Positions 1-64,000 of a stretch of DNA of 64,000 nucleotides are shown here, one piece after another. Position 1 is the first letter of the stretch. Each line of letters opens with the position of its first letter. Where the stretch lies: contig NZ_JAXIVS010000007.1 in NCBI RefSeq assembly GCF_034259325.1, positions 310,001-374,000 of the forward strand, given 5' to 3'. The DNA is from Hyalangium ruber (GTDB lineage: Bacteria > Myxococcota > Myxococcia > Myxococcales > Myxococcaceae). The notes beneath the pieces are model-generated. The model was not told the DNA's origin and searched no databases. It worked only from the letters and a program-made list of their open reading frames with translations. Both the position numbers and the translations under genes were made by a program.

Positions 1-1
1 G

Positions 2-1891
2 ATCGGCCACAAGTCCGTGGAGTTCCTGACGCCGGAGTCCAGCAAGTACGCCCGCGAGGTCGTCCTGCCTCGGTTCTTCCAGACGGGAGAGTGCAGGGAT
101 GTCCCCTACCAGTGGGTGAAGAAGTCAGGCGAGCGGCTCGATGTGCTGCTGTCGGCCATCGCGGAGCGGGACGCCCACGGGCAGGTGGTGCGCTCGCTCG
201 CGGTGCTCATCGACGTGACCCAGCGGAAGCGCGCGGAGGAGGCCCTGCGCGAGAGCGACCAGCGGATGCGGGCCATCCTGGACAACACGACCGCCGTCAT
301 CTTCCTGGTCGATGCGCAGGGGCGCTACATCTTCGTGAACCGCCAGTGGGAGTTGCTCTTCCACCACACCCGGAGCGAGGTCACTGGGAAGACCCCGTAT
401 GACATCTTCGAGCGGGAGATCGCCGACGCCTTCCAGCAGGGCAATATGGCCGTCTTCCAGACTCGCACCCCCGTGCAGCAGGAGCTGCTCGTTCCGCATG
501 ACGACGGGATTCACACCTACCTCGCGCAGAAGTTCCCGCTCATCGACTCCTCGGGAGAGCTGTATGCGGTATGCGGCATCTCCACCGACATCACCGAGCG
601 CAAGCGGAGGGAGGTGGCGCAGCGCTTCCTGGCCGACGCGAGCCGAGAGCTGGGGACCTCGCTCGACTATGAGACCACGCTCCAGCGCGTCGCCGAGCTG
701 GCGGTCCCCACGCTGGCGGACCTGTGTGTCGTCTTCGTGATGGGGGCGGAGGAGACGCTGCGCCCGGTGGCGGTGGCGGACCGCTCGCCTACCCGAGCCC
801 GGTGCGTACGTGAGTTCCTCGAGCGCTACCCACCGGCCCCGGACGCGTCCCTGGGCCCTATCCGCGTCATGGCCACGAGAAGACCGGAGGCCTCCCAGGA
901 GGCTTCGGGGCTGCTGGGCCACGCGGCCCTGGAGGAGGAGCAGTGGCGGGCCGTGAAGGCGCTCCAGGACAAGCCTTCGATCAGTGTGCCGCTCGAGGCG
1001 CGAGGTCGCGGCCTGGGCGTGCTGTCCTTGATCTTCGCGCGGCCGCGCCAGCGGTATGTCCCCCTGGAGCTGGAGCTGTTCGAGGAGCTGGGCCGCCGAG
1101 CGGCCTTCGCGATCGACAATGCTCAGCTCTACCGTGAAGCCCAGCAGTCCATTCGCGCCCGGGACGAGTTCCTGTCGATCGCCTCCCATGAGCTGAAGAC
1201 GCCGCTGACGTCCATGAAGCTGCGCGCCCAGCAGCTGGAGCTCTCCCTGGCACGACAGCACGACGACTCGCTGTTGACCGAGAAGGTATCGGGGATGCTC
1301 GAGCTCTTCCACGGACAGATGCGGCGATTGACGCAGCTCGTGGAGCACCTGCTCGACGTCTCCAGCATCGACCAGCGGCAGATCGCCCTGCGCCTGGAGC
1401 CGATCGATCTGGCGGGCGTGGCGGGCATGGTCGTGAACAACCTCAAGGAGCAACTCGCGAAGACTGGCTGCGTGCTCCAGTTGGAAGCTGAGGGGCCCGT
1501 GATTGGGGAGTGGGACAGGCTCCGCCTGGAGCAGATGCTGATCAACCTGCTGACGAACGCGATGAAGTATGGAGCCGATGGTCCCATCCGCGTGAGCGTG
1601 GGGCTCCACGAGGGCAAAGCGTGGCTGCGGGTCGAGGACCACGGAGTGGGCATTCCCCGCGAAGCCCAGGCGAGGATCTTCCGGCGCTTCGAGCGCGCCT
1701 CCTCCCGCAACTATGGAGGGCTCGGGCTCGGGCTCTTCATCACCCGGCAGATCGTCGAGGCACACGGCGGAAGGATCTGGGTGGAGAGCGAACCGGGGAT
1801 GGGGGCGACGTTCGTCGTCGAGCTGCCCCGGCGGGGCTGCGAGGCGCCACCGCCGAACGCCCCTGAAGCCAGGAGCCCCGCCACCCGGTGA
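2..1891 (+). CDS. PAS/GAF sensor histidine kinase (5' end outside window)
   Basis: The reading frame is open from base 2, so the N-terminus lies upstream. About 629 residues are visible. They show the tail of one PAS domain, a second complete PAS domain (about residues 70-195), a GAF domain (about 205-375), a HisKA dimerisation domain with the phospho-accepting His in FLSIASHELKTPL (visible residue 396), and a HATPase_c domain with DHGVGIP and GLGLGLFI boxes. No membrane segment is visible, so the seen part is cytoplasmic. It would autophosphorylate and pass phosphate to a response regulator not found next to it. The GTG at 17 is an internal codon rather than a convincing start. A good intrinsic terminator follows, so it ends its own transcript. 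The signal sensed is unknown. Confidence 0.93.
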   Translation: MGHKSVEFLTPESSKYAREVVLPRFFQTGECRDVPYQWVKKSGERLDVLLSAIAERDAHGQVVRSLAVLIDVTQRKRAEEALRESDQRMRAILDNTTAVIFLVDAQGRYIFVNRQWELLFHHTRSEVTGKTPYDIFEREIADAFQQGNMAVFQTRTPVQQELLVPHDDGIHTYLAQKFPLIDSSGELYAVCGISTDITERKRREVAQRFLADASRELGTSLDYETTLQRVAELAVPTLADLCVVFVMGAEETLRPVAVADRSPTRARCVREFLERYPPAPDASLGPIRVMATRRPEASQEASGLLGHAALEEEQWRAVKALQDKPSISVPLEARGRGLGVLSLIFARPRQRYVPLELELFEELGRRAAFAIDNAQLYREAQQSIRARDEFLSIASHELKTPLTSMKLRAQQLELSLARQHDDSLLTEKVSGMLELFHGQMRRLTQLVEHLLDVSSIDQRQIALRLEPIDLAGVAGMVVNNLKEQLAKTGCVLQLEAEGPVIGEWDRLRLEQMLINLLTNAMKYGADGPIRVSVGLHEGKAWLRVEDHGVGIPREAQARIFRRFERASSRNYGGLGLGLFITRQIVEAHGGRIWVESEPGMGATFVVELPRRGCEAPPPNAPEARSPATR

Positions 1892-1904
1892 CGCCAGAGT
1901 CCCG

Positions 1905-1932
1905 GGCTGTGCATCCGGGTGCGCAGCCTTTT
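1905..1932 (+). terminator. Intrinsic terminator after the histidine kinase
   Basis: An 8-bp stem (GGCTGTGC paired with GCGCAGCC, one G-U wobble) encloses an 8-nt loop and is followed directly by TTTT. It begins 13 nt after the kinase stop codon, in the position expected for a factor-independent terminator. Confidence 0.75.
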
Positions 1933-2045
1933 GGGGTTGGCGCATCGCGGCAGTCTCTTCTTTCGCGGACTTACGGAGAGGCACGGCCGTTGCTCTTCCG
2001 AGGACTGCCCGCTGTGAACCGCGGGCCTACCTTGGAGCCTCGCCC

Positions 2046-2855
2046 ATGCGCCGTACACTGACCCTGACCCTCCTCACCACGCTGGCCACCGCCTGCGGAG
2101 ACAGCGCCCCCACCCAGGAGGAGATCGACGAGGCCCGAAGCCATGTCGAGGTCGCGCTCACCGCGGCGACCCAGGCCCGCTCGGCGCTCGAGCTGCTCGG
2201 CCTCCTCCCCGTGTACACGTGCGGTGAGCCGCGCCGCAGCTTCGTGGCGCAGGCGGCCGACGGGTTCGACGCGCAGGTGGGGTGCATCCGCGCCGGCACC
2301 GAGTCCCTGGACGCGACGACGGACGCGGTGGTGCTCTCCTTCGGAGAGACAGGCTGCGAGGTGCGCAAGCACACCGTCTCCGGACAGACCGCTTTCAAGT
2401 ACTCGGGGGGCGAGGACCGGATGGAGGTGAAGGCGGACCTGCGCCAGTTGGTGGTGGACGGGCACGCGCTGCAGGCCGAGGTGGGCTACGGCACCTGTGG
2501 GGATGAGTCGCGCTACTTCGCGCTGGCGCAGGGCGCGGTGCCTACCCAGCCCGACTACACCTATAAGGTGGATGGACAGGTGGGTCAGCGCGACGGGCTG
2601 CCCCTCATCGGCGGCACCTCGCTGGTGCTCAATGGCCCCGGAGAGCTCACCGGCCCGTCGGGCACCCACCGGCTCACCCTCACCGAGCTGATGTATGAGC
2701 TGGGGGAGTACGCGCCCAAGGAAGGCGAGGCCCTGCTGGAGACGGCGGAGGGCCGCACGGTGAAGGCCACCTTCCGCCCGGCCCTGTGGCGCCTGGGCAA
2801 GATGGAGCTGGTCATCGACGAGCGCGAGCCGGTGACGGTTCCCATCCTCCGCTGA
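2046..2855 (+). CDS. Putative lipoprotein of unknown function
   Basis: The product has 269 residues. The N-terminus MRRTLTLTLLTTLATACGDS is a short basic region plus hydrophobic stretch ending in a lipobox-like ATAC, so Cys17 should be lipidated and the protein anchored on the periplasmic or outer-membrane side. I recognise no domain. The mature part contains several Cys residues (for example TCGEPR, GCIRAG, TGCEV, GTCGDE) that could form disulfides, and is otherwise mixed beta-rich sequence. The ATG at 2046 was chosen because the signal peptide starts there; the frame is open upstream but has no signal sequence. It sits between a terminated kinase gene and the chitinase cluster, and may be a stand-alone gene. 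Confidence 0.8.
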   Translation: MRRTLTLTLLTTLATACGDSAPTQEEIDEARSHVEVALTAATQARSALELLGLLPVYTCGEPRRSFVAQAADGFDAQVGCIRAGTESLDATTDAVVLSFGETGCEVRKHTVSGQTAFKYSGGEDRMEVKADLRQLVVDGHALQAEVGYGTCGDESRYFALAQGAVPTQPDYTYKVDGQVGQRDGLPLIGGTSLVLNGPGELTGPSGTHRLTLTELMYELGEYAPKEGEALLETAEGRTVKATFRPALWRLGKMELVIDEREPVTVPILR

Positions 2856-2892
2856 GCCAGAGTTGACGCAGAGCGCCACGCTCCCCGCGAAA

Positions 2893-2923
2893 TTCGGGCA
2901 TTTCGATCAATAAACCCGAAATA
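2893..2923 (+). promoter_or_regulatory. Candidate chitinase operator (copy 1)
   Basis: TTCGGG (2893-2898) and CCCGAA (2915-2920) form an inverted repeat. The right arm is part of AAACCCGAAATA (2912-2923), which recurs exactly at 6791-6802 in front of the third chitinase. The 12-mer ends 73 nt before this chitinase start and 77 nt before the other one. Position and repetition suggest a shared regulator site or promoter element; no regulator is identified. Confidence 0.45.
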
Positions 2924-2930
2924 CCCAGCT

Positions 2931-2960
2931 CCCTCCTCTTTCTCGGTGGAGGGATTTTTA
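2931..2960 (+). terminator. Hairpin with U-run upstream of first chitinase
   Basis: CCCTCC (2931-2936) can pair with GGAGGG (2948-2953) around an 11-nt loop, followed by ATTTTTA. It may terminate the lipoprotein transcript. It lies downstream of the candidate chitinase operator and only 36 nt before the chitinase ATG, so it could instead act as a leader attenuator. Confidence 0.45.
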
Positions 2961-2995
2961 CGGCTTCTCCCTCCTCTGACATTGGGAGAACATTC

Positions 2996-4978
<1,983 letters not shown>

Positions 4979-5003
4979 CAGGACCGATTCACCCGCTGTT
5001 CCG

Positions 5004-5036
5004 CCGCCCGGTGAGGCTCTGTTCCTCATCGGGCGG
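5004..5036 (+). terminator. Strong hairpin between chitinases 1 and 2
   Basis: A 13-bp stem, CCGCCCGGTGAGG with CCTCATCGGGCGG (one G-U wobble), encloses the loop CTCTGTT, 25 nt after the first chitinase stop. No U-run follows, so it may stabilise the 3' end of the mRNA or terminate inefficiently, allowing some read-through into the second chitinase gene. Confidence 0.6.
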
Positions 5037-5085
5037 TGTGCGCTCGTGGCGTGCCTTCCCTCGGCTTTTCAAGGAACCCCTCCAG

Positions 5086-6780
5086 ATGAAGACCTGTCCT
5101 TCCTTTCGTTCGCTCGCCGCGCGCCGCTCGGTGCTCGGATGCTTCACCGGGATGTTGCTCGGGGCGCTCGTGCCCGGCTGTGGTCCCGCGACCTCCGAAG
5201 AGCTGAGCCCGACCGCCCACCAGGAGGCTGCGCTCGCCGCCCCCGCCTGGGCCCCCAACATCGCCTATGTGGTGGGCGATCTCGTTACCTACAACGGGAA
5301 GACGTATCGCTGCCGCCAGAGCCACACCAGCCTCTCCACCTGGACCCCCGAGGCCGTCCCCGCGCTCTGGGAGCTGAGCGGTGACACGGAGCCGCCTCCC
5401 CCCACGGACACGATTCCCCCGACGGTGAACGTCTCCGCCAACCAGACCGCGTTCACGGCCGCGGGCACGCTGACCCTGACCGCCAGCGCCACGGACAACG
5501 TGGGAGTAACGCGGGTCGAGATCCTCGAGAATGGGACGCTCGTCGGCTCGGCCACCACGTTCAGCCGGAGCTTCAGCTCCTCCACGCAGAACGGGACGTA
5601 CGCCTACACCGTCAAGGCGTACGACGCGCGGAACAACGTGGGCACGCAGTCAGTCCAGGTGACCGTCAACATCGGCGGCCAGCCCCCTCCTCCGCCTCCT
5701 CCCGGCAGCAGGATGTACATCGGCTATGCCAGCAGCTGGAACACGAGCATCAATGACCTCACGCCGGCGAACATCCCCAGCTACTACACGCACCTGAACC
5801 TCGCCTTCGTGCGGCCGAACACGACGTACCAGAAGGGCTCGTACGCGTTCGATCAAGAGGTGTCGGGCTTCGAGTTCTTCGAGGGCGCCACCACGAACAA
5901 CGGCCAGAAGCGGTTCACCGCCGCGCAGGCGCAGACGCTGCGCAACAACATCCAGGCGCTGCGCGCCCGGGGCACGCAGGTGTGGCTCTCGGTCGGTGGC
6001 TGGAGCTACAGCCAGGGCACCCAGTGGGCCAGCTTCAACGCCGCCCGCGTCGTGGACCTGGCGCAGGACCTGGGCGCCAACGGCATCGACATCGACTGGG
6101 AGTCGAGCGGCAGCAACTGCAACAAGCTGCCCGCCTCGCAGTTCAGCTGCACCAAGGATGGAGAGATCGCCAACATCATCACCAGCCTCCACGGCACCAT
6201 TCAGGCCCGGGGCCTGTCGCTGGGCATCTCCATCGCCGGTTGGTCCACGGGCGCCTACTACGTGCAGGGCACGCCCTTCGAAGAGGGCAAGGTCCAGTGG
6301 GGCTCACCCTTCGGCGGCACGATGTACAACGTCGTGAAGAACCACGGGAGCAAGCTCCACCACATCAACCTCATGTCCTACGACGGCGGCGACTACTACG
6401 ACCCGCGCGAGGGCTATGAGTCGTACCGCGCCATCTACAACGGCCCGATCGCGATGGGACTCGAGATCGCTCCGGAGGGCGCGGGCGGCGCGGTGCTGAA
6501 GCTCAACGCGGAGCCGGGCACCGTGTACGACGCGGAGATGCTCACCGGTCAGAACAACATGGCGACGAAGTATTACAACGTCGAGACGCTGGCCACGTAC
6601 ATGAAGAACAAGGGCCGCGCGACCGACGGCATGATGGTCTGGCAGATCTGGAAGGAGCGCGTCCACGCCCCTGCCCCGACTGGCGCGGCCTCGGTGAACT
6701 CCGCGGGCCAGAAGGTGTGCCAGATCCTGGGCATCACCAGCCAGTGCAACCAGAGCATCCCCACCCTCCCGAAGTACTGA
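5086..6780 (+). CDS. Secreted GH18 chitinase with CBM5/12 and Ig-like domain
   Basis: The product has 564 residues. An N-terminal basic and hydrophobic segment ends in VPGC, a likely lipobox. A CBM5/12 module (WAPNIAYVVGDLVTYNGKTY) is closely similar to that of the first chitinase. It is followed by a proline linker, one bacterial Ig-like domain (about 105-190) and a GH18 barrel (about 205-560). The catalytic motif reads NGIDIDWE, so the first Asp of DxxDxDxE is Asn332 while D335, D337 and catalytic E339 remain. Activity is expected to be kept, though its details may differ. ATG 5086 begins the signal peptide; the frame is open further upstream inside the preceding gene but lacks a signal. 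No copy of the AAACCCGAAATA motif lies upstream, so this gene may depend on read-through. Confidence 0.93.
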   Translation: MKTCPSFRSLAARRSVLGCFTGMLLGALVPGCGPATSEELSPTAHQEAALAAPAWAPNIAYVVGDLVTYNGKTYRCRQSHTSLSTWTPEAVPALWELSGDTEPPPPTDTIPPTVNVSANQTAFTAAGTLTLTASATDNVGVTRVEILENGTLVGSATTFSRSFSSSTQNGTYAYTVKAYDARNNVGTQSVQVTVNIGGQPPPPPPPGSRMYIGYASSWNTSINDLTPANIPSYYTHLNLAFVRPNTTYQKGSYAFDQEVSGFEFFEGATTNNGQKRFTAAQAQTLRNNIQALRARGTQVWLSVGGWSYSQGTQWASFNAARVVDLAQDLGANGIDIDWESSGSNCNKLPASQFSCTKDGEIANIITSLHGTIQARGLSLGISIAGWSTGAYYVQGTPFEEGKVQWGSPFGGTMYNVVKNHGSKLHHINLMSYDGGDYYDPREGYESYRAIYNGPIAMGLEIAPEGAGGAVLKLNAEPGTVYDAEMLTGQNNMATKYYNVETLATYMKNKGRATDGMMVWQIWKERVHAPAPTGAASVNSAGQKVCQILGITSQCNQSIPTLPKY

Positions 6781-6790
6781 GGCCGCTGCA

Positions 6791-6808
6791 AAACCCGAAA
6801 TAATCGGG
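6791..6808 (+). promoter_or_regulatory. Candidate chitinase operator (copy 2)
   Basis: The 12-mer AAACCCGAAATA (6791-6802) is identical to 2912-2923. Here it sits inside a tighter palindrome, CCCGA-AATAA-TCGGG (6794-6808). It lies 10 nt after the second chitinase stop and 77 nt before the third chitinase start, matching the placement of copy 1. Confidence 0.45.
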
Positions 6809-6878
6809 CGTGGCTCTCCATAGAGGAACTCCGCGCCCGCCTCCTGGCGGGCGCACCCTCGCAACAAGGAGAGCGTGC

Positions 6879-8423
6879 ATGTCCCTTCGTCGTTGGAAGG
6901 CCTTGGCCCTCGCGGGCCTCTTCTTCTTCCTGGCAGCCCCCCAAGTCCACGCGCAGACGGTGAGCTGCACCGGCATCCCCGCCTGGAACGCGCAGACGAT
7001 CTACAACCCGGGCGACAAGGTGGTGTACCAGAGCAAGCTGTACGAGGCCCTGGTCGCCATCTGGACGGCGGACCCTGTCTGGGGCACCGCCAGCGGCTGG
7101 TACCGGCTGCTGGGCACCTGCGGCACGGGCGGTGGCGGCGCTCCCACCGTCAGCCTCACCAGCCCTGGCAATGGCGCCACCTTCCAGGCTCCCGCGGACA
7201 TCTCCCTGTCCGCCAATGCCTCGGACACCGGCGGCAGCATCACCAAGGTGGACTTCTTCGCCAACGGCAGCTTCGTGGGCACCGACAGCTCCAGCCCCTA
7301 CCAGATTGCCTGGACGGGAGTGGCGGCCGGCGCCTACGCGCTGACCGCCGTGGCCACGGACAACTCGGGACTGTCCACCACCTCGTCAGCCATCAACATC
7401 ACCGTCAACGGCGGCACGGGTGGCGGGGGCAACCTGCCCAAGCGACTGCTCGTGGGCTACTGGCACAACTTCGTCAACGGCGCCGGCTTCATGAAGCTGC
7501 GGGACGTCTCCAATGACTGGGACGTCATCAACGTCTCGTTCGCCGAGCCGGTGGCGGGCTCCACCTCGCGCATGGCGTTCGTGCCCGACTCGAACACCTC
7601 CGCCCAGGAGCTCAAGTCCGACATCCAGCTCCTGAAGAACCGAGGCAAGAAGGTGCTGATCTCCATCGGCGGCGCCAATGGCCACGTCCAGATGCGCACC
7701 GAGACGGAGCGTCAGGAGTTCGTCAGCACGATGAAGCAGATCATCAGCGAGTACGGCTTCCACGGCATGGACATCGACTTCGAGGGCAGCTCGATCTCGC
7801 TCAACAGCGGGGATGCGGACTTCAAGAACCCCACCACGCCGCTGGTCAAGCACCTCATCTCCGCCATCCGGGAGATCCGCAACCACTTCGGCCCCACCTT
7901 CATCCTCTCCATGGCGCCCGAGGTCTACTACGTCCAGGTGGGCTATCAGGTCTACGGCCCGACCGCGGGCGCGTACCTGCCCGTCATCTACGGCGTGCGG
8001 GACATCCTCACCTATATCCACCCGCAGCACTACAACACCGGCTCGGTGCTGGGGCTGGACAACGTGGCGTACAACGCCGGCACGGCGGACTTCCACGTGG
8101 CCATGGCGGAGATGCTGCTGCGCGGGTTCCCCGTCGGCGGCAACGCCAACAACGTCTTCCCCGCGCTGCGCCCGGATCAGGTGGCCATCGGGCTGCCCGC
8201 GACACCGCAGGCGGCCGGCAGCGGCTTCACCTCGGCGGCGGACGTGCAGAAGGCCGTGGGCTATCTCACCAAGGGCACGTCCTTTGGCGGCAGGTACCAG
8301 CTGCGCAATCCCGCGGGCTACTCCGACTTCCGCGGGGTGATGACCTGGTCCGTCAACTGGGACAAGTACGGCGGCTTCTCCTTCTCCCTGCCGCACCGCC
8401 AGTACCTGAACACGCTGCCGTGA
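6879..8423 (+). CDS. Secreted GH18 chitinase with N-terminal chitin-binding and Ig-like domains
   Basis: This 514-residue protein has a classical Sec signal peptide (MSLRRWKALALAGLFFFLAAPQVHAQ, cleavage after AHA-like VHA) and no lipobox. It is therefore secreted free, unlike its two neighbours. A CBM5/12-like module (about 27-75) precedes a Big/Ig-like domain (about 85-175) and a GH18 barrel (about 185-514). The catalytic motif is HGMDIDFE (H295, D298, D300, E302): the first position is His, and the later acids including the proton-donor Glu are kept. ATG 6879 follows AAGGAGAG at good spacing. It ends 15 nt before the convergent sigma factor gene. Confidence 0.93.
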   Translation: MSLRRWKALALAGLFFFLAAPQVHAQTVSCTGIPAWNAQTIYNPGDKVVYQSKLYEALVAIWTADPVWGTASGWYRLLGTCGTGGGGAPTVSLTSPGNGATFQAPADISLSANASDTGGSITKVDFFANGSFVGTDSSSPYQIAWTGVAAGAYALTAVATDNSGLSTTSSAINITVNGGTGGGGNLPKRLLVGYWHNFVNGAGFMKLRDVSNDWDVINVSFAEPVAGSTSRMAFVPDSNTSAQELKSDIQLLKNRGKKVLISIGGANGHVQMRTETERQEFVSTMKQIISEYGFHGMDIDFEGSSISLNSGDADFKNPTTPLVKHLISAIREIRNHFGPTFILSMAPEVYYVQVGYQVYGPTAGAYLPVIYGVRDILTYIHPQHYNTGSVLGLDNVAYNAGTADFHVAMAEMLLRGFPVGGNANNVFPALRPDQVAIGLPATPQAAGSGFTSAADVQKAVGYLTKGTSFGGRYQLRNPAGYSDFRGVMTWSVNWDKYGGFSFSLPHRQYLNTLP

Positions 8424-8438
8424 GGTACGGCGGCGCGC

Positions 8439-9041
8439 TCAGAGCATGAACCGAGCCTCTCGGCCCACCTCTCGGGACAGGATCTCCCGGAGGTGGGCCC
8501 TTCCCATGCGCAGCCGGCTGCGGACGGTCTCGAAGGGGACCTCGAGGGCCTCTGCCATCTCCGGCACGCTCATGCCCATCACATGATGGAGCAGCAGGGC
8601 GCGCCGCTGCTCGTCCGAGAGCTGCTCCAGCAGCTTCTCCAGCTGGCGGCGGAAGAGACAGTCTTCCGGGGAGGCACCCTCCGCCGGCTCCTCCGCCAGT
8701 TCCTCCGTCGTCTCGGCGTCCACCTGACAACGCTCGGCACGGGCCCGCTTCAATGCGGCGAACATCACCCGCACCACCACGCGCTCCGCCCAGGACATGA
8801 ACGCGCCCTCCCCGCGATAGGTGGGCAGCCCTCGAAGGATCGCCACCAGCGCCTCCTGGGTGATGTCATCCACCTCGGACTCACCCTGGACCGAATAGCG
8901 GACCAGCGTGCGCACCCTCGGCAGGAGCTCCGCCAGCAGCGACTCGGTCGCGTCGCGCTGTCCTTCCATGGCGGCACGAATGCGCGGCTCTTCGGTGGGA
9001 ACGGGCATCGAACGACAGGGGGCGTTGGCTCGGATCATCAT
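8439..9041 (-). CDS. ECF-type RNA polymerase sigma factor
   Basis: The product has about 200 residues with sigma-70 region 2 (LVRYSVQGESEVDDITQEALVAILRGLPTY..AFMSWAERVV, split here) and a region 4 helix-turn-helix (LSDEQRRALLLHHVMGMSVPEMAEALEVPFETVRSRLRMGRAHLRE). A GTG at 9092 is in frame, but it lies inside the hairpin at 9076-9100. ATG 9041 is therefore preferred, and ATG 9008 remains possible. No anti-sigma gene is adjacent. Lying between the chitinases and the hexosaminidase, it could control chitin utilisation, but that is inference only. Read-through from the hexosaminidase gene could add to its expression. Confidence 0.88.
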   Translation of the reverse strand: MMIRANAPCRSMPVPTEEPRIRAAMEGQRDATESLLAELLPRVRTLVRYSVQGESEVDDITQEALVAILRGLPTYRGEGAFMSWAERVVVRVMFAALKRARAERCQVDAETTEELAEEPAEGASPEDCLFRRQLEKLLEQLSDEQRRALLLHHVMGMSVPEMAEALEVPFETVRSRLRMGRAHLREILSREVGREARFML

Positions 9042-9075
9042 GGGCAATGAGAGGGATGGAGGGAGGGGCAAACCC

Positions 9076-9100
9076 CGGGAGCGGCGCTTCACCGCTCCCG
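9076..9100 (-). terminator. Hairpin after the hexosaminidase gene
   Basis: A perfect 9-bp inverted repeat (CGGGAGCGG and CCGCTCCCG) has a 7-nt loop and lies 38 nt beyond the leftward hexosaminidase stop. There is no U-run. It probably ends or stabilises the leftward amino-sugar transcript before the sigma factor gene. Confidence 0.55.
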
Positions 9101-9138
9101 AGGCACTTCGCTCACGACGGCGGGAACACCGGCTCAGG

Positions 9139-11886
9139 TCAGTTCAGCTCGACGAGCCGGCTGCTGCGCCCATCGCTCGCGCGGGCCCGGAGCAGGACCT
9201 TGCCCGCGACGCCCACGGGCGCGGCATACGCCGCCCAGGTCTTTCCACCGTCGATCGAGTACTCGATGCCCAGGCCGGGGAAGCGCACGTTGGCGTGCAG
9301 CTTTCCGTCCAGCACCTTCGCGCCCGGCAGCGGGATGCGGTAGTTCACCCCCACGCTGTCCGGCAGCTCGTTGCGCAGGTCCACGGGGCGGTAGGCCCCC
9401 AGCCTCGGCAGGACGGAGTGCCCCAGGCTGGTGGTGAACCGCGCCCAGAGCGCGGGCATCTCGCCCACCGGCGGCAACTCCGGGTTCCAGGCACGCTCGG
9501 CCACTCCCAACACCTTCGGGAAGGCGAGGTACTCGAGGATCTCCGGCGACTTCACGTTCTCGCCCCAGAGCAGCCCGTGCATGCCGAGGATGTTCCGCTT
9601 GCCCTCGGCCGTGAGGCGCTCCTTGCCGTCCCAGGCGGACGGGGCCAGCGCATTGCCCATGCGGTCCTGGGTCGCGTTGGCGAAGATGTCGAACGGCCGG
9701 TACTCGAAGGTCTTCTTCTCGTCGACGAAGTTGGCCCAGTAATAGCCCGGCTCGTCCGGATCCTTGTTGTAGGCGAGATCCATGTAGAGGTTTGTCGCGT
9801 GCGACAGAACCACCCGGTAGCCCTGGTTCGCGTACTTGTAGGCGTCGTCCTCCCGACCCCAACCCCAGACATTGCTCCACGGCATGGGGATGAACCCGTC
9901 GAGCTGCAGGCCGTTGTGGATGATGTCGTCCCAGCCCGTCATCTCCGCGCCCGTCGCGGTGATGATCTGGCTCCACCGGGTGAAGAAGCGGTTGAAGAGC
10001 TGGGCGTCGTTCATGTCCTTCGTCGCGGGGGCCGCCTTGCACAGCGGAGAGCCCTGCCACCACACGTTCGAGGACAGGCTGGGGAGCTCGTCACCGCCGC
10101 CATGGATGGCCACGAGCCGGGCGCCCGGCACCGCGTCGTAGCGGGCCTTCAGCTCGGTCACCACCTTGCCGAGGAAGGCGTACGTGCTCTCCAGGCAGGG
10201 GTTCATGAAGTTGTCCGTGTAGCCCTGCACGCTCACGTGCGCGGACGTGTCGTCCGGATCCACCAGGCGGTACTCGGAGGCCTTCGCGGCATCCGTGTCC
10301 TTGAGCTTGCGGTAGCGGTACTCCATGGCCTTCACGGCCGCCCGCGCGTGGCCCGGCACGTCGATCTCCGGAATCACGTCGATGTGCCGCTCCGTCGCGT
10401 AGGCGAGGATCTCCTCGAAGTCCTGGGTCGTGTAGTAGCCGTTGCCCTTCCCAACGAAGTTGAGCGTGGCCGTCTCGAAGCCCTGGTAGGACGGCATGAC
10501 GTCCGCGTTGGCCTTGGCGGGAGAGATGGGCTTGCGCGCGATGCGGTCGCCCTCCCCCAGGTCGTTGCTGGAGCCCATGCCCGCGTGGAGCATCTCGGCC
10601 TCGGACAGGTCGAACCCGCGCCGCGCGCCGTAGCTCGTGAGCTCCGGGATGCCGGGGGTCTCGATGCGCCAGCCCTCGTCATCCGTCAGGTGGAAGTGGA
10701 ACTTGTTGATCTTCAGGTGCGCCAGCACGTCGAGCAGCTTCTTGACCGTCTCCTTGGACTGGAAGTGACGCGCCACATCCAGCGCCATGCCGCGATAGAC
10801 GAAGCCAGGAGCGTCGGCGATGGACACCTCGGGCAGGGCGAGCGCCGCGGGGCGAGCGCTGGGGTTCACCGCGGCCTGGTAGGCCTCCACGGGCACGAGC
10901 TGGCGCAGGGTCTGGATGCCGTAGAACACGCCCGCCGCGTCCGCGCCCCGGATCGTCACCTTGCCGTTCTTCGCCTCGAGGACATAGCCCTCCGCGTCAC
11001 GCTGCCCGTTGCCGTCGATGTCGAGCGCCGCGTCGACACTCAGCTCGATGGTCCCCGAGGCCGCGCCCGCCTGCGTCACGATGGGCGCGGAGAGCACATC
11101 CGCCAGCGCCGCCTTCAGGTAGGCCGCCTCCCCTTGCAGCTCCGCCGGGTGGCTGATGGCCACCTGGGTCTGGAGCGTCACCGTGCCCGCGCCCGCCTCC
11201 ACCCGGCGCGGGACCGGGAGCAGCCGCGCCTGGAGGTCCAGCGCCACGGGGGCCGGGTTCTCGTCGAAGCGCAGCCCAGGGGTCTGCACGGGCGCCACGT
11301 CCCCCTCGAAGCGCGTGGTCTGCTTCGGGTCGGACGCCTCGAGCTTGACCGTCGCCGGCACCGCATAGGCGATGTCGTCCTTGAACAGCCCGCCTTCGAA
11401 CACGATGTGGAAGCCGGCGGGCGCATCCGCCTTCAGGATCGCCCAGTCCTGGGCCAGCACGGAGAAGGTGCGCTTCTGCCCGGGTGCGAGCGGCGTGAAG
11501 TTCGGCAGGGGCTCGAGGACCAGGTAGTCACCGCTGCCCGCCTTGTCCGCCTTGGAGATCTTGATGCCCTGCGCGGCGAGCGCCTGGATCCCGGTCGCGT
11601 CGCCCTCGTCCTCGTTCAGGATGCGCCGCACGAAGCTGAAGTAGAGCTTCCAGCCGCTGCTCCCCAGCTCGCCGGGGCCCTGGTTGTCGAGCACGAACTC
11701 GGAGCGGAAGAACTTCCAGCTCCCCACCGAGTTATCCACCGGCTGCCATTGGACGGAGAGCTTCACAGGAAGCTCGAGGGGCTGCTCCTCGCCTGGCGGC
11801 TCCGGTGGCTTCGCGAGCTGATCGTCGGAGCATCCCGAAGCCAGGACCGCGGCAACCGAGAGCGACAGGAATACGCGCTTCTTCAT
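9139..11886 (-). CDS. GH20 beta-N-acetylhexosaminidase (chitobiase) lipoprotein
   Basis: This 915-residue protein has a lipoprotein signal ending in LASGC (Cys18). An N-terminal carbohydrate-binding domain of chitobiases (CHB_HEX, about 30-180) comes next, then a GH20b domain (about 200-340), the GH20 TIM barrel (about 345-800) and a C-terminal beta domain. The catalytic pair is D599-E600 in HGGGDE, the GH20 signature in which Asp orients the substrate acetamido group and Glu is the acid. It should release GlcNAc from chito-oligosaccharides at the outer surface or in the periplasm. ATG 11886 follows GGGAGGG; a longer frame upstream lacks a signal peptide. It is the last gene of the leftward murQ-PTS unit. 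A GAAAGCGCTTTC palindrome in front suggests separate control. Confidence 0.95.
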   Translation of the reverse strand: MKKRVFLSLSVAAVLASGCSDDQLAKPPEPPGEEQPLELPVKLSVQWQPVDNSVGSWKFFRSEFVLDNQGPGELGSSGWKLYFSFVRRILNEDEGDATGIQALAAQGIKISKADKAGSGDYLVLEPLPNFTPLAPGQKRTFSVLAQDWAILKADAPAGFHIVFEGGLFKDDIAYAVPATVKLEASDPKQTTRFEGDVAPVQTPGLRFDENPAPVALDLQARLLPVPRRVEAGAGTVTLQTQVAISHPAELQGEAAYLKAALADVLSAPIVTQAGAASGTIELSVDAALDIDGNGQRDAEGYVLEAKNGKVTIRGADAAGVFYGIQTLRQLVPVEAYQAAVNPSARPAALALPEVSIADAPGFVYRGMALDVARHFQSKETVKKLLDVLAHLKINKFHFHLTDDEGWRIETPGIPELTSYGARRGFDLSEAEMLHAGMGSSNDLGEGDRIARKPISPAKANADVMPSYQGFETATLNFVGKGNGYYTTQDFEEILAYATERHIDVIPEIDVPGHARAAVKAMEYRYRKLKDTDAAKASEYRLVDPDDTSAHVSVQGYTDNFMNPCLESTYAFLGKVVTELKARYDAVPGARLVAIHGGGDELPSLSSNVWWQGSPLCKAAPATKDMNDAQLFNRFFTRWSQIITATGAEMTGWDDIIHNGLQLDGFIPMPWSNVWGWGREDDAYKYANQGYRVVLSHATNLYMDLAYNKDPDEPGYYWANFVDEKKTFEYRPFDIFANATQDRMGNALAPSAWDGKERLTAEGKRNILGMHGLLWGENVKSPEILEYLAFPKVLGVAERAWNPELPPVGEMPALWARFTTSLGHSVLPRLGAYRPVDLRNELPDSVGVNYRIPLPGAKVLDGKLHANVRFPGLGIEYSIDGGKTWAAYAAPVGVAGKVLLRARASDGRSSRLVELN

Positions 11887-11965
11887 TCTCGACCCTCCCA
11901 ACGTGGGACCACAGATGGCTGCTGCGACACGCGAAGGCAGGGCTCCGCCCGCTACCGCGCGCGTC

Positions 11966-11977
11966 GAAAGCGCTTTC
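11966..11977 (-). promoter_or_regulatory. LacI-family-type operator palindrome
   Basis: GAAAGCGCTTTC is a perfect 12-bp palindrome with a central CG, the core of typical LacI/CcpA-type operators. It lies 80 nt upstream of the hexosaminidase ATG, in the only sizeable gap of the leftward unit. A related AGCGCTTTCA occurs in the murQ/GntR divergent region. No LacI-family gene is present in the window. Confidence 0.5.
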
Positions 11978-12029
11978 ATAAAAGGGCGGGAGAAAAGCCC
12001 CTTCTCCCGGAGCTGCTGTTCGAACGGAG

Positions 12030-13769
12030 CTAGGCCATGAGGGAGCGGAGCGAGTCCGCGACCCGCTCGGCGGTCGGGCCGATGATGACCTGCACGGAGC
12101 CCTTGGCGGGTCGCACCACGCCACGGGTGCCGAGCCCCTTCAGCGCGGCTTCGTCCACACGCTGATCATCGGCCACGCTGAGGCGCAGGCGCGAGACGCA
12201 AGTGCCCACCTCTCGCACGTTGGAGGGCCCACCGAGGGCCTTGAGCATGGCGCGCGCCAGCACGAGCTCCTCGGAGGCAGGCGACGTGGGTGCGCTGCGC
12301 AGGGACTCCTGGACCTCGCTGGCGATCTGATCAGCGAGCGGACCGATGATGACCTGCACGCTGCCCGGTGCCGGACGGAGCACTCCGCGTGCGCCGAGCG
12401 CCTTGAGTGCCTGCTCGTCCACGCGGGCATTGTCCGCCACCGAGAGGCGCAGCCGGGTGGTGCAGGCATCGACGACCTGAAGATTCGAGGCCCCGCCCAG
12501 CGCCTTCAGATAGGCCGCGCCCCGCGCCAGGGCGGGGATGGGAGCGGGAGCGCCCTCCCCCGAAGTGGCCGCGTCAGAGGCGGGAGCGGTGGAGGCCTCG
12601 TCCTCGCGACCGAGCGTCTTCAGGTTGAACTTGGAGATGAAGAAGCGGAACAGCCCATAGTAGACGACGGAGTAGACCGCGCCGATGGGCAGCAACAGGA
12701 TGGGGTTGGTCGACTTGCCGTAGTTCAGCACGTAGTCGAAGAGCCCCGCCGAGAAGCCGAAGCCGAGCTTCACGTTCAGCACGTCCATGATGACGAGCGA
12801 CAGGCCGGTCAGCACCGCGTGCAGCACGTAGAGCAGCGGCGCGAGGAACATGAAGGCGAACTCGACGGGCTCGGTGACGCCGGTGAGCGCGGACGTCAGC
12901 GCCATGGACAGCAGCAACCCACCGACCTTCTTGCGGTTGTGCTTGGGGGCGGCCTGGTACATGGCGAGGCAGGCCGCCGGCAGGCCGAACATCATCACCG
13001 GGAAGTAGCCCGCCATCATGGCGCCCGCCGTCGGGTCTCCCGCGAAGAAGCGCTTCAAGTCCCCCGTCACGCCGTTGAAGTCGCCCAGGATGAACCAGGC
13101 GATGTTGTTGATGATGTGGTGCAGGCCCGTGACGATCAGCAGGCGGTTGAGCACGCCGTACACGAACAGGCCCAGCCTTCCGGCGCCGACCACGGAGCGG
13201 CTGAGGGTGTCAAGGGCCGCCTCGACGACCGGCCAGCCGAACCCGAACATCAGCGCGAGGCCCAGGCAGGCAAAGCCAGTGATGATCGGAATAAAGCGGC
13301 GGCCTCCGAAGAAAGCCAGGTACTCCGGCAGCTTGATGTCCTTGTATCGGTTGTACAGCACGCCCGCGAGCAGACCGGACAGGATGCCTGCCGGCATGCT
13401 GATCTTCGCCGTGAGGCGTGTCTTGAAGGCGGAGACCGCCAGGTCCCTGGCGGGGCCCACGAGATCCTTGAGGACCTCGGGCGGCACGTTGACGAGCGCC
13501 TCGGTGCCCTTGATGGTGATGAGGAAGCCGATGGCCCCCGCCAGCCCCGCCGCGCCGTGATTCTCCCGCGCGAAGCCCACCGCCACGCCCACCGCGAACA
13601 GCAGGCCGAGGTTGGAGAAGATGGCGTCACCCGCGGCCGCCACGAAGGCGATGCCCAGCAGGTCCGGCTGCCCGAGCCGGAGCAGCAGGCCGGCGACGGG
13701 CAAGACGGCGATGGGCAGCATCAGCGCGCGCCCGAGTTGCTGCAATCCTGCGAACCTGGTGCTCACCAT
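12030..13769 (-). CDS. nagE: PTS N-acetylglucosamine permease, EIIC with two EIIB domains
   Basis: This 579-residue protein has an N-terminal EIIC membrane domain (about 1-385, roughly ten hydrophobic segments, with TGLHHIINNIAW and GVTEPVEF motifs of the glucose/GlcNAc family). Two consecutive EIIB domains follow, each with a phospho-Cys: VVDACTTRLRL (C436) and EVGTCVSRLRL (C524). It would import GlcNAc and phosphorylate it to GlcNAc-6P using phosphate from the EIIA-HPr-EI fusion encoded 31 nt upstream. The absence of an attached EIIA fits that partner. Tandem EIIB domains are less common than single ones; both keep the key Cys. ATG 13769 has GGAGA upstream. Substrate assignment rests on family resemblance and on murQ, nagA and the hexosaminidase as neighbours. 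Confidence 0.93.
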   Translation of the reverse strand: MVSTRFAGLQQLGRALMLPIAVLPVAGLLLRLGQPDLLGIAFVAAAGDAIFSNLGLLFAVGVAVGFARENHGAAGLAGAIGFLITIKGTEALVNVPPEVLKDLVGPARDLAVSAFKTRLTAKISMPAGILSGLLAGVLYNRYKDIKLPEYLAFFGGRRFIPIITGFACLGLALMFGFGWPVVEAALDTLSRSVVGAGRLGLFVYGVLNRLLIVTGLHHIINNIAWFILGDFNGVTGDLKRFFAGDPTAGAMMAGYFPVMMFGLPAACLAMYQAAPKHNRKKVGGLLLSMALTSALTGVTEPVEFAFMFLAPLLYVLHAVLTGLSLVIMDVLNVKLGFGFSAGLFDYVLNYGKSTNPILLLPIGAVYSVVYYGLFRFFISKFNLKTLGREDEASTAPASDAATSGEGAPAPIPALARGAAYLKALGGASNLQVVDACTTRLRLSVADNARVDEQALKALGARGVLRPAPGSVQVIIGPLADQIASEVQESLRSAPTSPASEELVLARAMLKALGGPSNVREVGTCVSRLRLSVADDQRVDEAALKGLGTRGVVRPAKGSVQVIIGPTAERVADSLRSLMA

Positions 13770-13800
13770 GTCCGTGTGTCTCCGTTGAAGGGGGCAAGCC

Positions 13801-16320
13801 TCACAGGCCCGGCCAGGTGCTCTTCACCAGAGCACGTACGTCGTCGCCGCTTTCGAGTTCCAACGCCTTGCGCGCCACGTCCTCGCACTGCGCGGAGGTG
13901 AGCGTCCGGATGAAGGCCTTGAGGTCCGGCACCACGGCCGGGGTCGCCGACAGCTCCGTGACGCCCAGGCCGATGAGCAGCGGCGCCGCCAGCGCCTCCG
14001 AGGCGATGCCACCGCACACCGCCACCGGGCGCCCGTGCTTGCGCGCTCCCGCCACCGTCTGGGCCACCAGCCGCAGGACGCCCGGGTGCAGGCTGTCGAG
14101 CCGCGCCGCCACGTACGGGTTGCCGCGATCCATGGCGAGCGCGTACTGGGTGAGATCGTTGGTGCCGATGGAGAGGAAGTCGCACTCGGCGGCCAGCCTG
14201 TCCGCCTGGACGGCGGCGACCGGCACTTCGATCATCGCGCCCAGCTCGATGGTGCGGGTGATGCCCAGCGCCTGGCGCTCCGCCTCGATCATGGCGCGCA
14301 CCATGCGCAGCTCGGACACGCTGGCGATCATCGGGACGAGGATGCGGCAGACGCCCGCGGGCTTGACTCGCAGGATGGCGCGCAACTGCGTGCGCAGGAC
14401 TTCGGGGTGCTGCAGCGCGATTCGCACGCCGCGCAGGCCCAGGACCGGGTTCTCCTCGCGCGGCAGTGGCAGGTAGGCCAGCGGCTTGTCGCCGCCCACG
14501 TCGATCGTCCGGATGACCACCGGCCGGCCCCGCAGGGTGTCGGCGATCTCCTGGTACTGCGCGAGCTGCTCGGCCTCGCTGGGCGCGGTCGAGCGCTCCA
14601 GGAACAGGAACTCGGTGCGCAGCAGGCCACAGCCCTCGGCGCCCTTCGCCATGGCCGAGGCCGCGTCTCCGGGGCGGCCCAGGTTGGCGAAGACCTCGAT
14701 GCGGACGTTGTCCGCCGTGCGGCACTCCTCGTGCGCCGTGGCCAGGTTGGCTTCCTGGCGCGCCGCGGCGGCGCGGCGGGTGGCGTCACGCACCTCGGCG
14801 GGAGGGAAGACGTGAACCTCTCCGCGATTGCCGTCCACGATCAGCGGCGCGCCGTGGGGCACTCGGAGCGCCGCGTCGCCCATGGCCACCACCGCCGGGA
14901 TGCCCATGCCCGAGGCCAGGATGGCGACATGAGAGGTGGGGCCACCCCGCGCCATGCAGAGGCCGGCCAGGCGCCCAGCGGGAATCGCCGCCAGCTCGGA
15001 GGGCAGCAGCTCGTCGGCGACCAGGATGGCGTCCGGCGGCAGCTCGGCCGGCACGCGCGAGCCGCCTCGGCCCGTCAGCTGGGAGATGACGCGACGCTCG
15101 ATGTCGCGCAGATCTCCGATGCGCTCCGCCAGGAGGGGATCATTGAGCTCGTGCAGCACCTGGGCGTGCCGCGCCACGGCCTTCCGCCACGCCCACGCCG
15201 CGCCGCGCCCAGCGGCAATCTCGCGATGCGCCGCCTCGGTGAGCTCCGGGTCCTCGAGCAGGGCTAGGTGCGCGCGGAAGATCTCCGTCTTCGCCGCCTC
15301 CCCTGCTCCCTCCCGGGAGACCAGGGCCTCGATATCCCGGCCCACGCTGGCGAGGGCGTCGGCGAGGCGCTGGGTCTCGGCCTGGATGCCCTGGCCGTCC
15401 ATGGGCAGCTCCGCCGACTCTTCGAGCACCCGGACGGCATTCCCTACCCCCACTCCCGGGGCCGCGATGGTGCCCTTGAGGAGGACTTCCTGGTCCGGGG
15501 TGAAGTGCTGGGGAGCCGTCACCTCGGCGGGGACCTCGGGCTGCTCGGCGATCGGTTGGACGGGGTCTCCGAGCCCGCTGATGACCAGCTCCATCAACTC
15601 CTGGGCCACCCGCTCGGCCTGCTCGCCCTGCACGGTGAGCGTCAGCATGTCGCCGTGACGCGCCCCGAGCCCCATGAGCGAGACGACGCTCTTGGCGTTG
15701 GCGCTGCGGCCCTTGTTGACGATGCTCACGGAGCCCGCGTGGAGCTTGGCGTGCCGGGCCAGGGCCGCGGCGGGACGGGCGTGGAGCCCGTGGGGAATCA
15801 GCAGACGGACGCGCCGCTCCGCCTTCTCGTCTCCCGCTGTTTCCTGGACCGCCGACGAAGACTCGCCCGCGACCGCCAGCAACAGCTCCCCGACGGCGAC
15901 CTCGCGGTCCTGCACCCGGTTGGTGACCGTGTGGGCCTCGCCGTTGACCACCACCATGGCGGTCAGGAGGCTGCGCGCCTTTCGGGCCAACAGGTCCATG
16001 TCGAAGCTGATCAACGGATCGCCGGCACGGACGCGCTGTCCCTCTTGAACTCGAACCGTGAAGCCCTCGCCCCGCAGGCTCACCGTGTCGATGCCAATGT
16101 GGAGGAGGATCTCCGCCCCCGTCACCGCCCGAAGCGTGCAGGCATGGCGGGCCCCATGCACCGAGACGACGACGCCATCACAGGGCGCCCGAAGCTCGGC
16201 CGACGTCGGGTCGACCGCGATGCCATCGCCGACCATCCGCTGGGCGAACGCGGGGTCGGGGACTTCTTCCAGCCGCGTCGCCCAACCGGCGACGGGCGAG
16301 CCAAGCGTTAGCGTGGACAT
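13801..16320 (-). CDS. PTS EIIA-HPr-enzyme I fusion protein
   Basis: The product has 839 residues carrying all soluble PTS steps in one chain. EIIA(Glc/Nag) is about 7-150 with phospho-His74 in LLHIGIDTV. HPr is about 165-255 with His180 in HGLHARPAA. Enzyme I is about 290-839 with phospho-His464 in GGPTSHVAIL and C-terminal PEP-binding motifs such as IGTNDLTQY and AVCGGIASE. It moves phosphate from phosphoenolpyruvate to the tandem EIIB domains of the next gene. This resembles NagF/FruB-type multiphosphoryl proteins. ATG 16320 overlaps the end of murQ by 13 nt, suggesting translational coupling. A longer open frame upstream is a shadow of murQ. Confidence 0.93.
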   Translation of the reverse strand: MSTLTLGSPVAGWATRLEEVPDPAFAQRMVGDGIAVDPTSAELRAPCDGVVVSVHGARHACTLRAVTGAEILLHIGIDTVSLRGEGFTVRVQEGQRVRAGDPLISFDMDLLARKARSLLTAMVVVNGEAHTVTNRVQDREVAVGELLLAVAGESSSAVQETAGDEKAERRVRLLIPHGLHARPAAALARHAKLHAGSVSIVNKGRSANAKSVVSLMGLGARHGDMLTLTVQGEQAERVAQELMELVISGLGDPVQPIAEQPEVPAEVTAPQHFTPDQEVLLKGTIAAPGVGVGNAVRVLEESAELPMDGQGIQAETQRLADALASVGRDIEALVSREGAGEAAKTEIFRAHLALLEDPELTEAAHREIAAGRGAAWAWRKAVARHAQVLHELNDPLLAERIGDLRDIERRVISQLTGRGGSRVPAELPPDAILVADELLPSELAAIPAGRLAGLCMARGGPTSHVAILASGMGIPAVVAMGDAALRVPHGAPLIVDGNRGEVHVFPPAEVRDATRRAAAARQEANLATAHEECRTADNVRIEVFANLGRPGDAASAMAKGAEGCGLLRTEFLFLERSTAPSEAEQLAQYQEIADTLRGRPVVIRTIDVGGDKPLAYLPLPREENPVLGLRGVRIALQHPEVLRTQLRAILRVKPAGVCRILVPMIASVSELRMVRAMIEAERQALGITRTIELGAMIEVPVAAVQADRLAAECDFLSIGTNDLTQYALAMDRGNPYVAARLDSLHPGVLRLVAQTVAGARKHGRPVAVCGGIASEALAAPLLIGLGVTELSATPAVVPDLKAFIRTLTSAQCEDVARKALELESGDDVRALVKSTWPGL

Positions 16321-17225
16321 GGGCCGCGTCCCCCTTTGTTCGTTACGCTCGAAAGAGCGACGCGCAGGTTTCCCCTGGCGCGCTTCAGGGCGGCGTCGGC
16401 CTCCGCCTCGGAGGCACCCGCCAGCCCGAGCACCGCGCGCTGGATATCGCCGTGCCGCTCGAAGGCCTTGGCGGCGACCTCCTCGCCGACCCCCGCGATG
16501 CGCGAGACCATTGACACACAGCGCTGACGCAGCTTCGCGTTCTCCGGCCGCACGTTGCACATCAGGTTGTCGAAGACGTACCCGAGCTGGACCATGACGG
16601 TCGTCGAGAACAGGTTGAGCACCACCTTCTGCGCCGTCCCCGCGCCGAGCCGCGTGGAGCCCGCGATGACCTCCGCCCCCGTCTGGACGACCACGGCGTG
16701 CTCCGCGGCCCGGACCAGCGGAGAGTCCGCGAGGCTGGAGATGGCCACCGTCAAGGCGCCATGGCGCCGCGCCTCATCGACGATTCCCACCGTGAAGGCG
16801 CTATGCCCGCCGGCGGAGACCCCCAACACCACATCCGAAGGACCCGGCCGGACGTCTCGAACCCGGGAGCGGCCCGCGCCCTCGTCGTCCTCGGCCCCAC
16901 CATCGAGCCCGCGTGCCAGATCGAGCCCTCCCGCCAGCAGGATGCTGAGACGCGCCGAGGGCCAACCAAAGGTGGGCCCCAGCTCACTGGCGTCCAGCGC
17001 CGCGAGCATTCCGGAGGACCCCGCGCCGGCGTAGACCAGTCGCCCGTTGCCCGAGGACAGCCGCTCGACCGCCGCGTCCACGCCCCGCTCCAGCATCGGC
17101 AACGCCGGCAGGCACGCAGCCGTCGCGCGGGATTGGCTGCTCCACAGCGTCTCGAGGACCTCTCCGGTGCCCCAGGTATCCAGCCCCTGGAATCGTCGAG
17201 CAGCTCCTTCCGTGTCTCTGGCCAT
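16308..17225 (-). CDS. murQ: N-acetylmuramic acid 6-phosphate etherase
   Basis: The product has 305 residues, the normal MurQ length, with an N-terminal SIS fold (GRLVYAGAGSSGMLAALDASELGPTF split around residues 60-88) and the conserved SAGGHSAF, STRLGAGTAQK and NLMCNVRPENAKLR blocks. It cleaves the lactyl ether of MurNAc-6P to give GlcNAc-6P and D-lactate in the cytoplasm. This joins peptidoglycan sugars from recycling or lysed prey to the GlcNAc route. ATG 17225 is preceded by AAGGGAGG; the GTG at 17240 would place that ribosome site inside the gene. It is first in the leftward unit with the PTS genes, and its control region carries the dre-like palindrome. Confidence 0.95.
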   Translation of the reverse strand: MARDTEGAARRFQGLDTWGTGEVLETLWSSQSRATAACLPALPMLERGVDAAVERLSSGNGRLVYAGAGSSGMLAALDASELGPTFGWPSARLSILLAGGLDLARGLDGGAEDDEGAGRSRVRDVRPGPSDVVLGVSAGGHSAFTVGIVDEARRHGALTVAISSLADSPLVRAAEHAVVVQTGAEVIAGSTRLGAGTAQKVVLNLFSTTVMVQLGYVFDNLMCNVRPENAKLRQRCVSMVSRIAGVGEEVAAKAFERHGDIQRAVLGLAGASEAEADAALKRARGNLRVALSSVTNKGGRGPCPR

Positions 17226-17245
17226 GAGCCCTCCCTTCACGGCAG

Positions 17246-17280
17246 ACTGGTATTAGAGTGGACTGGTACTAGATACCAGT
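17246..17280. promoter_or_regulatory. DasR/NagR-like operator between murQ and the GntR gene
   Basis: ACTGGTACTAGATACCAGT (17262-17280) has perfect 7-bp arms around a 5-nt centre. It closely resembles the palindromic site of the GntR/HutC GlcNAc regulator DasR, whose known consensus is ACTGGTCTAGACCACT. A second half-site, ACTGGTATTAGA, starts at 17246. The palindrome ends 37 nt upstream of murQ, where a repressor could block the leftward promoter. Confidence 0.7.
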
Positions 17281-17287
17281 TTGACTA

Positions 17288-17301
17288 GCGCTTTCAAAGC
17301 G
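17288..17301. promoter_or_regulatory. Second palindrome in the divergent region (AGCGCTTTCA type)
   Basis: CGCTTT-C-AAAGCG (17289-17301) is a perfect inverted repeat. Overlapping it, AGCGCTTTCA (17288-17297) matches one side of the palindrome in front of the hexosaminidase gene (11966-11977). It may be a site for the same unidentified LacI-type regulator, adding a second control layer to the amino-sugar genes. Confidence 0.4.
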
Positions 17302-17427
17302 GTTTTTGGCGATTTTCTGAAATCCCCGTCAGCCCGGGCGTGAGGAGTCTTCAAAAAGCCGAATCAATCTGGTCACTTAACGCGTCACGCCATTGTGACC
17401 TGGGGCCTGGGTGGTTCAGCCGGTGGT

Positions 17428-17466
17428 GTTAGAGTGGTATTCTGGTTTTGAAATGGTATTATATTG
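17428..17466 (+). promoter_or_regulatory. TGGTATT repeats at the GntR gene promoter
   Basis: TGGTATT occurs at 17435-17441 and 17454-17460, 19 nt apart. Both are half-sites of the palindrome at 17262-17280, and GTGTTAGAG upstream echoes the same motif. TATTATATT (17457-17465) is AT-rich against the background and may hold the -10 element. The arrangement suggests autoregulation of the GntR operon. Confidence 0.5.
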
Positions 17467-17496
17467 GTCGCGAGTCGCACGGAGGACCCAGACCCC

Positions 17497-18288
17497 ATGT
17501 CGAACCACCTGAGCGCAGCCGATTCCTTCGACAAGGCCGCGCTTTCGAGCGACTTGCCGCTCCCGCTCTATCTCCAACTGGCGCGGTACCTGCGGGGGCT
17601 GATCGCCAGCGGCAAGTTCGGCCATCAGGACGCGCTGCCCAGCGAGCGGGAGCTGGCCGAGCGCCTGGGCGTCTCTCGGGTCACGGTACGCAAGGCGCTG
17701 CGAGAGCTGTTGGACGAGGGGCTGCTGCAACAGCGCCAGGGCGCTGGCACCTTCGTGAATCGGGGCCCCTACGTCGAGCAGCGCCTGTCCACCTTGACCA
17801 GCTTCTCCGATGACATGAGCTCGCGCGGGCTCTCCGCGGGCTCGCTGTGGCTGCACCGCCAGGTGACGATCGCCTCTCCCGAGGAGACCCTGGCCCTGGG
17901 GCTCAGCCCGGGCGCCACGGTCAGCCGCATGCAGCGCCTGCGCACGGCGAACGACACGCCCATGGCGCTGGAGCTCGCGGTGGTCCCTACCCGCTTCGTG
18001 CCCGATCCCTCCGAGGTGAAGGGCTCGCTGTATGACGTGCTGCGACGCCGGGGCTGCACGCCGTTCCGCGCCCTCCAGCGTCTGACCGCCATCAAGTTGC
18101 AGGCCGAGCAGGCCGAGCAGCTGGGGGTGCCGGAAGGGGCCCCGGCCCTCTACATCGAGCGCCGCACCATGCTCGAGGATGGCACCCCGGTGGAGTTCGT
18201 CCGCTCGCACTACCGAGGGGATGCCTACGACTTCGTCGTGGAGCTGAACCTGGCCGGAGGCAGCCGCGTCCAGGAGGTGGGCTCGTGA
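17497..18288 (+). CDS. GntR/HutC-family regulator of amino-sugar genes
   Basis: The product has 263 residues. An N-terminal GntR winged helix (about 20-88, with LPSERELAERLGVSRVTVRK and a GAGTFV turn) is followed by a UTRA ligand-binding domain (about 105-255). This is the architecture of NagR/DasR/YvoA proteins, which sense GlcN-6P or GlcNAc-6P and release DNA. ATG 17497 has GGAGG 11 nt upstream; an in-frame TTG at 17464 is less likely. Its stop overlaps the next start (GTGA), and nagA follows, so it is the first gene of a three-gene operon. The dre-like sites on its own side and on the murQ side make it the probable repressor of both units. Confidence 0.93.
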   Translation: MSNHLSAADSFDKAALSSDLPLPLYLQLARYLRGLIASGKFGHQDALPSERELAERLGVSRVTVRKALRELLDEGLLQQRQGAGTFVNRGPYVEQRLSTLTSFSDDMSSRGLSAGSLWLHRQVTIASPEETLALGLSPGATVSRMQRLRTANDTPMALELAVVPTRFVPDPSEVKGSLYDVLRRRGCTPFRALQRLTAIKLQAEQAEQLGVPEGAPALYIERRTMLEDGTPVEFVRSHYRGDAYDFVVELNLAGGSRVQEVGS

Positions 18289-19325
18289 ACACCGACACCC
18301 AGGCCGTGCCCGCCATGGCGCGCGAGGCCACGCAGGCCGCGGAGGCCGCTCGGCGGCAGATCCGAGACTACGGGGCCGCTTTCGCCGAGCTCGGAGAGCG
18401 CCTGCGCCGCCGGCCGCCGCGCTTCATCGTCACCTGCGCGCGGGGCAGCTCCGACCATGCGGCCAGCTATGGCAAGTACCTGCTCGAGACCACGCTGGGG
18501 CGCGCCGTGGCCTCCATGGGGCCGAGCGTGGCGTCGGTCTACAACACCCAGGACATCGACCTGAGGGACGCGCTCTTCATCGCCGTCTCCCAGTCCGGCC
18601 GCAGCCCGGATCTCCTGCGGCTGACGGAGAGGGCCCACGCTGGGGGCGCCCTGGTCGTCGGCTTCATCAACAACGTGCAGTCTCCCCTCTTCGAGCTGTG
18701 CGACATCGGCCTGCCGCTCTGCGCGGGGCCCGAGGAGAGCGTCGCCGCCACGAAGTCCTATCTCACCTCGGGGCTGGCGTTCCTCCAGCTCGTGGCGCAC
18801 TGGTCTCAGGCGGGAGCACTCCGCGAGGCCGTCTCGGCGTTGCCCGAGTCGCTGGAGGCGGCGCGCGCGCTCGACTGGTGGCCGGCGCTCGAGCCGCTCG
18901 TCGATGCGCGCAGCCTGTTCGTCATCGGGCGCGGCATCGGGCTCGGCGCGGCCCTGGAGATGGCGCTGAAGTTCAAGGAGACCAGCCGGCTTCACGCCGA
19001 GGCCTTCAGCACCGCGGAGGTGCTCCACGGCCCGCTCGCCCTGGTCGGTCCGGGCTTCCCCATCCTGGCCCTGGCCCAGGAGGACAGCTCGGCCGAGAGC
19101 ACGCGCCACGTCGTCCATCGGCTCGTGCAGTTGGGGGCGGACGTCCACTCGGTGCTCCCCGTGCCGGGCAGCAAGCCGCTGCCCACGGTGCCGGGCGTGC
19201 CGCACGCGATCGCGCCGCTGTGTCAGGTCCAGAGCTTCTACATGGCGGTGCATCGGCTGGCGGTGGCGCGCAAGCTCAACCCCGACATGCCCGCGCACCT
19301 GCGAAAGGTGACGGAGACAGTGTGA
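18285..19325 (+). CDS. SIS-domain glucosamine-6-phosphate deaminase (NagB-II type)
   Basis: The product has 346 residues with two SIS domains (about 35-180 and 195-335) and no glutaminase domain, like the isomerase half of GlmS. Motifs include CARGSSDHAASYGKY, AVSQSGRSPDLL and ESVAATKSYLT. This class replaces classical NagB and converts GlcN-6P to fructose-6P and ammonia. GTG 18285 overlaps the regulator stop by 4 nt and follows AGGAGG. The stop shares one base with the nagA start. Position between nagR-like and nagA genes strongly supports the deaminase role over AgaS-type galactosamine chemistry. Confidence 0.9.
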   Translation: MNTDTQAVPAMAREATQAAEAARRQIRDYGAAFAELGERLRRRPPRFIVTCARGSSDHAASYGKYLLETTLGRAVASMGPSVASVYNTQDIDLRDALFIAVSQSGRSPDLLRLTERAHAGGALVVGFINNVQSPLFELCDIGLPLCAGPEESVAATKSYLTSGLAFLQLVAHWSQAGALREAVSALPESLEAARALDWWPALEPLVDARSLFVIGRGIGLGAALEMALKFKETSRLHAEAFSTAEVLHGPLALVGPGFPILALAQEDSSAESTRHVVHRLVQLGADVHSVLPVPGSKPLPTVPGVPHAIAPLCQVQSFYMAVHRLAVARKLNPDMPAHLRKVTETV

Positions 19326-20488
19326 TGACACGGGTCTTGACGGGGGCGCGCCTCTTCGACGGCGACCGATTGCTCGACGGCTACGGCGTCGTGGTGGACG
19401 GTGAGCGCATCACCGCCGTGCTGCCCACGAAGGACGCTCCGGCCCAGGCACAGGTCGTTCGACTGCCCGAGGGCGCGCTGCTGGCCCCAGGCTTCCTCGA
19501 CGTTCAAGCCAACGGCGCGGGCGGGGTCCTGTTCAACGACACCCCCACCCCCGAAGCGGCGCTCGCCGTGGCGGCGGCGCTGCGGCGCACGGGGACGACT
19601 GGCCTGTTGCCCACCTTCATCACCGATGAGCAGACCCGGATGCGCCAGGCCTGCGAGGCCGCGCTGGAGGCGATGGCTCGGCCCGCCAGCGGTGTGCTCG
19701 GCATCCACCTGGAAGGCCCGTTCATCAGCGGTGAGCGGCCCGGCGTTCATGATCCGCGCTTCATCCGCGCGCCGGATGCCCGGGACCTCGAGTATCTGAC
19801 GGCGCTGCCCAAGCGCCTGGCCAGCAAGGCGGGCCGCCTGTTGATGACCGTGGCGCCGGAGGGGGTCGAGGATGGCTTGCTCCGGCGACTCGCCTCGGCG
19901 GGGGTGATCCTCTCGGCGGGCCACACGGCGGCGACCTATGAGCGGACGAGCGAGGCCCTCGCGGCCGGCGTTCGGGGCTTCACCCACCTGTTCAACGCCA
20001 TGCCGCCGGTGCTCAACCGCCAGCCGGGGCCCATCCTGGCCGCCCTCGACAACGACGAGGCGTGGTGCAGCATCATCGCCGATGGCTTCCACGTCCATCC
20101 GGCCGCGCTGCGCCTGCTCCTGAAGGTCAAGCCTCGGGGCAAGGTCATCCTGATCACCGACGCCATGCCGCCGGTCGGCGTCGAGGCCACCTCGTTCACG
20201 CTCTATGGCCGCACCATTCTGCGCGACGGCGGCCGACTGGTGACCGAGAACGGGACGCTGGCCGGCGCCGACATCGACATGGCGGCGTCGGTGCGCAACT
20301 GCATCCGCCTGCTGGGGCTCTCCCTGGAGGAGAGCCTGCGCATGGCGTCGCTCTACCCCGCGTCCTACCTCGGTCTGGACGGCCAGCTGGGCCGGCTGGC
20401 ACCGGGCTATCGCGCCGACCTCACGCTGCTCGGGCCGGAGCTCACGGTCCTCGCCACCTGGGTGTCCGGCCAGGAGCAGTGGTACTGA
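19325..20488 (+). CDS. nagA: N-acetylglucosamine-6-phosphate deacetylase
   Basis: The product has 387 residues, the usual size. It shows the amidohydrolase fold with LGIHLEGPFI, SAGHTAAT, THLFNAMPP and catalytic Asp in ILITDAMPPVG. It hydrolyses GlcNAc-6P to GlcN-6P and acetate, feeding the deaminase encoded just upstream. Start and upstream stop overlap as TGATG, so translation is coupled. With murQ and the PTS genes it completes the route from imported GlcNAc or MurNAc to fructose-6P. A weak long-loop inverted repeat (GAGGCGC at 20505 with GCGCCTC at 20535) follows the stop. Confidence 0.96.
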   Translation: MTRVLTGARLFDGDRLLDGYGVVVDGERITAVLPTKDAPAQAQVVRLPEGALLAPGFLDVQANGAGGVLFNDTPTPEAALAVAAALRRTGTTGLLPTFITDEQTRMRQACEAALEAMARPASGVLGIHLEGPFISGERPGVHDPRFIRAPDARDLEYLTALPKRLASKAGRLLMTVAPEGVEDGLLRRLASAGVILSAGHTAATYERTSEALAAGVRGFTHLFNAMPPVLNRQPGPILAALDNDEAWCSIIADGFHVHPAALRLLLKVKPRGKVILITDAMPPVGVEATSFTLYGRTILRDGGRLVTENGTLAGADIDMAASVRNCIRLLGLSLEESLRMASLYPASYLGLDGQLGRLAPGYRADLTLLGPELTVLATWVSGQEQWY

Positions 20489-20542
20489 AACGCCGCGCAA
20501 GAGAGAGGCGCGCGGGCCCAGGCTCCGCTAGCTTGCGCCTCC

Positions 20543-21829
20543 GTGAGCGACGAATCCACGATTCCAGCATTCCGTTCCGTGCCCCGCACGGGCGTCATCT
20601 ACGTCACCACCGAAGCGGGCCGCCGGGGCTACCGGCCGGGAGACCCGGAGTGGTGCAACCTGGGCCAGGGACAGCCGGAGACGGGTGACCTGCCCGGCGC
20701 TCCGCCGCGGGTGGGCAAGGTCCCCGTCGACGTGGCGGACCTGGAGTACGCCCCCGTCGCGGGACTCTGGGAGGCGCGCGAGGCCATCGCCGGCCTCTAC
20801 AACCGCCTCTACCGGCGCGGCATGCCCAGCCAGTACAGCGCCGAGAACGTGAGCCTGTCGGGCGGCGGGCGCACCTCCCTCACCCGCGCGGCGGCGAGCC
20901 TGGGCGCGGTGAACCTGGGCCACTTCCTCCCGGACTACACCGCCTATGAGGAGCTGCTGGACGTCTTCAAGGCGTTCACCTCCATCCCCATCCTCCTGGA
21001 GGGCGAGCGCGGCTACGCCTTCACCCACGAGGACCTGCGGCGCGAGGTGCAGGGGCGTGGCCTGTCCGCCCTGCTCTTCTCCAACCCGTGCAACCCCACC
21101 GGCAAGCTGGTGCAGGGAGACGAGCTGGCGCGCTGGGTGGGGGTGGCCCGCGAGCAGGAGTGCGTGCTCCTCATCGACGAGTTCTACTCGCACTACATCT
21201 GGACGGGGCGCCCCGGGCACCTCCCCGTGGAGAGCGCCACGCGCTACGTGGAGGACGTGAACAAGGACCCGGTGGTCGTCTTCGACGGCCTGACGAAGAA
21301 CTGGCGCTACCCGGGCTGGCGGATGACGTGGACGGTGGGGCCGCGCCAGGTCATCGAGGCGGTCTCCAGCGCCGGCAGCTTCCTGGATGGTGGCGGTAGC
21401 CGCCCCCTGCAGCGTGCCGCGCTGCCGCTCCTGGAGGAGCAGCACGTGGTGGAGGAGACGCAGGCCATCCACACCGCCTTCCGCGAGAAGCGGGCGAAGT
21501 TCCACTCGCGGCTGGAGCGGCTCGGCATCCGCACGGACCGGCCGCCGGATGGGACGTTCTATGTCTGGGGCAACCTGGCCGGGCTGCCGCCGCCGCTCAA
21601 TGACGGCATGGGCTTCTTCCGGGCCGCGCTGGAGCAGAAGATCATCTGCGTGCCGGGTGAGTTCTTCGACGTGAACCCGGGCAAGCGGCGCGCCCGCTCC
21701 TCGCGCTTCCGCACCTACGTGCGCCTGTCCTTCGGACCCTCGATGGAGGTGCTGGACAAGGCCCTCGATCGACTGGAGGCCCTGGTGCTGCACTACAGCC
21801 GCCACCCCGAGGCCCCCGCTCCCCGCTAG
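20543..21829 (+). CDS. PLP-dependent class I/II aminotransferase
   Basis: The product has 428 residues of the fold-type I aminotransferase family. Visible landmarks are the NPCNPTGK substrate-binding motif, LIDEFYSHY with the Asp that contacts the pyridine nitrogen, and a probable PLP lysine in DGLTKNWRYPGWR. The conserved C-terminal Arg is likely in YVRLSFG. Substrates cannot be inferred. GTG 20543 is used because the N-terminus then matches a complete domain. Its stop overlaps the convergent D-threonine-aldolase-like gene by CTAG. It lies just after nagA but is likely outside the amino-sugar operon. Confidence 0.88.
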   Translation: MSDESTIPAFRSVPRTGVIYVTTEAGRRGYRPGDPEWCNLGQGQPETGDLPGAPPRVGKVPVDVADLEYAPVAGLWEAREAIAGLYNRLYRRGMPSQYSAENVSLSGGGRTSLTRAAASLGAVNLGHFLPDYTAYEELLDVFKAFTSIPILLEGERGYAFTHEDLRREVQGRGLSALLFSNPCNPTGKLVQGDELARWVGVAREQECVLLIDEFYSHYIWTGRPGHLPVESATRYVEDVNKDPVVVFDGLTKNWRYPGWRMTWTVGPRQVIEAVSSAGSFLDGGGSRPLQRAALPLLEEQHVVEETQAIHTAFREKRAKFHSRLERLGIRTDRPPDGTFYVWGNLAGLPPPLNDGMGFFRAALEQKIICVPGEFFDVNPGKRRARSSRFRTYVRLSFGPSMEVLDKALDRLEALVLHYSRHPEAPAPR

Positions 21830-22938
21830 GCTTGCCGCTCGGGGGTGCCCCACCCCCGGGCCGCGACGGGCCACGCGCGCTCCACCTCGCCCCCGCGTAC
21901 GGCCCAGAGCCGCTCATGCAGGTTCACCGAGGCGCAGACGTGGTTGGGCACCACCCGCACGCGGTCCCCCACGCGGGGCCGCCACTCGGTCTCCGTGAGG
22001 TCCAGCAGGCCATGCTCCTCGGAGAGGCCTCGCACCACCACCTCCGGCCACTCCAGCAGCACCCCGTAGCCTCCGCCCGGCGCGAACCCCTCCTCCTTCG
22101 CCAGCGCCTTGGAGCCCGCGTCGATGACGGCCTGCCCGGGCACGGCGGTGCTCACCACGGTGGCCAGCACCGAGTAGGCCCACTCGTCCCAGCCACAGGC
22201 CCCCACGCTCGCCGTGTTGCGGTCGTTGAAGATGTTGATGCCCGGGCGGATCTCCGTCAGCCCCACCACCTCGTGCGAGCGCCAGAGCGTGGGCGTGGAA
22301 CCGCCACTCACGACCTCGGGCCGCAGGTCGGCGCGCGTCAGCTCTCCCACCACCTCGCCCAGCTCCGTCGAGAGCGCTTTCAACGCGGCGTCCTGGTCCC
22401 CCAGCAGGGCGCGCACATGCCCGGGGTAGAAGGTGATGCCGCGATATTCGAGCGCCTCCGAGGCCTGGATGGCCCGCGCCAGCACGAGGGCCTCTTGGGG
22501 CGTCTGCACGCCGACCCGGCGCATCCCCAGGTCCAGCTCCACCAGCACGCCCACCTTCCGCCCCGCCTCCCGCGCCGCGGCGTTCAGCCCCTGGAGCGCC
22601 TCGCGCGAGTCGAGCCCCACCGAGAGCCGGACACGCGGTGGAAGCCTCATCAGCCGGGCGAGCCGGGCGGTGCCCACGGGCGGATATGCCAGGAAGATGT
22701 CATCGGCGACCGAGGCCATCACCTCGGCTTCGTGCGGTGTCGCCACCGTGACACCCGAGGCCCCCGCCTGGAGCTGGAGCGCCGTGAGCTCCGGCACCTT
22801 GTGCGTCTTCGTATGGGGGCGCCACTTCAGGCCATATTGGTCCGCGTACGCGTGTACGCGCCGCAGGTTGGCCTCCACCCGCTCCATGTCCACGAGCGCG
22901 GCGGGCGTCTCCAAAGATTCCAGTGATGGCCTCTCCAT
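21826..22938 (-). CDS. D-threonine aldolase / D-serine dehydratase-like PLP enzyme
   Basis: The product has 370 residues with an alanine-racemase N-terminal barrel: TPAALVDMERVEANLRR leads to KWRPHTKTHKVPEL, where a Lys binds PLP. The C-terminal beta domain has a metal-site-like PNHVCASVNLH (His and Cys, as in eukaryotic-type D-serine dehydratase and bacterial D-threonine aldolase). It would cleave or deaminate D-beta-hydroxy amino acids; which one cannot be decided. ATG 22938 is preferred because a start at 23004 would run into the divergent MFS gene, whose start is only 28 nt away. D-amino acids from prey walls would be a plausible substrate source. Confidence 0.87.
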   Translation of the reverse strand: MERPSLESLETPAALVDMERVEANLRRVHAYADQYGLKWRPHTKTHKVPELTALQLQAGASGVTVATPHEAEVMASVADDIFLAYPPVGTARLARLMRLPPRVRLSVGLDSREALQGLNAAAREAGRKVGVLVELDLGMRRVGVQTPQEALVLARAIQASEALEYRGITFYPGHVRALLGDQDAALKALSTELGEVVGELTRADLRPEVVSGGSTPTLWRSHEVVGLTEIRPGINIFNDRNTASVGACGWDEWAYSVLATVVSTAVPGQAVIDAGSKALAKEEGFAPGGGYGVLLEWPEVVVRGLSEEHGLLDLTETEWRPRVGDRVRVVPNHVCASVNLHERLWAVRGGEVERAWPVAARGWGTPERQA

Positions 22939-22966
22939 AGATGGTCCACGATAATGCGCCTTCCGC

Positions 22967-24202
22967 GTGAAGATCTCCCCTTCCAAGCTCGGACTGCTCG
23001 GCACGCTCTACTTCGTGCAGGGCATGCCCTATGGATTCCAGGCCGGTGCCCTGGCCGCGTACGCGCGCTCCCATGGCATGTCCCTCAAGGCCATCGGCTT
23101 CCTGAGCGCGCTCTACCTGCCCTGGCTCCTCAAGCCCCTGTGGGCCCCCCTCGTGGAGCGCTACGGCTCGGAGCGCATCGGCGCGCGCAAGTCGTGGATC
23201 CTCCCCATGCAGGCGGGCATCGCCCTGGCCTGTCTCACCGCCTCCTTCTTCCCTGGCCGGGAGAACATCCTGCCCCTGCTGGGGCTCGTCTTCCTGATGA
23301 ACCTCTTCGCCGCCACGCAGGACATCGCCGTGGATGGGCTCGCGGTGGACCTGCTCCATGGGGAGGGCCTCGGCTGGGGCAACGCGGTGCAGGTGGTGGG
23401 CTACAAGCTGGGCAGCCTCACCGGAGGCGGGCTGCTCATCTGGGCCAGCGAGTACATCGGCTGGCGGGGCATCTTCATCGCCATGGCGGTGCTCGCGGCG
23501 GCGGGGATGGCCATCACCCTGGCCGCGCATGAGCCTCCCCGCGCGGCTTCAGGGGGAGCCGTGCGGATGGAGTGGCGGGAAATCTTCGGCCGGATGAAGA
23601 GCGCCATGCTCCTGCCCGGCGCGGGCTGGATGCTGCTCTTCATCGGCACCTACAAGCTCGGCGAGTCCCTCTCGGATGCGCTCTACAAGGCCTTCCTCGT
23701 CGACTCGGGCTTCACCCTCGTCCAGGTCGGCAAGTGGTCGGGCACCTGGGGCACCGTGGCCTCCTTGAGCGGCTCCATCCTGGGAGGGCTGCTGGCCACC
23801 CGAATTCCCCTGCTGGGGGCCGTGTTCGTCACCGCCACCCTGCGGGTGTTTCCGCTGCTCGGCCGGTGGGTGCTCGCGCTCGCTGTCCCAACGCAAGAGG
23901 CCATCATCGGCGTCACCCTGGCCGAGGAGTTCTTCGGCGGCGCCCTCACCACCGCGATGTTCGCCTTCATGATGTCGCGCGTGGACCGGCGCATTGGCGC
24001 CGCCCACTACACGCTGCTCGCGGGCATCGAGCTGCTCGGAAAAATGCCCGCCGGCCCCGTCGCCGGAATCCTCGCCGACGACGCGGGCTGGAGCTACGCC
24101 CAGGTGTTCCTCCTGGGCACGGTGCTGTCGGTCGCCTTCCTCCTCCTGCTCATCCCGCTGCGGCAGCCCCGCCCGCCCGCCAGCCCGCCAGCCACGCCCT
24201 GA
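22967..24202 (+). CDS. MFS permease of the AmpG / acetyl-CoA transporter type
   Basis: The product has 411 residues and about twelve predicted membrane helices. The N-terminus LGTLYFVQGMPYGFQAGALAAY, split here, and the loop ATQDIAVDGLAVDLL match the AmpG/SLC33 branch, which includes muropeptide permeases of wall recycling. Murein sugar uptake would fit murQ and nagA nearby, but substrate is not proven. GTG 22967 is the start giving a full first helix. Only 28 nt separate it from the divergent aldolase start, so the two promoters must overlap or lie inside genes. Confidence 0.85.
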   Translation: MKISPSKLGLLGTLYFVQGMPYGFQAGALAAYARSHGMSLKAIGFLSALYLPWLLKPLWAPLVERYGSERIGARKSWILPMQAGIALACLTASFFPGRENILPLLGLVFLMNLFAATQDIAVDGLAVDLLHGEGLGWGNAVQVVGYKLGSLTGGGLLIWASEYIGWRGIFIAMAVLAAAGMAITLAAHEPPRAASGGAVRMEWREIFGRMKSAMLLPGAGWMLLFIGTYKLGESLSDALYKAFLVDSGFTLVQVGKWSGTWGTVASLSGSILGGLLATRIPLLGAVFVTATLRVFPLLGRWVLALAVPTQEAIIGVTLAEEFFGGALTTAMFAFMMSRVDRRIGAAHYTLLAGIELLGKMPAGPVAGILADDAGWSYAQVFLLGTVLSVAFLLLLIPLRQPRPPASPPATP

Positions 24203-24320
24203 GTCGAGGGGATGGGCAAGAACCCACCCATGAGGTAGGGTGAGCCTCCCACTACCGGAGGCATCTGATGGCCCGTCCCTCTCGCTCTCCCGCGCTCGGC
24301 CCCGCCGTGGACCGTCGGCC

Positions 24321-24737
24321 ATGATGCGCCGGCTCGCCCTCGCCGTGGTCCTCGCCGGGGCCCTGTTCCTCGTGTTGCTCCCCAAGCGGACCCTGGATGG
24401 CTTCCAGGAGGCCGCGCCCCCCGTCCTGGATGAGCGGGGAGACATGAACGGGGCGCCCCTCATGCTGAGCGTTCTGCCACCGAGCCCGGTGGTGGGCTTC
24501 GAGCCGCTCCCCGTCCTGGGGCGCGGAGCAGTCCCCGAGCTGCCCGACCCGGTGCCGCGAGGGCGCAAGCGCGCTCCCTGCACCCGGCGGGGCGAGGTGG
24601 AGCTCCACGGCAGTTGCTGGGTCCCCGTCGGGACGGAGAAGGCGCCCTGCGGCGCCGACTGGTACGAGCATGAGGGGCGCTGCTACGTGCCCACCATGCC
24701 CCCCGAGCGCCCTCCCGCCGAAGGTTCGCCGCGCTGA
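24321..24737 (+). CDS. Small membrane-anchored protein with Cys-rich C-terminus
   Basis: The product has 138 residues. MMRRLALAVVLAGALFLVLLP is a single N-terminal membrane or signal segment. A proline-rich linker follows, then a C-terminal part with spaced cysteines and aromatic residues (APCTRRGE, GSCWVPV, APCGADWYEHEGRCYVP). The function is unknown; the Cys pattern suggests a small disulfide-bonded periplasmic or surface module. An alternative GTG start at 24240 adds 27 residues before the membrane segment. It ends exactly where the convergent gene ends (24737/24738). Confidence 0.65.
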   Translation: MMRRLALAVVLAGALFLVLLPKRTLDGFQEAAPPVLDERGDMNGAPLMLSVLPPSPVVGFEPLPVLGRGAVPELPDPVPRGRKRAPCTRRGEVELHGSCWVPVGTEKAPCGADWYEHEGRCYVPTMPPERPPAEGSPR

Positions 24738-25133
24738 TCAGCGCCGGATGCGCTTGAAGATCACGCCTCCCGTGACGAGAACCGCCGCAGCGGCAAGGCC
24801 GAATGGAAGGGCCCTCCGCAACTGGTGCTCCCACGAGTCCACCCGGTCCGCCATGAGCAGCATCATCCAGTGCCGCACCCAGTGGTCCGGGTAGCGGTAG
24901 GCCACCGTGCGCAGCACGCCGCTGAGGGCCTTGGGCGGCGCCGCCGTGCCGAACACGGGCGGCATCTGCTTACGGCCGCCGTGTTTGTGGACCACCGGCA
25001 CCTCGGCCACCTGCGGCTCGATGGGCGACTGCGAACCCGGCAGCGGGTGCGGCGTCATCTCCATCGGGATTCCCGGACGATTCGCGGGGTCCGCGTCCGC
25101 GCCCCAACCTCGGATGTTCTCTGGATTCTCCAT
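24738..25133 (-). CDS. Conserved small protein with C-terminal membrane segment
   Basis: The product has 131 residues and unknown function. The N-terminal block NIRGWGADADPANRPGIPME and the middle PVFGTAAPPKALSGVLRTVAYRYPDHWVRHW (split) look like a conserved hypothetical family. A helix LPFGLAAAAVLVTGGVIF near the C-terminus could anchor it in the inner membrane. It starts 13 nt after the alcohol dehydrogenase stop on the same strand and is likely its operon partner. Confidence 0.75.
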   Translation of the reverse strand: MENPENIRGWGADADPANRPGIPMEMTPHPLPGSQSPIEPQVAEVPVVHKHGGRKQMPPVFGTAAPPKALSGVLRTVAYRYPDHWVRHWMMLLMADRVDSWEHQLRRALPFGLAAAAVLVTGGVIFKRIRR

Positions 25134-25146
25134 GACCGTCTCCTTG

Positions 25147-26301
25147 TCAGGCGCTCGCGCCGTTGGGGGTGAGCACGCACTTCACGCAGCCGTCCCGCTT
25201 CTGGGCGAACAGGTGGTAGGCGTGGGGCGCATCCTCCAGCGGGAAGCGGTGGGTGATGATGCCCTTGGTGTCGATGCGCCCGGCCCGGATGTGCTCGAGC
25301 AGGTGCGGCATGTACCGGCGCACGTTGCACTGGTTCATCCGCAGCGTGAGCCCCTTGTTCATCGCCGTGCCGATCGGCACCAGGTTCCACGGCGGGCCGT
25401 ACACGCCGATGATCGACACGGTGCCCCCCTTGCGCACGGTGGAGATGCACCAGTTGAGCGCCGTGGGTGAGCCCGCCTCCATCTTCAGGCCCAGGCCCAG
25501 CAGGTTGTGCATCTTCGAGCCGTCGGCCTCCATGCCCACCGCGTCGACGCACGAGTCGGGGCCGCGCCCGCCGCACAGCTCCCGGAGGTGCATCACCACG
25601 TCATCCACCTCCTTGAAGTTCACCGTCTCCACCTTCGCGTACTGCTCGGCGAAGGCCAGCCGGTAGGGCACGTGGTCCACGCCGATGACGCGCTTGGCGC
25701 CCATCAGCCACGCCGACTGCATGGCGAACAGCCCCACCGGGCCACAGCCGAACACCACCACCGTGTCCCCCGGCCGGATCTGCGCCATCTCCGCGCCCTG
25801 GTAGCCGGTGGGCAGGATGTCGCTGAGGAAGAGCACCGACTCGTCATCCATGTCGTCCGGAATCTTCATCGGCCCCACGTCCGCGAACGGCACGCGCACG
25901 TACTGGGCCTGGCCCCCCTCGAAGCCGCCCGTGGTGTGCGAATAGCCGTACACGCCGCTGGCCACGTCGCTGGCGGGGTTGGAGCTCTCGCACAGCGCCG
26001 TCAGCCCTCGCTGGCAGTAGAAGCACGCCCCGCAGGAGATGTTGAAGGGCACCACCACGCGGTCACCCTTGCGCAGCTGCTTCACCTCGTGGCCCACCTC
26101 CTCCACCACGCCAGTGAACTCGTGTCCGAAGGTGCAGCCAATCCGGGTGTCCGCGATGAGGCCGTGCAGCAGGTGGAGGTCCGAGCCACAGATCGCCGAG
26201 CGAGTCACCTTCAGCACGACGTCCTGCCCATGCTCGATGTGAGGATCCGGCTTGTTCTCCACTTTGACCCGGTAGGGGCCCTGGTACGTCAATGCGCGCA
26301 T
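25147..26301 (-). CDS. Zinc-dependent alcohol dehydrogenase, formaldehyde-dehydrogenase-like
   Basis: The product has 384 residues of the medium-chain dehydrogenase family. Catalytic-zinc ligands are visible in AICGSDLH and GHEFTGVVEEVG. A structural zinc-like loop (CGACFYCQRGLTALC) has Cys residues, and the Rossmann motif is VFGCGPVGLFAM. The long form with KRVIGVDHVPYRLAFA resembles the glutathione-independent formaldehyde dehydrogenase branch, so aldehyde detoxification is plausible; substrate is not certain. ATG 26301 follows AAAGGAGTGG. Downstream lies a small membrane protein gene 13 nt away. Confidence 0.9.
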   Translation of the reverse strand: MRALTYQGPYRVKVENKPDPHIEHGQDVVLKVTRSAICGSDLHLLHGLIADTRIGCTFGHEFTGVVEEVGHEVKQLRKGDRVVVPFNISCGACFYCQRGLTALCESSNPASDVASGVYGYSHTTGGFEGGQAQYVRVPFADVGPMKIPDDMDDESVLFLSDILPTGYQGAEMAQIRPGDTVVVFGCGPVGLFAMQSAWLMGAKRVIGVDHVPYRLAFAEQYAKVETVNFKEVDDVVMHLRELCGGRGPDSCVDAVGMEADGSKMHNLLGLGLKMEAGSPTALNWCISTVRKGGTVSIIGVYGPPWNLVPIGTAMNKGLTLRMNQCNVRRYMPHLLEHIRAGRIDTKGIITHRFPLEDAPHAYHLFAQKRDGCVKCVLTPNGASA

Positions 26302-26360
26302 AAGGTTTCCACTCCTTTGGCCTTAAAGGGTGAGGACCCACCGCGCACGGAGCAACGAGG

Positions 26361-26380
26361 CCAGGGGTCTCCCCCCCTGG
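26361..26380 (-). terminator. Hairpin between alkA-like gene and alcohol dehydrogenase
   Basis: CCAGGGG and CCCCTGG form a perfect 7-bp inverted repeat with a 6-nt loop in the 151-nt gap downstream of the leftward glycosylase gene. There is no U-run, so it is a weak terminator candidate. Confidence 0.4.
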
Positions 26381-26452
26381 GCACGAGGGCATCCAGGCAG
26401 GCAACCCCTGGTTGGGATTCCCTGTGGCGCACCTCGAGCGGCGTGCAATGGC

Positions 26453-27121
26453 TCAGGACTCGGGGAGATCCAACGAGCGCCAGAGGTACCAGCTCGCCAC
26501 CGTGCGCCAGGGACGCCAGCGCTCGCCGTATGCCAGCACTTCGCGGGGGCGTGGTGACTCCGGCAGGCCCATCAGCCGCATGAAGCCCTTGCGAATGGCG
26601 TAGTCGTCCACCGGCAGCACATCCGGGCGGCCCAGCCGGAAGATGAGGAGCATCTCCACCGTCCACTGGCCGATGCCGCGCACGAGGGTGAAGCGCTCGA
26701 TGAGCTCCTCGTCACCGAGGCGGTGTACCTCGGCCAGCGAAGGCACCGCGCCCTCCCGCGTCTTCTGCGCCAGGTCCTTCAGCGCCGCGGCCTTGGCGCC
26801 CGACAGGCCCACCTCGCGCAGGGAGGTGTCCGGCAGGGCCAGCAGCGCCTCGGGCTTGAACCGCTTCCCCTCCCCCACCCGCTCGCTCAGCCGGGCGAAG
26901 ATGGAGGCCGCCGCGCGACCGTGGAGCTGTTGGTAGACGATGGACTCGGCCAGCGCCGCGAAGGGGCTGTGCAGGGGCTTGAGCTGAAGCTTCAGAGGCC
27001 CCACCCGCCGCATCAGCGCCGCCAGGGCCGGATCAGCTCGCGCCAGGGCTCTGCGGGCCGAGGGAGTGAAGGCCTCGGGGAGCAGCGGGACGGGATTCAC
27101 GACGCGAGGGGCGGCAGGCAT
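26453..27121 (-). CDS. DNA-3-methyladenine glycosylase II (AlkA-type)
   Basis: The product has 222 residues of the HhH-GPD superfamily. The helix-hairpin-helix and GPD region reads LVRGIGQWTVEMLLIF followed by LPVDDYAIRKG, with the catalytic Asp in VDDYAIR. It would excise alkylated purines such as 3-methyladenine in base-excision repair. It lacks the N-terminal AlkA beta domain, as in the short bacterial and yeast MAG-like forms. It stands near an aldehyde-type dehydrogenase and redox genes, which fits a stress neighbourhood, though the gaps suggest separate transcription. Confidence 0.92.
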   Translation of the reverse strand: MPAAPRVVNPVPLLPEAFTPSARRALARADPALAALMRRVGPLKLQLKPLHSPFAALAESIVYQQLHGRAAASIFARLSERVGEGKRFKPEALLALPDTSLREVGLSGAKAAALKDLAQKTREGAVPSLAEVHRLGDEELIERFTLVRGIGQWTVEMLLIFRLGRPDVLPVDDYAIRKGFMRLMGLPESPRPREVLAYGERWRPWRTVASWYLWRSLDLPES

Positions 27122-27177
27122 GGTCGAGCCATGCTGCCACCCCCGCGCGCGGACTGCACGTCAGTTCAGTCAGCTCA

Positions 27178-27666
27178 TCAGATGGGGGCCGCGGTGTCCG
27201 TCTGCATGGGCACCTCGTTGCGCGGCTCGGCCTCCATCAGCTCGTCGAACTCCGCCTTCATCTGGACGCCGAGCGCCAGCAGCTGGTCCTCCGAGAGGAT
27301 CTTCTTCACGTCCTTGAAGAGCTCCTTCTCCTCCTCCTCCACGTGGTGCTCGACGTTCTCCATCAGCACCTTCATCTTCGCGTCGAAGTTCTCGTCGCTG
27401 GGCTCCATGTCCAGCAGGTCCGCGATGAGGCGCTTGACGGCCAGGTGCTCCTCCACCGCCTCCAGCAGCTGGTCCTCCGTGCGGGCGGACTTCGAGGCGG
27501 GATAGAAGTACTGCTCCTCGATGGTGGCATGAGCAGAGAGCCGGTCGGCGATCTGGATGAAGAGCTCCCGGCGCTCCTCGTCGGCGCTGTCAGCGAGCTT
27601 CTCGTACCGCTTGAAGAGCTTGTTGACCTCGTCGTGCTGTTCCTTGAGCAGTTCGATGGCGTTCAT
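27178..27666 (-). CDS. Hemerythrin-like (HHE) domain protein
   Basis: The product has 162 residues forming a four-helix HHE domain. Metal-ligand candidates are seen in LKEQHDEV, SAHATIEEQYFYP, VEEHLAVK and VEHHVEEEEKELF, which fit a di-iron site. Such cytoplasmic proteins handle oxygen, nitric oxide or iron. Its start overlaps the stop of the FAD/Rieske gene by 4 nt (ATGA), so the two are translationally coupled and may act in one redox response. Confidence 0.9.
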   Translation of the reverse strand: MNAIELLKEQHDEVNKLFKRYEKLADSADEERRELFIQIADRLSAHATIEEQYFYPASKSARTEDQLLEAVEEHLAVKRLIADLLDMEPSDENFDAKMKVLMENVEHHVEEEEKELFKDVKKILSEDQLLALGVQMKAEFDELMEAEPRNEVPMQTDTAAPI

Positions 27667-29213
27667 CGTTCGTCTCCGTCGCTGGGTTGTGCCTCAGTTG
27701 CCTCCGGCGCCAATCGCCGGGAGGCGAGATCCTTCACCGCGGGTCCGTTGAGCACCTTGCCCGTGGGGCTGTAGCGAGCGCCATGGCAGGGGCAGTCCCA
27801 TGAGCGCTCAGCGTTGTTCCAATGCACGTGGCACCCGAGGTGCGTACACACTGGGGACACGGCGTGGCAGGCGCCACCTGTCTCTCGGTACACCGCCACC
27901 TTCTGCCCATCCACCTCGAGGATCTTCCCCTCGCCCGGGGCCACCTCGGACAGCTTGCGCGCGTCGGGCCGGCTCAGCCGGTCGGCCACGAAGCGGAAGG
28001 CCACGTCCGCGTTCTCCTGGATGAAGTCCTTGGCGCCCGCCTTCACCTTCACGCGCGTGGCGTCGTAGAGCGCCGCGTACGGGTTCTGCCGCCCGAGGAT
28101 CAGATCCGTGAGGATCATCCCCGCCAGCGTCCCCCACGTCATGCCCGTGCCGGAGAAGCCCGTGGCCACCCACGTGTGCCGCGAGGCGCTGTTGCGGCCG
28201 ATGTACGCCAGCCCATCCGCCGGCTCGATGACCTGCCCGGACCAGCGGTGGCTGATGGGGCCCACGGGGAAGCGCCGCTGCGTGTACGCCTCCAGCGCCT
28301 GGAAGTGCTTGTCCGTGTCCTCCTCGGAGCCCACCTTGTGGTCCTCGCCACCGACGATGAGGTGGTCCACGCCGTCGATCCGCTGCGTGCGGATGTAGTG
28401 GTACGGATCCTGGCTGTCGTAATAGAGGCCCGCCTCCAGCGGGCGCTCCAGCGGCGCCGCCACCGCATAGGTGCGGTACGGGTAGAGCTTGGTGTGGAGG
28501 AAGACCCGGTTGAGCGGCGTCGTCGTCGCCTCCACCACGTCCTCGGCGATGATCGTGCCGTGGTCCGTCACCACCCGGCAGGGCACCCCATCGCGGATCT
28601 CCACCGCCCGCGTCTCCTCGAAGATGTGGCAGCCGTCGCCCACGAGCCGCTCGGCCAGCGCCAGCAGGTACTGGCGCGGATGGAACAGGGCCTGATCCTC
28701 CAGCCGCAGCGCGCCCTTCACCGGGTACGGCAGCGGCACGTCCTCCACGAACCGGGCGAGCAGCCCCACCTCCTTGGCCGCCTCGACCTCCTCGCGCAGC
28801 TCGCGCAGCTCGCTCTCCGTCTCCGCGTAGCGGAACAGGGGCACGCGCTGGAAGCCGCAGTCGATGCCCAGCTCCTCGATGATCGACGCGATCTGCTCGA
28901 TGGAGGCCCGGCTGGAGGCCGCCGCCATGCGCGCCCCCTTCTCCCCGAAGTCCGACAGGAGCGTGGAATACGGCGTGTCCAGCAGCTCCGTGAGGTGGGC
29001 TGTCGTCTGCCCCGTCTGCCCCGTGAGCAGCCGGTTCATCTCCACCACCGCCACCCTCTTGCCGGCCCGCTTCAGGAGCCAGGCCGTGGTGAGCCCCGCG
29101 ATTCCGCCCCCAATCACCACCACGTCGACCGTCATGTCCCCTGGCAACACTCCGAAGCTCCGGCCCGGAGCGCTCGTCGTCCAGAGAGACTTGTGGATCC
29201 GCTCATCCGTCAT
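27663..29213 (-). CDS. FAD-dependent oxidoreductase with C-terminal Rieske domain
   Basis: The product has 516 residues. An N-terminal DAO/GlpO-type FAD domain begins with VVVIGGGIAGLTTAWLLKRAG (split, about 32-52) and ends with WVATGFSGTGMTWG. A C-terminal Rieske [2Fe-2S] domain (about 425-510) has CTHLGCHVHWN and CPCHGARYSP supplying two Cys and two His ligands. It is the class often annotated as gamma-glutamylputrescine-oxidase-like or Rieske-fused oxidoreductase. The substrate is unknown. It is first in a two-gene unit with the hemerythrin gene. The start is divergent from the gvp-like cluster, separated by about 215 nt. Confidence 0.9.
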   Translation of the reverse strand: MTDERIHKSLWTTSAPGRSFGVLPGDMTVDVVVIGGGIAGLTTAWLLKRAGKRVAVVEMNRLLTGQTGQTTAHLTELLDTPYSTLLSDFGEKGARMAAASSRASIEQIASIIEELGIDCGFQRVPLFRYAETESELRELREEVEAAKEVGLLARFVEDVPLPYPVKGALRLEDQALFHPRQYLLALAERLVGDGCHIFEETRAVEIRDGVPCRVVTDHGTIIAEDVVEATTTPLNRVFLHTKLYPYRTYAVAAPLERPLEAGLYYDSQDPYHYIRTQRIDGVDHLIVGGEDHKVGSEEDTDKHFQALEAYTQRRFPVGPISHRWSGQVIEPADGLAYIGRNSASRHTWVATGFSGTGMTWGTLAGMILTDLILGRQNPYAALYDATRVKVKAGAKDFIQENADVAFRFVADRLSRPDARKLSEVAPGEGKILEVDGQKVAVYRETGGACHAVSPVCTHLGCHVHWNNAERSWDCPCHGARYSPTGKVLNGPAVKDLASRRLAPEATEAQPSDGDER

Positions 29214-29242
29214 GGACCAAACCTAGGAATGCCCCACCCACC

Positions 29243-29254
29243 TGGTAAACCAGC
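29243..29254. promoter_or_regulatory. Small palindrome in the divergent oxidoreductase/gvp region
   Basis: CTGGTAAACCAG is a perfect palindrome of 5-bp arms around AA. It lies 30 nt upstream of the leftward oxidoreductase start and could be its operator. Evidence is position and symmetry only. Confidence 0.3.
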
Positions 29255-29315
29255 AGGCCCAGCTCGCATGCCCGGCTGCCCTCCCTTCGCGCCCCGGGCG
29301 GTGTATGCGAGGCAA

Positions 29316-29387
29316 CAGAGCCCCTTCCGGGGTGTTGGCAATTCGCGGACTTCGGTCGAAACCCTGGGGCTCTGGGGGAGGTCCGCG
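29316..29387 (+). promoter_or_regulatory. Interlocked inverted repeats upstream of the GvpA-like gene
   Basis: CAGAGCCCC (29316-29324) is the exact reverse complement of GGGGCTCTG (29366-29374). CGCGGAC (29344-29350) is the exact reverse complement of GTCCGCG (29381-29387). The two pairs interleave, so in RNA they would form either a pseudoknot or mutually exclusive hairpins. The block ends 43 nt before the GvpA-like start. It could be a leader switch or a protein-binding region. Confidence 0.35.
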
Positions 29388-29430
29388 CTATGAAAGGAAG
29401 CTGCGGCCCTCTCACGCCCAGGAGTGCAGG

Positions 29431-29640
29431 ATGCCTGTCGCCCGAAACCCTGGAAACACGAGCATCGTCGACATCCTGGACCGGGTCCTGGATCAGGGGA
29501 TCCGGTTCGAGGCCTGGCCGCGATCGGCCCTGCTGACGCCTCGGCCGCCGGCGGGCGGGGTCCGCTTCACCGTCCAAGCCGTGGAGACGCACCTGGAGCA
29601 CCCCACGAACTCGCCTGGAAAGACAGGAACCGGAGCGTAG
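29431..29640 (+). CDS. Divergent GvpA-like gas vesicle protein
   Basis: The product has 69 residues, the length of gas-vesicle shell protein GvpA. Residues 10-31 ([20 protein letters not shown] and on) match the GvpA/J/M N-terminal pattern [21 protein letters not shown]. Residues 43-57 ([15 protein letters not shown]) match the second strand and helix. It differs where the shell beta-hairpin should be: AWVRVSL is AWPRSAL, and the VGIELL turn is replaced by Pro-rich TPRPPAGG. Shell polymerisation is therefore doubtful and a variant or adaptor role is possible. ATG 29431 has GGAG at ideal spacing. It is 4 nt from a histidine kinase gene and in a unit ending with GvpF/L, which supports the family call. 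Confidence 0.82.
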
Positions 29641-29644
29641 CGCC

Positions 29645-31329
<1,685 letters not shown>

Positions 31330-31333
<4 letters not shown>

Positions 31334-31743
31334 CGAACTCTTCAGCGGGAGGCGACAAGCCGCTCGTGCTGGTGGTCGACGACTACCAGGACGCGAGAGA
31401 GATGTATGCGGAGTACCTGGAGTTCTCCGGCTTCCGGGTGGCGGAGGCGACGAACGGCGCCGAGGCGATCGACAAGGCCTTCGAGCTGCGGCCGGACATC
31501 ATCCTGATGGACCTGTCGCTGCCCATCATCGACGGGTGGGAGGCCACGCGCCGGCTCAAGGGTGACGAGCGCACGAAGGCCATCCCCGTAGTGGCGCTCA
31601 CCGGACACGCGCTGAATGATCAGCCCGGCGGGGCAAAGGGCATGGGCTACGACTCCTTCGTCATCAAGCCCTGTCTGCCGGATGCGCTGGTGGAGGAGGT
31701 CAAGCGGGTGCTGGCGGCACAAAAGGCCACCGGGACGCAGTGA
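31330..31743 (+). CDS. Stand-alone receiver-domain response regulator
   Basis: The product has 137 residues and consists of one REC domain with the acidic pair D17-D18, phospho-acceptor D61 in LMDLSLP, T91 and K113. There is no output domain, so it works by protein contact, as CheY- or Spo0F-like proteins do. Its start overlaps the kinase stop (ATGA), indicating a cognate pair. It lies 11 nt before the GvpF/L gene, so one possible target is the Gvp protein itself or a downstream phosphorelay; this is inference. Confidence 0.92.
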
Positions 31744-31754
31744 GGACGCCTCCG

Positions 31755-32591
31755 ATGAGCGAGCAGCCCGAGCCAACCCCCTCGGCGCCCACGCCGGTGG
31801 CCATCCCCGAACCCCGCCCCTTCTCCGAGCCGCAGGCGGGAGTGGCCTCCGCGCGAGGGGTGTACGTCTATGGGGTGTATCGCACGCAGAAGGAGCTGAG
31901 CTTTGGCGCCATCGGCCTGGGTACGCCCCCGGCGCGGGTGGGCACGGTGTGTCACCGCGAGCTGGGCGCCGTGGTCTCCGACGGCCCCGCGGGCGTGCCG
32001 GACCCGACGCGGGACAACGTGCTGGCCCACCAGCGCGTTCAGGAGGTGGTGCTGGATGAGCACACCCTGCTGCCCATGGCCTTCGGCATCACCTTGCGCA
32101 CCCGCGACGAAGTGGTGGAGCTGCTGCGCTCCGCTTATGACGCCTTCGACGGGGTGCTCCAGCGCCTGGAGGGCCATGTCGAGCTGGGCCTGAAGGTGCT
32201 CTGGGACCGAGACCGGGTGGCTCGGGACGTGGAGGCGAAAGAGCCAGAGCTGGGAAGCCACAAGGAGGAGCCCCCTGGCAGCCCCGGCCGCGTGGAGTAC
32301 GAGCGGCGGATGGAAGAGGCGCTGCGGCAACGGGCGGAGCGGGACGCGCAGGCGCTCGTGGACACGCTGAGGCCCATGGCCACGGCGGCGCGCGTGGTGA
32401 GCCCCCTGGGCGAGCGGATGATCCTCAACGCCGCGTTCCTGGTGTCCCGCGAGCGGGAGGCCGCCTTCGACGCGAAGGTGCGTGCCCTGGCCGCGCGCTT
32501 CGAGCTGCTCACCTTCCAGTTCACCGGGCCGTGGGCGCCCTACCACTTCGTGGACATCCGCCTGCGGCTGGAGCACCTCACCTCACCGTGA
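31755..32591 (+). CDS. GvpF/GvpL-family gas vesicle protein
   Basis: The product has 278 residues and shows the GvpL/F signature throughout: VYVYGVYRTQ at the N-terminus, CHRELGAVVSD, LLPMAFGITLRTRDEV, LEGHVELGLKVLWDRD, LNAAFLVSRE and the C-terminal FTGPWAPYHFVDIRL. A charged, probably disordered insert (about residues 160-185) divides the two halves, and a Pro-rich tail precedes the domain. GvpF/L proteins are accessory proteins that bind GvpA during gas vesicle assembly. ATG 31755 has GAGG upstream; GTG 31740 is an alternative. No gvpN, gvpK, gvpG, gvpJ or gvpS is present nearby. The last 9 nt overlap the convergent gene. Confidence 0.93.
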   Translation: MSEQPEPTPSAPTPVAIPEPRPFSEPQAGVASARGVYVYGVYRTQKELSFGAIGLGTPPARVGTVCHRELGAVVSDGPAGVPDPTRDNVLAHQRVQEVVLDEHTLLPMAFGITLRTRDEVVELLRSAYDAFDGVLQRLEGHVELGLKVLWDRDRVARDVEAKEPELGSHKEEPPGSPGRVEYERRMEEALRQRAERDAQALVDTLRPMATAARVVSPLGERMILNAAFLVSREREAAFDAKVRALAARFELLTFQFTGPWAPYHFVDIRLRLEHLTSP

Positions 32592-34349
32592 GAGCGGCGT
32601 GAGCTTCGCGGGGATCTCCACCTGAAGGGTCTGCTCCTGCTCGCCCATGGTGAGCGGGACGCGGAAGGCACCCTCCTCCCCCATCAGCACCACCAGGGTG
32701 TACACGCCCGGGCCAATGTCCTCGAAGCGCAGACCGCCCTCTTCCCGGCGGCCCGCCCGGTACCCACCGCTCTCGGGGATGTGCGCCCCCGTGGGGAGGA
32801 AGCCCGCGCGGGCGGCCTTTCCGATGTTGACCTGGCTGGGGAGGTCTCCCACGAAGAGCAGGGCGCCGTAGGGCTTCTTCGCGCCCTGGAAGCGCACGTG
32901 GAGCGGGGACACGACCGCGGGCTCGAGGAAGTCCACTTGCGGGGAGACCTTGGGGTCCATCCACATCAGCCGGTAGTGATAGAAGCGCGGCAGGGGCGGC
33001 GTGTAGACCAAGAGCTGGACCGAGCAGAGCCCTCCCGCGAGGCCCTGGGGGATGTGGAACTCGCCTCCGGGCTGGAGCTGCATCTGCTCACTGCCGCCCG
33101 CCTCACAGTGTGCCTGCACGCTTCCCATCTGGGGTTGCCCCTTGGCGTTCAGCACCTTGCCGCTCACCCCGATGCCAGCCTCCAGCGCGACCTGGAGCTC
33201 GGTCTGCCGCTTGTCCAGGTGGGCCCGCTTGGAGAGGAAGCTCTGGTTCTCAATACTCAGGTCGAGCGGCCTGGCCGGATACTCCGTGAGCTCCGCCCAG
33301 CCGTCGGGGCCATGTCGGAATACGCGGCCCGACCCCTCCTCCTCCGTCGCTTCCACGGTGATCATGGCATGGGGCAGCGTCGCGCCATTCCGCTCGTCGG
33401 TGACGCGCACCTTCCGCAGCAGCTCAGGCTCCATCCGGAGCTTGCCCATGTCGACATCCTTCTCCGGCTCGACGGTGATGGTGCGATAGAGCCGGGCCAT
33501 GCCGGGCGCGGAGAAGCACATGCGCCGCGGGCCCACCTCGCAGGCGGGGAGATCGAAGCGCCCATCGGGCGAGGAGGACGTGTACCCACCGCAGCCGGGC
33601 AGCAGATCCGCCACGGGAGAGCCGTCCTGTTTCACCACGCTCCCGAACACCCTCCCACAGCTCTTCATCCGCACGGTGATCGGCTCGTCGCCCGGTCTGA
33701 CCGCTCGGTCGGACTCCGTGGTGATGAACCCATAGGCGCTCACCTCCAGCCGGTAGGGCATGTCCGGCACGCCCTTGAACTCGAAGCGCCCGAAGTCGTC
33801 GGCGGTCTCCTCGGTGCTCGGACCGTGCTCGGGCGCCTCGGGAAGACGGGCGCCCGGCTCTACCTTGAGCTTCACCCGCGCCTGCTTCACCGGAGCCCCC
33901 CTCTTGTCCACCACCACGCCGGAGAGGGTGCGCAGGGTCTTCAGCTTCAGCTCCACGCCATCGCGGTCCTTCCGGAGGGGCACGGAGAGCGACGCATCGG
34001 CGGCGACCTTGCGCCCAGGCCCCGGGGCCTCGACCGCCGCGTAGAGCGAGTAGACGGCGGGAGGCAGCTGCTCCAGCAGGAACCGTCCGTCACCGTCGGT
34101 CTTCCCCTGGCGGCCTCGGGTGCCAGGAAAGCCACAATCGATGGGGGGCCCCTCGGGCAGCGCGCTGTCGCAGATCGCCACCACGAGGGCAGCGCGCGCG
34201 GGCTTGCCATTCGGGTCGAGTACGCGACCGCTGATGCGCAGCAGCGGCTCGGCGCCCTGAGCCGCCAGTGGCAGCGCCATAAACAGCAGGGCCAGCGCGA
34301 CACCGAAGGCGCGCTGGCGCCGGGACTGCTCGAGCGGCAAGGTTCGCAT
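32583..34349 (-). CDS. Secreted carboxypeptidase-regulatory-like repeat protein
   Basis: The product has 588 residues. A Sec signal (ALALLFMALPLAAQGAE) is followed by several beta-sandwich repeats of the carboxypeptidase regulatory-like/CarboxypepD_reg type: ISGRVLDPNGKPARAALV, LSGVVVDKRGAPVKQARV, VFGSVVKQDGSPVADLLP and VSGKVLNAKGQPQMGSV. These domains are extracellular beta-folds in surface and adhesion proteins. No enzymatic domain is visible. It may lie at the cell envelope; the role is unknown. ATG 34349 was chosen because it opens the signal peptide. Its 3' end overlaps the convergent gvpF/L gene by 9 nt. Confidence 0.82.
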   Translation of the reverse strand: MRTLPLEQSRRQRAFGVALALLFMALPLAAQGAEPLLRISGRVLDPNGKPARAALVVAICDSALPEGPPIDCGFPGTRGRQGKTDGDGRFLLEQLPPAVYSLYAAVEAPGPGRKVAADASLSVPLRKDRDGVELKLKTLRTLSGVVVDKRGAPVKQARVKLKVEPGARLPEAPEHGPSTEETADDFGRFEFKGVPDMPYRLEVSAYGFITTESDRAVRPGDEPITVRMKSCGRVFGSVVKQDGSPVADLLPGCGGYTSSSPDGRFDLPACEVGPRRMCFSAPGMARLYRTITVEPEKDVDMGKLRMEPELLRKVRVTDERNGATLPHAMITVEATEEEGSGRVFRHGPDGWAELTEYPARPLDLSIENQSFLSKRAHLDKRQTELQVALEAGIGVSGKVLNAKGQPQMGSVQAHCEAGGSEQMQLQPGGEFHIPQGLAGGLCSVQLLVYTPPLPRFYHYRLMWMDPKVSPQVDFLEPAVVSPLHVRFQGAKKPYGALLFVGDLPSQVNIGKAARAGFLPTGAHIPESGGYRAGRREEGGLRFEDIGPGVYTLVVLMGEEGAFRVPLTMGEQEQTLQVEIPAKLTPLSR

Positions 34350-34380
34350 GGCCCGCCAGCATAGCGCGGGACGCGGGTGC

Positions 34381-35478
34381 CTAGCCTCCGGAGGCGGCTC
34401 CCGAGGCCACCTTCGCGGCCTCGGTGGCGAGCGTGTCCACGCCAGTGTGCAGCTTCGCCCAGCCCGGGGTGTGCTCGGTGCGCGCGAAGAAGTCACCCTT
34501 GTCGCCGCGCGCCACGATGACGTGGCCCACCACCTTGGCGCCAAGCTTGTACTCCACGCGGAACACCTCTTCCGGAGCGCCGCCGGGCGGCTCGTCGCCC
34601 CGGCCGACGAAGTCCATCGGTAGCAGCCGCCACACGCGATCGTGCCAGTTGCGCGCGAACTCATCCGGCTTGTCCGGGGCGCCCTGCGGCGCCACCGTCA
34701 CCGGGGCCGGGGGCTTGCCGCTCACGACGAACGCGCGCGAGTTCTTGCCCTGGGTCACCGTGAAGGCGTCGTACTCGCCCTGCTCGAAGGCGTGCATCCG
34801 GCGATCCACGAGGCGGCTCGAGGCGCCCTCCAGGTCCGGGAGGACGGTCGGCCCCAGCAGGAACACCCGGCCATCGTCGCGGCGCAGGTAGGGGCTGCCC
34901 CAGGAGTTGCCCGAGGGCGTGGCCAGGACGAAGGCATGCTCGCGGCCATCCACCGTCAGCGTCAGCTTGCGCGGGCTGTTGGTGAGCCCCAGCTCCTCCT
35001 GCTTCTTGGCGTCCAGCTCGCCCAGGGCCCGGGTGGCCTTCAGGGGCGCGAGGCGGGCGAAGAAGTTCCGCGCCGTCTCGTTGCCGCGCAGCTCACGCGG
35101 CGGGGGCGGCGGAGGCGGCGCGGCCGGAGTGCCGGCATCCGCGCCTCCCGTGGGAGCCCCCACGCCACCATCCGCGCCGGTGCCCGGCACGCCCCCATCC
35201 CCCACGCCCCCGTCGGTCGCGGTGGGCTTGGGCGCGGGAGGCGGAGGCGGCTTCTCACCGAGCCGCACCCAGACGGTGTCCTCATCGCTCGCGTCGCGGT
35301 ACAGCTCCACGGAGCGGGTCGCATCGTCGTAGCGGATGCGCTGCAGCGCCCGCTTGGAGACATCCAGCACCGTCACCTCGCCGGGCATGCCCTCGGGCTC
35401 GCGCTGCCAGACGAAGAAGGCGGCCACCAGGCCCACCACGGCGAGCCCGGCCTGCAACGTCACGCCTCGCACGTTCAT
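34381..35478 (-). CDS. DUF4340-type membrane-anchored protein of a Gld-like ABC operon
   Basis: The product has 365 residues with one N-terminal membrane segment (LQAGLAVVGLVAAFFVW). A long disordered stretch rich in Pro, Gly and Ala (about 78-130) interrupts the DUF4340 region, whose recognisable parts are ELYRDASDEDTVWVR and KLTLTVDGREHAFVLATP. The function is unknown. Its start overlaps the stop of the GldG-like gene by 4 nt, making it the last gene of a four-gene transporter operon. In such clusters DUF4340 proteins are thought to work with GldG as periplasmic components. Confidence 0.82.
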   Translation of the reverse strand: MNVRGVTLQAGLAVVGLVAAFFVWQREPEGMPGEVTVLDVSKRALQRIRYDDATRSVELYRDASDEDTVWVRLGEKPPPPPAPKPTATDGGVGDGGVPGTGADGGVGAPTGGADAGTPAAPPPPPPPRELRGNETARNFFARLAPLKATRALGELDAKKQEELGLTNSPRKLTLTVDGREHAFVLATPSGNSWGSPYLRRDDGRVFLLGPTVLPDLEGASSRLVDRRMHAFEQGEYDAFTVTQGKNSRAFVVSGKPPAPVTVAPQGAPDKPDEFARNWHDRVWRLLPMDFVGRGDEPPGGAPEEVFRVEYKLGAKVVGHVIVARGDKGDFFARTEHTPGWAKLHTGVDTLATEAAKVASGAASGG

Positions 35479-37334
35479 CGCGCACCTCCTTCCGGCGCGA
35501 CGCGCGGGCCACGCTTGCCCCGCCGCCGCGTCACGAAGAAGCCCACCCCCAGCACCACCGCCGGCGCCAGCAGCACCGTGGCGTAGAACCAGAGCACGTC
35601 CTGCTCTCGGGTGTGCTGGATGGGCACGTCCTCCTCACTGGATACCGCGCCCGCCAGCGCCTCTTCCCCGGTGAGCCAGCGCAGCGTGTCCAGCGCCAGG
35701 TAGGCATTGCCCAGGTTCGGCAGCACGCCATCGGCCAGCGCATCCGAGTCGCCCATCACCACCGCCCGCATGCCCTCCTTGCTGCCCTGGATCGGCTTGT
35801 CGATCGCCATCACCAGGGGCCAGGCGCGGCGATCCTCGCCCTCGTCCTCGGTGAAGTTCCGGTTCTTGTCCACGAACGTGGCCTCGTGCGCCCGCACCGA
35901 CACGTCCAGCCCCAGGCCCTGCTGCGGGTTGCTGCGCGTCTCGAAGGCCCCCGAGCCCAGGAAGGCCACCGGCGCCTGCCCTCCCAGCGAGGCCAGCGTG
36001 GAGACGGACGGGTGCGAGGAGTACGCCGCCGTGGCCAGGTTCGCCCGGTCGCTCTGCTGCCGCGTGGCGCGGAAGTACACCTGGTCGTTGGCCAGCAGCG
36101 TGTTCACGTACCGCACGCCCAGCGGCTCCACCAGCGCGTCATAGCTGGGGCCCTCCGGCTCCAGCGCCAGCCACAGCCGCCCGCCCTTGTTCAGGTACTC
36201 CCGCAGGGCGTTGATCTCCTCCTGGAGGAACTCCTTCGTGGGGCCGATGATGGCCACCACCGCCGCGTCGCGCGGCACCTCCGAGCCCAGCCCCTCGGCC
36301 ACGCCCAGCGGCTGGACCTCCACGTTCTGCGCGCGCATCAGCTCCTTGAGCTGGCCGATACCGGGGCGCGGCGTCTCTCCGGGCGCCGCCTTGCCGTCCC
36401 CGCGCTCGCCATGGCCGGTGGTGAGGTAGAGCACCCGCCGGGGCCGCGCCACCGTGAGCAGCCGCTTCTGCACCTCCTGGTCCAGCCGCTGCAACTGCCC
36501 GCGCGCCCGGTCGATCTCCAGCCCCACCGTGAGCACCTCGCGCTGCTCGCCGCGCGAGAAGACGACCACGCCGTTGGTGCTGACGCCCAGCGTGCGCGCC
36601 CGCGACGGCTCGACGGCCTGGTCCAGCCGCTCCACCTGGAGCTGCGGCGCGTCCTGGCCCAGCTCGCGGAAGTACTGCGCCACCGCCTCGCCCACCTCGT
36701 TGGCCGGAGGGAAGAAGAGCGTCACCTGCAGGGGCTCATTGAGGCCCTGGATGAGCTTGCGCGTGGACTCCCCTGGCTTCGCGGTGCGGAAGTAGGACAG
36801 GTCCCACGTCTTGTCGAGCTGGGTGGCCACGTACATGGCCGAGAAGGAGAAGATGAGGACGAAGGCCGTACCCAGGCCCGAGAAGAGCGCCCCATGGGCC
36901 CGCTCCGTCTCCAGCACCGGCGCGCGCGCCATGGCGGCGGCGGAGGCCTCCAGCAGCGCCAGCGGCAACAGCGAGAGGACGAGCAGCGCCGGGAAGAGCG
37001 CCTGGGACACCACCGCCAGCTTCGGCGAGGACTGGGACAGCGCCGTGCCCAGCAGCCGCGTGCCCAGCTCCGACTGGGCGGTGTAGAGCAGCAGCCCCAC
37101 GAAGCCCACCACGTAGCAGAGCAGCGCCCAGCGCCACAGCACCTTGCGCCCACCGCTCGCCTGCGCCATGCGCGTGGCCGCCCAGCCCACCACGGCCAGC
37201 AGCAGCACGGTGCGCGCGACGACGATGGCGGTCAGCGCGGTGCCCGCGCCAGCGATGCGCTCGAGCACGAGCCCACCCACCAACACCACGGCGAACACCA
37301 GCGACAGCACGAGACTGCTTCCACGGGGGTTCAT
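35475..37334 (-). CDS. GldG-like ABC transporter accessory protein
   Basis: The product has 619 residues. It has several membrane helices at the N-terminus (about 10-150), a large periplasmic GldG/IFT52-like region (about 190-560; ARPRRVLYLTTGHGER, ALREYLNKGGRLWLALEPEG and AVVMGDSDALADG are typical), and a C-terminal helix. The DUF7088/GldG fold is shared with Bacteroidetes gliding protein GldG and with many proteobacterial ABC-2 exporters. ATG 37334 overlaps the permease stop (ATGA) and the next gene overlaps its stop, so expression is coupled. What it exports or assembles is unknown; a link to gliding is not implied by homology alone. Confidence 0.86.
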   Translation of the reverse strand: MNPRGSSLVLSLVFAVVLVGGLVLERIAGAGTALTAIVVARTVLLLAVVGWAATRMAQASGGRKVLWRWALLCYVVGFVGLLLYTAQSELGTRLLGTALSQSSPKLAVVSQALFPALLVLSLLPLALLEASAAAMARAPVLETERAHGALFSGLGTAFVLIFSFSAMYVATQLDKTWDLSYFRTAKPGESTRKLIQGLNEPLQVTLFFPPANEVGEAVAQYFRELGQDAPQLQVERLDQAVEPSRARTLGVSTNGVVVFSRGEQREVLTVGLEIDRARGQLQRLDQEVQKRLLTVARPRRVLYLTTGHGERGDGKAAPGETPRPGIGQLKELMRAQNVEVQPLGVAEGLGSEVPRDAAVVAIIGPTKEFLQEEINALREYLNKGGRLWLALEPEGPSYDALVEPLGVRYVNTLLANDQVYFRATRQQSDRANLATAAYSSHPSVSTLASLGGQAPVAFLGSGAFETRSNPQQGLGLDVSVRAHEATFVDKNRNFTEDEGEDRRAWPLVMAIDKPIQGSKEGMRAVVMGDSDALADGVLPNLGNAYLALDTLRWLTGEEALAGAVSSEEDVPIQHTREQDVLWFYATVLLAPAVVLGVGFFVTRRRGKRGPRVAPEGGAR

Positions 37335-38049
37335 CGCCACCTCCGCGCTTCCAGCACCCGCGTGGCCGCGAAGAGCGCCACGTAGGTGAGCAGCAGGTAG
37401 TAGGCCACGTCCCGCAGGTGTACCAGGCCGGCCTGGAACGGCGGGAAGTGCTGGTTCCACAGCGACAGCGCGCTGAACACGCTGGAGAGCGGCTGCTCGG
37501 TGATGCGCGCCAGCAGCCAGCAGAGAATCAGTGCCACCAGCATGCACGCGGTGATGATGGCCGCCATGAGCTGGTTCTTCGCCAGCGCCGAGCCGAACGT
37601 GCCCACCGCCAGCGACGCGCTGCCCAGCAGCAGCAGGCCCGCGTAGCCGGCGACGATGTGCCCCACCGACACCTTGCCATGCACCATCACCAGCAACGGC
37701 ATGTAGAGCGTACACAGCAGGTACACCGCCAGGAACGCCAGCCCCGCCAGGTACTTGCCCAGGACGATGTCCCGGTCCCGCACCGGCGAGGAGTACAGCA
37801 AGGGCAGCGTGCCCGCCTGCCGCTCCTCGGCCAGCAGCCGCATGGAGATGAACACCGAGGCGACGATGGTAAAGCCGCTCGAGTAGTAGAAGAAGTTGGA
37901 GAGCACCGTCGCCGAGCGCTCGGCGGCCTTGCCCAGCGCGAACGCGTTGAAGAACAACCCGTTCACCGCGAGGATCACCGCGACGATGATGTAGCCGCTG
38001 AGCGTGCGCAGATACCCCGCGATCTCACGGCGTGCGATCAGCAGCGCCT

Positions 38050-38053
<4 letters not shown>
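37331..38053 (-). CDS. ABC-2 type permease (GldF-like)
   Basis: The product has 240 residues and six hydrophobic segments of the ABC-2 type. The N-terminus MKALLIARREIAGYLRTLSGYI and the loop LLAEERQAGTLPLLYSSPVRDRDIVLGKYLAGL (split) match GldF/NosY-type permeases. It would form the membrane channel with the ATPase encoded immediately upstream; the ATPase stop and this start overlap by 4 nt. The 4-nt overlap with the GldG-like gene downstream continues the coupled chain. Confidence 0.9.
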
Positions 38054-38994
<941 letters not shown>

Positions 38995-39027
38995 TGCGGA
39001 CCCTCTGTACCGCGCGAAAAACGGCTC

Positions 39028-39056
39028 TTAATTCGCGCAGGAAAACGGTTTGTCAA
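39028..39056 (-). promoter_or_regulatory. Candidate sigma-70-type promoter of the Gld-like operon
   Basis: On the minus strand TTGACA (39056-39051) is a perfect -35 box, followed after 17 nt by AATTAA as a partial -10. Transcription would start about 25 nt before the ATPase ATG. The region overlaps an inverted repeat, GCGCGAA (39012-39018) with TTCGCGC (39032-39038), and two AAAACGG repeats 24 nt apart, so it may be regulated. Confidence 0.45.
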
Positions 39057-40483
39057 GGCTGCTCCGGAGCCGGCCCCAGGGTGAACTGGGGCCCGGCGGT
39101 GGTGCGCCCCAGGGTGAAGCGCAGGGCCCCCTCCAGCTCCAGGTGGGTGAACGTGTAGCCGTGCCGCTCGGCGACCTCGGGGCGGACATGGACGCCCTCC
39201 AGGAGCACCTCCTGCCCCATCTGCCCGAACATGGCGCGCACCGCCACCGCGGGCAGCGGCATCACCGCCGGCCGGGAGAGCACCCGCCCCAGCGTCTTGG
39301 CGAACTCCTCCTGGCGCACCGCGTGGGGCGCCACCGCGTTCACCGGCCCGCGCAGCTCGGGGGTGAAGAGGGCGAACTGGATGAGGCCCAGCACATCCTC
39401 CATCGACACCCAGCTGAACCACTGCTGGCCGCTGCCCACCCGCCCGCCGCCGCCCAGCTTGAAGGGCGTCACCAGCTCGGCCAGCGCCCCGCCCCGGGCG
39501 TCGAGCACCACGCCGATGCGCAGGCGCACCACGCGGATGCCCGCCTCCTCCGCGGGCGCCGTGGCGGCCTCCCAGTCCCGGCACACGCTGGCCAGGAAGC
39601 CCTCGCCCGAGGGGCTCGCCTCCGTCACCACCTCGTTGCCCCGGTCCCCGTAGAAGCCGATGGCCGCGGCGCTCACCAGCACCTTGGGCTTGCGCTGCAT
39701 CCGCGCCAGCGCCTCGCACAGCGTGCGCGTGCCCTGGTTGCGGCTCTTGCGGATGCGCTCCTGCGCCTCGGGCGTCCAGCGCTGGGCCACGTTCTCGCCC
39801 GCCAGGTGGACCACCGCGTCCACGCCCTCCAGCGCCGCCGTGTCCACCTCGCCCTTGTCCGGGTCCCACGCCACGTCCCCGCGCGCCGCGTTCGGCCGGC
39901 CTCGCACCATCCGCCGCACCTGGTGCCCGCCCGTGGTGAGGAAGGGCAGCAGCGACTTGCCCACCAGCCCGCTGGCCCCCGTCACCGCCACCGTCAGCGG
40001 CCCCCGCGAAGCGAAGGACGCGTGCCGCCGCAGGTCCTCGCGCGTCACCGTGTGCCGGTAGGCGAACATCCGCTCCAGCCGCTTCCGGGCGATGCCTCCG
40101 CCCACGCCCTGCCCCAGCGCCCCCATGGGCAGCTGGTACTCCAAGTCATCCTCCAGCACCGAGGCGTCGGGCGGCTCGGGCCACATCCGGTGGTTGTGGA
40201 CCCAGCGCGGGAAGGGGCCCGACTCCATCGTGTCCTGGAAGAGCGAGCCCTCGATGTACTTGGTATGGCGGGCCACCAGCGTCTGGGACACGGGGCCGAT
40301 GCGCACCCGCACCACCGCCCGGGCCCCCTCGCGGATGCCCTCGCCGGTGCGCTCCACCAGCTCCATGCTCTCCCAGGGAGGCGTCAGCCGCTCCAGAGCC
40401 CCCTCTCGGGCGTGCCAGGCGAACAGCTCCGTCGCCGGCACTGGCATCCGGCTCCTCGCGTTGAACATCAACGACTTGCCCAT
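39053..40483 (-). CDS. TIGR01777 epimerase with N-terminal SRPBCC domain
   Basis: The product has 476 residues. The N-terminal part (about 1-150) is a SRPBCC/polyketide-cyclase-like ligand-binding domain (FNARSRMPVPATELFAWHA). The rest is an extended SDR of the TIGR01777/YfcH family with TGASGLVGKSLL (about 170), HLAGENVAQRW and a DUF1731 C-terminus. The fold binds NAD(P), but the substrate is unknown. ATG 40483 follows GGGAGGG; a longer open frame upstream is antisense to the Sua5-like gene. It is divergent from that gene with a 31-nt gap. Confidence 0.9.
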   Translation of the reverse strand: MGKSLMFNARSRMPVPATELFAWHAREGALERLTPPWESMELVERTGEGIREGARAVVRVRIGPVSQTLVARHTKYIEGSLFQDTMESGPFPRWVHNHRMWPEPPDASVLEDDLEYQLPMGALGQGVGGGIARKRLERMFAYRHTVTREDLRRHASFASRGPLTVAVTGASGLVGKSLLPFLTTGGHQVRRMVRGRPNAARGDVAWDPDKGEVDTAALEGVDAVVHLAGENVAQRWTPEAQERIRKSRNQGTRTLCEALARMQRKPKVLVSAAAIGFYGDRGNEVVTEASPSGEGFLASVCRDWEAATAPAEEAGIRVVRLRIGVVLDARGGALAELVTPFKLGGGGRVGSGQQWFSWVSMEDVLGLIQFALFTPELRGPVNAVAPHAVRQEEFAKTLGRVLSRPAVMPLPAVAVRAMFGQMGQEVLLEGVHVRPEVAERHGYTFTHLELEGALRFTLGRTTAGPQFTLGPAPEQP

Positions 40484-40514
40484 GCTCCCTCCCGGCGCAA
40501 CAGTGAGGACGCGC

Positions 40515-41486
40515 ATGCTTACCCCGGACCTTCTCGAACGCGCAGTGGAAATCCTCCGCCAGGGCGGTGTCGTCGCCCTGCCCACGGAAACCGTGTACGG
40601 CCTGGCCGCCAACGCCGAGGATGAGCTGGCCGTGCGCCGCGTCTTCGCCATCAAGGGCCGGCCGGCCACCCACCCGCTCATCGTCCACATTCCCGGCGTC
40701 GAGGCCCTGCCGGACTGGGCCCGCGACATCCCCGAGGAGGCCCGGCGCCTGGCCGCCGCCTTCTGGCCCGGGCCGCTCACCCTGGTGCTGCCACGCACCG
40801 CGCGCGCCACCGACGCCGTCACCGGGGGCCAGGACACCGTGGCCCTGCGCGTGCCCGCCCACCCCATCGCCCACGCGGTCCTCTCCGCGCTGGGCGGCGG
40901 GCTGGCCGCGCCCAGCGCCAACCGCTTCGGCCGCGTCAGCCCCACCACCGCCCCGCATGTCCGCGAGGACCTGGGAGCCGAGGTGGACCTGGTGCTGGAC
41001 GGAGGCCCCTGCACCGTGGGCGTGGAGTCCACCATCGTGGACCTCAGCTCCGGCGAGCCCGCCATCCTCCGCCCCGGTGGTTTGGCCTCCGAGGAAGTCG
41101 AGCGCGTGCTCGGCCGCCCCGTGCCGATACGCACCGCGTCAACCGTGCGCGTCTCCGGCTCGCTGGCCTCGCACTACGCCCCGCGCGCCGGGGTGGTGCT
41201 GGTGGAGCCCGCCGAGGCGCTCGCCAAGGCGGAAGGCCTGCGCGCCCAGGGGCTGCGGGTGGGGGTGCTGGGCCCTTCGAGCCTCGTGCTGCCCCCGGAT
41301 TTCCCCCGCTTCGAGGTGCCCGAGGACCCCGCCGGGGCCGCGCGCTACCTTTATATGCGCCTGCGCGAGGCGGACCAGGCCGGCCTGGAAATGCTCGTCG
41401 CGTGTCTGCCGCCCGCCCGGGGCCTGGGGCTGGCGGTGCGGGACCGGCTCTCCCGCGCGGCCGCTCCCCGGCCTCCGGGTGCTTGA
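40515..41486 (+). CDS. L-threonylcarbamoyladenylate synthase (Sua5/YwlC type)
   Basis: The product has 323 residues. A YrdC domain (about 1-200; GGVVALPTETVYGLAANAEDE, SANRFGRVSPTTA, VESTIVDLS; first motif split) is followed by the C-terminal Sua5 domain. This is the long Sua5 form rather than the short TsaC. It makes threonylcarbamoyl-AMP from Thr, bicarbonate and ATP for the t6A modification of ANN-decoding tRNAs. ATG 40515 has GAGG six bases upstream. Confidence 0.94.
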   Translation: MLTPDLLERAVEILRQGGVVALPTETVYGLAANAEDELAVRRVFAIKGRPATHPLIVHIPGVEALPDWARDIPEEARRLAAAFWPGPLTLVLPRTARATDAVTGGQDTVALRVPAHPIAHAVLSALGGGLAAPSANRFGRVSPTTAPHVREDLGAEVDLVLDGGPCTVGVESTIVDLSSGEPAILRPGGLASEEVERVLGRPVPIRTASTVRVSGSLASHYAPRAGVVLVEPAEALAKAEGLRAQGLRVGVLGPSSLVLPPDFPRFEVPEDPAGAARYLYMRLREADQAGLEMLVACLPPARGLGLAVRDRLSRAAAPRPPGA

Positions 41487-41540
41487 AGCTCCGCTCGCAG
41501 TCCGATATCCCGCCCCTCGCATCCCAAGGAGCGTCCTCCC

Positions 41541-42506
41541 GTGAAGCGAAGCCTCATCGGTCTCCTCCTCCCCCTCTGTGCCTTCACCGCGTGCAAGGAC
41601 ACGCCTCCCGGGCAGATGGAACCCATCCCCCGCCCTCCCGGCTACGTGGAGCCTCCCAAGGAGGAGGCGCCCAAGCCGGCCGCGGCACCCGCCCCGGATC
41701 CCAACAAGGTGGTGCTGCGCTGGAACCTCGTGGTGGACACGCCCGTGGCCTTCCGCCTGGAGGGCACTCCGGAGTCCACCGATTCCAAGGCTCCCGCAGC
41801 CGCCGCGCTGCGCACCACCTATGCGCTGCAGCGGCCCCGCGAGGGGGACTACCAGCTGCGCTTCACCACGGAGGGCGCTGGGGCCACGCAGGACCAGGGC
41901 ACCGTGAGCGAGCGCGGCTTCGTGCTGGACGGGCTGAACCCCTCGGAGCGCAACCTCGCCACGCTGTGGCTGGAGCTGCCGAGGGACCCGGTGGCCATCG
42001 GTAACACCTGGGCGCTCGGCGCGGACCTGGTGGACGTGTCGCCGCTGGGGCCGGACTTCGTCCAGAAGAAGGCGGAGCGGCGCAACAGCGTGAAGCTCAC
42101 CGCCCTCATCCCCGAGGCGGACGACAAGGTGGCCACCGTCGAGTACGACCTCCACGAGCTCGTTACCGGCAGCTTCCCGCCCAGCCCGCACGCGCTCCAC
42201 ACGATTCCCGCGGCCCCCGCGAAGCCCGCCGACAAGAAGAAGGGCAAGAAGGAGACCGAGGAGCACGCGTCCCAGGGGCCTCGTGAAGTCACCGCCACGG
42301 TGACGATCAAGGGCCGGGGCGACTTCCTGGTGAAGGCGGGCCGCTGGCGCAGCTGGCAGGGCACGCTCACGGCGAAGCAGGAGGGCTACACGCCGAAGAC
42401 GCCGAACGAGTCCCTGGTGAAGGTCCCCACGGGCACCTTCAAGCTGCAGCTCACCGCGCTGGACTCGGTGCCCGCGGAGCTGCAGCAGCCGGCGGCGAAG
42501 AAGTAG
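41541..42506 (+). CDS. Putative lipoprotein of unknown function
   Basis: The product has 321 residues. The signal sequence MKRSLIGLLLPLCAFTACK ends in a lipobox (FTAC, Cys18). A Pro/Glu/Lys/Ala-rich linker (about 25-55) leads to a beta-rich domain with WNLVVDTPVAFRLEG and a Lys-rich insert (PADKKKGKKE). The family was not recognised. GTG 41541 has AAGGAG upstream. The last 56 nt are overlapped on the other strand by the ferrochelatase gene, an unusually long convergent overlap here. Confidence 0.83.
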   Translation: MKRSLIGLLLPLCAFTACKDTPPGQMEPIPRPPGYVEPPKEEAPKPAAAPAPDPNKVVLRWNLVVDTPVAFRLEGTPESTDSKAPAAAALRTTYALQRPREGDYQLRFTTEGAGATQDQGTVSERGFVLDGLNPSERNLATLWLELPRDPVAIGNTWALGADLVDVSPLGPDFVQKKAERRNSVKLTALIPEADDKVATVEYDLHELVTGSFPPSPHALHTIPAAPAKPADKKKGKKETEEHASQGPREVTATVTIKGRGDFLVKAGRWRSWQGTLTAKQEGYTPKTPNESLVKVPTGTFKLQLTALDSVPAELQQPAAKK

Positions 42507-43548
42507 CCGCGGAAGCGGTGCCGTCCGCCTCGTGGACGAGGCGGACCACCGCGTCCACCCACGCCGGGTGAGCGTTGAGCGAGGGCACGAGGGTGAGCGC
42601 CTCGCCCCCGCTCTCCAGGAACTGCTCCCGGGCGCGGATGCCCACCTCCTCCAGCGTCTCCAGGCAGTCGGCGACGAAGGCCGGGCACATCACCGCCAGC
42701 CGCCGCACGCCCTTCTTCGCCAGCTCCGGCAGCACGAAGTCCGTGTAGGGCTTCACCCACGGGGTGCGGCCCAGGCGCGACTGGAACGAGACGGTGTAGC
42801 CCTCGGGCGCCAGGCCCAGGCGCTCGGCCAGGCCCCGCGAGGTGGCGAAGCACTGCGCGCGGTAGCAGTTGCGGTTCACGTCCGTGAGTACGTCACAGCA
42901 GCTCGCGGAGGCCAGGCAATGCCGCCCGGACGGATCGCTCTTGCGCATGTGGCGCTCGGGCAGCCCGTGGTAGCTCATGAGCACGTGGTCGGCGCGCAGC
43001 TCGGCGATGACGGGCCGCGCCACCTCGGCGAAGGCCTCCAGGAAGCCCGGGTGGTCGAAGAAGGCCGGCACCGCCCGTACGGGCGCCACGTCCCACGCCT
43101 CGGACAGCACCTCGTAGACGCGCGCCAGGCTGGAGCTGGAGGAGGAGGCGGCCGCATGGGGGTAGAGCGGGAGGACGACGAACTCGGAGACGCCGCGCGC
43201 CTTGAGCGCCTTCACCGCGTCCGGCAGGGAGGGGTTGCCGTAGCGCATGGCCAGCTCCACCTCGTACTGGCCGGCCAGGCGGGAGGCCACCTCGGCCGTC
43301 AGCGCGCGGCTGTGGACGAGCAGCGGCGAGCCCTCCTTCATCCACACCTTCCGGTAGGCCTCGGCGCTCTTGGCCGGACGGGTGGGCAGGATGATGAGGT
43401 TGAGCAGCGCCCAGCGGCCCACGGGGTGGATGTCCAACACCCGGGGGTCATTGAGGAACTCGCGCAGGTAGCGGCGCACGGGCCCCGTCTCCGGAGCGTC
43501 CGGCGTGCCCAGGTTGACCAGCAGCAGCCCCTTCTTCGGTGCGGGCAT
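42451..43548 (-). CDS. hemH: Ferrochelatase
   Basis: The product has 365 residues. The family is clear from LLLVNLGTPDAPE at the N-terminus, the catalytic His in LMSYHGLPERH and the CPAFVADCLETLEE motif in the C-terminal half. It inserts Fe(II) into protoporphyrin, the last step of heme synthesis. A Cys-rich segment, CLASASCCDVLTDVNRNC and a further Cys five residues later, recalls the internal [2Fe-2S] ligand region described for Myxococcus-type ferrochelatases. The C-terminal Ala/Pro-rich tail covers the 56-nt overlap with the convergent lipoprotein gene. ApaG lies 6 nt upstream on the same strand. Confidence 0.95.
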   Translation of the reverse strand: MPAPKKGLLLVNLGTPDAPETGPVRRYLREFLNDPRVLDIHPVGRWALLNLIILPTRPAKSAEAYRKVWMKEGSPLLVHSRALTAEVASRLAGQYEVELAMRYGNPSLPDAVKALKARGVSEFVVLPLYPHAAASSSSSSLARVYEVLSEAWDVAPVRAVPAFFDHPGFLEAFAEVARPVIAELRADHVLMSYHGLPERHMRKSDPSGRHCLASASCCDVLTDVNRNCYRAQCFATSRGLAERLGLAPEGYTVSFQSRLGRTPWVKPYTDFVLPELAKKGVRRLAVMCPAFVADCLETLEEVGIRAREQFLESGGEALTLVPSLNAHPAWVDAVVRLVHEADGTASAATSSPPAAAAPRAPSPAR

Positions 43549-43554
43549 GGGCGC

Positions 43555-43938
43555 TCAGTGCAACGCGTGCGGCATGGTCAGGGCGAACTCGGCGATGCGG
43601 GCCTCGAACTGCTGCCCGTCCGGCCGCACCATGGCGTAGCTGCCGTGCATGGAGCCGAACGGGGTGCGCAGCATGGCCCAGCTCGTGTACTCGAAGCGCT
43701 CGCCGGGGGCCAACTTGGGCTGCTTGCCCACCACGCCCTCGCCGCGCACCTCCTCCACGCGCCCGTTGGCATCGGTGATGATCCAATGCCGGCTGCGGAG
43801 CTGCGCGGGCGCGGTGCCCACGTTGGCGATCTCCACCGTGTACTTGAAGGCGTAGTGGCCAGACTCAGGAGCGCTGCGCTCCTGCCAGTAGGCCGGCTTC
43901 ACGGTGATGCGAATGCCCTCGGAGGTGGTCGTGGACAT
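43555..43938 (-). CDS. apaG: ApaG family protein
   Basis: The product has 127 residues and forms a single ApaG beta-sandwich with GIRITVKPAYWQER, the conserved RHWIITDANGRVEEVRGEGVVG block (split) and TPFGSMHGSYAM. ApaG is linked to divalent-metal and diadenosine phenotypes, but its biochemical role is unclear. ATG 43938 is favoured over GTG 43947 because GGGGAA lies just upstream of it. It ends 6 nt before hemH and is likely cotranscribed with it. Confidence 0.93.
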   Translation of the reverse strand: MSTTTSEGIRITVKPAYWQERSAPESGHYAFKYTVEIANVGTAPAQLRSRHWIITDANGRVEEVRGEGVVGKQPKLAPGERFEYTSWAMLRTPFGSMHGSYAMVRPDGQQFEARIAEFALTMPHALH

Positions 43939-43995
43939 GTTCCCCACATTGGGACGGGACGTGCCCGGGTTGCAAGCAAAACGCCCGGAGGCGCT

Positions 43996-44946
43996 CTAGG
44001 TCTTGGCGCTCTCTCGGTCGTGCCCCGGCTCGGGGGCCTTGGGCCAGATGAGCGAGGCGACGATGCTGGCCACCAGGATGCCGGCGATGACACCGAGCGA
44101 CAGCACGATGGGGACGTGGATGTCGAAGTAGGTGATGAGCATCTTCACCCCCACGAAGCCCAGGATGGCGGCCAGGCCCACCTTCAGGAAGTGGAACTTC
44201 TCCATGAGGCTGGCCACCACGAAGAACAGGGAGCGCAGGCCCAGGATGGCGCAGACGTTGGACGTATAGATGATGAAGGCGTCCTGGCTGATGCCCAGCA
44301 CCGCCGGGATGGAGTCCAGCGCGAAGAGCAGGTCGGTGGCCTCCACCACCAGCAGCACCAGGAACAGCGGAGTGACCTTCATCCGCCCGTCCTCGTGGAT
44401 GAAGAAGCGGCTGCCATCTCCCAGGCGGGACACCGGCAGCACCCGGCGGGCGATCTTCACCACCGCCTTCTGCTCGGGGTCCACGTCCTCGTCCTTGGAC
44501 ACCAGCATCTTCACGGCGGTGAAGACGAGGAAGGCGCCGAACAGGTAGATGAGCCAGTGGAACTCCTTCACCAGCGCCGTGCCCGCGATGATGAGCACCG
44601 CGCGCATGATGAAGGCGCCGATGATGCCCCAGAAGAGCACCCGGTGCTGGTGCTCGGGCGCTACCCGGAAGTAGCTGAACACCATCAGGAAGACGAAGAG
44701 GTTGTCGACCGAGAGCGAGTACTCGACGACGTAGGCGGTGAGCCACTGCAGCGCGGGCTCGGGGCCCGAGAAGCGCCAGATGCCGGCGCAGAAGAGCATG
44801 CTGATGGTGACCCACACCACCGTCCAGATGCCGGCTTCCTTGGGCGACACCGTGTGCTCTTTGCGGTGGAACAAGCCCAGGTCGATGGCGAGCATCGCCA
44901 GCACGAAGACGTTGAAGCCTACCCAGAGCGCGACTTGCGTATTCAC
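43996..44946 (-). CDS. TerC-family integral membrane protein
   Basis: The product has 316 residues with about eight membrane helices. Acidic membrane motifs YVVEYSLSVDNLFVFL and VEATDLLFALDSIPA are the TerC signature and may bind metal ions. TerC/Alx proteins act in tellurite resistance or manganese export and in metal loading of secreted proteins. The chosen start is GTG 44946, preceded by AGGAA, because it opens directly into the first helix; the frame is open further upstream without a matching sequence. Confidence 0.92.
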   Translation of the reverse strand: MNTQVALWVGFNVFVLAMLAIDLGLFHRKEHTVSPKEAGIWTVVWVTISMLFCAGIWRFSGPEPALQWLTAYVVEYSLSVDNLFVFLMVFSYFRVAPEHQHRVLFWGIIGAFIMRAVLIIAGTALVKEFHWLIYLFGAFLVFTAVKMLVSKDEDVDPEQKAVVKIARRVLPVSRLGDGSRFFIHEDGRMKVTPLFLVLLVVEATDLLFALDSIPAVLGISQDAFIIYTSNVCAILGLRSLFFVVASLMEKFHFLKVGLAAILGFVGVKMLITYFDIHVPIVLSLGVIAGILVASIVASLIWPKAPEPGHDRESAKT

Positions 44947-45038
44947 GGACGGTTCCTGACTGGCTGCGGAAACGCCCCACCCTAACCGGCATGGCCGCGC
45001 GCCGTCGACAACGGACTGATTCTTCTGCCCACCGCTGG

Positions 45039-47182
<2,144 letters not shown>

Positions 47183-47186
<4 letters not shown>

Positions 47187-50100
47187 CCCGTGCTCCTCTC
47201 CAGTAGGACGACCGGGAAGCTCGCGAGGAGCGGTGAGAGGGGCAGCACCACGCCGCCCCGCCTTCCGCGCTCTGCTCGGACCTCGCGCCCGGTGAACACG
47301 TCCCGGAACATCATGCCTCCATAGGCCTCCGGAAGGTCTACGAAAGTGCCTTCATACGCGCGGGCCAGTCCCCCCCCGGACTCCAGCGCCGAGAGCGTGA
47401 AGCGCGGCACCACGGTGAGAACCACCGAATCCTCGTGCTCGCGGGCGAAGGCCACGGCCGCCTCGGAGCGCTTGCCCACCAGGTGCAGCACCCGGTAGCC
47501 GCCCGTGCGGAAGAGGGCCGCCTGACGCTGGCGCAGCCGCAGGCCCTGGGTGAGCGTGTAGAGCTTCACCCGCCCATCGGTCATGTCCGCCGTCAGCCGG
47601 GCGCACAGGGCCGCCGGGTCGCTGGCGGCCTCACGGTCCAGCTCCTCCAGCAGGCGCATGCGCAGGGTGTAGTCCACCGGCCGCCGGTTGTCCGGGTCCA
47701 CCAGGGACAGGTCCCACAAGTCGCAGCCCTGGTAGGTGTCCACCACGCCGGGCGAGGCCAGCTTGAGCACCAGCTGCCCCAGGGCGTTGAGCTGTCCGGC
47801 CCGCTCGATGCGGCGCTTGAACTGGCGCACGTCCTCCAGGAAGACGTTGCTGCCCTTGCGGTCGAAGCACGCGTCCACGAAGCGCGCCACCGCCGCGTCG
47901 TAGTCGGCGTCCGGGTTGGTCCACGCGGTGCGGACCTTGGCCTCCTTGATGGCCTTGCCCATGTACTCGCGCACCCGGCGCTGGAAGTCCTCGTGCTCCG
48001 CCTCGGACAGCGAGTCCCCCATGGGCCAGGCGCCCACCACCGTCTGGTAGAAGAGGTACTCGTCGTTGTGCGTGGGCGCGGGGCCGCCGGGCAGCTCCGC
48101 CACGTGGCGGGCGTTGAGCCGCGACCAGCGGTGGACACGCTGCCGCCACTCGTCGGTCAGCTCGGTGAGCACGTTGAGCCGTGCCCGCACGTCCTCGCTG
48201 CGCTTGGTGTCGTGGGTGCTGCTGGTGAGCAGGCTCGCGGGCCAGTGCTCGGCGCGCTCCTGGTTGCGCTGGTGGAACAGCGAGGCGGGGATGCCGAAGT
48301 GCTCCGGCTCTCCGCCCACCTCGTTGAGCGAGACGAGGCGGTTGTAGATGTAGAAGGCCGTGTCCTCCAGCCCCTTGGCCATCACCGGCCCCGTCACCTG
48401 CTGCAGCTTCATGGCGAAGCGCAGCATCACCGCCCGCTCCTGCTCGTTCAGGTGCTCCGGGTAGCGCCGCAGGAGGATGTCGCGCAGGAAGTCGTAGATG
48501 CTGGCGTTGGTGGTGGCATTGCGCTCCTTGGCCCGGGCGATCGTCCACTCGATGTACTGCACGTCTCGCTCGTCCAGCTCCGGGCGCCAGCCATCCACGT
48601 AGGTGCGGTAGACGGGGAACAGGGCGATGAACTCGATGAGCGCCCGGCGCAGGCTGTTGAGCGTGAAGTCGCGCGTGCGCCGGTTCATCTCCGAGATGCG
48701 GTTGAGCTCATGGGCCAGCATGTTGAGCTCGCTGGACATGGCCGTGCGCAGGATGAGCAGCTTCTTCTGGTGGACGAGCTCCTCGAAGTCCACCACCTCG
48801 TTGATGAAGCGGTGGTACGTCTCCGTCATCGCCTTCTCGGCTTCCGGCTGGACGAAGAGCCCGCCCAACGCGTTGGCGAAGCGGTAGCCCGTGGTGCCAT
48901 GCACCGCCCAGGAGTCGGGGATGCGCTCCTTGCCACCCTGGATCTTCTCCACCACCACGAAGAGCGCCTTGCGCAGCGGCGAGCTGGGATCGGCGGCCAC
49001 CTCCTCGCGCCACCGGGTCACCAGGCGCTGCTCCACCACGGGCCAGCGGACCTCCTCGGCGCCCTGCTCCTTCTGGAGGCGCGCGCGGGCCTGCTCCACG
49101 AAGAAGCGCTCCTGGAGCCGCAGGAAGTACGCCGTGGGGTCGAACAGTCCGTCCGGGTGATCGATGCGCAGGCCATTGATGCTGCCGTCGCGCAGCCAGT
49201 CGAAGATGCGCGCGTGCGCCTCGTCGAAGACCTCGTCGTCCTCCACGCGGATGGCGGCCAGCCCGTTGATGTCGAAGAAGCGCCGGTAGTTGATCTCCTC
49301 GCCCGCCACGCGCCAGTGCGCCAGCCGGTAGCTGCACGAGGCCAGCAGGGAGTCCAGCCGGTTGAACGAGCGCGGATCGCCCTTCGTGCCGTTGAAGGCC
49401 TGCACGTTGGCGGCCACGAAGGCGGCCACCTCGGGGCTGGCCTCCACCACCGCGGCCAGGCGGCGCTTGATGACCTCCTTCTCACGGTTGCGCTCGATGA
49501 CCTTGGCGCGCTCCGTCTCGGTGCGCACCGGCAGGTGCTCGATGGCGGTGAGGACGGACTGCAGCTCGATGAGGTGCGCGTTCGTGGCGCCCAGCTTCGA
49601 CTCCAGGCCGGCGAGCTCATGGCGCAGGACGGTGGCGTACTGGCGTGGCGCCAGGGGCAGCTGGTGCTCGTAGTACTGGATGAAGAAGGCCCCGTCCTTG
49701 TAGGCCAGCTTCAGCTCCCCGTTCTCCAGGACGATGCCGTACTGGTCGCCGAGGATGGGCAGCAGCACCTTGTCGCGCAGCTCCGACTTCACCGGCGCCC
49801 AGTCGATGTCGAAGTATTTCGCGTAGACCGAGGACGGGCCGTTCTCCAGCACGTCGAACCACAAGGGGTTGAAGCGCTCGATGCCCATGTGGTTGGGCAC
49901 CACGTCCAGCACCTGCCCCAGGCCGTGCTCGCGCAAGGTGCGGCACAGCGCCGCGTGGTCCTCGGGCGAGCCCACCTCGGGGTTGAGCTGCTGGTGGTCC
50001 ACGCAGTCATACCCGTGGGTGCTGCCGGGCGAGGCCTTCAGGTAGGGCGAGGAGTACAGCTCGCTCACGCCCAGCTTCGCCAGGTAGGGCACCATGGCCC

Positions 50101-50281
50101 GGGCCGCCTGGAAGTTGAACCCCTGGTGCAGTTGCACCCGGTACGTGGACAGCGGCGTCTCCTTCGCGCGCGCCAACAACTCCTCCCGCACGCGCTCGTA
50201 CAGCCGGTCCGCCAGGGACTTCTCTCGCTCCGCCGTCTGAGACTCGGCGGTAGCACCCTCTTCCGATCCTTGGAGAAGCAT
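47183..50281 (-). CDS. treY: Malto-oligosyltrehalose synthase
   Basis: The product has about 1032 residues. Family hallmarks are TYRVQLHQGFNFQAA near the N-terminus, SPGSTHGYDCVDH, VVPNHMGI, catalytic Asp in GLRIDHPDGL, VEKIQGGKERIP and LTSSTHDTKRSEDVR. It converts the reducing-end alpha-1,4 bond of a maltodextrin to an alpha,alpha-1,1 bond. The start is uncertain: GTG 50353 lies in the U-run of the SWIB terminator, so ATG 50281 is preferred. That still leaves about 40 residues of charged extension before the domain. TreZ, needed to release trehalose, is not in the window. Confidence 0.93.
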
Positions 50282-50346
50282 CGCCGCAGAGAGGTAGGTC
50301 TTCTGGAGCACATTGACCAGTGCGCAGGTGCCCAACCGCCCACCTG

Positions 50347-50383
50347 AAAACACAAAGGGCCCGCCGGTGTCTGGCGAGCCCTT
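50347..50383 (-). terminator. Intrinsic terminator of the SWIB gene
   Basis: On the minus strand AAGGGC and GCC pair with GGC and GCCCTT (outer 6 bp, inner 3 bp, one 2x2 internal mismatch, 7-nt loop). TTTGTGTTTT follows. It starts 35 nt after the SWIB stop. It separates that gene from treY and argues against a treY start at 50353. Confidence 0.75.
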
Positions 50384-50417
50384 GGTGGTGCGCGGACCCT
50401 CTTTCGAGGGCGGGCGA

Positions 50418-50744
50418 CTACTTCTTCAGGTGCTTGAAGGCCTGGGCGACCTCGGTCATCTTGATCTGCTTCTTGTTGCCGTAGACGGCCTTGAGCTTGT
50501 CATCCAGGTTGATGAGCTGGCCCTGGTTGAGCGAGTTCTTCTTGATGTAGTCCCAGATGTTCTTGATGACGGCGGTGCGCGGCAGCGGCTTGCTCCCAAC
50601 AACCGCGGCGAGCTCGGCAGACGGGGTGAACTCCGCCATGAACGCGGCGTTCGGCTTACGCTTGGCGCCAGCAGCGGCCTTCTTCGCAGGAGCCTTCTTC
50701 GCAGCGGTGGTCGTCTTCTTCGCAGCAGCCTTCTTAGCGGCCAT
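50418..50744 (-). CDS. SWIB/MDM2-domain protein with histone-H1-like N-terminus
   Basis: The product has 108 residues. The first 30 are Lys/Ala repeats (AAKKAAAKKTTTAAKKAPAK) like the tails of histone H1 and Chlamydia Hc proteins. The rest is a SWIB domain (FTPSAELAAVVGSKPLPRTA through QGQLINLDDKLKAVYG). It probably binds DNA or RNA polymerase and affects chromosome compaction or transcription; the bacterial function is not established. ATG 50744 follows GGAGGAG. A long intergenic region upstream carries a hairpin and 33-bp tandem repeats, and an intrinsic terminator follows, so it is monocistronic. Confidence 0.92.
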   Translation of the reverse strand: MAAKKAAAKKTTTAAKKAPAKKAAAGAKRKPNAAFMAEFTPSAELAAVVGSKPLPRTAVIKNIWDYIKKNSLNQGQLINLDDKLKAVYGNKKQIKMTEVAQAFKHLKK

Positions 50745-50832
50745 TCTTGGGTCTCCTCCCCTCCGAAGGGGACATGGATTACGGCATCTAGAAGCTATAG
50801 CCGTGGCGGCGTAGTAGCACGGCCGAAGCCGA

Positions 50833-50857
50833 AAAACAGCCCTTTCAACGCTGTTTT
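50833..50857 (-). promoter_or_regulatory. Hairpin in the leader or promoter region of the SWIB gene
   Basis: AAAACAGC (50833-50840) and GCTGTTTT (50850-50857) form a perfect 8-bp inverted repeat with a 9-nt loop, flanked by U-runs on both strands. On the minus strand it lies about 90 nt before the SWIB start, so it could attenuate that transcript. A protein operator is the alternative. Confidence 0.5.
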
Positions 50858-50920
50858 CCCTCGGAAGATCGACTGCTGATCGCTTCATTTCCCTCGGGAA
50901 CGGGGCCGCTGATCGCACTT
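50855..50920. repeat. Two tandem imperfect 33-bp repeats
   Basis: Units 50855-50887 and 50888-50920 share TTTCCCTCGG at positions 1-10 and GCTGATCGC at positions 21-29. The sequence between is less alike. The 33-bp period is about three helical turns, so a protein could bind both units on one DNA face. They lie in the 249-nt region between the divergent SWIB and epimerase genes. Confidence 0.6.
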
Positions 50921-50993
50921 TTCTCCCCTGACTGCGGGGGGATACGCCCAGGGAATTGTGCTTGCGCGCGCCCTGTCTTTGCTCTGAAAACAG

Positions 50994-51977
50994 GTGGACA
51001 TGAACGTCCTCATCACCGGTGGAAACGGCTTCCTGGGTACCTGGCTCGCACGCGCGTTGGTCGCGCGGGGCGACAGCGTGGCGTGCCTGCTGAGGCCCTC
51101 GAGTGACGTCTCCGGCCTCGCGGGGCTGCCCTACACCCGCGTGGACGGGGACGTGACGGACAGCGCCTCGCTGGAGCGCGCCGTCCAGGGGCGAGACGTG
51201 GTGTTCCACCTGGCCGGCATCCGCCGCGCCGCCACGCGCGAGGAGTTCATGCGCGTCAACGCCGAGGGCACCCGCAACCTGTGCGAGGCCCTGGTGCGCG
51301 CCGGGGGCAAGGCCCGCCTGGTGCTCTGCGGCTCACTGGCCGCCTGTGGCCCCTCCTCCCTCCAGCGCCCCCACGTGGAGGAGGACCCCTTCCACCCCGC
51401 CGAGTGGTACGGCGAGAGCAAGGGCGAGGCCGAGCGCATCACCCTGTCCTACGCGGACCGGCTGCCCGTCACCGTGGCCCGCCCGCCCCGAATCCTCGGG
51501 CCCGGGGACCACGAGAACCTCACCTTCTTCAAGCTGGTGAAGAAGGGCATCCGCCTGAAGATTGGCGGCGGCCCCCGGCCCCTGACGCTGGTGGACGTGG
51601 AGGATGTGGTGGACCTGCTGCTGCTCTTGGCCGACCGGAAGGAGGCCCTCGGACAGGCCTTCTTCGTGGCGGGGGACCGGCCCCTCACCCTGGAGGAGCT
51701 GCAGGACATCGGCGCCCAGACGTTGGGTGTCCACCCTCGGACGGTGTACCTGCCCCCCGCGGTCCTCAAGGGCCTGGCGGCCACCGCGGACGTGATTACC
51801 CAGGCCACGGGCCGGAAACTGCCGCTGAACCGCAAGCTGGCGCGCCAGTTGCTGGCCCCCGCGTGGACATGCTCGGGGGCCAAGGCCGAGCGGCTGCTGG
51901 GCTTCCGGCCACGGAGAGACGTCGTGGAATCCATCCGCCGCAGTGCCCACTGGTACCAGGAGCAGGGCTGGTTGTAG
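50994..51977 (+). CDS. NAD-dependent epimerase/dehydratase (extended SDR)
   Basis: The product has 327 residues with a Rossmann motif MNVLITGGNGFLGTWLARAL and the catalytic YxxxK as YGESKGEAER (preceded by GSLAACGPSS). It resembles 3-beta-hydroxysteroid dehydrogenase-like and hopanoid-associated epimerases that act on lipid or sugar-nucleotide substrates. GTG 50994 and ATG 51000 are both possible. It is on the same strand as the elb-like cluster with an 87-nt gap, and the C-terminal gene of that cluster is a second enzyme of this family, so a lipid substrate is plausible. Confidence 0.87.
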   Translation: MDMNVLITGGNGFLGTWLARALVARGDSVACLLRPSSDVSGLAGLPYTRVDGDVTDSASLERAVQGRDVVFHLAGIRRAATREEFMRVNAEGTRNLCEALVRAGGKARLVLCGSLAACGPSSLQRPHVEEDPFHPAEWYGESKGEAERITLSYADRLPVTVARPPRILGPGDHENLTFFKLVKKGIRLKIGGGPRPLTLVDVEDVVDLLLLLADRKEALGQAFFVAGDRPLTLEELQDIGAQTLGVHPRTVYLPPAVLKGLAATADVITQATGRKLPLNRKLARQLLAPAWTCSGAKAERLLGFRPRRDVVESIRRSAHWYQEQGWL

Positions 51978-52025
51978 GCCCGACCCCTGGGGTTCAGAGG
52001 CGAATTCCCAGCCTTCTTGCGCCGT

Positions 52026-52049
52026 TGACACACCTGCACAGGAGTGTCA
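52026..52049 (+). promoter_or_regulatory. Near-perfect 24-bp palindrome before the elb-like operon
   Basis: Outer arms TGACAC (52026-52031) and GTGTCA (52044-52049) and inner arms CCTG (52033-52036) and CAGG (52039-52042) are all complementary. Only one position per 11-nt arm mismatches, and the centre is 2 nt. TTGACA overlaps the left arm. It ends 15 nt before the HAD gene ATG, so it is probably a repressor or activator site for the operon. Confidence 0.6.
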
Positions 52050-52064
52050 GGAAGCCGCCAGCCC

Positions 52065-52730
52065 ATGCCCGCCAAAGCTGCCTTCTACGATGTCGACGGG
52101 ACGCTCGTGAAGACGAACATCGTCCACGTCTACGCCTATTACGCGATGAACCGTGGCTCGCTCCTCGGCATGGCGGGGCGTTCGCTCACCACGGCCGCCA
52201 GCCTGCCGCTGTTCGGAGCCCTGGACGTCCTCAACCGCAAGGTCTTCAACGAGTTCTTCTACCGCTACTACCAGGGGCTCACCGAGGACCGACTGCTCAC
52301 CGTCGCCGAGGACATGTTCGAGGACGTGCTCAAGCCCGCCCTCTATGACCAGTCCAAGGACCTCATCGCCGAGGCGCGCCGCTCCGGCTGCCGCATCGTC
52401 CTGGTCACCGGAGCCCTGGACTTCACCATGCGCCCGCTCGCCCGCTACCTCGGGGCGGACGAGCTCATCGCCAACAAGATGCAGTTCGTGGGGGGCGTGG
52501 CCACCGGCAAGGTGATTCCCCCCATCATCGAAGGCGCCTACAAGGCCAACGCCATCCGCGACTACTGCGCCCGCGAGGGCCTGTCGCTGGCCCACTGCCA
52601 TGGCTACTCGGACAGCGCCTCGGACTACGCCATGCTGGCCATCGTCGGCCGGCCTACCGCCGTCAACCCGGACATGCGACTGCGCTCCCTGGCGCGCGCC
52701 TACAACTGGCCCATCCTCGATCTGAAGTAA
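52065..52730 (+). CDS. HAD-IB family phosphatase of the ether-lipid-like cluster
   Basis: The product has 221 residues. HAD motif I is FYDVDGTLVKT (two Asp), motif II is in LVTGALDF, and motifs III/IV are in the conserved Lys region and GYSDSASDYAML. Its HAD-IB (SerB-like) architecture suggests a phosphomonoesterase acting on small lipids or amino-acid phosphates. ATG 52065 has AGGAAG upstream. It is first of four closely spaced genes (12-nt gap, 28-nt gap, 4-nt overlap). In order and type it corresponds to the first gene of the Myxococcus elbB-elbE set as I recall it; that naming is tentative. Confidence 0.88.
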   Translation: MPAKAAFYDVDGTLVKTNIVHVYAYYAMNRGSLLGMAGRSLTTAASLPLFGALDVLNRKVFNEFFYRYYQGLTEDRLLTVAEDMFEDVLKPALYDQSKDLIAEARRSGCRIVLVTGALDFTMRPLARYLGADELIANKMQFVGGVATGKVIPPIIEGAYKANAIRDYCAREGLSLAHCHGYSDSASDYAMLAIVGRPTAVNPDMRLRSLARAYNWPILDLK

Positions 52731-52742
52731 CCCGACTCCGCT

Positions 52743-54356
52743 ATGCGCCCCATCAAGACGCTCCAGAAGCTGTACGACGAGGAAAGTCAGGTCGTCATCA
52801 CCGAGAAGGGCAGCCCTCCGCGAGCCCTCTTCTCGGGCGAGAACTTCCTGCTCGAGGACCTGCCCGTCGGCACGCGGGTCATCTTCCCCCGCCCGCCCAT
52901 GGCCGGCGTCCCGAACGTCAAGGCCGCCATCCGCTGGGCCATCAACCACCCGGAGGGCATGGACCCGCTGCACGCCCTGCTGCGCCCGGGCATGAAGCTG
53001 ACGTGCGTCATCGACGACATCTCCGTGCCGCTGCCGCCCATGGTCACCCCGGACGTGCGGCAGACCATCCTCGAGGTGGTGCTGGAGCTGGCCGCCGACA
53101 GTGGCGTGGATGACATCCACCTGGTCATCGCCAACGCGCTGCACCGCCGCATGACCGAGGCGGAGATGCGGCGCATGGTGGGCCAGAAGATCCACGACGC
53201 CTACTACCCGGACCGCTACTACAACCACGACGCGGAAGACCCGGACGGCATCATCGAGCTGGAGCGCACCACCCACAACGAGGTGGTGGCCCTCAACCGC
53301 CGCGTGGCCGAGAGCGACCTCATCGTCTACGTGAACGTGAACTTCGTGCCGATGAACGGCGGCCACAAGTCCATGGGCACCGGCGTGACGAACTACGCCA
53401 GCCTCCGGGCGCACCACAACCCGAAGACCATCCGGGACTCCGACAGCTACATGGAGCCCAAGTCGAGCGACCTGTACCGGAAGAACACGCGCATCGGCAC
53501 GGTCATCGACAAGCACCTGAAGGTCTTCCACATCGAGACGACGCTGAACAACCGCATGTTCGGCGCGCCCCTGGAGTTCCTCGGCAAGAAGGAGGAGGAC
53601 TACACCGAGGGCGACCGGCTCAAGCTGCAGGCGATGCGCTTTGCCCTCAAGCGCACCCCGCGCGCGGCGGCCCGGAAGATCTTCAACTCGGTGCCGGCCC
53701 CCTATGACGTGACGGGGGTGTTCGCCGGGGCCACCGAGCCGACGCACGCCAAGACGCTGGAGATGAGCTGGAAGCAGTACTCCGTGCCGGTGGAGGGGCA
53801 GAGCGACATCGTCATCTTCCCCATCCCCTTCGTCTCGCCCTACAGCGTCAACTCCATCCTCAACCCGCTGCTGTTGCAGGTGATGGGGCTGGGCTACTTC
53901 TTCAACCTCAACCGCGGCATTCCGCTGGTGAAGAAGGGCGGCGTGCTGATTCTGCTGCACCCGGCGTACGACGAGTTCGACCCGGTGCAGCACCCCAGCT
54001 ACATCGAGTTCTTCAACCGGCTGCTGCCGGAGACGCGCGACTCGATGAAGCTGGAGCACAAGTACGAGCGCGAGTTCGCCGAGAACCCCAGCTACGTCCA
54101 CCTGTACCGCAAGGGCAATGCCTACCACGGCGTCCACCCCTTCTATATGTGGTACTGGGGCGAGAACGGCCGCCAGCACGTGGGCAAGGTCATCGTCGCC
54201 GGGGCGGAGAACAACCACGTCCCCGGGCTGCTCGGCTGGGACCGCACCGACACCCTCACCGAGGCCATCGAAGAGGCCCGCGGCTTCATGGGCCGCTCGG
54301 CCACCATCAGCCTGCTGCGCATCGCGCCCACCCTGCTCGCGGACGTGAAGCTCTAA
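52743..54356 (+). CDS. LarA-like (lactate racemase N-domain) protein
   Basis: The product has 537 residues. The N-terminal half resembles the nickel-pincer enzyme LarA: CVIDDISVPLPPM corresponds to the DD-S-P motif, IANALHRRMTEAEM to the HRPxTxxE motif, and NGGHKSMGTG to the Lys-containing loop. It is longer than LarA (about 420 residues), with a distinct C-terminal half (HPAYDEFDPVQHPSYIEFF). It may be an isomerase or racemase using the LarA cofactor, or a relative that lost it. It lies 12 nt after the HAD gene and 28 nt before the ElbD-like gene, so it belongs to this lipid pathway by context. Substrate unknown. Confidence 0.85.
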   Translation: MRPIKTLQKLYDEESQVVITEKGSPPRALFSGENFLLEDLPVGTRVIFPRPPMAGVPNVKAAIRWAINHPEGMDPLHALLRPGMKLTCVIDDISVPLPPMVTPDVRQTILEVVLELAADSGVDDIHLVIANALHRRMTEAEMRRMVGQKIHDAYYPDRYYNHDAEDPDGIIELERTTHNEVVALNRRVAESDLIVYVNVNFVPMNGGHKSMGTGVTNYASLRAHHNPKTIRDSDSYMEPKSSDLYRKNTRIGTVIDKHLKVFHIETTLNNRMFGAPLEFLGKKEEDYTEGDRLKLQAMRFALKRTPRAAARKIFNSVPAPYDVTGVFAGATEPTHAKTLEMSWKQYSVPVEGQSDIVIFPIPFVSPYSVNSILNPLLLQVMGLGYFFNLNRGIPLVKKGGVLILLHPAYDEFDPVQHPSYIEFFNRLLPETRDSMKLEHKYEREFAENPSYVHLYRKGNAYHGVHPFYMWYWGENGRQHVGKVIVAGAENNHVPGLLGWDRTDTLTEAIEEARGFMGRSATISLLRIAPTLLADVKL

Positions 54357-54384
54357 GCCACGCCCACAGCGCCCCGAGTCGCCC

Positions 54385-57300
54385 ATGAGTCAGCTGCCCG
54401 AATTGAACGTCTCCCAGGTCTTCACCGGCAAGCGCCTGCTGTTCGCCGGCTCCACCGGCTTCGTGGGCAAGGTGACGCTGTCCATGCTCCTGACGCGCTA
54501 CGGCCAGGAGCTCGACAAGCTCTATGTGCTGGTGCGCAAGGGCAGCGCCGCGTCCGCCGAGCGCCGCTTCTTCGACAAGGTCGCCATCAGCGAGCCCTTC
54601 CAGCCGCTGCGCGATGCGTACGGCGATGAGGGCGCGCTCGAGTTCATCCGCGCCAAGTGCGAGATCCTCGACGGCGACATCACCGACCCGAACATGGGGC
54701 TCACCGACGCGCAGGTGGAGGCGCTCACCGGCAAGGTGGCCGCCATCGTCAACTGCGCGGGCCTGGTGTCCTTCAACCCCTCGCTGGAAGTCGGCCTCAA
54801 CGTCAACACCCACGGCGTGAAGTACGTGGTGGAGCTGGCGCTGAAGTGGAACGCGCCGCTCATCCACATGTCCACCGCCTTCGTGGCGGGCAACCGCAGC
54901 GGCCTCGTCTTCGAGGACGAGGAGGTGCTGGGCTACTTCCCCAAGAAGGACGAGCTGGACGGGCGCGACTTCAACCTGGAGCAGGAGCTCAAGGACGCCG
55001 AGCGCATCGTCGCGCGGCTGCGCGAGCAGGCCGATGACAAGGCCCTCACCTCCACGTTCCGCAAGAAGGCGCTGGACCGGCTCGAGGAGGAAGGCCGCGA
55101 CGTCAACGACGAGAAGACGCTGCGGCTGGCGGTGGGCCGCGAGCGCAAGCTGTGGCTCACCGGCGAGCTGGTGCGCGCCGGCATGGAGCGCGCCCTGCAC
55201 TGGGGCTGGCCCAACACGTACACGTACACCAAGAGCCTCGGCGAGCAGGTGATGGCCGCCACGCCGGGCCTGCGCTACTCCATCGTGCGCCCCTCCATCG
55301 TGGAGAGCGCGATGCACTTCCCCTTCCCCGGGTGGAACGAGGGCTTCACCACCTCGGCGCCGCTGGCGTTCGCCGGCCTCAAGGGGCAGCGCGGCATCCC
55401 CGCCGGCCACAGCACCATCCTGGACATCATCCCCGTGGACAAGGTGGCTGGGGCCACCATCGGCATCACCGCCCACGCCCTCACGGTGGAGGAGCGGCGC
55501 GTCTACCACCTGGCCTCCGGCGACGAGAACCCGTTCTACGCCAGCCGCTCGGTGGAGCTGGTGGGCCTCTACCGCCGCCGCTACTACCGGCACAAGGAGG
55601 GCGGCAACGCGCTGATGAACGCGGTGCGCTCGCGCGTGGAGCCGCAGCCCGTCTCGCGTCAGGCCTTCGAGCGCTTCAGCGCCCCGGCCTTCGTCAAGGG
55701 CGCCCAGTTGCTCAAGAAGGTCATCGACGAGGTGCGGCCTACGTGGGGCGCCCCCGGCGTGCAGGCCCTGCTGGATCGGGCCAAGACGAAGCTGGATGAC
55801 GTGGAGGAGCAGGCCTCCAGCCTGGCCATGCTCATCGAGCTGTTCCTGCCCTTCATCTGGGAGAACCGCTACGTCTTCCGCTGCGACAACACGCGCTCGG
55901 TCTACACGCGGATGGCGCACTCGGACCGCGTGAAGATTCCGTGGGACCCCGAGCACATCGACTGGCGGGCCTACTGGCTGGAGACGCACCTGCCCGGCCT
56001 GGAGAAGTGGGTGTTCCCCGGCCTGGAGGAGGAGACGCAGAAGCGCACCGTCATCCCCGCGCACCGCGACTTGCTGGAGCTGTTCGAGGCCAGCGTGCAT
56101 GCGTGGCGGCACCGGGTGGCCTTCCGCATGTTCTCCGACGAGCGGGAGGAGCGCTTCACCTACGGCGAGGCGCACCGCTACGCCTCCCGCGTGGGCAGCG
56201 CCCTGCTGCGCTCCGGCGTGAAGCACGGAGACCGGGTGCTGCTGGTGTCGGAGAACCGGCCCGAGTGGGCCATCTCCTACTTCGGCATCCTGCGCGCGGG
56301 CGCCACCGTGGTGCCGGTGGACCCGGCGCTCACCGAGGCGGAGGTGGTCAACATCTCCCGCCGCGCCGAGGCCAAGGCGCTGCTCATCTCCGAGCAGGCC
56401 TCCGAGGAGTTCCCCGGCCTCATCACCGCGCTCCAGGGCGGCGAGAAGCCTCCGGTCGTCATGAGCCTCGCCGAGGCCATGGCGGGAGACCCCGCCTTCC
56501 CGGACCGCATCGGCAAGGTGCGCAAGACGGCCGCCGCGGATGACGTGGCCAGCCTCATCTTCACCTCGGGCACCACGGGCAACCCCAAGGGCGTCATGCT
56601 CACCCACCGCAACTTCGCCTCGCTGGTGGCGAAGCTGGCCGGCGCCTTCAACATCGGCGTGGGCGATGGGCTGGTGTCCGTGCTCCCGCTGCACCACACC
56701 TTCGAGTTCTCCGCCGGCTTCCTCACCCCGTTCTCGCGCGGCGCGGAGATTACGTACATCGACGAGCTCACCTCGGACCGGCTGGGTGACGTGTTCGAGA
56801 CGGGCCGCGTAACGGCCATGGTGGGCGTGCCGGCGCTGTGGCAGCTCCTGCACCGCAAGATTACCCAGGAGATGGCCAGCCGCCCGCCGGTGGTGGAGCA
56901 GGCCCTCAAGGCGCTGATGGCCTCGCACGGAGAGCTGCGCAACCGCAGCTCGGTGAACCTGGGCAAGCTCCTGTTCTGGCCGGTCCACCGCAAGTTCGGC
57001 GGCAAGGTGAAGTTCCTGGTGTCGGGCGGCTCGGCGCTGCCGGACGAGGTCCACAAGGCGTTCCACGCCCTGGGCTTCAACATCACCGAGGGCTATGGCC
57101 TCACCGAGGCGGCCCCCGTGCTCGCCGTGGCCGAGCCCACCAACAAGCGCCAGCCGGGCACCGTGGGCAAGCCCCTGCCGGGCATCGAGATCCGCATCGA
57201 CAGCCCCGACAACGAGGGCATCGGCGAGGTGCTCGCCAAGGGCCCCAACATCATGGCCGGCTACTTCGGGGACCGCGAGTCCACCGAGGCCGTGCTCAAG

Positions 57301-58791
57301 GAGGGCTGGCTGCACACCGGCGACCTCGGGCGGCTGGATGCCGAGGGGCGCCTGTACCTGGTGGGCCGCAAGAAGGATGTGATCATCGACGCCAACGGGA
57401 AGAACGTCTACCCGGACGAGCTCGAGGATCTCTACGGCATCCACACGCATATCAAGGAGCTGTCCATCGTCGGCCTGCCGGACGAGGGCGGCGGCGAGAA
57501 GGTCGCCTGCCTCTGCGTGCCCGACTACAAGGAGCGCCCCCGCGAGGAGGTGCGCCGCGAGCTGGAGGAGCACTTCAAGAACGTCAGCGCCGACATGCCC
57601 TTCTACCGCCGGGTGAAGGTGCTGCGCTTCTGGGACGGGGAGCTGCCCCGCACCTCCACGCGCAAGGTGAAGCGCAAGCTGGTGGTGGAGGAGCTCAAGC
57701 GCCTGGAGCGCCTGGCCTCCAGCACCGAGAAGGCCCGCGAGAAGGTCACCGCCACCGGCGGCGTGAGCGACTGGCTCTACCCCCTCATCGCCGAGGTGGT
57801 GAACCGGCCCCTCGCGGACGTGCGCCCCGAGGCCCGCCTCTCGGGAGACCTGGGCTTCGACTCGCTCATGCTCACCGAGCTGTCGGTGGCCCTGGAACAG
57901 GCCGGCGTGCCGCTGCCCGCGGTGAATGACTTGACGCAGGTCAACACGGTGGACGACCTGCGCAAGCTCATCGTCGCCTCCGGTCGCAGGCCGGCGGCCG
58001 AGGCGCGCGCCAAGGAGATCTCCGAGGACAACAAGCGCTCCGAGGAGATGGAGATCCCCGTGCCGGACCTGGTGGCCAACCTGGGCCGGCAGCTGCTCAC
58101 CTTCGGGCAGAAGATGCTCTACGGCGGCGCGTTCGACGTGAAGGTGACGGGCAAGCCCTTCGTGCCGCAGAACCGCAACTTCCTCGTCATCGCCAACCAC
58201 GCCAGCCACCTGGACGCGGGCCTCATCCGCACCGTGCTCGAGGAGCAGGGCCAGAAGCTGGTGGCGCTGGCGGCGCGCGACTACTTCTTCGACACGGCGC
58301 TCAAGCGCGCCTACTTCGAGAACTTCACCGACCTCATCCCCATGGACCGGCACGGCAGCCTGCGCGAGTCGCTGCGGCTGGCGGGCGAGTCGCTGCGCAT
58401 GGGCTACAACCTGCTCATCTTCCCCGAGGGCACCCGCTCGGTGACGGGCGAGCTGCTCGAGTTCAAGCCGACGCTGGGCTACCTGGCGCTCACCTATGAG
58501 GTGGACGTGCTGCCGCTCTACCTCAAGGGCACCTTCGAGGCGCTGCCCAAGGGCACCATGTTCCCGAAGTCCAAGGAGCTCGAGGTCCACATCGGGCCGG
58601 TGCTGAAGTACTCGGACCTCCGCGCCAAGACGCAGGGCATGGCGCGCTCGGAGAGCTACCGCTACGCCACGCGGCTGGCGGAGGAGGCCATCAAGGCGCT
58701 GCGGGCCGGCCGGGTGCTCAACCTGGACGCCGCGGCCACCACGGAGGAGCAGCGGCGCGCGCTGGGCTCCACGGGAGGGCAGGACGCGTGA
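54385..58791 (+). CDS. elbD: ElbD-like multidomain enzyme: FAR, AMP ligase, ACP, acyltransferase
   Basis: The product has 1468 residues with four enzyme modules. A fatty acyl reductase (about 12-400) has GSTGFVGK at 22 and YTYTKS near 278. An AMP-binding acyl ligase (about 570-1070) has TSGTTGNPKG near 727. An ACP (about 1110-1195) carries phosphopantetheine Ser in DLGFDSL near 1159. A PlsC-type acyltransferase (about 1230-1430) has NHASHLD near 1270 and FPEGTRS near 1345. This order matches ElbD of Myxococcus xanthus, a multifunctional enzyme shown to be involved in bacterial ether-lipid synthesis. All key motifs look intact. Ether lipids are developmental markers in myxobacteria, so expression in fruiting is likely but not visible here. 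Confidence 0.92.
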   Translation: MSQLPELNVSQVFTGKRLLFAGSTGFVGKVTLSMLLTRYGQELDKLYVLVRKGSAASAERRFFDKVAISEPFQPLRDAYGDEGALEFIRAKCEILDGDITDPNMGLTDAQVEALTGKVAAIVNCAGLVSFNPSLEVGLNVNTHGVKYVVELALKWNAPLIHMSTAFVAGNRSGLVFEDEEVLGYFPKKDELDGRDFNLEQELKDAERIVARLREQADDKALTSTFRKKALDRLEEEGRDVNDEKTLRLAVGRERKLWLTGELVRAGMERALHWGWPNTYTYTKSLGEQVMAATPGLRYSIVRPSIVESAMHFPFPGWNEGFTTSAPLAFAGLKGQRGIPAGHSTILDIIPVDKVAGATIGITAHALTVEERRVYHLASGDENPFYASRSVELVGLYRRRYYRHKEGGNALMNAVRSRVEPQPVSRQAFERFSAPAFVKGAQLLKKVIDEVRPTWGAPGVQALLDRAKTKLDDVEEQASSLAMLIELFLPFIWENRYVFRCDNTRSVYTRMAHSDRVKIPWDPEHIDWRAYWLETHLPGLEKWVFPGLEEETQKRTVIPAHRDLLELFEASVHAWRHRVAFRMFSDEREERFTYGEAHRYASRVGSALLRSGVKHGDRVLLVSENRPEWAISYFGILRAGATVVPVDPALTEAEVVNISRRAEAKALLISEQASEEFPGLITALQGGEKPPVVMSLAEAMAGDPAFPDRIGKVRKTAAADDVASLIFTSGTTGNPKGVMLTHRNFASLVAKLAGAFNIGVGDGLVSVLPLHHTFEFSAGFLTPFSRGAEITYIDELTSDRLGDVFETGRVTAMVGVPALWQLLHRKITQEMASRPPVVEQALKALMASHGELRNRSSVNLGKLLFWPVHRKFGGKVKFLVSGGSALPDEVHKAFHALGFNITEGYGLTEAAPVLAVAEPTNKRQPGTVGKPLPGIEIRIDSPDNEGIGEVLAKGPNIMAGYFGDRESTEAVLKEGWLHTGDLGRLDAEGRLYLVGRKKDVIIDANGKNVYPDELEDLYGIHTHIKELSIVGLPDEGGGEKVACLCVPDYKERPREEVRRELEEHFKNVSADMPFYRRVKVLRFWDGELPRTSTRKVKRKLVVEELKRLERLASSTEKAREKVTATGGVSDWLYPLIAEVVNRPLADVRPEARLSGDLGFDSLMLTELSVALEQAGVPLPAVNDLTQVNTVDDLRKLIVASGRRPAAEARAKEISEDNKRSEEMEIPVPDLVANLGRQLLTFGQKMLYGGAFDVKVTGKPFVPQNRNFLVIANHASHLDAGLIRTVLEEQGQKLVALAARDYFFDTALKRAYFENFTDLIPMDRHGSLRESLRLAGESLRMGYNLLIFPEGTRSVTGELLEFKPTLGYLALTYEVDVLPLYLKGTFEALPKGTMFPKSKELEVHIGPVLKYSDLRAKTQGMARSESYRYATRLAEEAIKALRAGRVLNLDAAATTEEQRRALGSTGGQDA

Positions 58792-59816
58792 AGCTGCTCG
58801 TGACGGGAGGCACCGGTTTCCTGGGCATCCACCTGGTGCCCAAGCTGCTCGAGGCGGGCCACGAGGTGCGCCTCATCGGCCGCACCCCGCCCACGGCCTC
58901 CGTGCTGGCCAAGGCGGAGTTCGTCCAGGCGGACCTGAAGAACCGCGAGGCCGTCAAGCGCGCCCTGGAGGGCGTCGAGGCCGTCTACCACCTGGCGGGG
59001 CTCGTCTCCTTCCAGGACAAGGACGCGCGGAAGATGTACGAGCTGCACGTGGACGCCACGCGCGAGCTGGTACGCGACGTGCGCGAGGCCGGGGTGAAGC
59101 GCTTCATCCTCGCCTCCACCTCCGGCACCATCGCCGTGTCCAAGGAGGAGCGCGTCGGCACGGAGGAGGACGACTACCCCATCACCGTGGTGGGCCGCTG
59201 GCCGTACTACCTCTCGAAGATCTACGAGGAGAAGCTCACCCTGGAGTACTGCCGCAAGCACTCCATCCCCCTGGTGGTGCTCAACCCCAGCCTGCTCATG
59301 GGGCCCGGGGATGACCGGCTCTCCTCCACCTGGACGGTGGTGAAGTTCCTCAACAAGGAGATCCCCGCCATGCCCGGCGGCGGCATGTCCTTCGTGGACG
59401 TGCGCGACGCGGCGGACGCCTTCGTCAACGCCCTCACGCGCGGCGAGCTGGGCGGCCGCCACCTCATGGGCGTGAACATGTCCATGCCGGACTTCTTCGA
59501 CCGGCTGGCACGGCTCACCGGCGTGAGCGCCCCCCGGCTCCACCTGCCCTCCCAGGCCAACGTGCTGGGGGCCAAGCTGCTGGAGCGCTGGGCGAAGCTG
59601 CGCGGCACCAAGCCCCTGCTGGATCCGCAGGAGGTGGATGTCGGCGAGCACTTCTTCTACCTGGACGCCTCGAAGGCGGAGCGCGAGCTGGGCTTCCGCG
59701 CCCGGGACCCGCAGGAGACGCTGCACGACACGGTGCAGTACATCTTCACGAAGATGCCTCCCCAGAACCTTCCGGGCACCAAGGGTCGCCTCTCGGAGCT
59801 GCGCGAGGGAACCTGA
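58788..59816 (+). CDS. NAD-dependent epimerase/dehydrogenase of the ether-lipid-like cluster
   Basis: The product has 342 residues of the extended SDR family: MKLLVTGGTGFLGIHLVPKL, VYHLAGLVSF, and catalytic YYLSKIYEEK (YxxxK). The closest-looking group is hopanoid-associated/steroid dehydrogenase-like epimerases. GTG 58788 overlaps the ElbD stop by 4 nt, so it is coupled and probably reduces or oxidises a lipid intermediate made by ElbD. It is the last gene of the operon. Confidence 0.9.
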   Translation: MKLLVTGGTGFLGIHLVPKLLEAGHEVRLIGRTPPTASVLAKAEFVQADLKNREAVKRALEGVEAVYHLAGLVSFQDKDARKMYELHVDATRELVRDVREAGVKRFILASTSGTIAVSKEERVGTEEDDYPITVVGRWPYYLSKIYEEKLTLEYCRKHSIPLVVLNPSLLMGPGDDRLSSTWTVVKFLNKEIPAMPGGGMSFVDVRDAADAFVNALTRGELGGRHLMGVNMSMPDFFDRLARLTGVSAPRLHLPSQANVLGAKLLERWAKLRGTKPLLDPQEVDVGEHFFYLDASKAERELGFRARDPQETLHDTVQYIFTKMPPQNLPGTKGRLSELREGT

Positions 59817-59895
59817 TAGGATTCCACCCTTGCTGGATCCAACCCGGCAAGCCTTGATCAATCCCCTTGGCAACGGCTTGATGGGCGTGGACGCC

Positions 59896-59911
59896 ACCGC
59901 GTACACGCGGT
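59896..59911 (+). promoter_or_regulatory. 16-bp palindrome before the sigma-54 activator gene
   Basis: ACCGCGT and ACGCGGT are perfect 7-bp arms around AC, ending 19 nt before the activator ATG. This placement suits an autoregulatory or repressor site. Just upstream, GGCAA..CTTGAT occurs twice (about 59844-59874). Confidence 0.5.
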
Positions 59912-59930
59912 CTCCCTTGGGCATGCCTCC

Positions 59931-61550
59931 ATGAAGGATCCGAAGTTCACAGATATCTCGACGGCCGCCACGCCCAGACGCACGAGCGCCCAGGTGTCGG
60001 GCCCAGTCCCGGCGCTGACCCTCATCTCCCACCCCACCCCCCAGCGCGCGGGGGAGCGGCTGATCCTCGAGGCGCTCGCCAGCGGCGGCACCGTGGCGCT
60101 CTCGCGCATCTCCCCGGACTTCGTCCGCCCGGGCAGCACCCTGGCCATGCCCCTGGCCGATACCTTCCTCAGCCGAAAGCCCCTGCTCTTCGACCGCGCG
60201 GCCAACGGCGGCGTCCGGCTGACGGTGGAGGAAGGCGGCACGCTGGTCCAGATCGGTGAGACGCCGTTCACCGGCACCCGGGAGTTCGGACCCGAAGAGC
60301 TGAACTCGGGCGTACCCCTCGTGCTCGCCGAGCGCGTCGTCCTGCTGCTCCATCTGGTGGTCTCCCCCGAGGCGCACACCCCCAACGATCTGGGCATGGT
60401 GGGCTCCGGCGCGGGCACCCGCCGCGTGCGCGAGGACATCGCGCGCGTGTCCGACCTGAACGTGCCCGTGCTCATCCGGGGCGAGACAGGCTCGGGCAAG
60501 GAGCTCGTCGCGCGGGCCATCCACCAGCACAGCCCGCGCCGGTCCGCGCCCTTCATCAGCGTCAACCTGGGCGCCCTGCCCAAGGAGCTCGCCGCCGCCG
60601 AGCTCTTCGGCGCGCGCAAGGGCGCCTACACGGGCGCCACCCAGGACCGGGAGGGTTTCTTCCGCGCCGCCCACGGCGGCACCCTCTTCCTCGATGAGGT
60701 GGGCGAGGCCCCTCCCGAGGTCCAGGTGCTGCTGCTGCGCGTGCTGGAGACGGGAGAGGTGTTCCCGGTGGGCGGCCACGCGCCCGTGCCCGTCGACGTG
60801 CGGCTCATCACCGCCACGGATGCCGACCTCGAGGAGCGCATCCGCCAGGATCTCTTCAAGGCCCCGCTGCTGCACCGGCTGGCGGGCTTCGAGATCCAGG
60901 TGCCTCCGCTGCGCGAGCGCCGCGAGGACATCGGCGTGCTCTTCTACCACTTCGCTCGCCAGGAGCTGGAAGCCCTGGGCGAGGCCCATCGCCTCGAGGC
61001 GGCGGCATCCCAGGCCGACCCGTGGCTCCCCACCGCGCTGGCGGCCCGGCTGGTGCGCTACGCGTGGCCCGGCAACATCCGCCAGCTCCGCAACCTGACC
61101 CGGCAGATCGTCATCGGCAGCCGCGGCCAGCCCCGGCTCCAGGCCAACCCCCGCCTCGAGCAGGAGCTGGATGCCTCCGAACCGGTGATGCCCTCGCGTC
61201 AGGCCGCGGCCCTCGCGCCCGCCGCGAAGGAGCCGCCCGCGCCCCCGGAGCCCGCAACGCCCCGCCGCAAGCCCTCCGAGGTGACGGACCAGGAGCTGCT
61301 GCAGGCCCTGCGCTCCACCTCGTGGGACCTCAAGGCCGCCGCGGAGCGCCTGGGCATCACCCGCCCCTCGCTCTACATGCTCATCGACAAGAGCCCCAGC
61401 CTCCGCACGGCGGGGGATTTGAGCACCGAGGAGATCACCCGCTGCTTCCAGGAGTGCCGCGGAGACCTGGACGCCATGGTGCAGCGCCTCGAGGTCTCCA
61501 AGCGCGGGCTCCAGCGCCGCATCCGGGAGCTGGGCCTGGGCAACGACTGA
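59931..61550 (+). CDS. FHA-type sigma-54-dependent transcriptional activator
   Basis: The product has 539 residues. The N-terminal region (about 30-145) looks like a degenerate FHA domain. A central AAA+ domain follows (about 155-395) with Walker A GETGSGKE, the sigma-54 contact loop GAYTGA (231-236, usually GAFTGA) and GTLFLDEVGE. After a Pro/Ala linker come two helix-turn-helix stretches, one Fis-like (LKAAAERLGITRPSLYMLID) and another at the C-terminus (DAMVQRLEVSKRGLQRRIREL). FHA-bearing activators are common in myxobacterial Ser/Thr kinase signalling. It follows the elb-like operon and may control it, but gap and palindrome suggest its own promoter. Confidence 0.92.
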   Translation: MKDPKFTDISTAATPRRTSAQVSGPVPALTLISHPTPQRAGERLILEALASGGTVALSRISPDFVRPGSTLAMPLADTFLSRKPLLFDRAANGGVRLTVEEGGTLVQIGETPFTGTREFGPEELNSGVPLVLAERVVLLLHLVVSPEAHTPNDLGMVGSGAGTRRVREDIARVSDLNVPVLIRGETGSGKELVARAIHQHSPRRSAPFISVNLGALPKELAAAELFGARKGAYTGATQDREGFFRAAHGGTLFLDEVGEAPPEVQVLLLRVLETGEVFPVGGHAPVPVDVRLITATDADLEERIRQDLFKAPLLHRLAGFEIQVPPLRERREDIGVLFYHFARQELEALGEAHRLEAAASQADPWLPTALAARLVRYAWPGNIRQLRNLTRQIVIGSRGQPRLQANPRLEQELDASEPVMPSRQAAALAPAAKEPPAPPEPATPRRKPSEVTDQELLQALRSTSWDLKAAAERLGITRPSLYMLIDKSPSLRTAGDLSTEEITRCFQECRGDLDAMVQRLEVSKRGLQRRIRELGLGND

Positions 61551-61568
61551 GCGCGGGCTCCGGGGGTC

Positions 61569-61967
61569 CTACCCCGCTCCCCCCGGCTCGGGCGGCTTCG
61601 AGGTGTACCAGTCCACGTGGAGGCTCCACTCGTAGCAGCGCAGGCACCGGGTGTGCCGCCACTGCATGCCACAATCCGGGCATTTGGCGGCCGTGTCGAA
61701 GGTGTTCCACTCACACCCGCAACGGCAGGCCCAGCGATCGGACTTGCGCGGCTGCCAGGAACACTTCGGACAGCGGATGCGTCCGCCCCCCACGAGGTCC
61801 TCGAGCCGCTCCTGCTGCTGCGTATCCCCGTCCCGCTGGGGCTCCAGGGGGCCATGCTTGGCTTCTCTCCGAATCAGGGGCTCGTGGTGGGAGCAGGACA
61901 CCTCCAGGAGTCTGCCATCCCGCCGACGCGAGGTGGAACCTGACACGTCGGGGCGGGCCGCTGACAC
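61569..61967 (-). CDS. Zinc-ribbon protein of unknown function
   Basis: The product has up to 132 residues. The C-terminal 70 carry paired cysteines, CPKC, CRCGC, CPDC and CLRC, with many Trp residues, typical of two zinc ribbons. The function is unknown. The start is uncertain: the frame opens with GTG 61967, which overlaps a direct repeat, and there is no ATG before the ribbons; shorter GTG starts exist. It converges on the activator gene with an 18-nt gap. Confidence 0.65.
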   Translation of the reverse strand: MSAARPDVSGSTSRRRDGRLLEVSCSHHEPLIRREAKHGPLEPQRDGDTQQQERLEDLVGGGRIRCPKCSWQPRKSDRWACRCGCEWNTFDTAAKCPDCGMQWRHTRCLRCYEWSLHVDWYTSKPPEPGGAG

Positions 61968-61970
61968 GTC
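61940..61970. promoter_or_regulatory. Two CTGACACGTC sites 21 bp apart
   Basis: CTGACACGTC occurs at 61940-61949 and 61961-61970, two helical turns apart. The second copy continues as TGACACGTCA, whose TGAC and GTCA arms are complementary. They lie in front of the zinc-ribbon gene on one side and of the large surface lipoprotein gene on the other, and look like a paired operator. The TGACAC half resembles the palindrome at 52026-52049. Confidence 0.45.
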
Positions 61971-62102
61971 AGGCCCCCTTTGACGCGCAGGTGTACTGTC
62001 GAAAGGTGCGTACTTCCGTGGCTTTTGTCATGGTTGAAACCTTGCAGCTACACTATGAGCCCCCGCCTGGGTACTCCCCAGACACAGGAGTCGTGTAACT
62101 CA

Positions 62103-64000
62103 ATGAAGACGCCCCTTTTCCAAGTCTGGCGCCGTCTGCCAGCGCTGCTCGCCGCCTGCTGCGTCGTCGCGGGGGCCTGCGGCCAGTCCCTCCCGGAGCC
62201 CGCCGCCGCACCGCGCCAGGAGACCCCGCTCGTCGGTGACGATGGCGAGGTCACCGTCACCCTGCCCGGCGTGGTGCTCAACCGGTATGCCGTCCTCGCG
62301 GCGAACGCCGCCGCGGGCTCCACCCGCCTCGAGCTGACGAACATCCAGGATCTGGATCATCCGACCTTCGGTCCGCTGGGCATCGGCGATCTGGTCCTCA
62401 TCATCCAGATGCAGGGCGCCAGCATCGACACTTCGGACAGCGCCGCCTACGGCGCCATCACCAACCTCCATGGCGCGGGCTTCCATGAGTTCGCCGTCGT
62501 CCGGGGCGTCGAGAACAACACCGTGACCCTGGCCTGCAATGGGCTGGAGCACAGCTACTCGGTCGCGGGGCGGACGCAGGTGGTGCGCGTGCCGCAGCTC
62601 ACCAACCTCTTCGTTGAATCCGGTGGCACCGTGGTCGCCGCCCCCTGGGATGGGCTGCGCGGCGGCGTCGTGGCGATCCACGTCGCGGGCGTCACCAACC
62701 TCTCGGGAAGCATCGACGTCTCCGGCCAGGGCTTCCGCGCCGGCGCGCGGGAGAACACCTCGGGTGACGCCAACACCCTGATCTCGCTCTACCGCTCGAG
62801 CGACGCGGCCGCTGGCGCCGAGAAGGGTGAGGGCATCGCGGGCGACAGCACGGTCTACGACACCCTGGGTGGACGTTATGGCCGTGGCGCTCCCGCCAAC
62901 GGTGGCGGCGGCGGCAACAGCCACAACGCGGGTGGCGGTGGCGGCTCCAATGGCAACAACAGCCAGCCCTGGGATGGCCAGGGCGTGATGAGCGGCTCCG
63001 TCCCCGGTGCCTTGGCCTGGCAGCTCGACCCGGGCTTCATCTCCAACGGGAACGCGCGGACGAACGACTCCGGTGGCGGGCGCGGCGGCTACACCTACTC
63101 CACCGTCAACGCGGACGCGTTCAACGTGGGTCCGAACGATGCGGCCTGGGGTGGCAACTCTCGCAGCGAGGTGGGCGGGCTCGGCGGCCGGCCGCTCAAC
63201 AACGAGCCGGGCTCGCGCCTCTTCCTGGGCGGCGGCGGCGGCGCGGGTGACGGCAACAACAACGCGGGCGCCGCGGGCGGCAATGGCGGCGGCCTCGTGT
63301 ACCTCATCTCCTCCACCGTGAGCGGCGAGGGTCAGGTCCTCGCCAACGGCAGCAGTGCCCAGAACACGACCGGCTCGCACAACGACGCTCCGGGCGGTGG
63401 TGGCGCGGGCGGCAGCATCGTGATCCTCAGCAGCGACCTGAGCGGCGTCTCCGTGGAAGCCAATGGTGGCCGGGGCGGCAACCAGCTCATCACCAGCGAC
63501 GAGGCCGAGGGCCCTGGCGGCGGCGGTGGCGGCGGCTATATCGCCCTGCGCGGTGGCACCGGGTCGACCTCCGTCCTGGGCGGATTCTCGGGCACCAGCA
63601 CCTCGTCTTCGGTCACCGAGTTCCCCGCCAACGGCGCCACCGCTGGCGGCACGGGCCAGGTCGTGCAGAACACGCCCGAGGTCCCCACGCCGTGGCTGAG
63701 CTGCGATCCCACTGACACGGCGGACCTGTCGATCAACCTCACCGCGACGCCGAACCCCGTCTCGCCCGGCAGCGACCTGACCTACACCGTCCAGGTGGGC
63801 AACGCCGGCCCCGACACCGCCAACGCCGTGACGGTGACCTTCCCGGTCCCCGCCGGCACCACCTTCTCCAGCGTCGGCGGCGCGGGCTGGACCTGCGCGG
63901 CGGCGGGCGGCGTGGTGACCTGCACCCTGCCGAGCCTGGCCATCGACACCACCGCGACCTTCACCATCGTGGTCGTCCCCACGGCCCAGAGCGGCTCGAT
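62103..64000 (+). CDS. Large Gly-rich DUF11 surface lipoprotein (3' end outside window)
   Basis: The frame is open from ATG 62103 to the window edge, giving 632 visible residues. The N-terminus ends its signal at VAGAC, a lipobox. About residues 45-210 form a beta-rich domain. About 250-510 alternate beta segments with Gly/Asn runs (GGGGGNSHNAGGGGGS, GGGGGAGDGNNNAGAAGG). From about 540 a DUF11 repeat begins (LSINLTATPNPVSPGSDLTY), a stalk-like domain of surface proteins. Myxobacterial proteins of this design include the large one annotated as adventurous gliding motility protein AgmC; this is a resemblance, not proof. More DUF11 repeats probably follow. Paired repeats lie about 130 nt upstream. 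Confidence 0.85.
   Translation, partial: MKTPLFQVWRRLPALLAACCVVAGACGQSLPEPAAAPRQETPLVGDDGEVTVTLPGVVLNRYAVLAANAAAGSTRLELTNIQDLDHPTFGPLGIGDLVLIIQMQGASIDTSDSAAYGAITNLHGAGFHEFAVVRGVENNTVTLACNGLEHSYSVAGRTQVVRVPQLTNLFVESGGTVVAAPWDGLRGGVVAIHVAGVTNLSGSIDVSGQGFRAGARENTSGDANTLISLYRSSDAAAGAEKGEGIAGDSTVYDTLGGRYGRGAPANGGGGGNSHNAGGGGGSNGNNSQPWDGQGVMSGSVPGALAWQLDPGFISNGNARTNDSGGGRGGYTYSTVNADAFNVGPNDAAWGGNSRSEVGGLGGRPLNNEPGSRLFLGGGGGAGDGNNNAGAAGGNGGGLVYLISSTVSGEGQVLANGSSAQNTTGSHNDAPGGGGAGGSIVILSSDLSGVSVEANGGRGGNQLITSDEAEGPGGGGGGGYIALRGGTGSTSVLGGFSGTSTSSSVTEFPANGATAGGTGQVVQNTPEVPTPWLSCDPTDTADLSINLTATPNPVSPGSDLTYTVQVGNAGPDTANAVTVTFPVPAGTTFSSVGGAGWTCAAAGGVVTCTLPSLAIDTTATFTIVVVPTAQSGS

Follow-up and report, generated by a model that had tools for sequence, protein, structure and literature searches.

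A LarA-fold protein of putative nickel-pincer type in the elb ether-lipid operon of Hyalangium ruber

The elb locus

The window, a stretch of 64,000 nucleotides from a 10.8 Mb assembly in 43 contigs (G000; listed as 100% complete with 4.5% contamination), contains five co-directional plus-strand genes spanning 50994–59816, all of which proved to be open reading frames in an ORF check (Table 1). From elbA to elbD the intergenic distances are 66, 12, and 28 bp, and elbD and elbE overlap by 4 bp; given this spacing, the genes are read as an operon. The five genes, their order and the domains of ElbD match those of elbA–elbE in Myxococcus xanthus, as described in the portion of a 2022 review covered in this study (PMC9131029). 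The Elb-like ether-lipid cluster named in a previous sequence-only reading of this DNA is thereby recognized as the published system, and its treatment as a new system was rejected.

Pfam assigns a HAD domain to ElbB, which also exceeds the cut-off of its NCBIfam model, in agreement with the phosphatase previously proposed. ElbD contains all four domains expected of the FAR–ligase–ACP–acyltransferase postulated from sequence: NAD_binding_4 (residues 22–357), AMP-binding (567–961), PP-binding (1129–1194), and Acyltransferase (1252–1380). ElbA and ElbE both match the Pfam Epimerase and 3Beta_HSD families. An earlier designation of these flanking proteins as epimerases holds at the level of the Pfam match; yet 'Epimerase' is only the Pfam name and no NCBIfam model reached its cut-off among the matches listed (25 of 28 for ElbE), making a reductase function as likely. 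The motifs that we take to denote HAD, SDR, reductase, ligase, ACP, and acyltransferase function look intact in the predicted proteins. For elbA, translation more likely begins at an in-frame ATG at 51000 than at 50994. Scans of the locus did not rise above chance for either promoters (0 found, 0.3 expected) or terminators (4 found, 4.5 expected).

Table 1. Genes of the elb locus and aligned active-site positions of ElbC (window coordinates; residue counts refer to 124 distinct homologs)
Feature	Position	Strand	Evidence
elbA-like extended SDR, 327 aa	50994-51977	+	Pfam Epimerase E 2.4e-32; GGNGFLG, YGESK motifs
elbB-like HAD-IB phosphatase, 228 aa	52044-52730	+	NCBIfam TIGR01490 118 bits (cut-off 98.3); DVDGT, SDSASD motifs
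elbC, LarA-fold protein of predicted NPN type, 537 aa	52743-54356	+	NF052592 828.7 bits; Z 39.2 to 9q3k
ElbC Asp92, LarA Asp72 position	53016-53018	+	D in 124/124
ElbC Val95, LarA Arg75 position, Arg for NPN phosphate and substrate carboxylate lost	53025-53027	+	L/V/M/I in 124/124
ElbC His134, LarA His108 position, catalytic	53142-53144	+	H in 124/124
ElbC Asn200, LarA His174 position, second catalytic His lost	53340-53342	+	N in 123/124, T in one
ElbC Lys209, LarA Lys184 position, covalent pincer lysine	53367-53369	+	K in 124/124
ElbC His225, LarA His200 position, nickel ligand	53415-53417	+	H in 124/124
ElbC Tyr367, LarASp Tyr307 position	53841-53843	+	Y in 124/124
ElbC His465, LarASp His401 position, candidate second acid/base	54135-54137	+	H in 124/124
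elbD-like FAR–acyl ligase–ACP–acyltransferase, 1468 aa	54385-58791	+	Pfam domains; YTYTK, TSGTTG, GFDSL, HASHLD, FPEGT motifs
elbE-like extended SDR, 342 aa	58788-59816	+	Pfam Epimerase E 4.2e-36; GGTGFLG, YYLSK motifs

On the same strand, 114 bp 3' of elbE, lies a sigma-54 activator gene (59931–61550), which could control the operon or just be its neighbor. The minus strand immediately upstream of elbA, read divergently from that gene, encodes a small protein (50418–50744) with a SWIB domain and an N-terminal stretch rich in Ala and Lys; its start is likely the ATG at 50744. An isoamylase-type and an alpha-amylase-family gene, overlapping by 4 bp, occupy 45039–50353 on the minus strand; we take these to be likely GlgX and TreY.

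Fold and active site of ElbC

ElbC contains a Lar_N domain (Pfam E-value 4e-33) and scores above the curated whole-protein cut-off of 740 bits for NCBIfam NF052592 (LarAH14/15/16). An AlphaFold model, built on an alignment of 19 sequences and with a mean pLDDT of 87.1, was compared with known structures using VIA-align. It aligns to LarASp (9q3k) with an rmsd of 2.3 over 453 residues, and the Z scores for 9q3j, LarAIp, and LarALp are 36.1, 31.4, and 29.8, respectively. Eleven entries titled Lar or malate racemase span Z scores of 28.2–39.2, 4nar scores 21.5, and the next unrelated fold 6.5; matches below Z 7 (methyltransferases, PGK) were rejected as background. As modeled, ElbC is a full-length LarA-fold protein, and its previous description as LarA-type is borne out by domain, family, and fold. 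Among the best 80 of 578 loci from a public genome scan, it is up to 90% identical to Corallococcus and Myxococcus records. NF052592 is named as a hydroxyacid isomerase family; neither an experiment supporting this name nor a connection of the family with lipids was encountered.

Residue equivalences were derived from a HMMER alignment to solved LarAs. Conservation was counted on 142 ElbC-like sequences, of which five with less than 45% identity were set apart; removing the window's own sequence and repeats from the remaining 137 left 124 distinct homologs. ElbC shares with the lactate racemase LarA (5huq) both the fold and the equivalents of Asp72, His108, Lys184, and His200, but His174 and Arg75 are lost. 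The invariance of the pincer lysine and nickel histidine lends sequence support to the nickel-pincer cofactor (NPN) chemistry implied by the earlier reading. The C-terminal domain alignment of ElbC to LarA is too weak to place an equivalent of Lys298. In LarAIp, Arg75 binds the substrate carboxylate, according to the part of PMC12393405 covered. Since this Arg and the second catalytic His are both gone, ElbC is probably no ordinary hydroxy-acid racemase, and the loss of the carboxylate-holding Arg argues for a substrate that is not an acid.

LarASp, a single-His LarA homolog of Streptococcus plurextorum (9q3k), and LarABw are likewise described in PMC12393405 (9q3k, 9q2u, 9q3j). As far as that account extends, they resemble ElbC in fold (Z 39.2 and 36.1), in the pincer Lys and nickel His, in having one catalytic His with Asn at the position of the second, and at the positions of Tyr307 and His401, residues that adjoin the bound ligand in the LarASp structure. 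They differ in that identity to ElbC is only 22–26%, that Lys occupies the Arg75 position, which is hydrophobic in ElbC, and that His306 is replaced by Pro366 (Pro in 124 of 124 distinct homologs by residue counting on the alignment). Their genes have sugar-metabolism neighbors, whereas ElbC has ElbD beside it.

In four more distant LarA-like relatives (L054:8191–9678, L055:8465–9949, L056:8173–9606, and L057:8816–10195; 26–32% identical to ElbC), the residues equivalent to Lys209 (pincer), His225 (nickel ligand), and His134 (first catalytic His) are all missing, and three C-terminal histidines are retained. Their stretches contain no further elb gene, and three of the four are in genomes that also have a true ElbC. 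These are apparently cofactor-less LarA proteins, as judged by their residues.

Co-occurrence of ElbC and ElbD

In a sample of 146 genomes from the phylum, ElbC and ElbD have an identical distribution: 99 genomes carry both and 47 carry neither. The 99 genomes comprise 96 with ElbC over the cut-off and three with fragments (G026, G131, and G144; 476–562 bits). Twelve genomes whose NF052592 matches were all weak (343 bits or less) were excluded from the ElbC count, and a match to the ligase part only of ElbD in G007 (286 bits) was left out of the ElbD count. The pair is distributed over 41 of 79 genera, and family f2 includes both genomes that have it and genomes that lack it; the phylum counts are not independent, given that 65 of the 146 genomes belong to one family.

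From the public genome scan, the best 80 of 578 confirmed ElbC loci were taken, to which all counts in this paragraph refer; the family is larger than this set. The titles of the records name myxobacterial groups, 'Deltaproteobacteria', 'Proteobacteria', or Acidobacteriota. On the upstream side of ElbC, ElbB is present in 61 of the 64 loci with at least 3 kb of sequence there, and ElbD is no more than 8 kb downstream in 54 of the 67 loci with at least 3 kb downstream. These frequencies show that the grouping is not due to chance; the Fisher tests on locus neighbors ignore phylogeny. ElbE was then found in 43 of the 45 loci with ElbD near and at least 8 kb following. At 20 loci, no ElbD was seen within 8 kb or the contig ends before that distance. 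Of the 20 genomes concerned, 19 carry a match to ElbD at another site, in some cases a partial one, and one (G187) has no ElbD match anywhere. Ten proteins neighboring ElbC at seven loci without adjacent ElbD revealed no common theme: they include PilZ, SDR, M24 peptidase, NHL, methyltransferase, phosphoesterase, and AAA/DUF4143 proteins, and three have no match.

Within the operon, ElbC is nearer to the window protein than are ElbD and ElbE in all 53 distinct complete clusters (54 before removal of one repeated locus), with medians of 63, 50, and 49%, respectively. ElbD appears as two tblastn pieces in loci L036 and L040, and two separate ElbD-like matches are present in each of G023, G040, G044, and G055, which hints that ElbD may be split, or its architecture shuffled, in deep-branching members of the phylum.

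Supply of the nickel-pincer cofactor

Myxococcota belong to the bacterial taxa in which LarA homologs are most prevalent, according to the part of a survey covered here (PMC11770544). In the H. ruber genome, larC (C4:644324–644812) adjoins larB (C4:645053–645670), both as full open reading frames, and larE is located away from them (C5:134060–134836). ElbC is the single Lar_N protein of this genome. The sequence-only reading had named absent cofactor genes together with loss of the pincer Lys and His as evidence against its proposal, and had suggested a check for larB, larC, and larE; all three genes are present and both residues are retained. ElbC, LarB, LarC, and LarE occur together in 65 of 65 sampled genomes of the family. 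In 61 of these 65 there is only one Lar_N match, so that for most of the sampled genomes no second user of the cofactor pathway is apparent.

LarC is encoded in 98 of the 99 ElbC genomes of the phylum sample; among Acidobacteriota with ElbC, 29 of 31 genomes have it. In the exception within the phylum sample, G115, larC and a true larB are missing and larE is present; given that larB and larC are adjacent in many sampled genomes, a single assembly gap could account for this. A Fisher test that ignores phylogeny compared the presence of LarC in 95 of 96 ElbC genomes over the cut-off with that in 32 of 50 others. LarC is also found in 29 of the 47 phylum genomes that lack ElbC, and so is not a specific marker of ElbC; 15 of these 29 have no Lar_N match at an E-value of 0.001. 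The larC genomes with neither ElbC nor a Lar_N match include G043, G096, G117, G134, G135, G060, G018, and G020, and the 15 may be explained by an as yet unrecognized enzyme that uses the nickel-pincer cofactor, by a pathway left orphaned, or by gaps in the assemblies. Outside the family of H. ruber, many ElbC genomes carry two or three Lar_N proteins, and the additional ones could be cofactor clients.

Ether lipids and AGPS

The H. ruber genome encodes a Lipid_desat protein (PF10520; C6:194239–194754), a family that we take to be CarF/TMEM189. No AGPS was found among its three PF02913 proteins (L146–L148), which most resemble enzymes of the glycolate oxidase or D-2-hydroxyglutarate dehydrogenase type. 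As a positive control, the same model detects AGPS in G050, a genome of the same family (138 bits; E-value 5.4e-166 to peroxisomal AGPS), where the gene adjoins FAR-acyltransferase and SDR genes. A comparable arrangement is described for the MXAN_1676–1674 operon of M. xanthus, in which the AGPS homolog MXAN_1676 accompanies FAR-acyltransferase and SDR genes (PMC9131029, in part). AGPS, the enzyme of the mammalian route, is a flavoprotein unrelated to ElbC and represents an alternative route to alkyl ethers in the same bacteria. Whereas M. xanthus carries this homolog, AGPS seems absent from the H. ruber assembly. The elb genes would then have to form the ether themselves, in keeping with the same source, where losing AGPS has little consequence for M. 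xanthus.

Role of ElbC

In M. xanthus, ElbD is the principal enzyme behind alkyl and vinyl ether lipids, most of which depend on it, and aldehyde was reported in the wild type and not in elbD mutants; insertions in elbA are without effect, and elbE matters (PMC9131029, in the sections covered). The same review gives ElbC as of 'unknown function' and treats the route by which a fatty acid becomes an alkyl ether as unknown. According to that review, an elbB insertion lowers ether lipids less than does loss of elbD, is partly rescued by elbD alone, and had its effect attributed to polarity; it presumably affects elbC too. ElbC may accordingly be helpful and not essential, as the elbB insertion is milder than elbD loss and elbD alone gives partial rescue.

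With the cofactor residues kept, the cofactor genes present, and no other visible user in the genome, nickel chemistry is probably a hidden step of ether-lipid synthesis. It is very likely that ElbC is a holo-NPN enzyme, and likely that it acts in the ElbD pathway; the combined reading, that the locus is the elb operon with ElbC as an NPN enzyme dedicated to that pathway, is favored here with moderate confidence. The cofactor would be held on Lys209, with nickel on His225, and His134, probably together with His465 in place of the lost second His, would provide the acid/base. A lipid intermediate derived from glycerol or DHAP is the natural candidate substrate, given an operon of a phosphatase, the acyl- or aldehyde-making ElbD, and SDRs. 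ElbC may shift a hydride at C2 of such a non-carboxylate intermediate, supplied by ElbD, ElbB, and ElbE and exemplified by a 1-O-alkyl (or acyl) glycerol (phosphate), and hydride transfer would set its oxidation state or stereochemistry en route to the alkyl ether. Hydride chemistry on the glycerol backbone is put forward only tentatively, and we hold it as rather doubtful.

The characterized LarA enzymes act on 2-hydroxy acids (PMC7583248 and PMC11770544, in the parts covered), and NF052592 bears the name of a hydroxyacid isomerase. ElbC could then be an ordinary alpha-hydroxy-acid racemase or epimerase, for instance of 2-hydroxy fatty acids or glycerate, that is merely co-expressed with ether-lipid genes. 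This appears unlikely: the Arg that binds the carboxylate in LarAIp is hydrophobic in 124 of 124 distinct ElbC sequences, Asn takes the place of the second catalytic His in 123 of these, and the single-His relative LarASp showed no racemization of lactate (PMC12393405, in the portion covered); strict co-occurrence with ElbD would also be left unexplained. The same loss of Arg fits a non-acid substrate, and with it the stereochemical step on a glycerol or dihydroxyacetone intermediate suggested by the sequence-only reading. Here, ElbC would invert a glycerol ether at C2, converting 3-O-alkyl into 1-O-alkyl glycerol or acting likewise on the phosphates. LarA chemistry is itself a C2 inversion through a ketone, and the active site of LarASp, with which ElbC shares the Tyr307 and His401 positions, was tentatively modeled with a phosphorylated aldose (PMC12393405). 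A plain reversible racemase would, however, need a second catalytic His for the opposite face, there is no sign of a wrong-handed glycerol intermediate in the pathway, and DHAP-derived intermediates reduced by an SDR would require no inversion; we regard this step as improbable. A structural or regulatory function for ElbC, as a LarA-fold subunit devoid of NPN, is suggested by the seeming existence of cofactor-less relatives (L054–L057), but the cofactor Lys and His are invariant in ElbC and larB, larC, and larE co-occur with it, so that such a role has very little probability.

Returning to a holo-NPN ElbC within the ElbD pathway, it is tempting to speculate that it makes the ether bond by borrowing a hydride, as an AGPS-independent ether synthase, a proposal to which we give scant credence. 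The ElbD reductase would release a fatty aldehyde that forms a hemiacetal with glycerol (phosphate); NPN would take the hydride from glycerol C2 and deliver it to the oxocarbenium at C1' of the chain, yielding 1-O-alkyl-DHA(P) in one redox-neutral step, and ElbE would then reduce this product. Such a mechanism fits the elbD-dependent aldehyde (PMC9131029, in part), the single catalytic His, the lack of a carboxylate Arg, and the lack of an AGPS among the PF02913 candidates of this genome.

Implications

The elb operon was already known; what is new is the assignment, from sequence, of ElbC to the NPN-type LarA superfamily together with its cofactor genes. No published link between LarA-type enzymes and ether lipids was found in a literature search whose coverage excluded the founding 2014 elb paper, and the main text of the LarA-homolog survey (PMC11770544), in the part covered, makes no mention of 'lipid'. 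The elb operon has been proposed to act in branched tetraether (brGDGT) synthesis of Acidobacteriota (PMC10087280, in part), and an NPN-type ElbC would bear on those Acidobacteriota that have the operon. Hydride borrowing, if true, would be the first NPN reaction beyond racemization or epimerization, as far as the surveyed papers tell. A nickel cofactor enzyme that shares the distribution of ElbD over 99 genomes would identify a missing participant in ether-bond formation. If this holds, NPN chemistry would extend from 2-hydroxy acids to lipids, and the ether lipids and plasmalogens of these aerobic bacteria would be predicted to depend on nickel.
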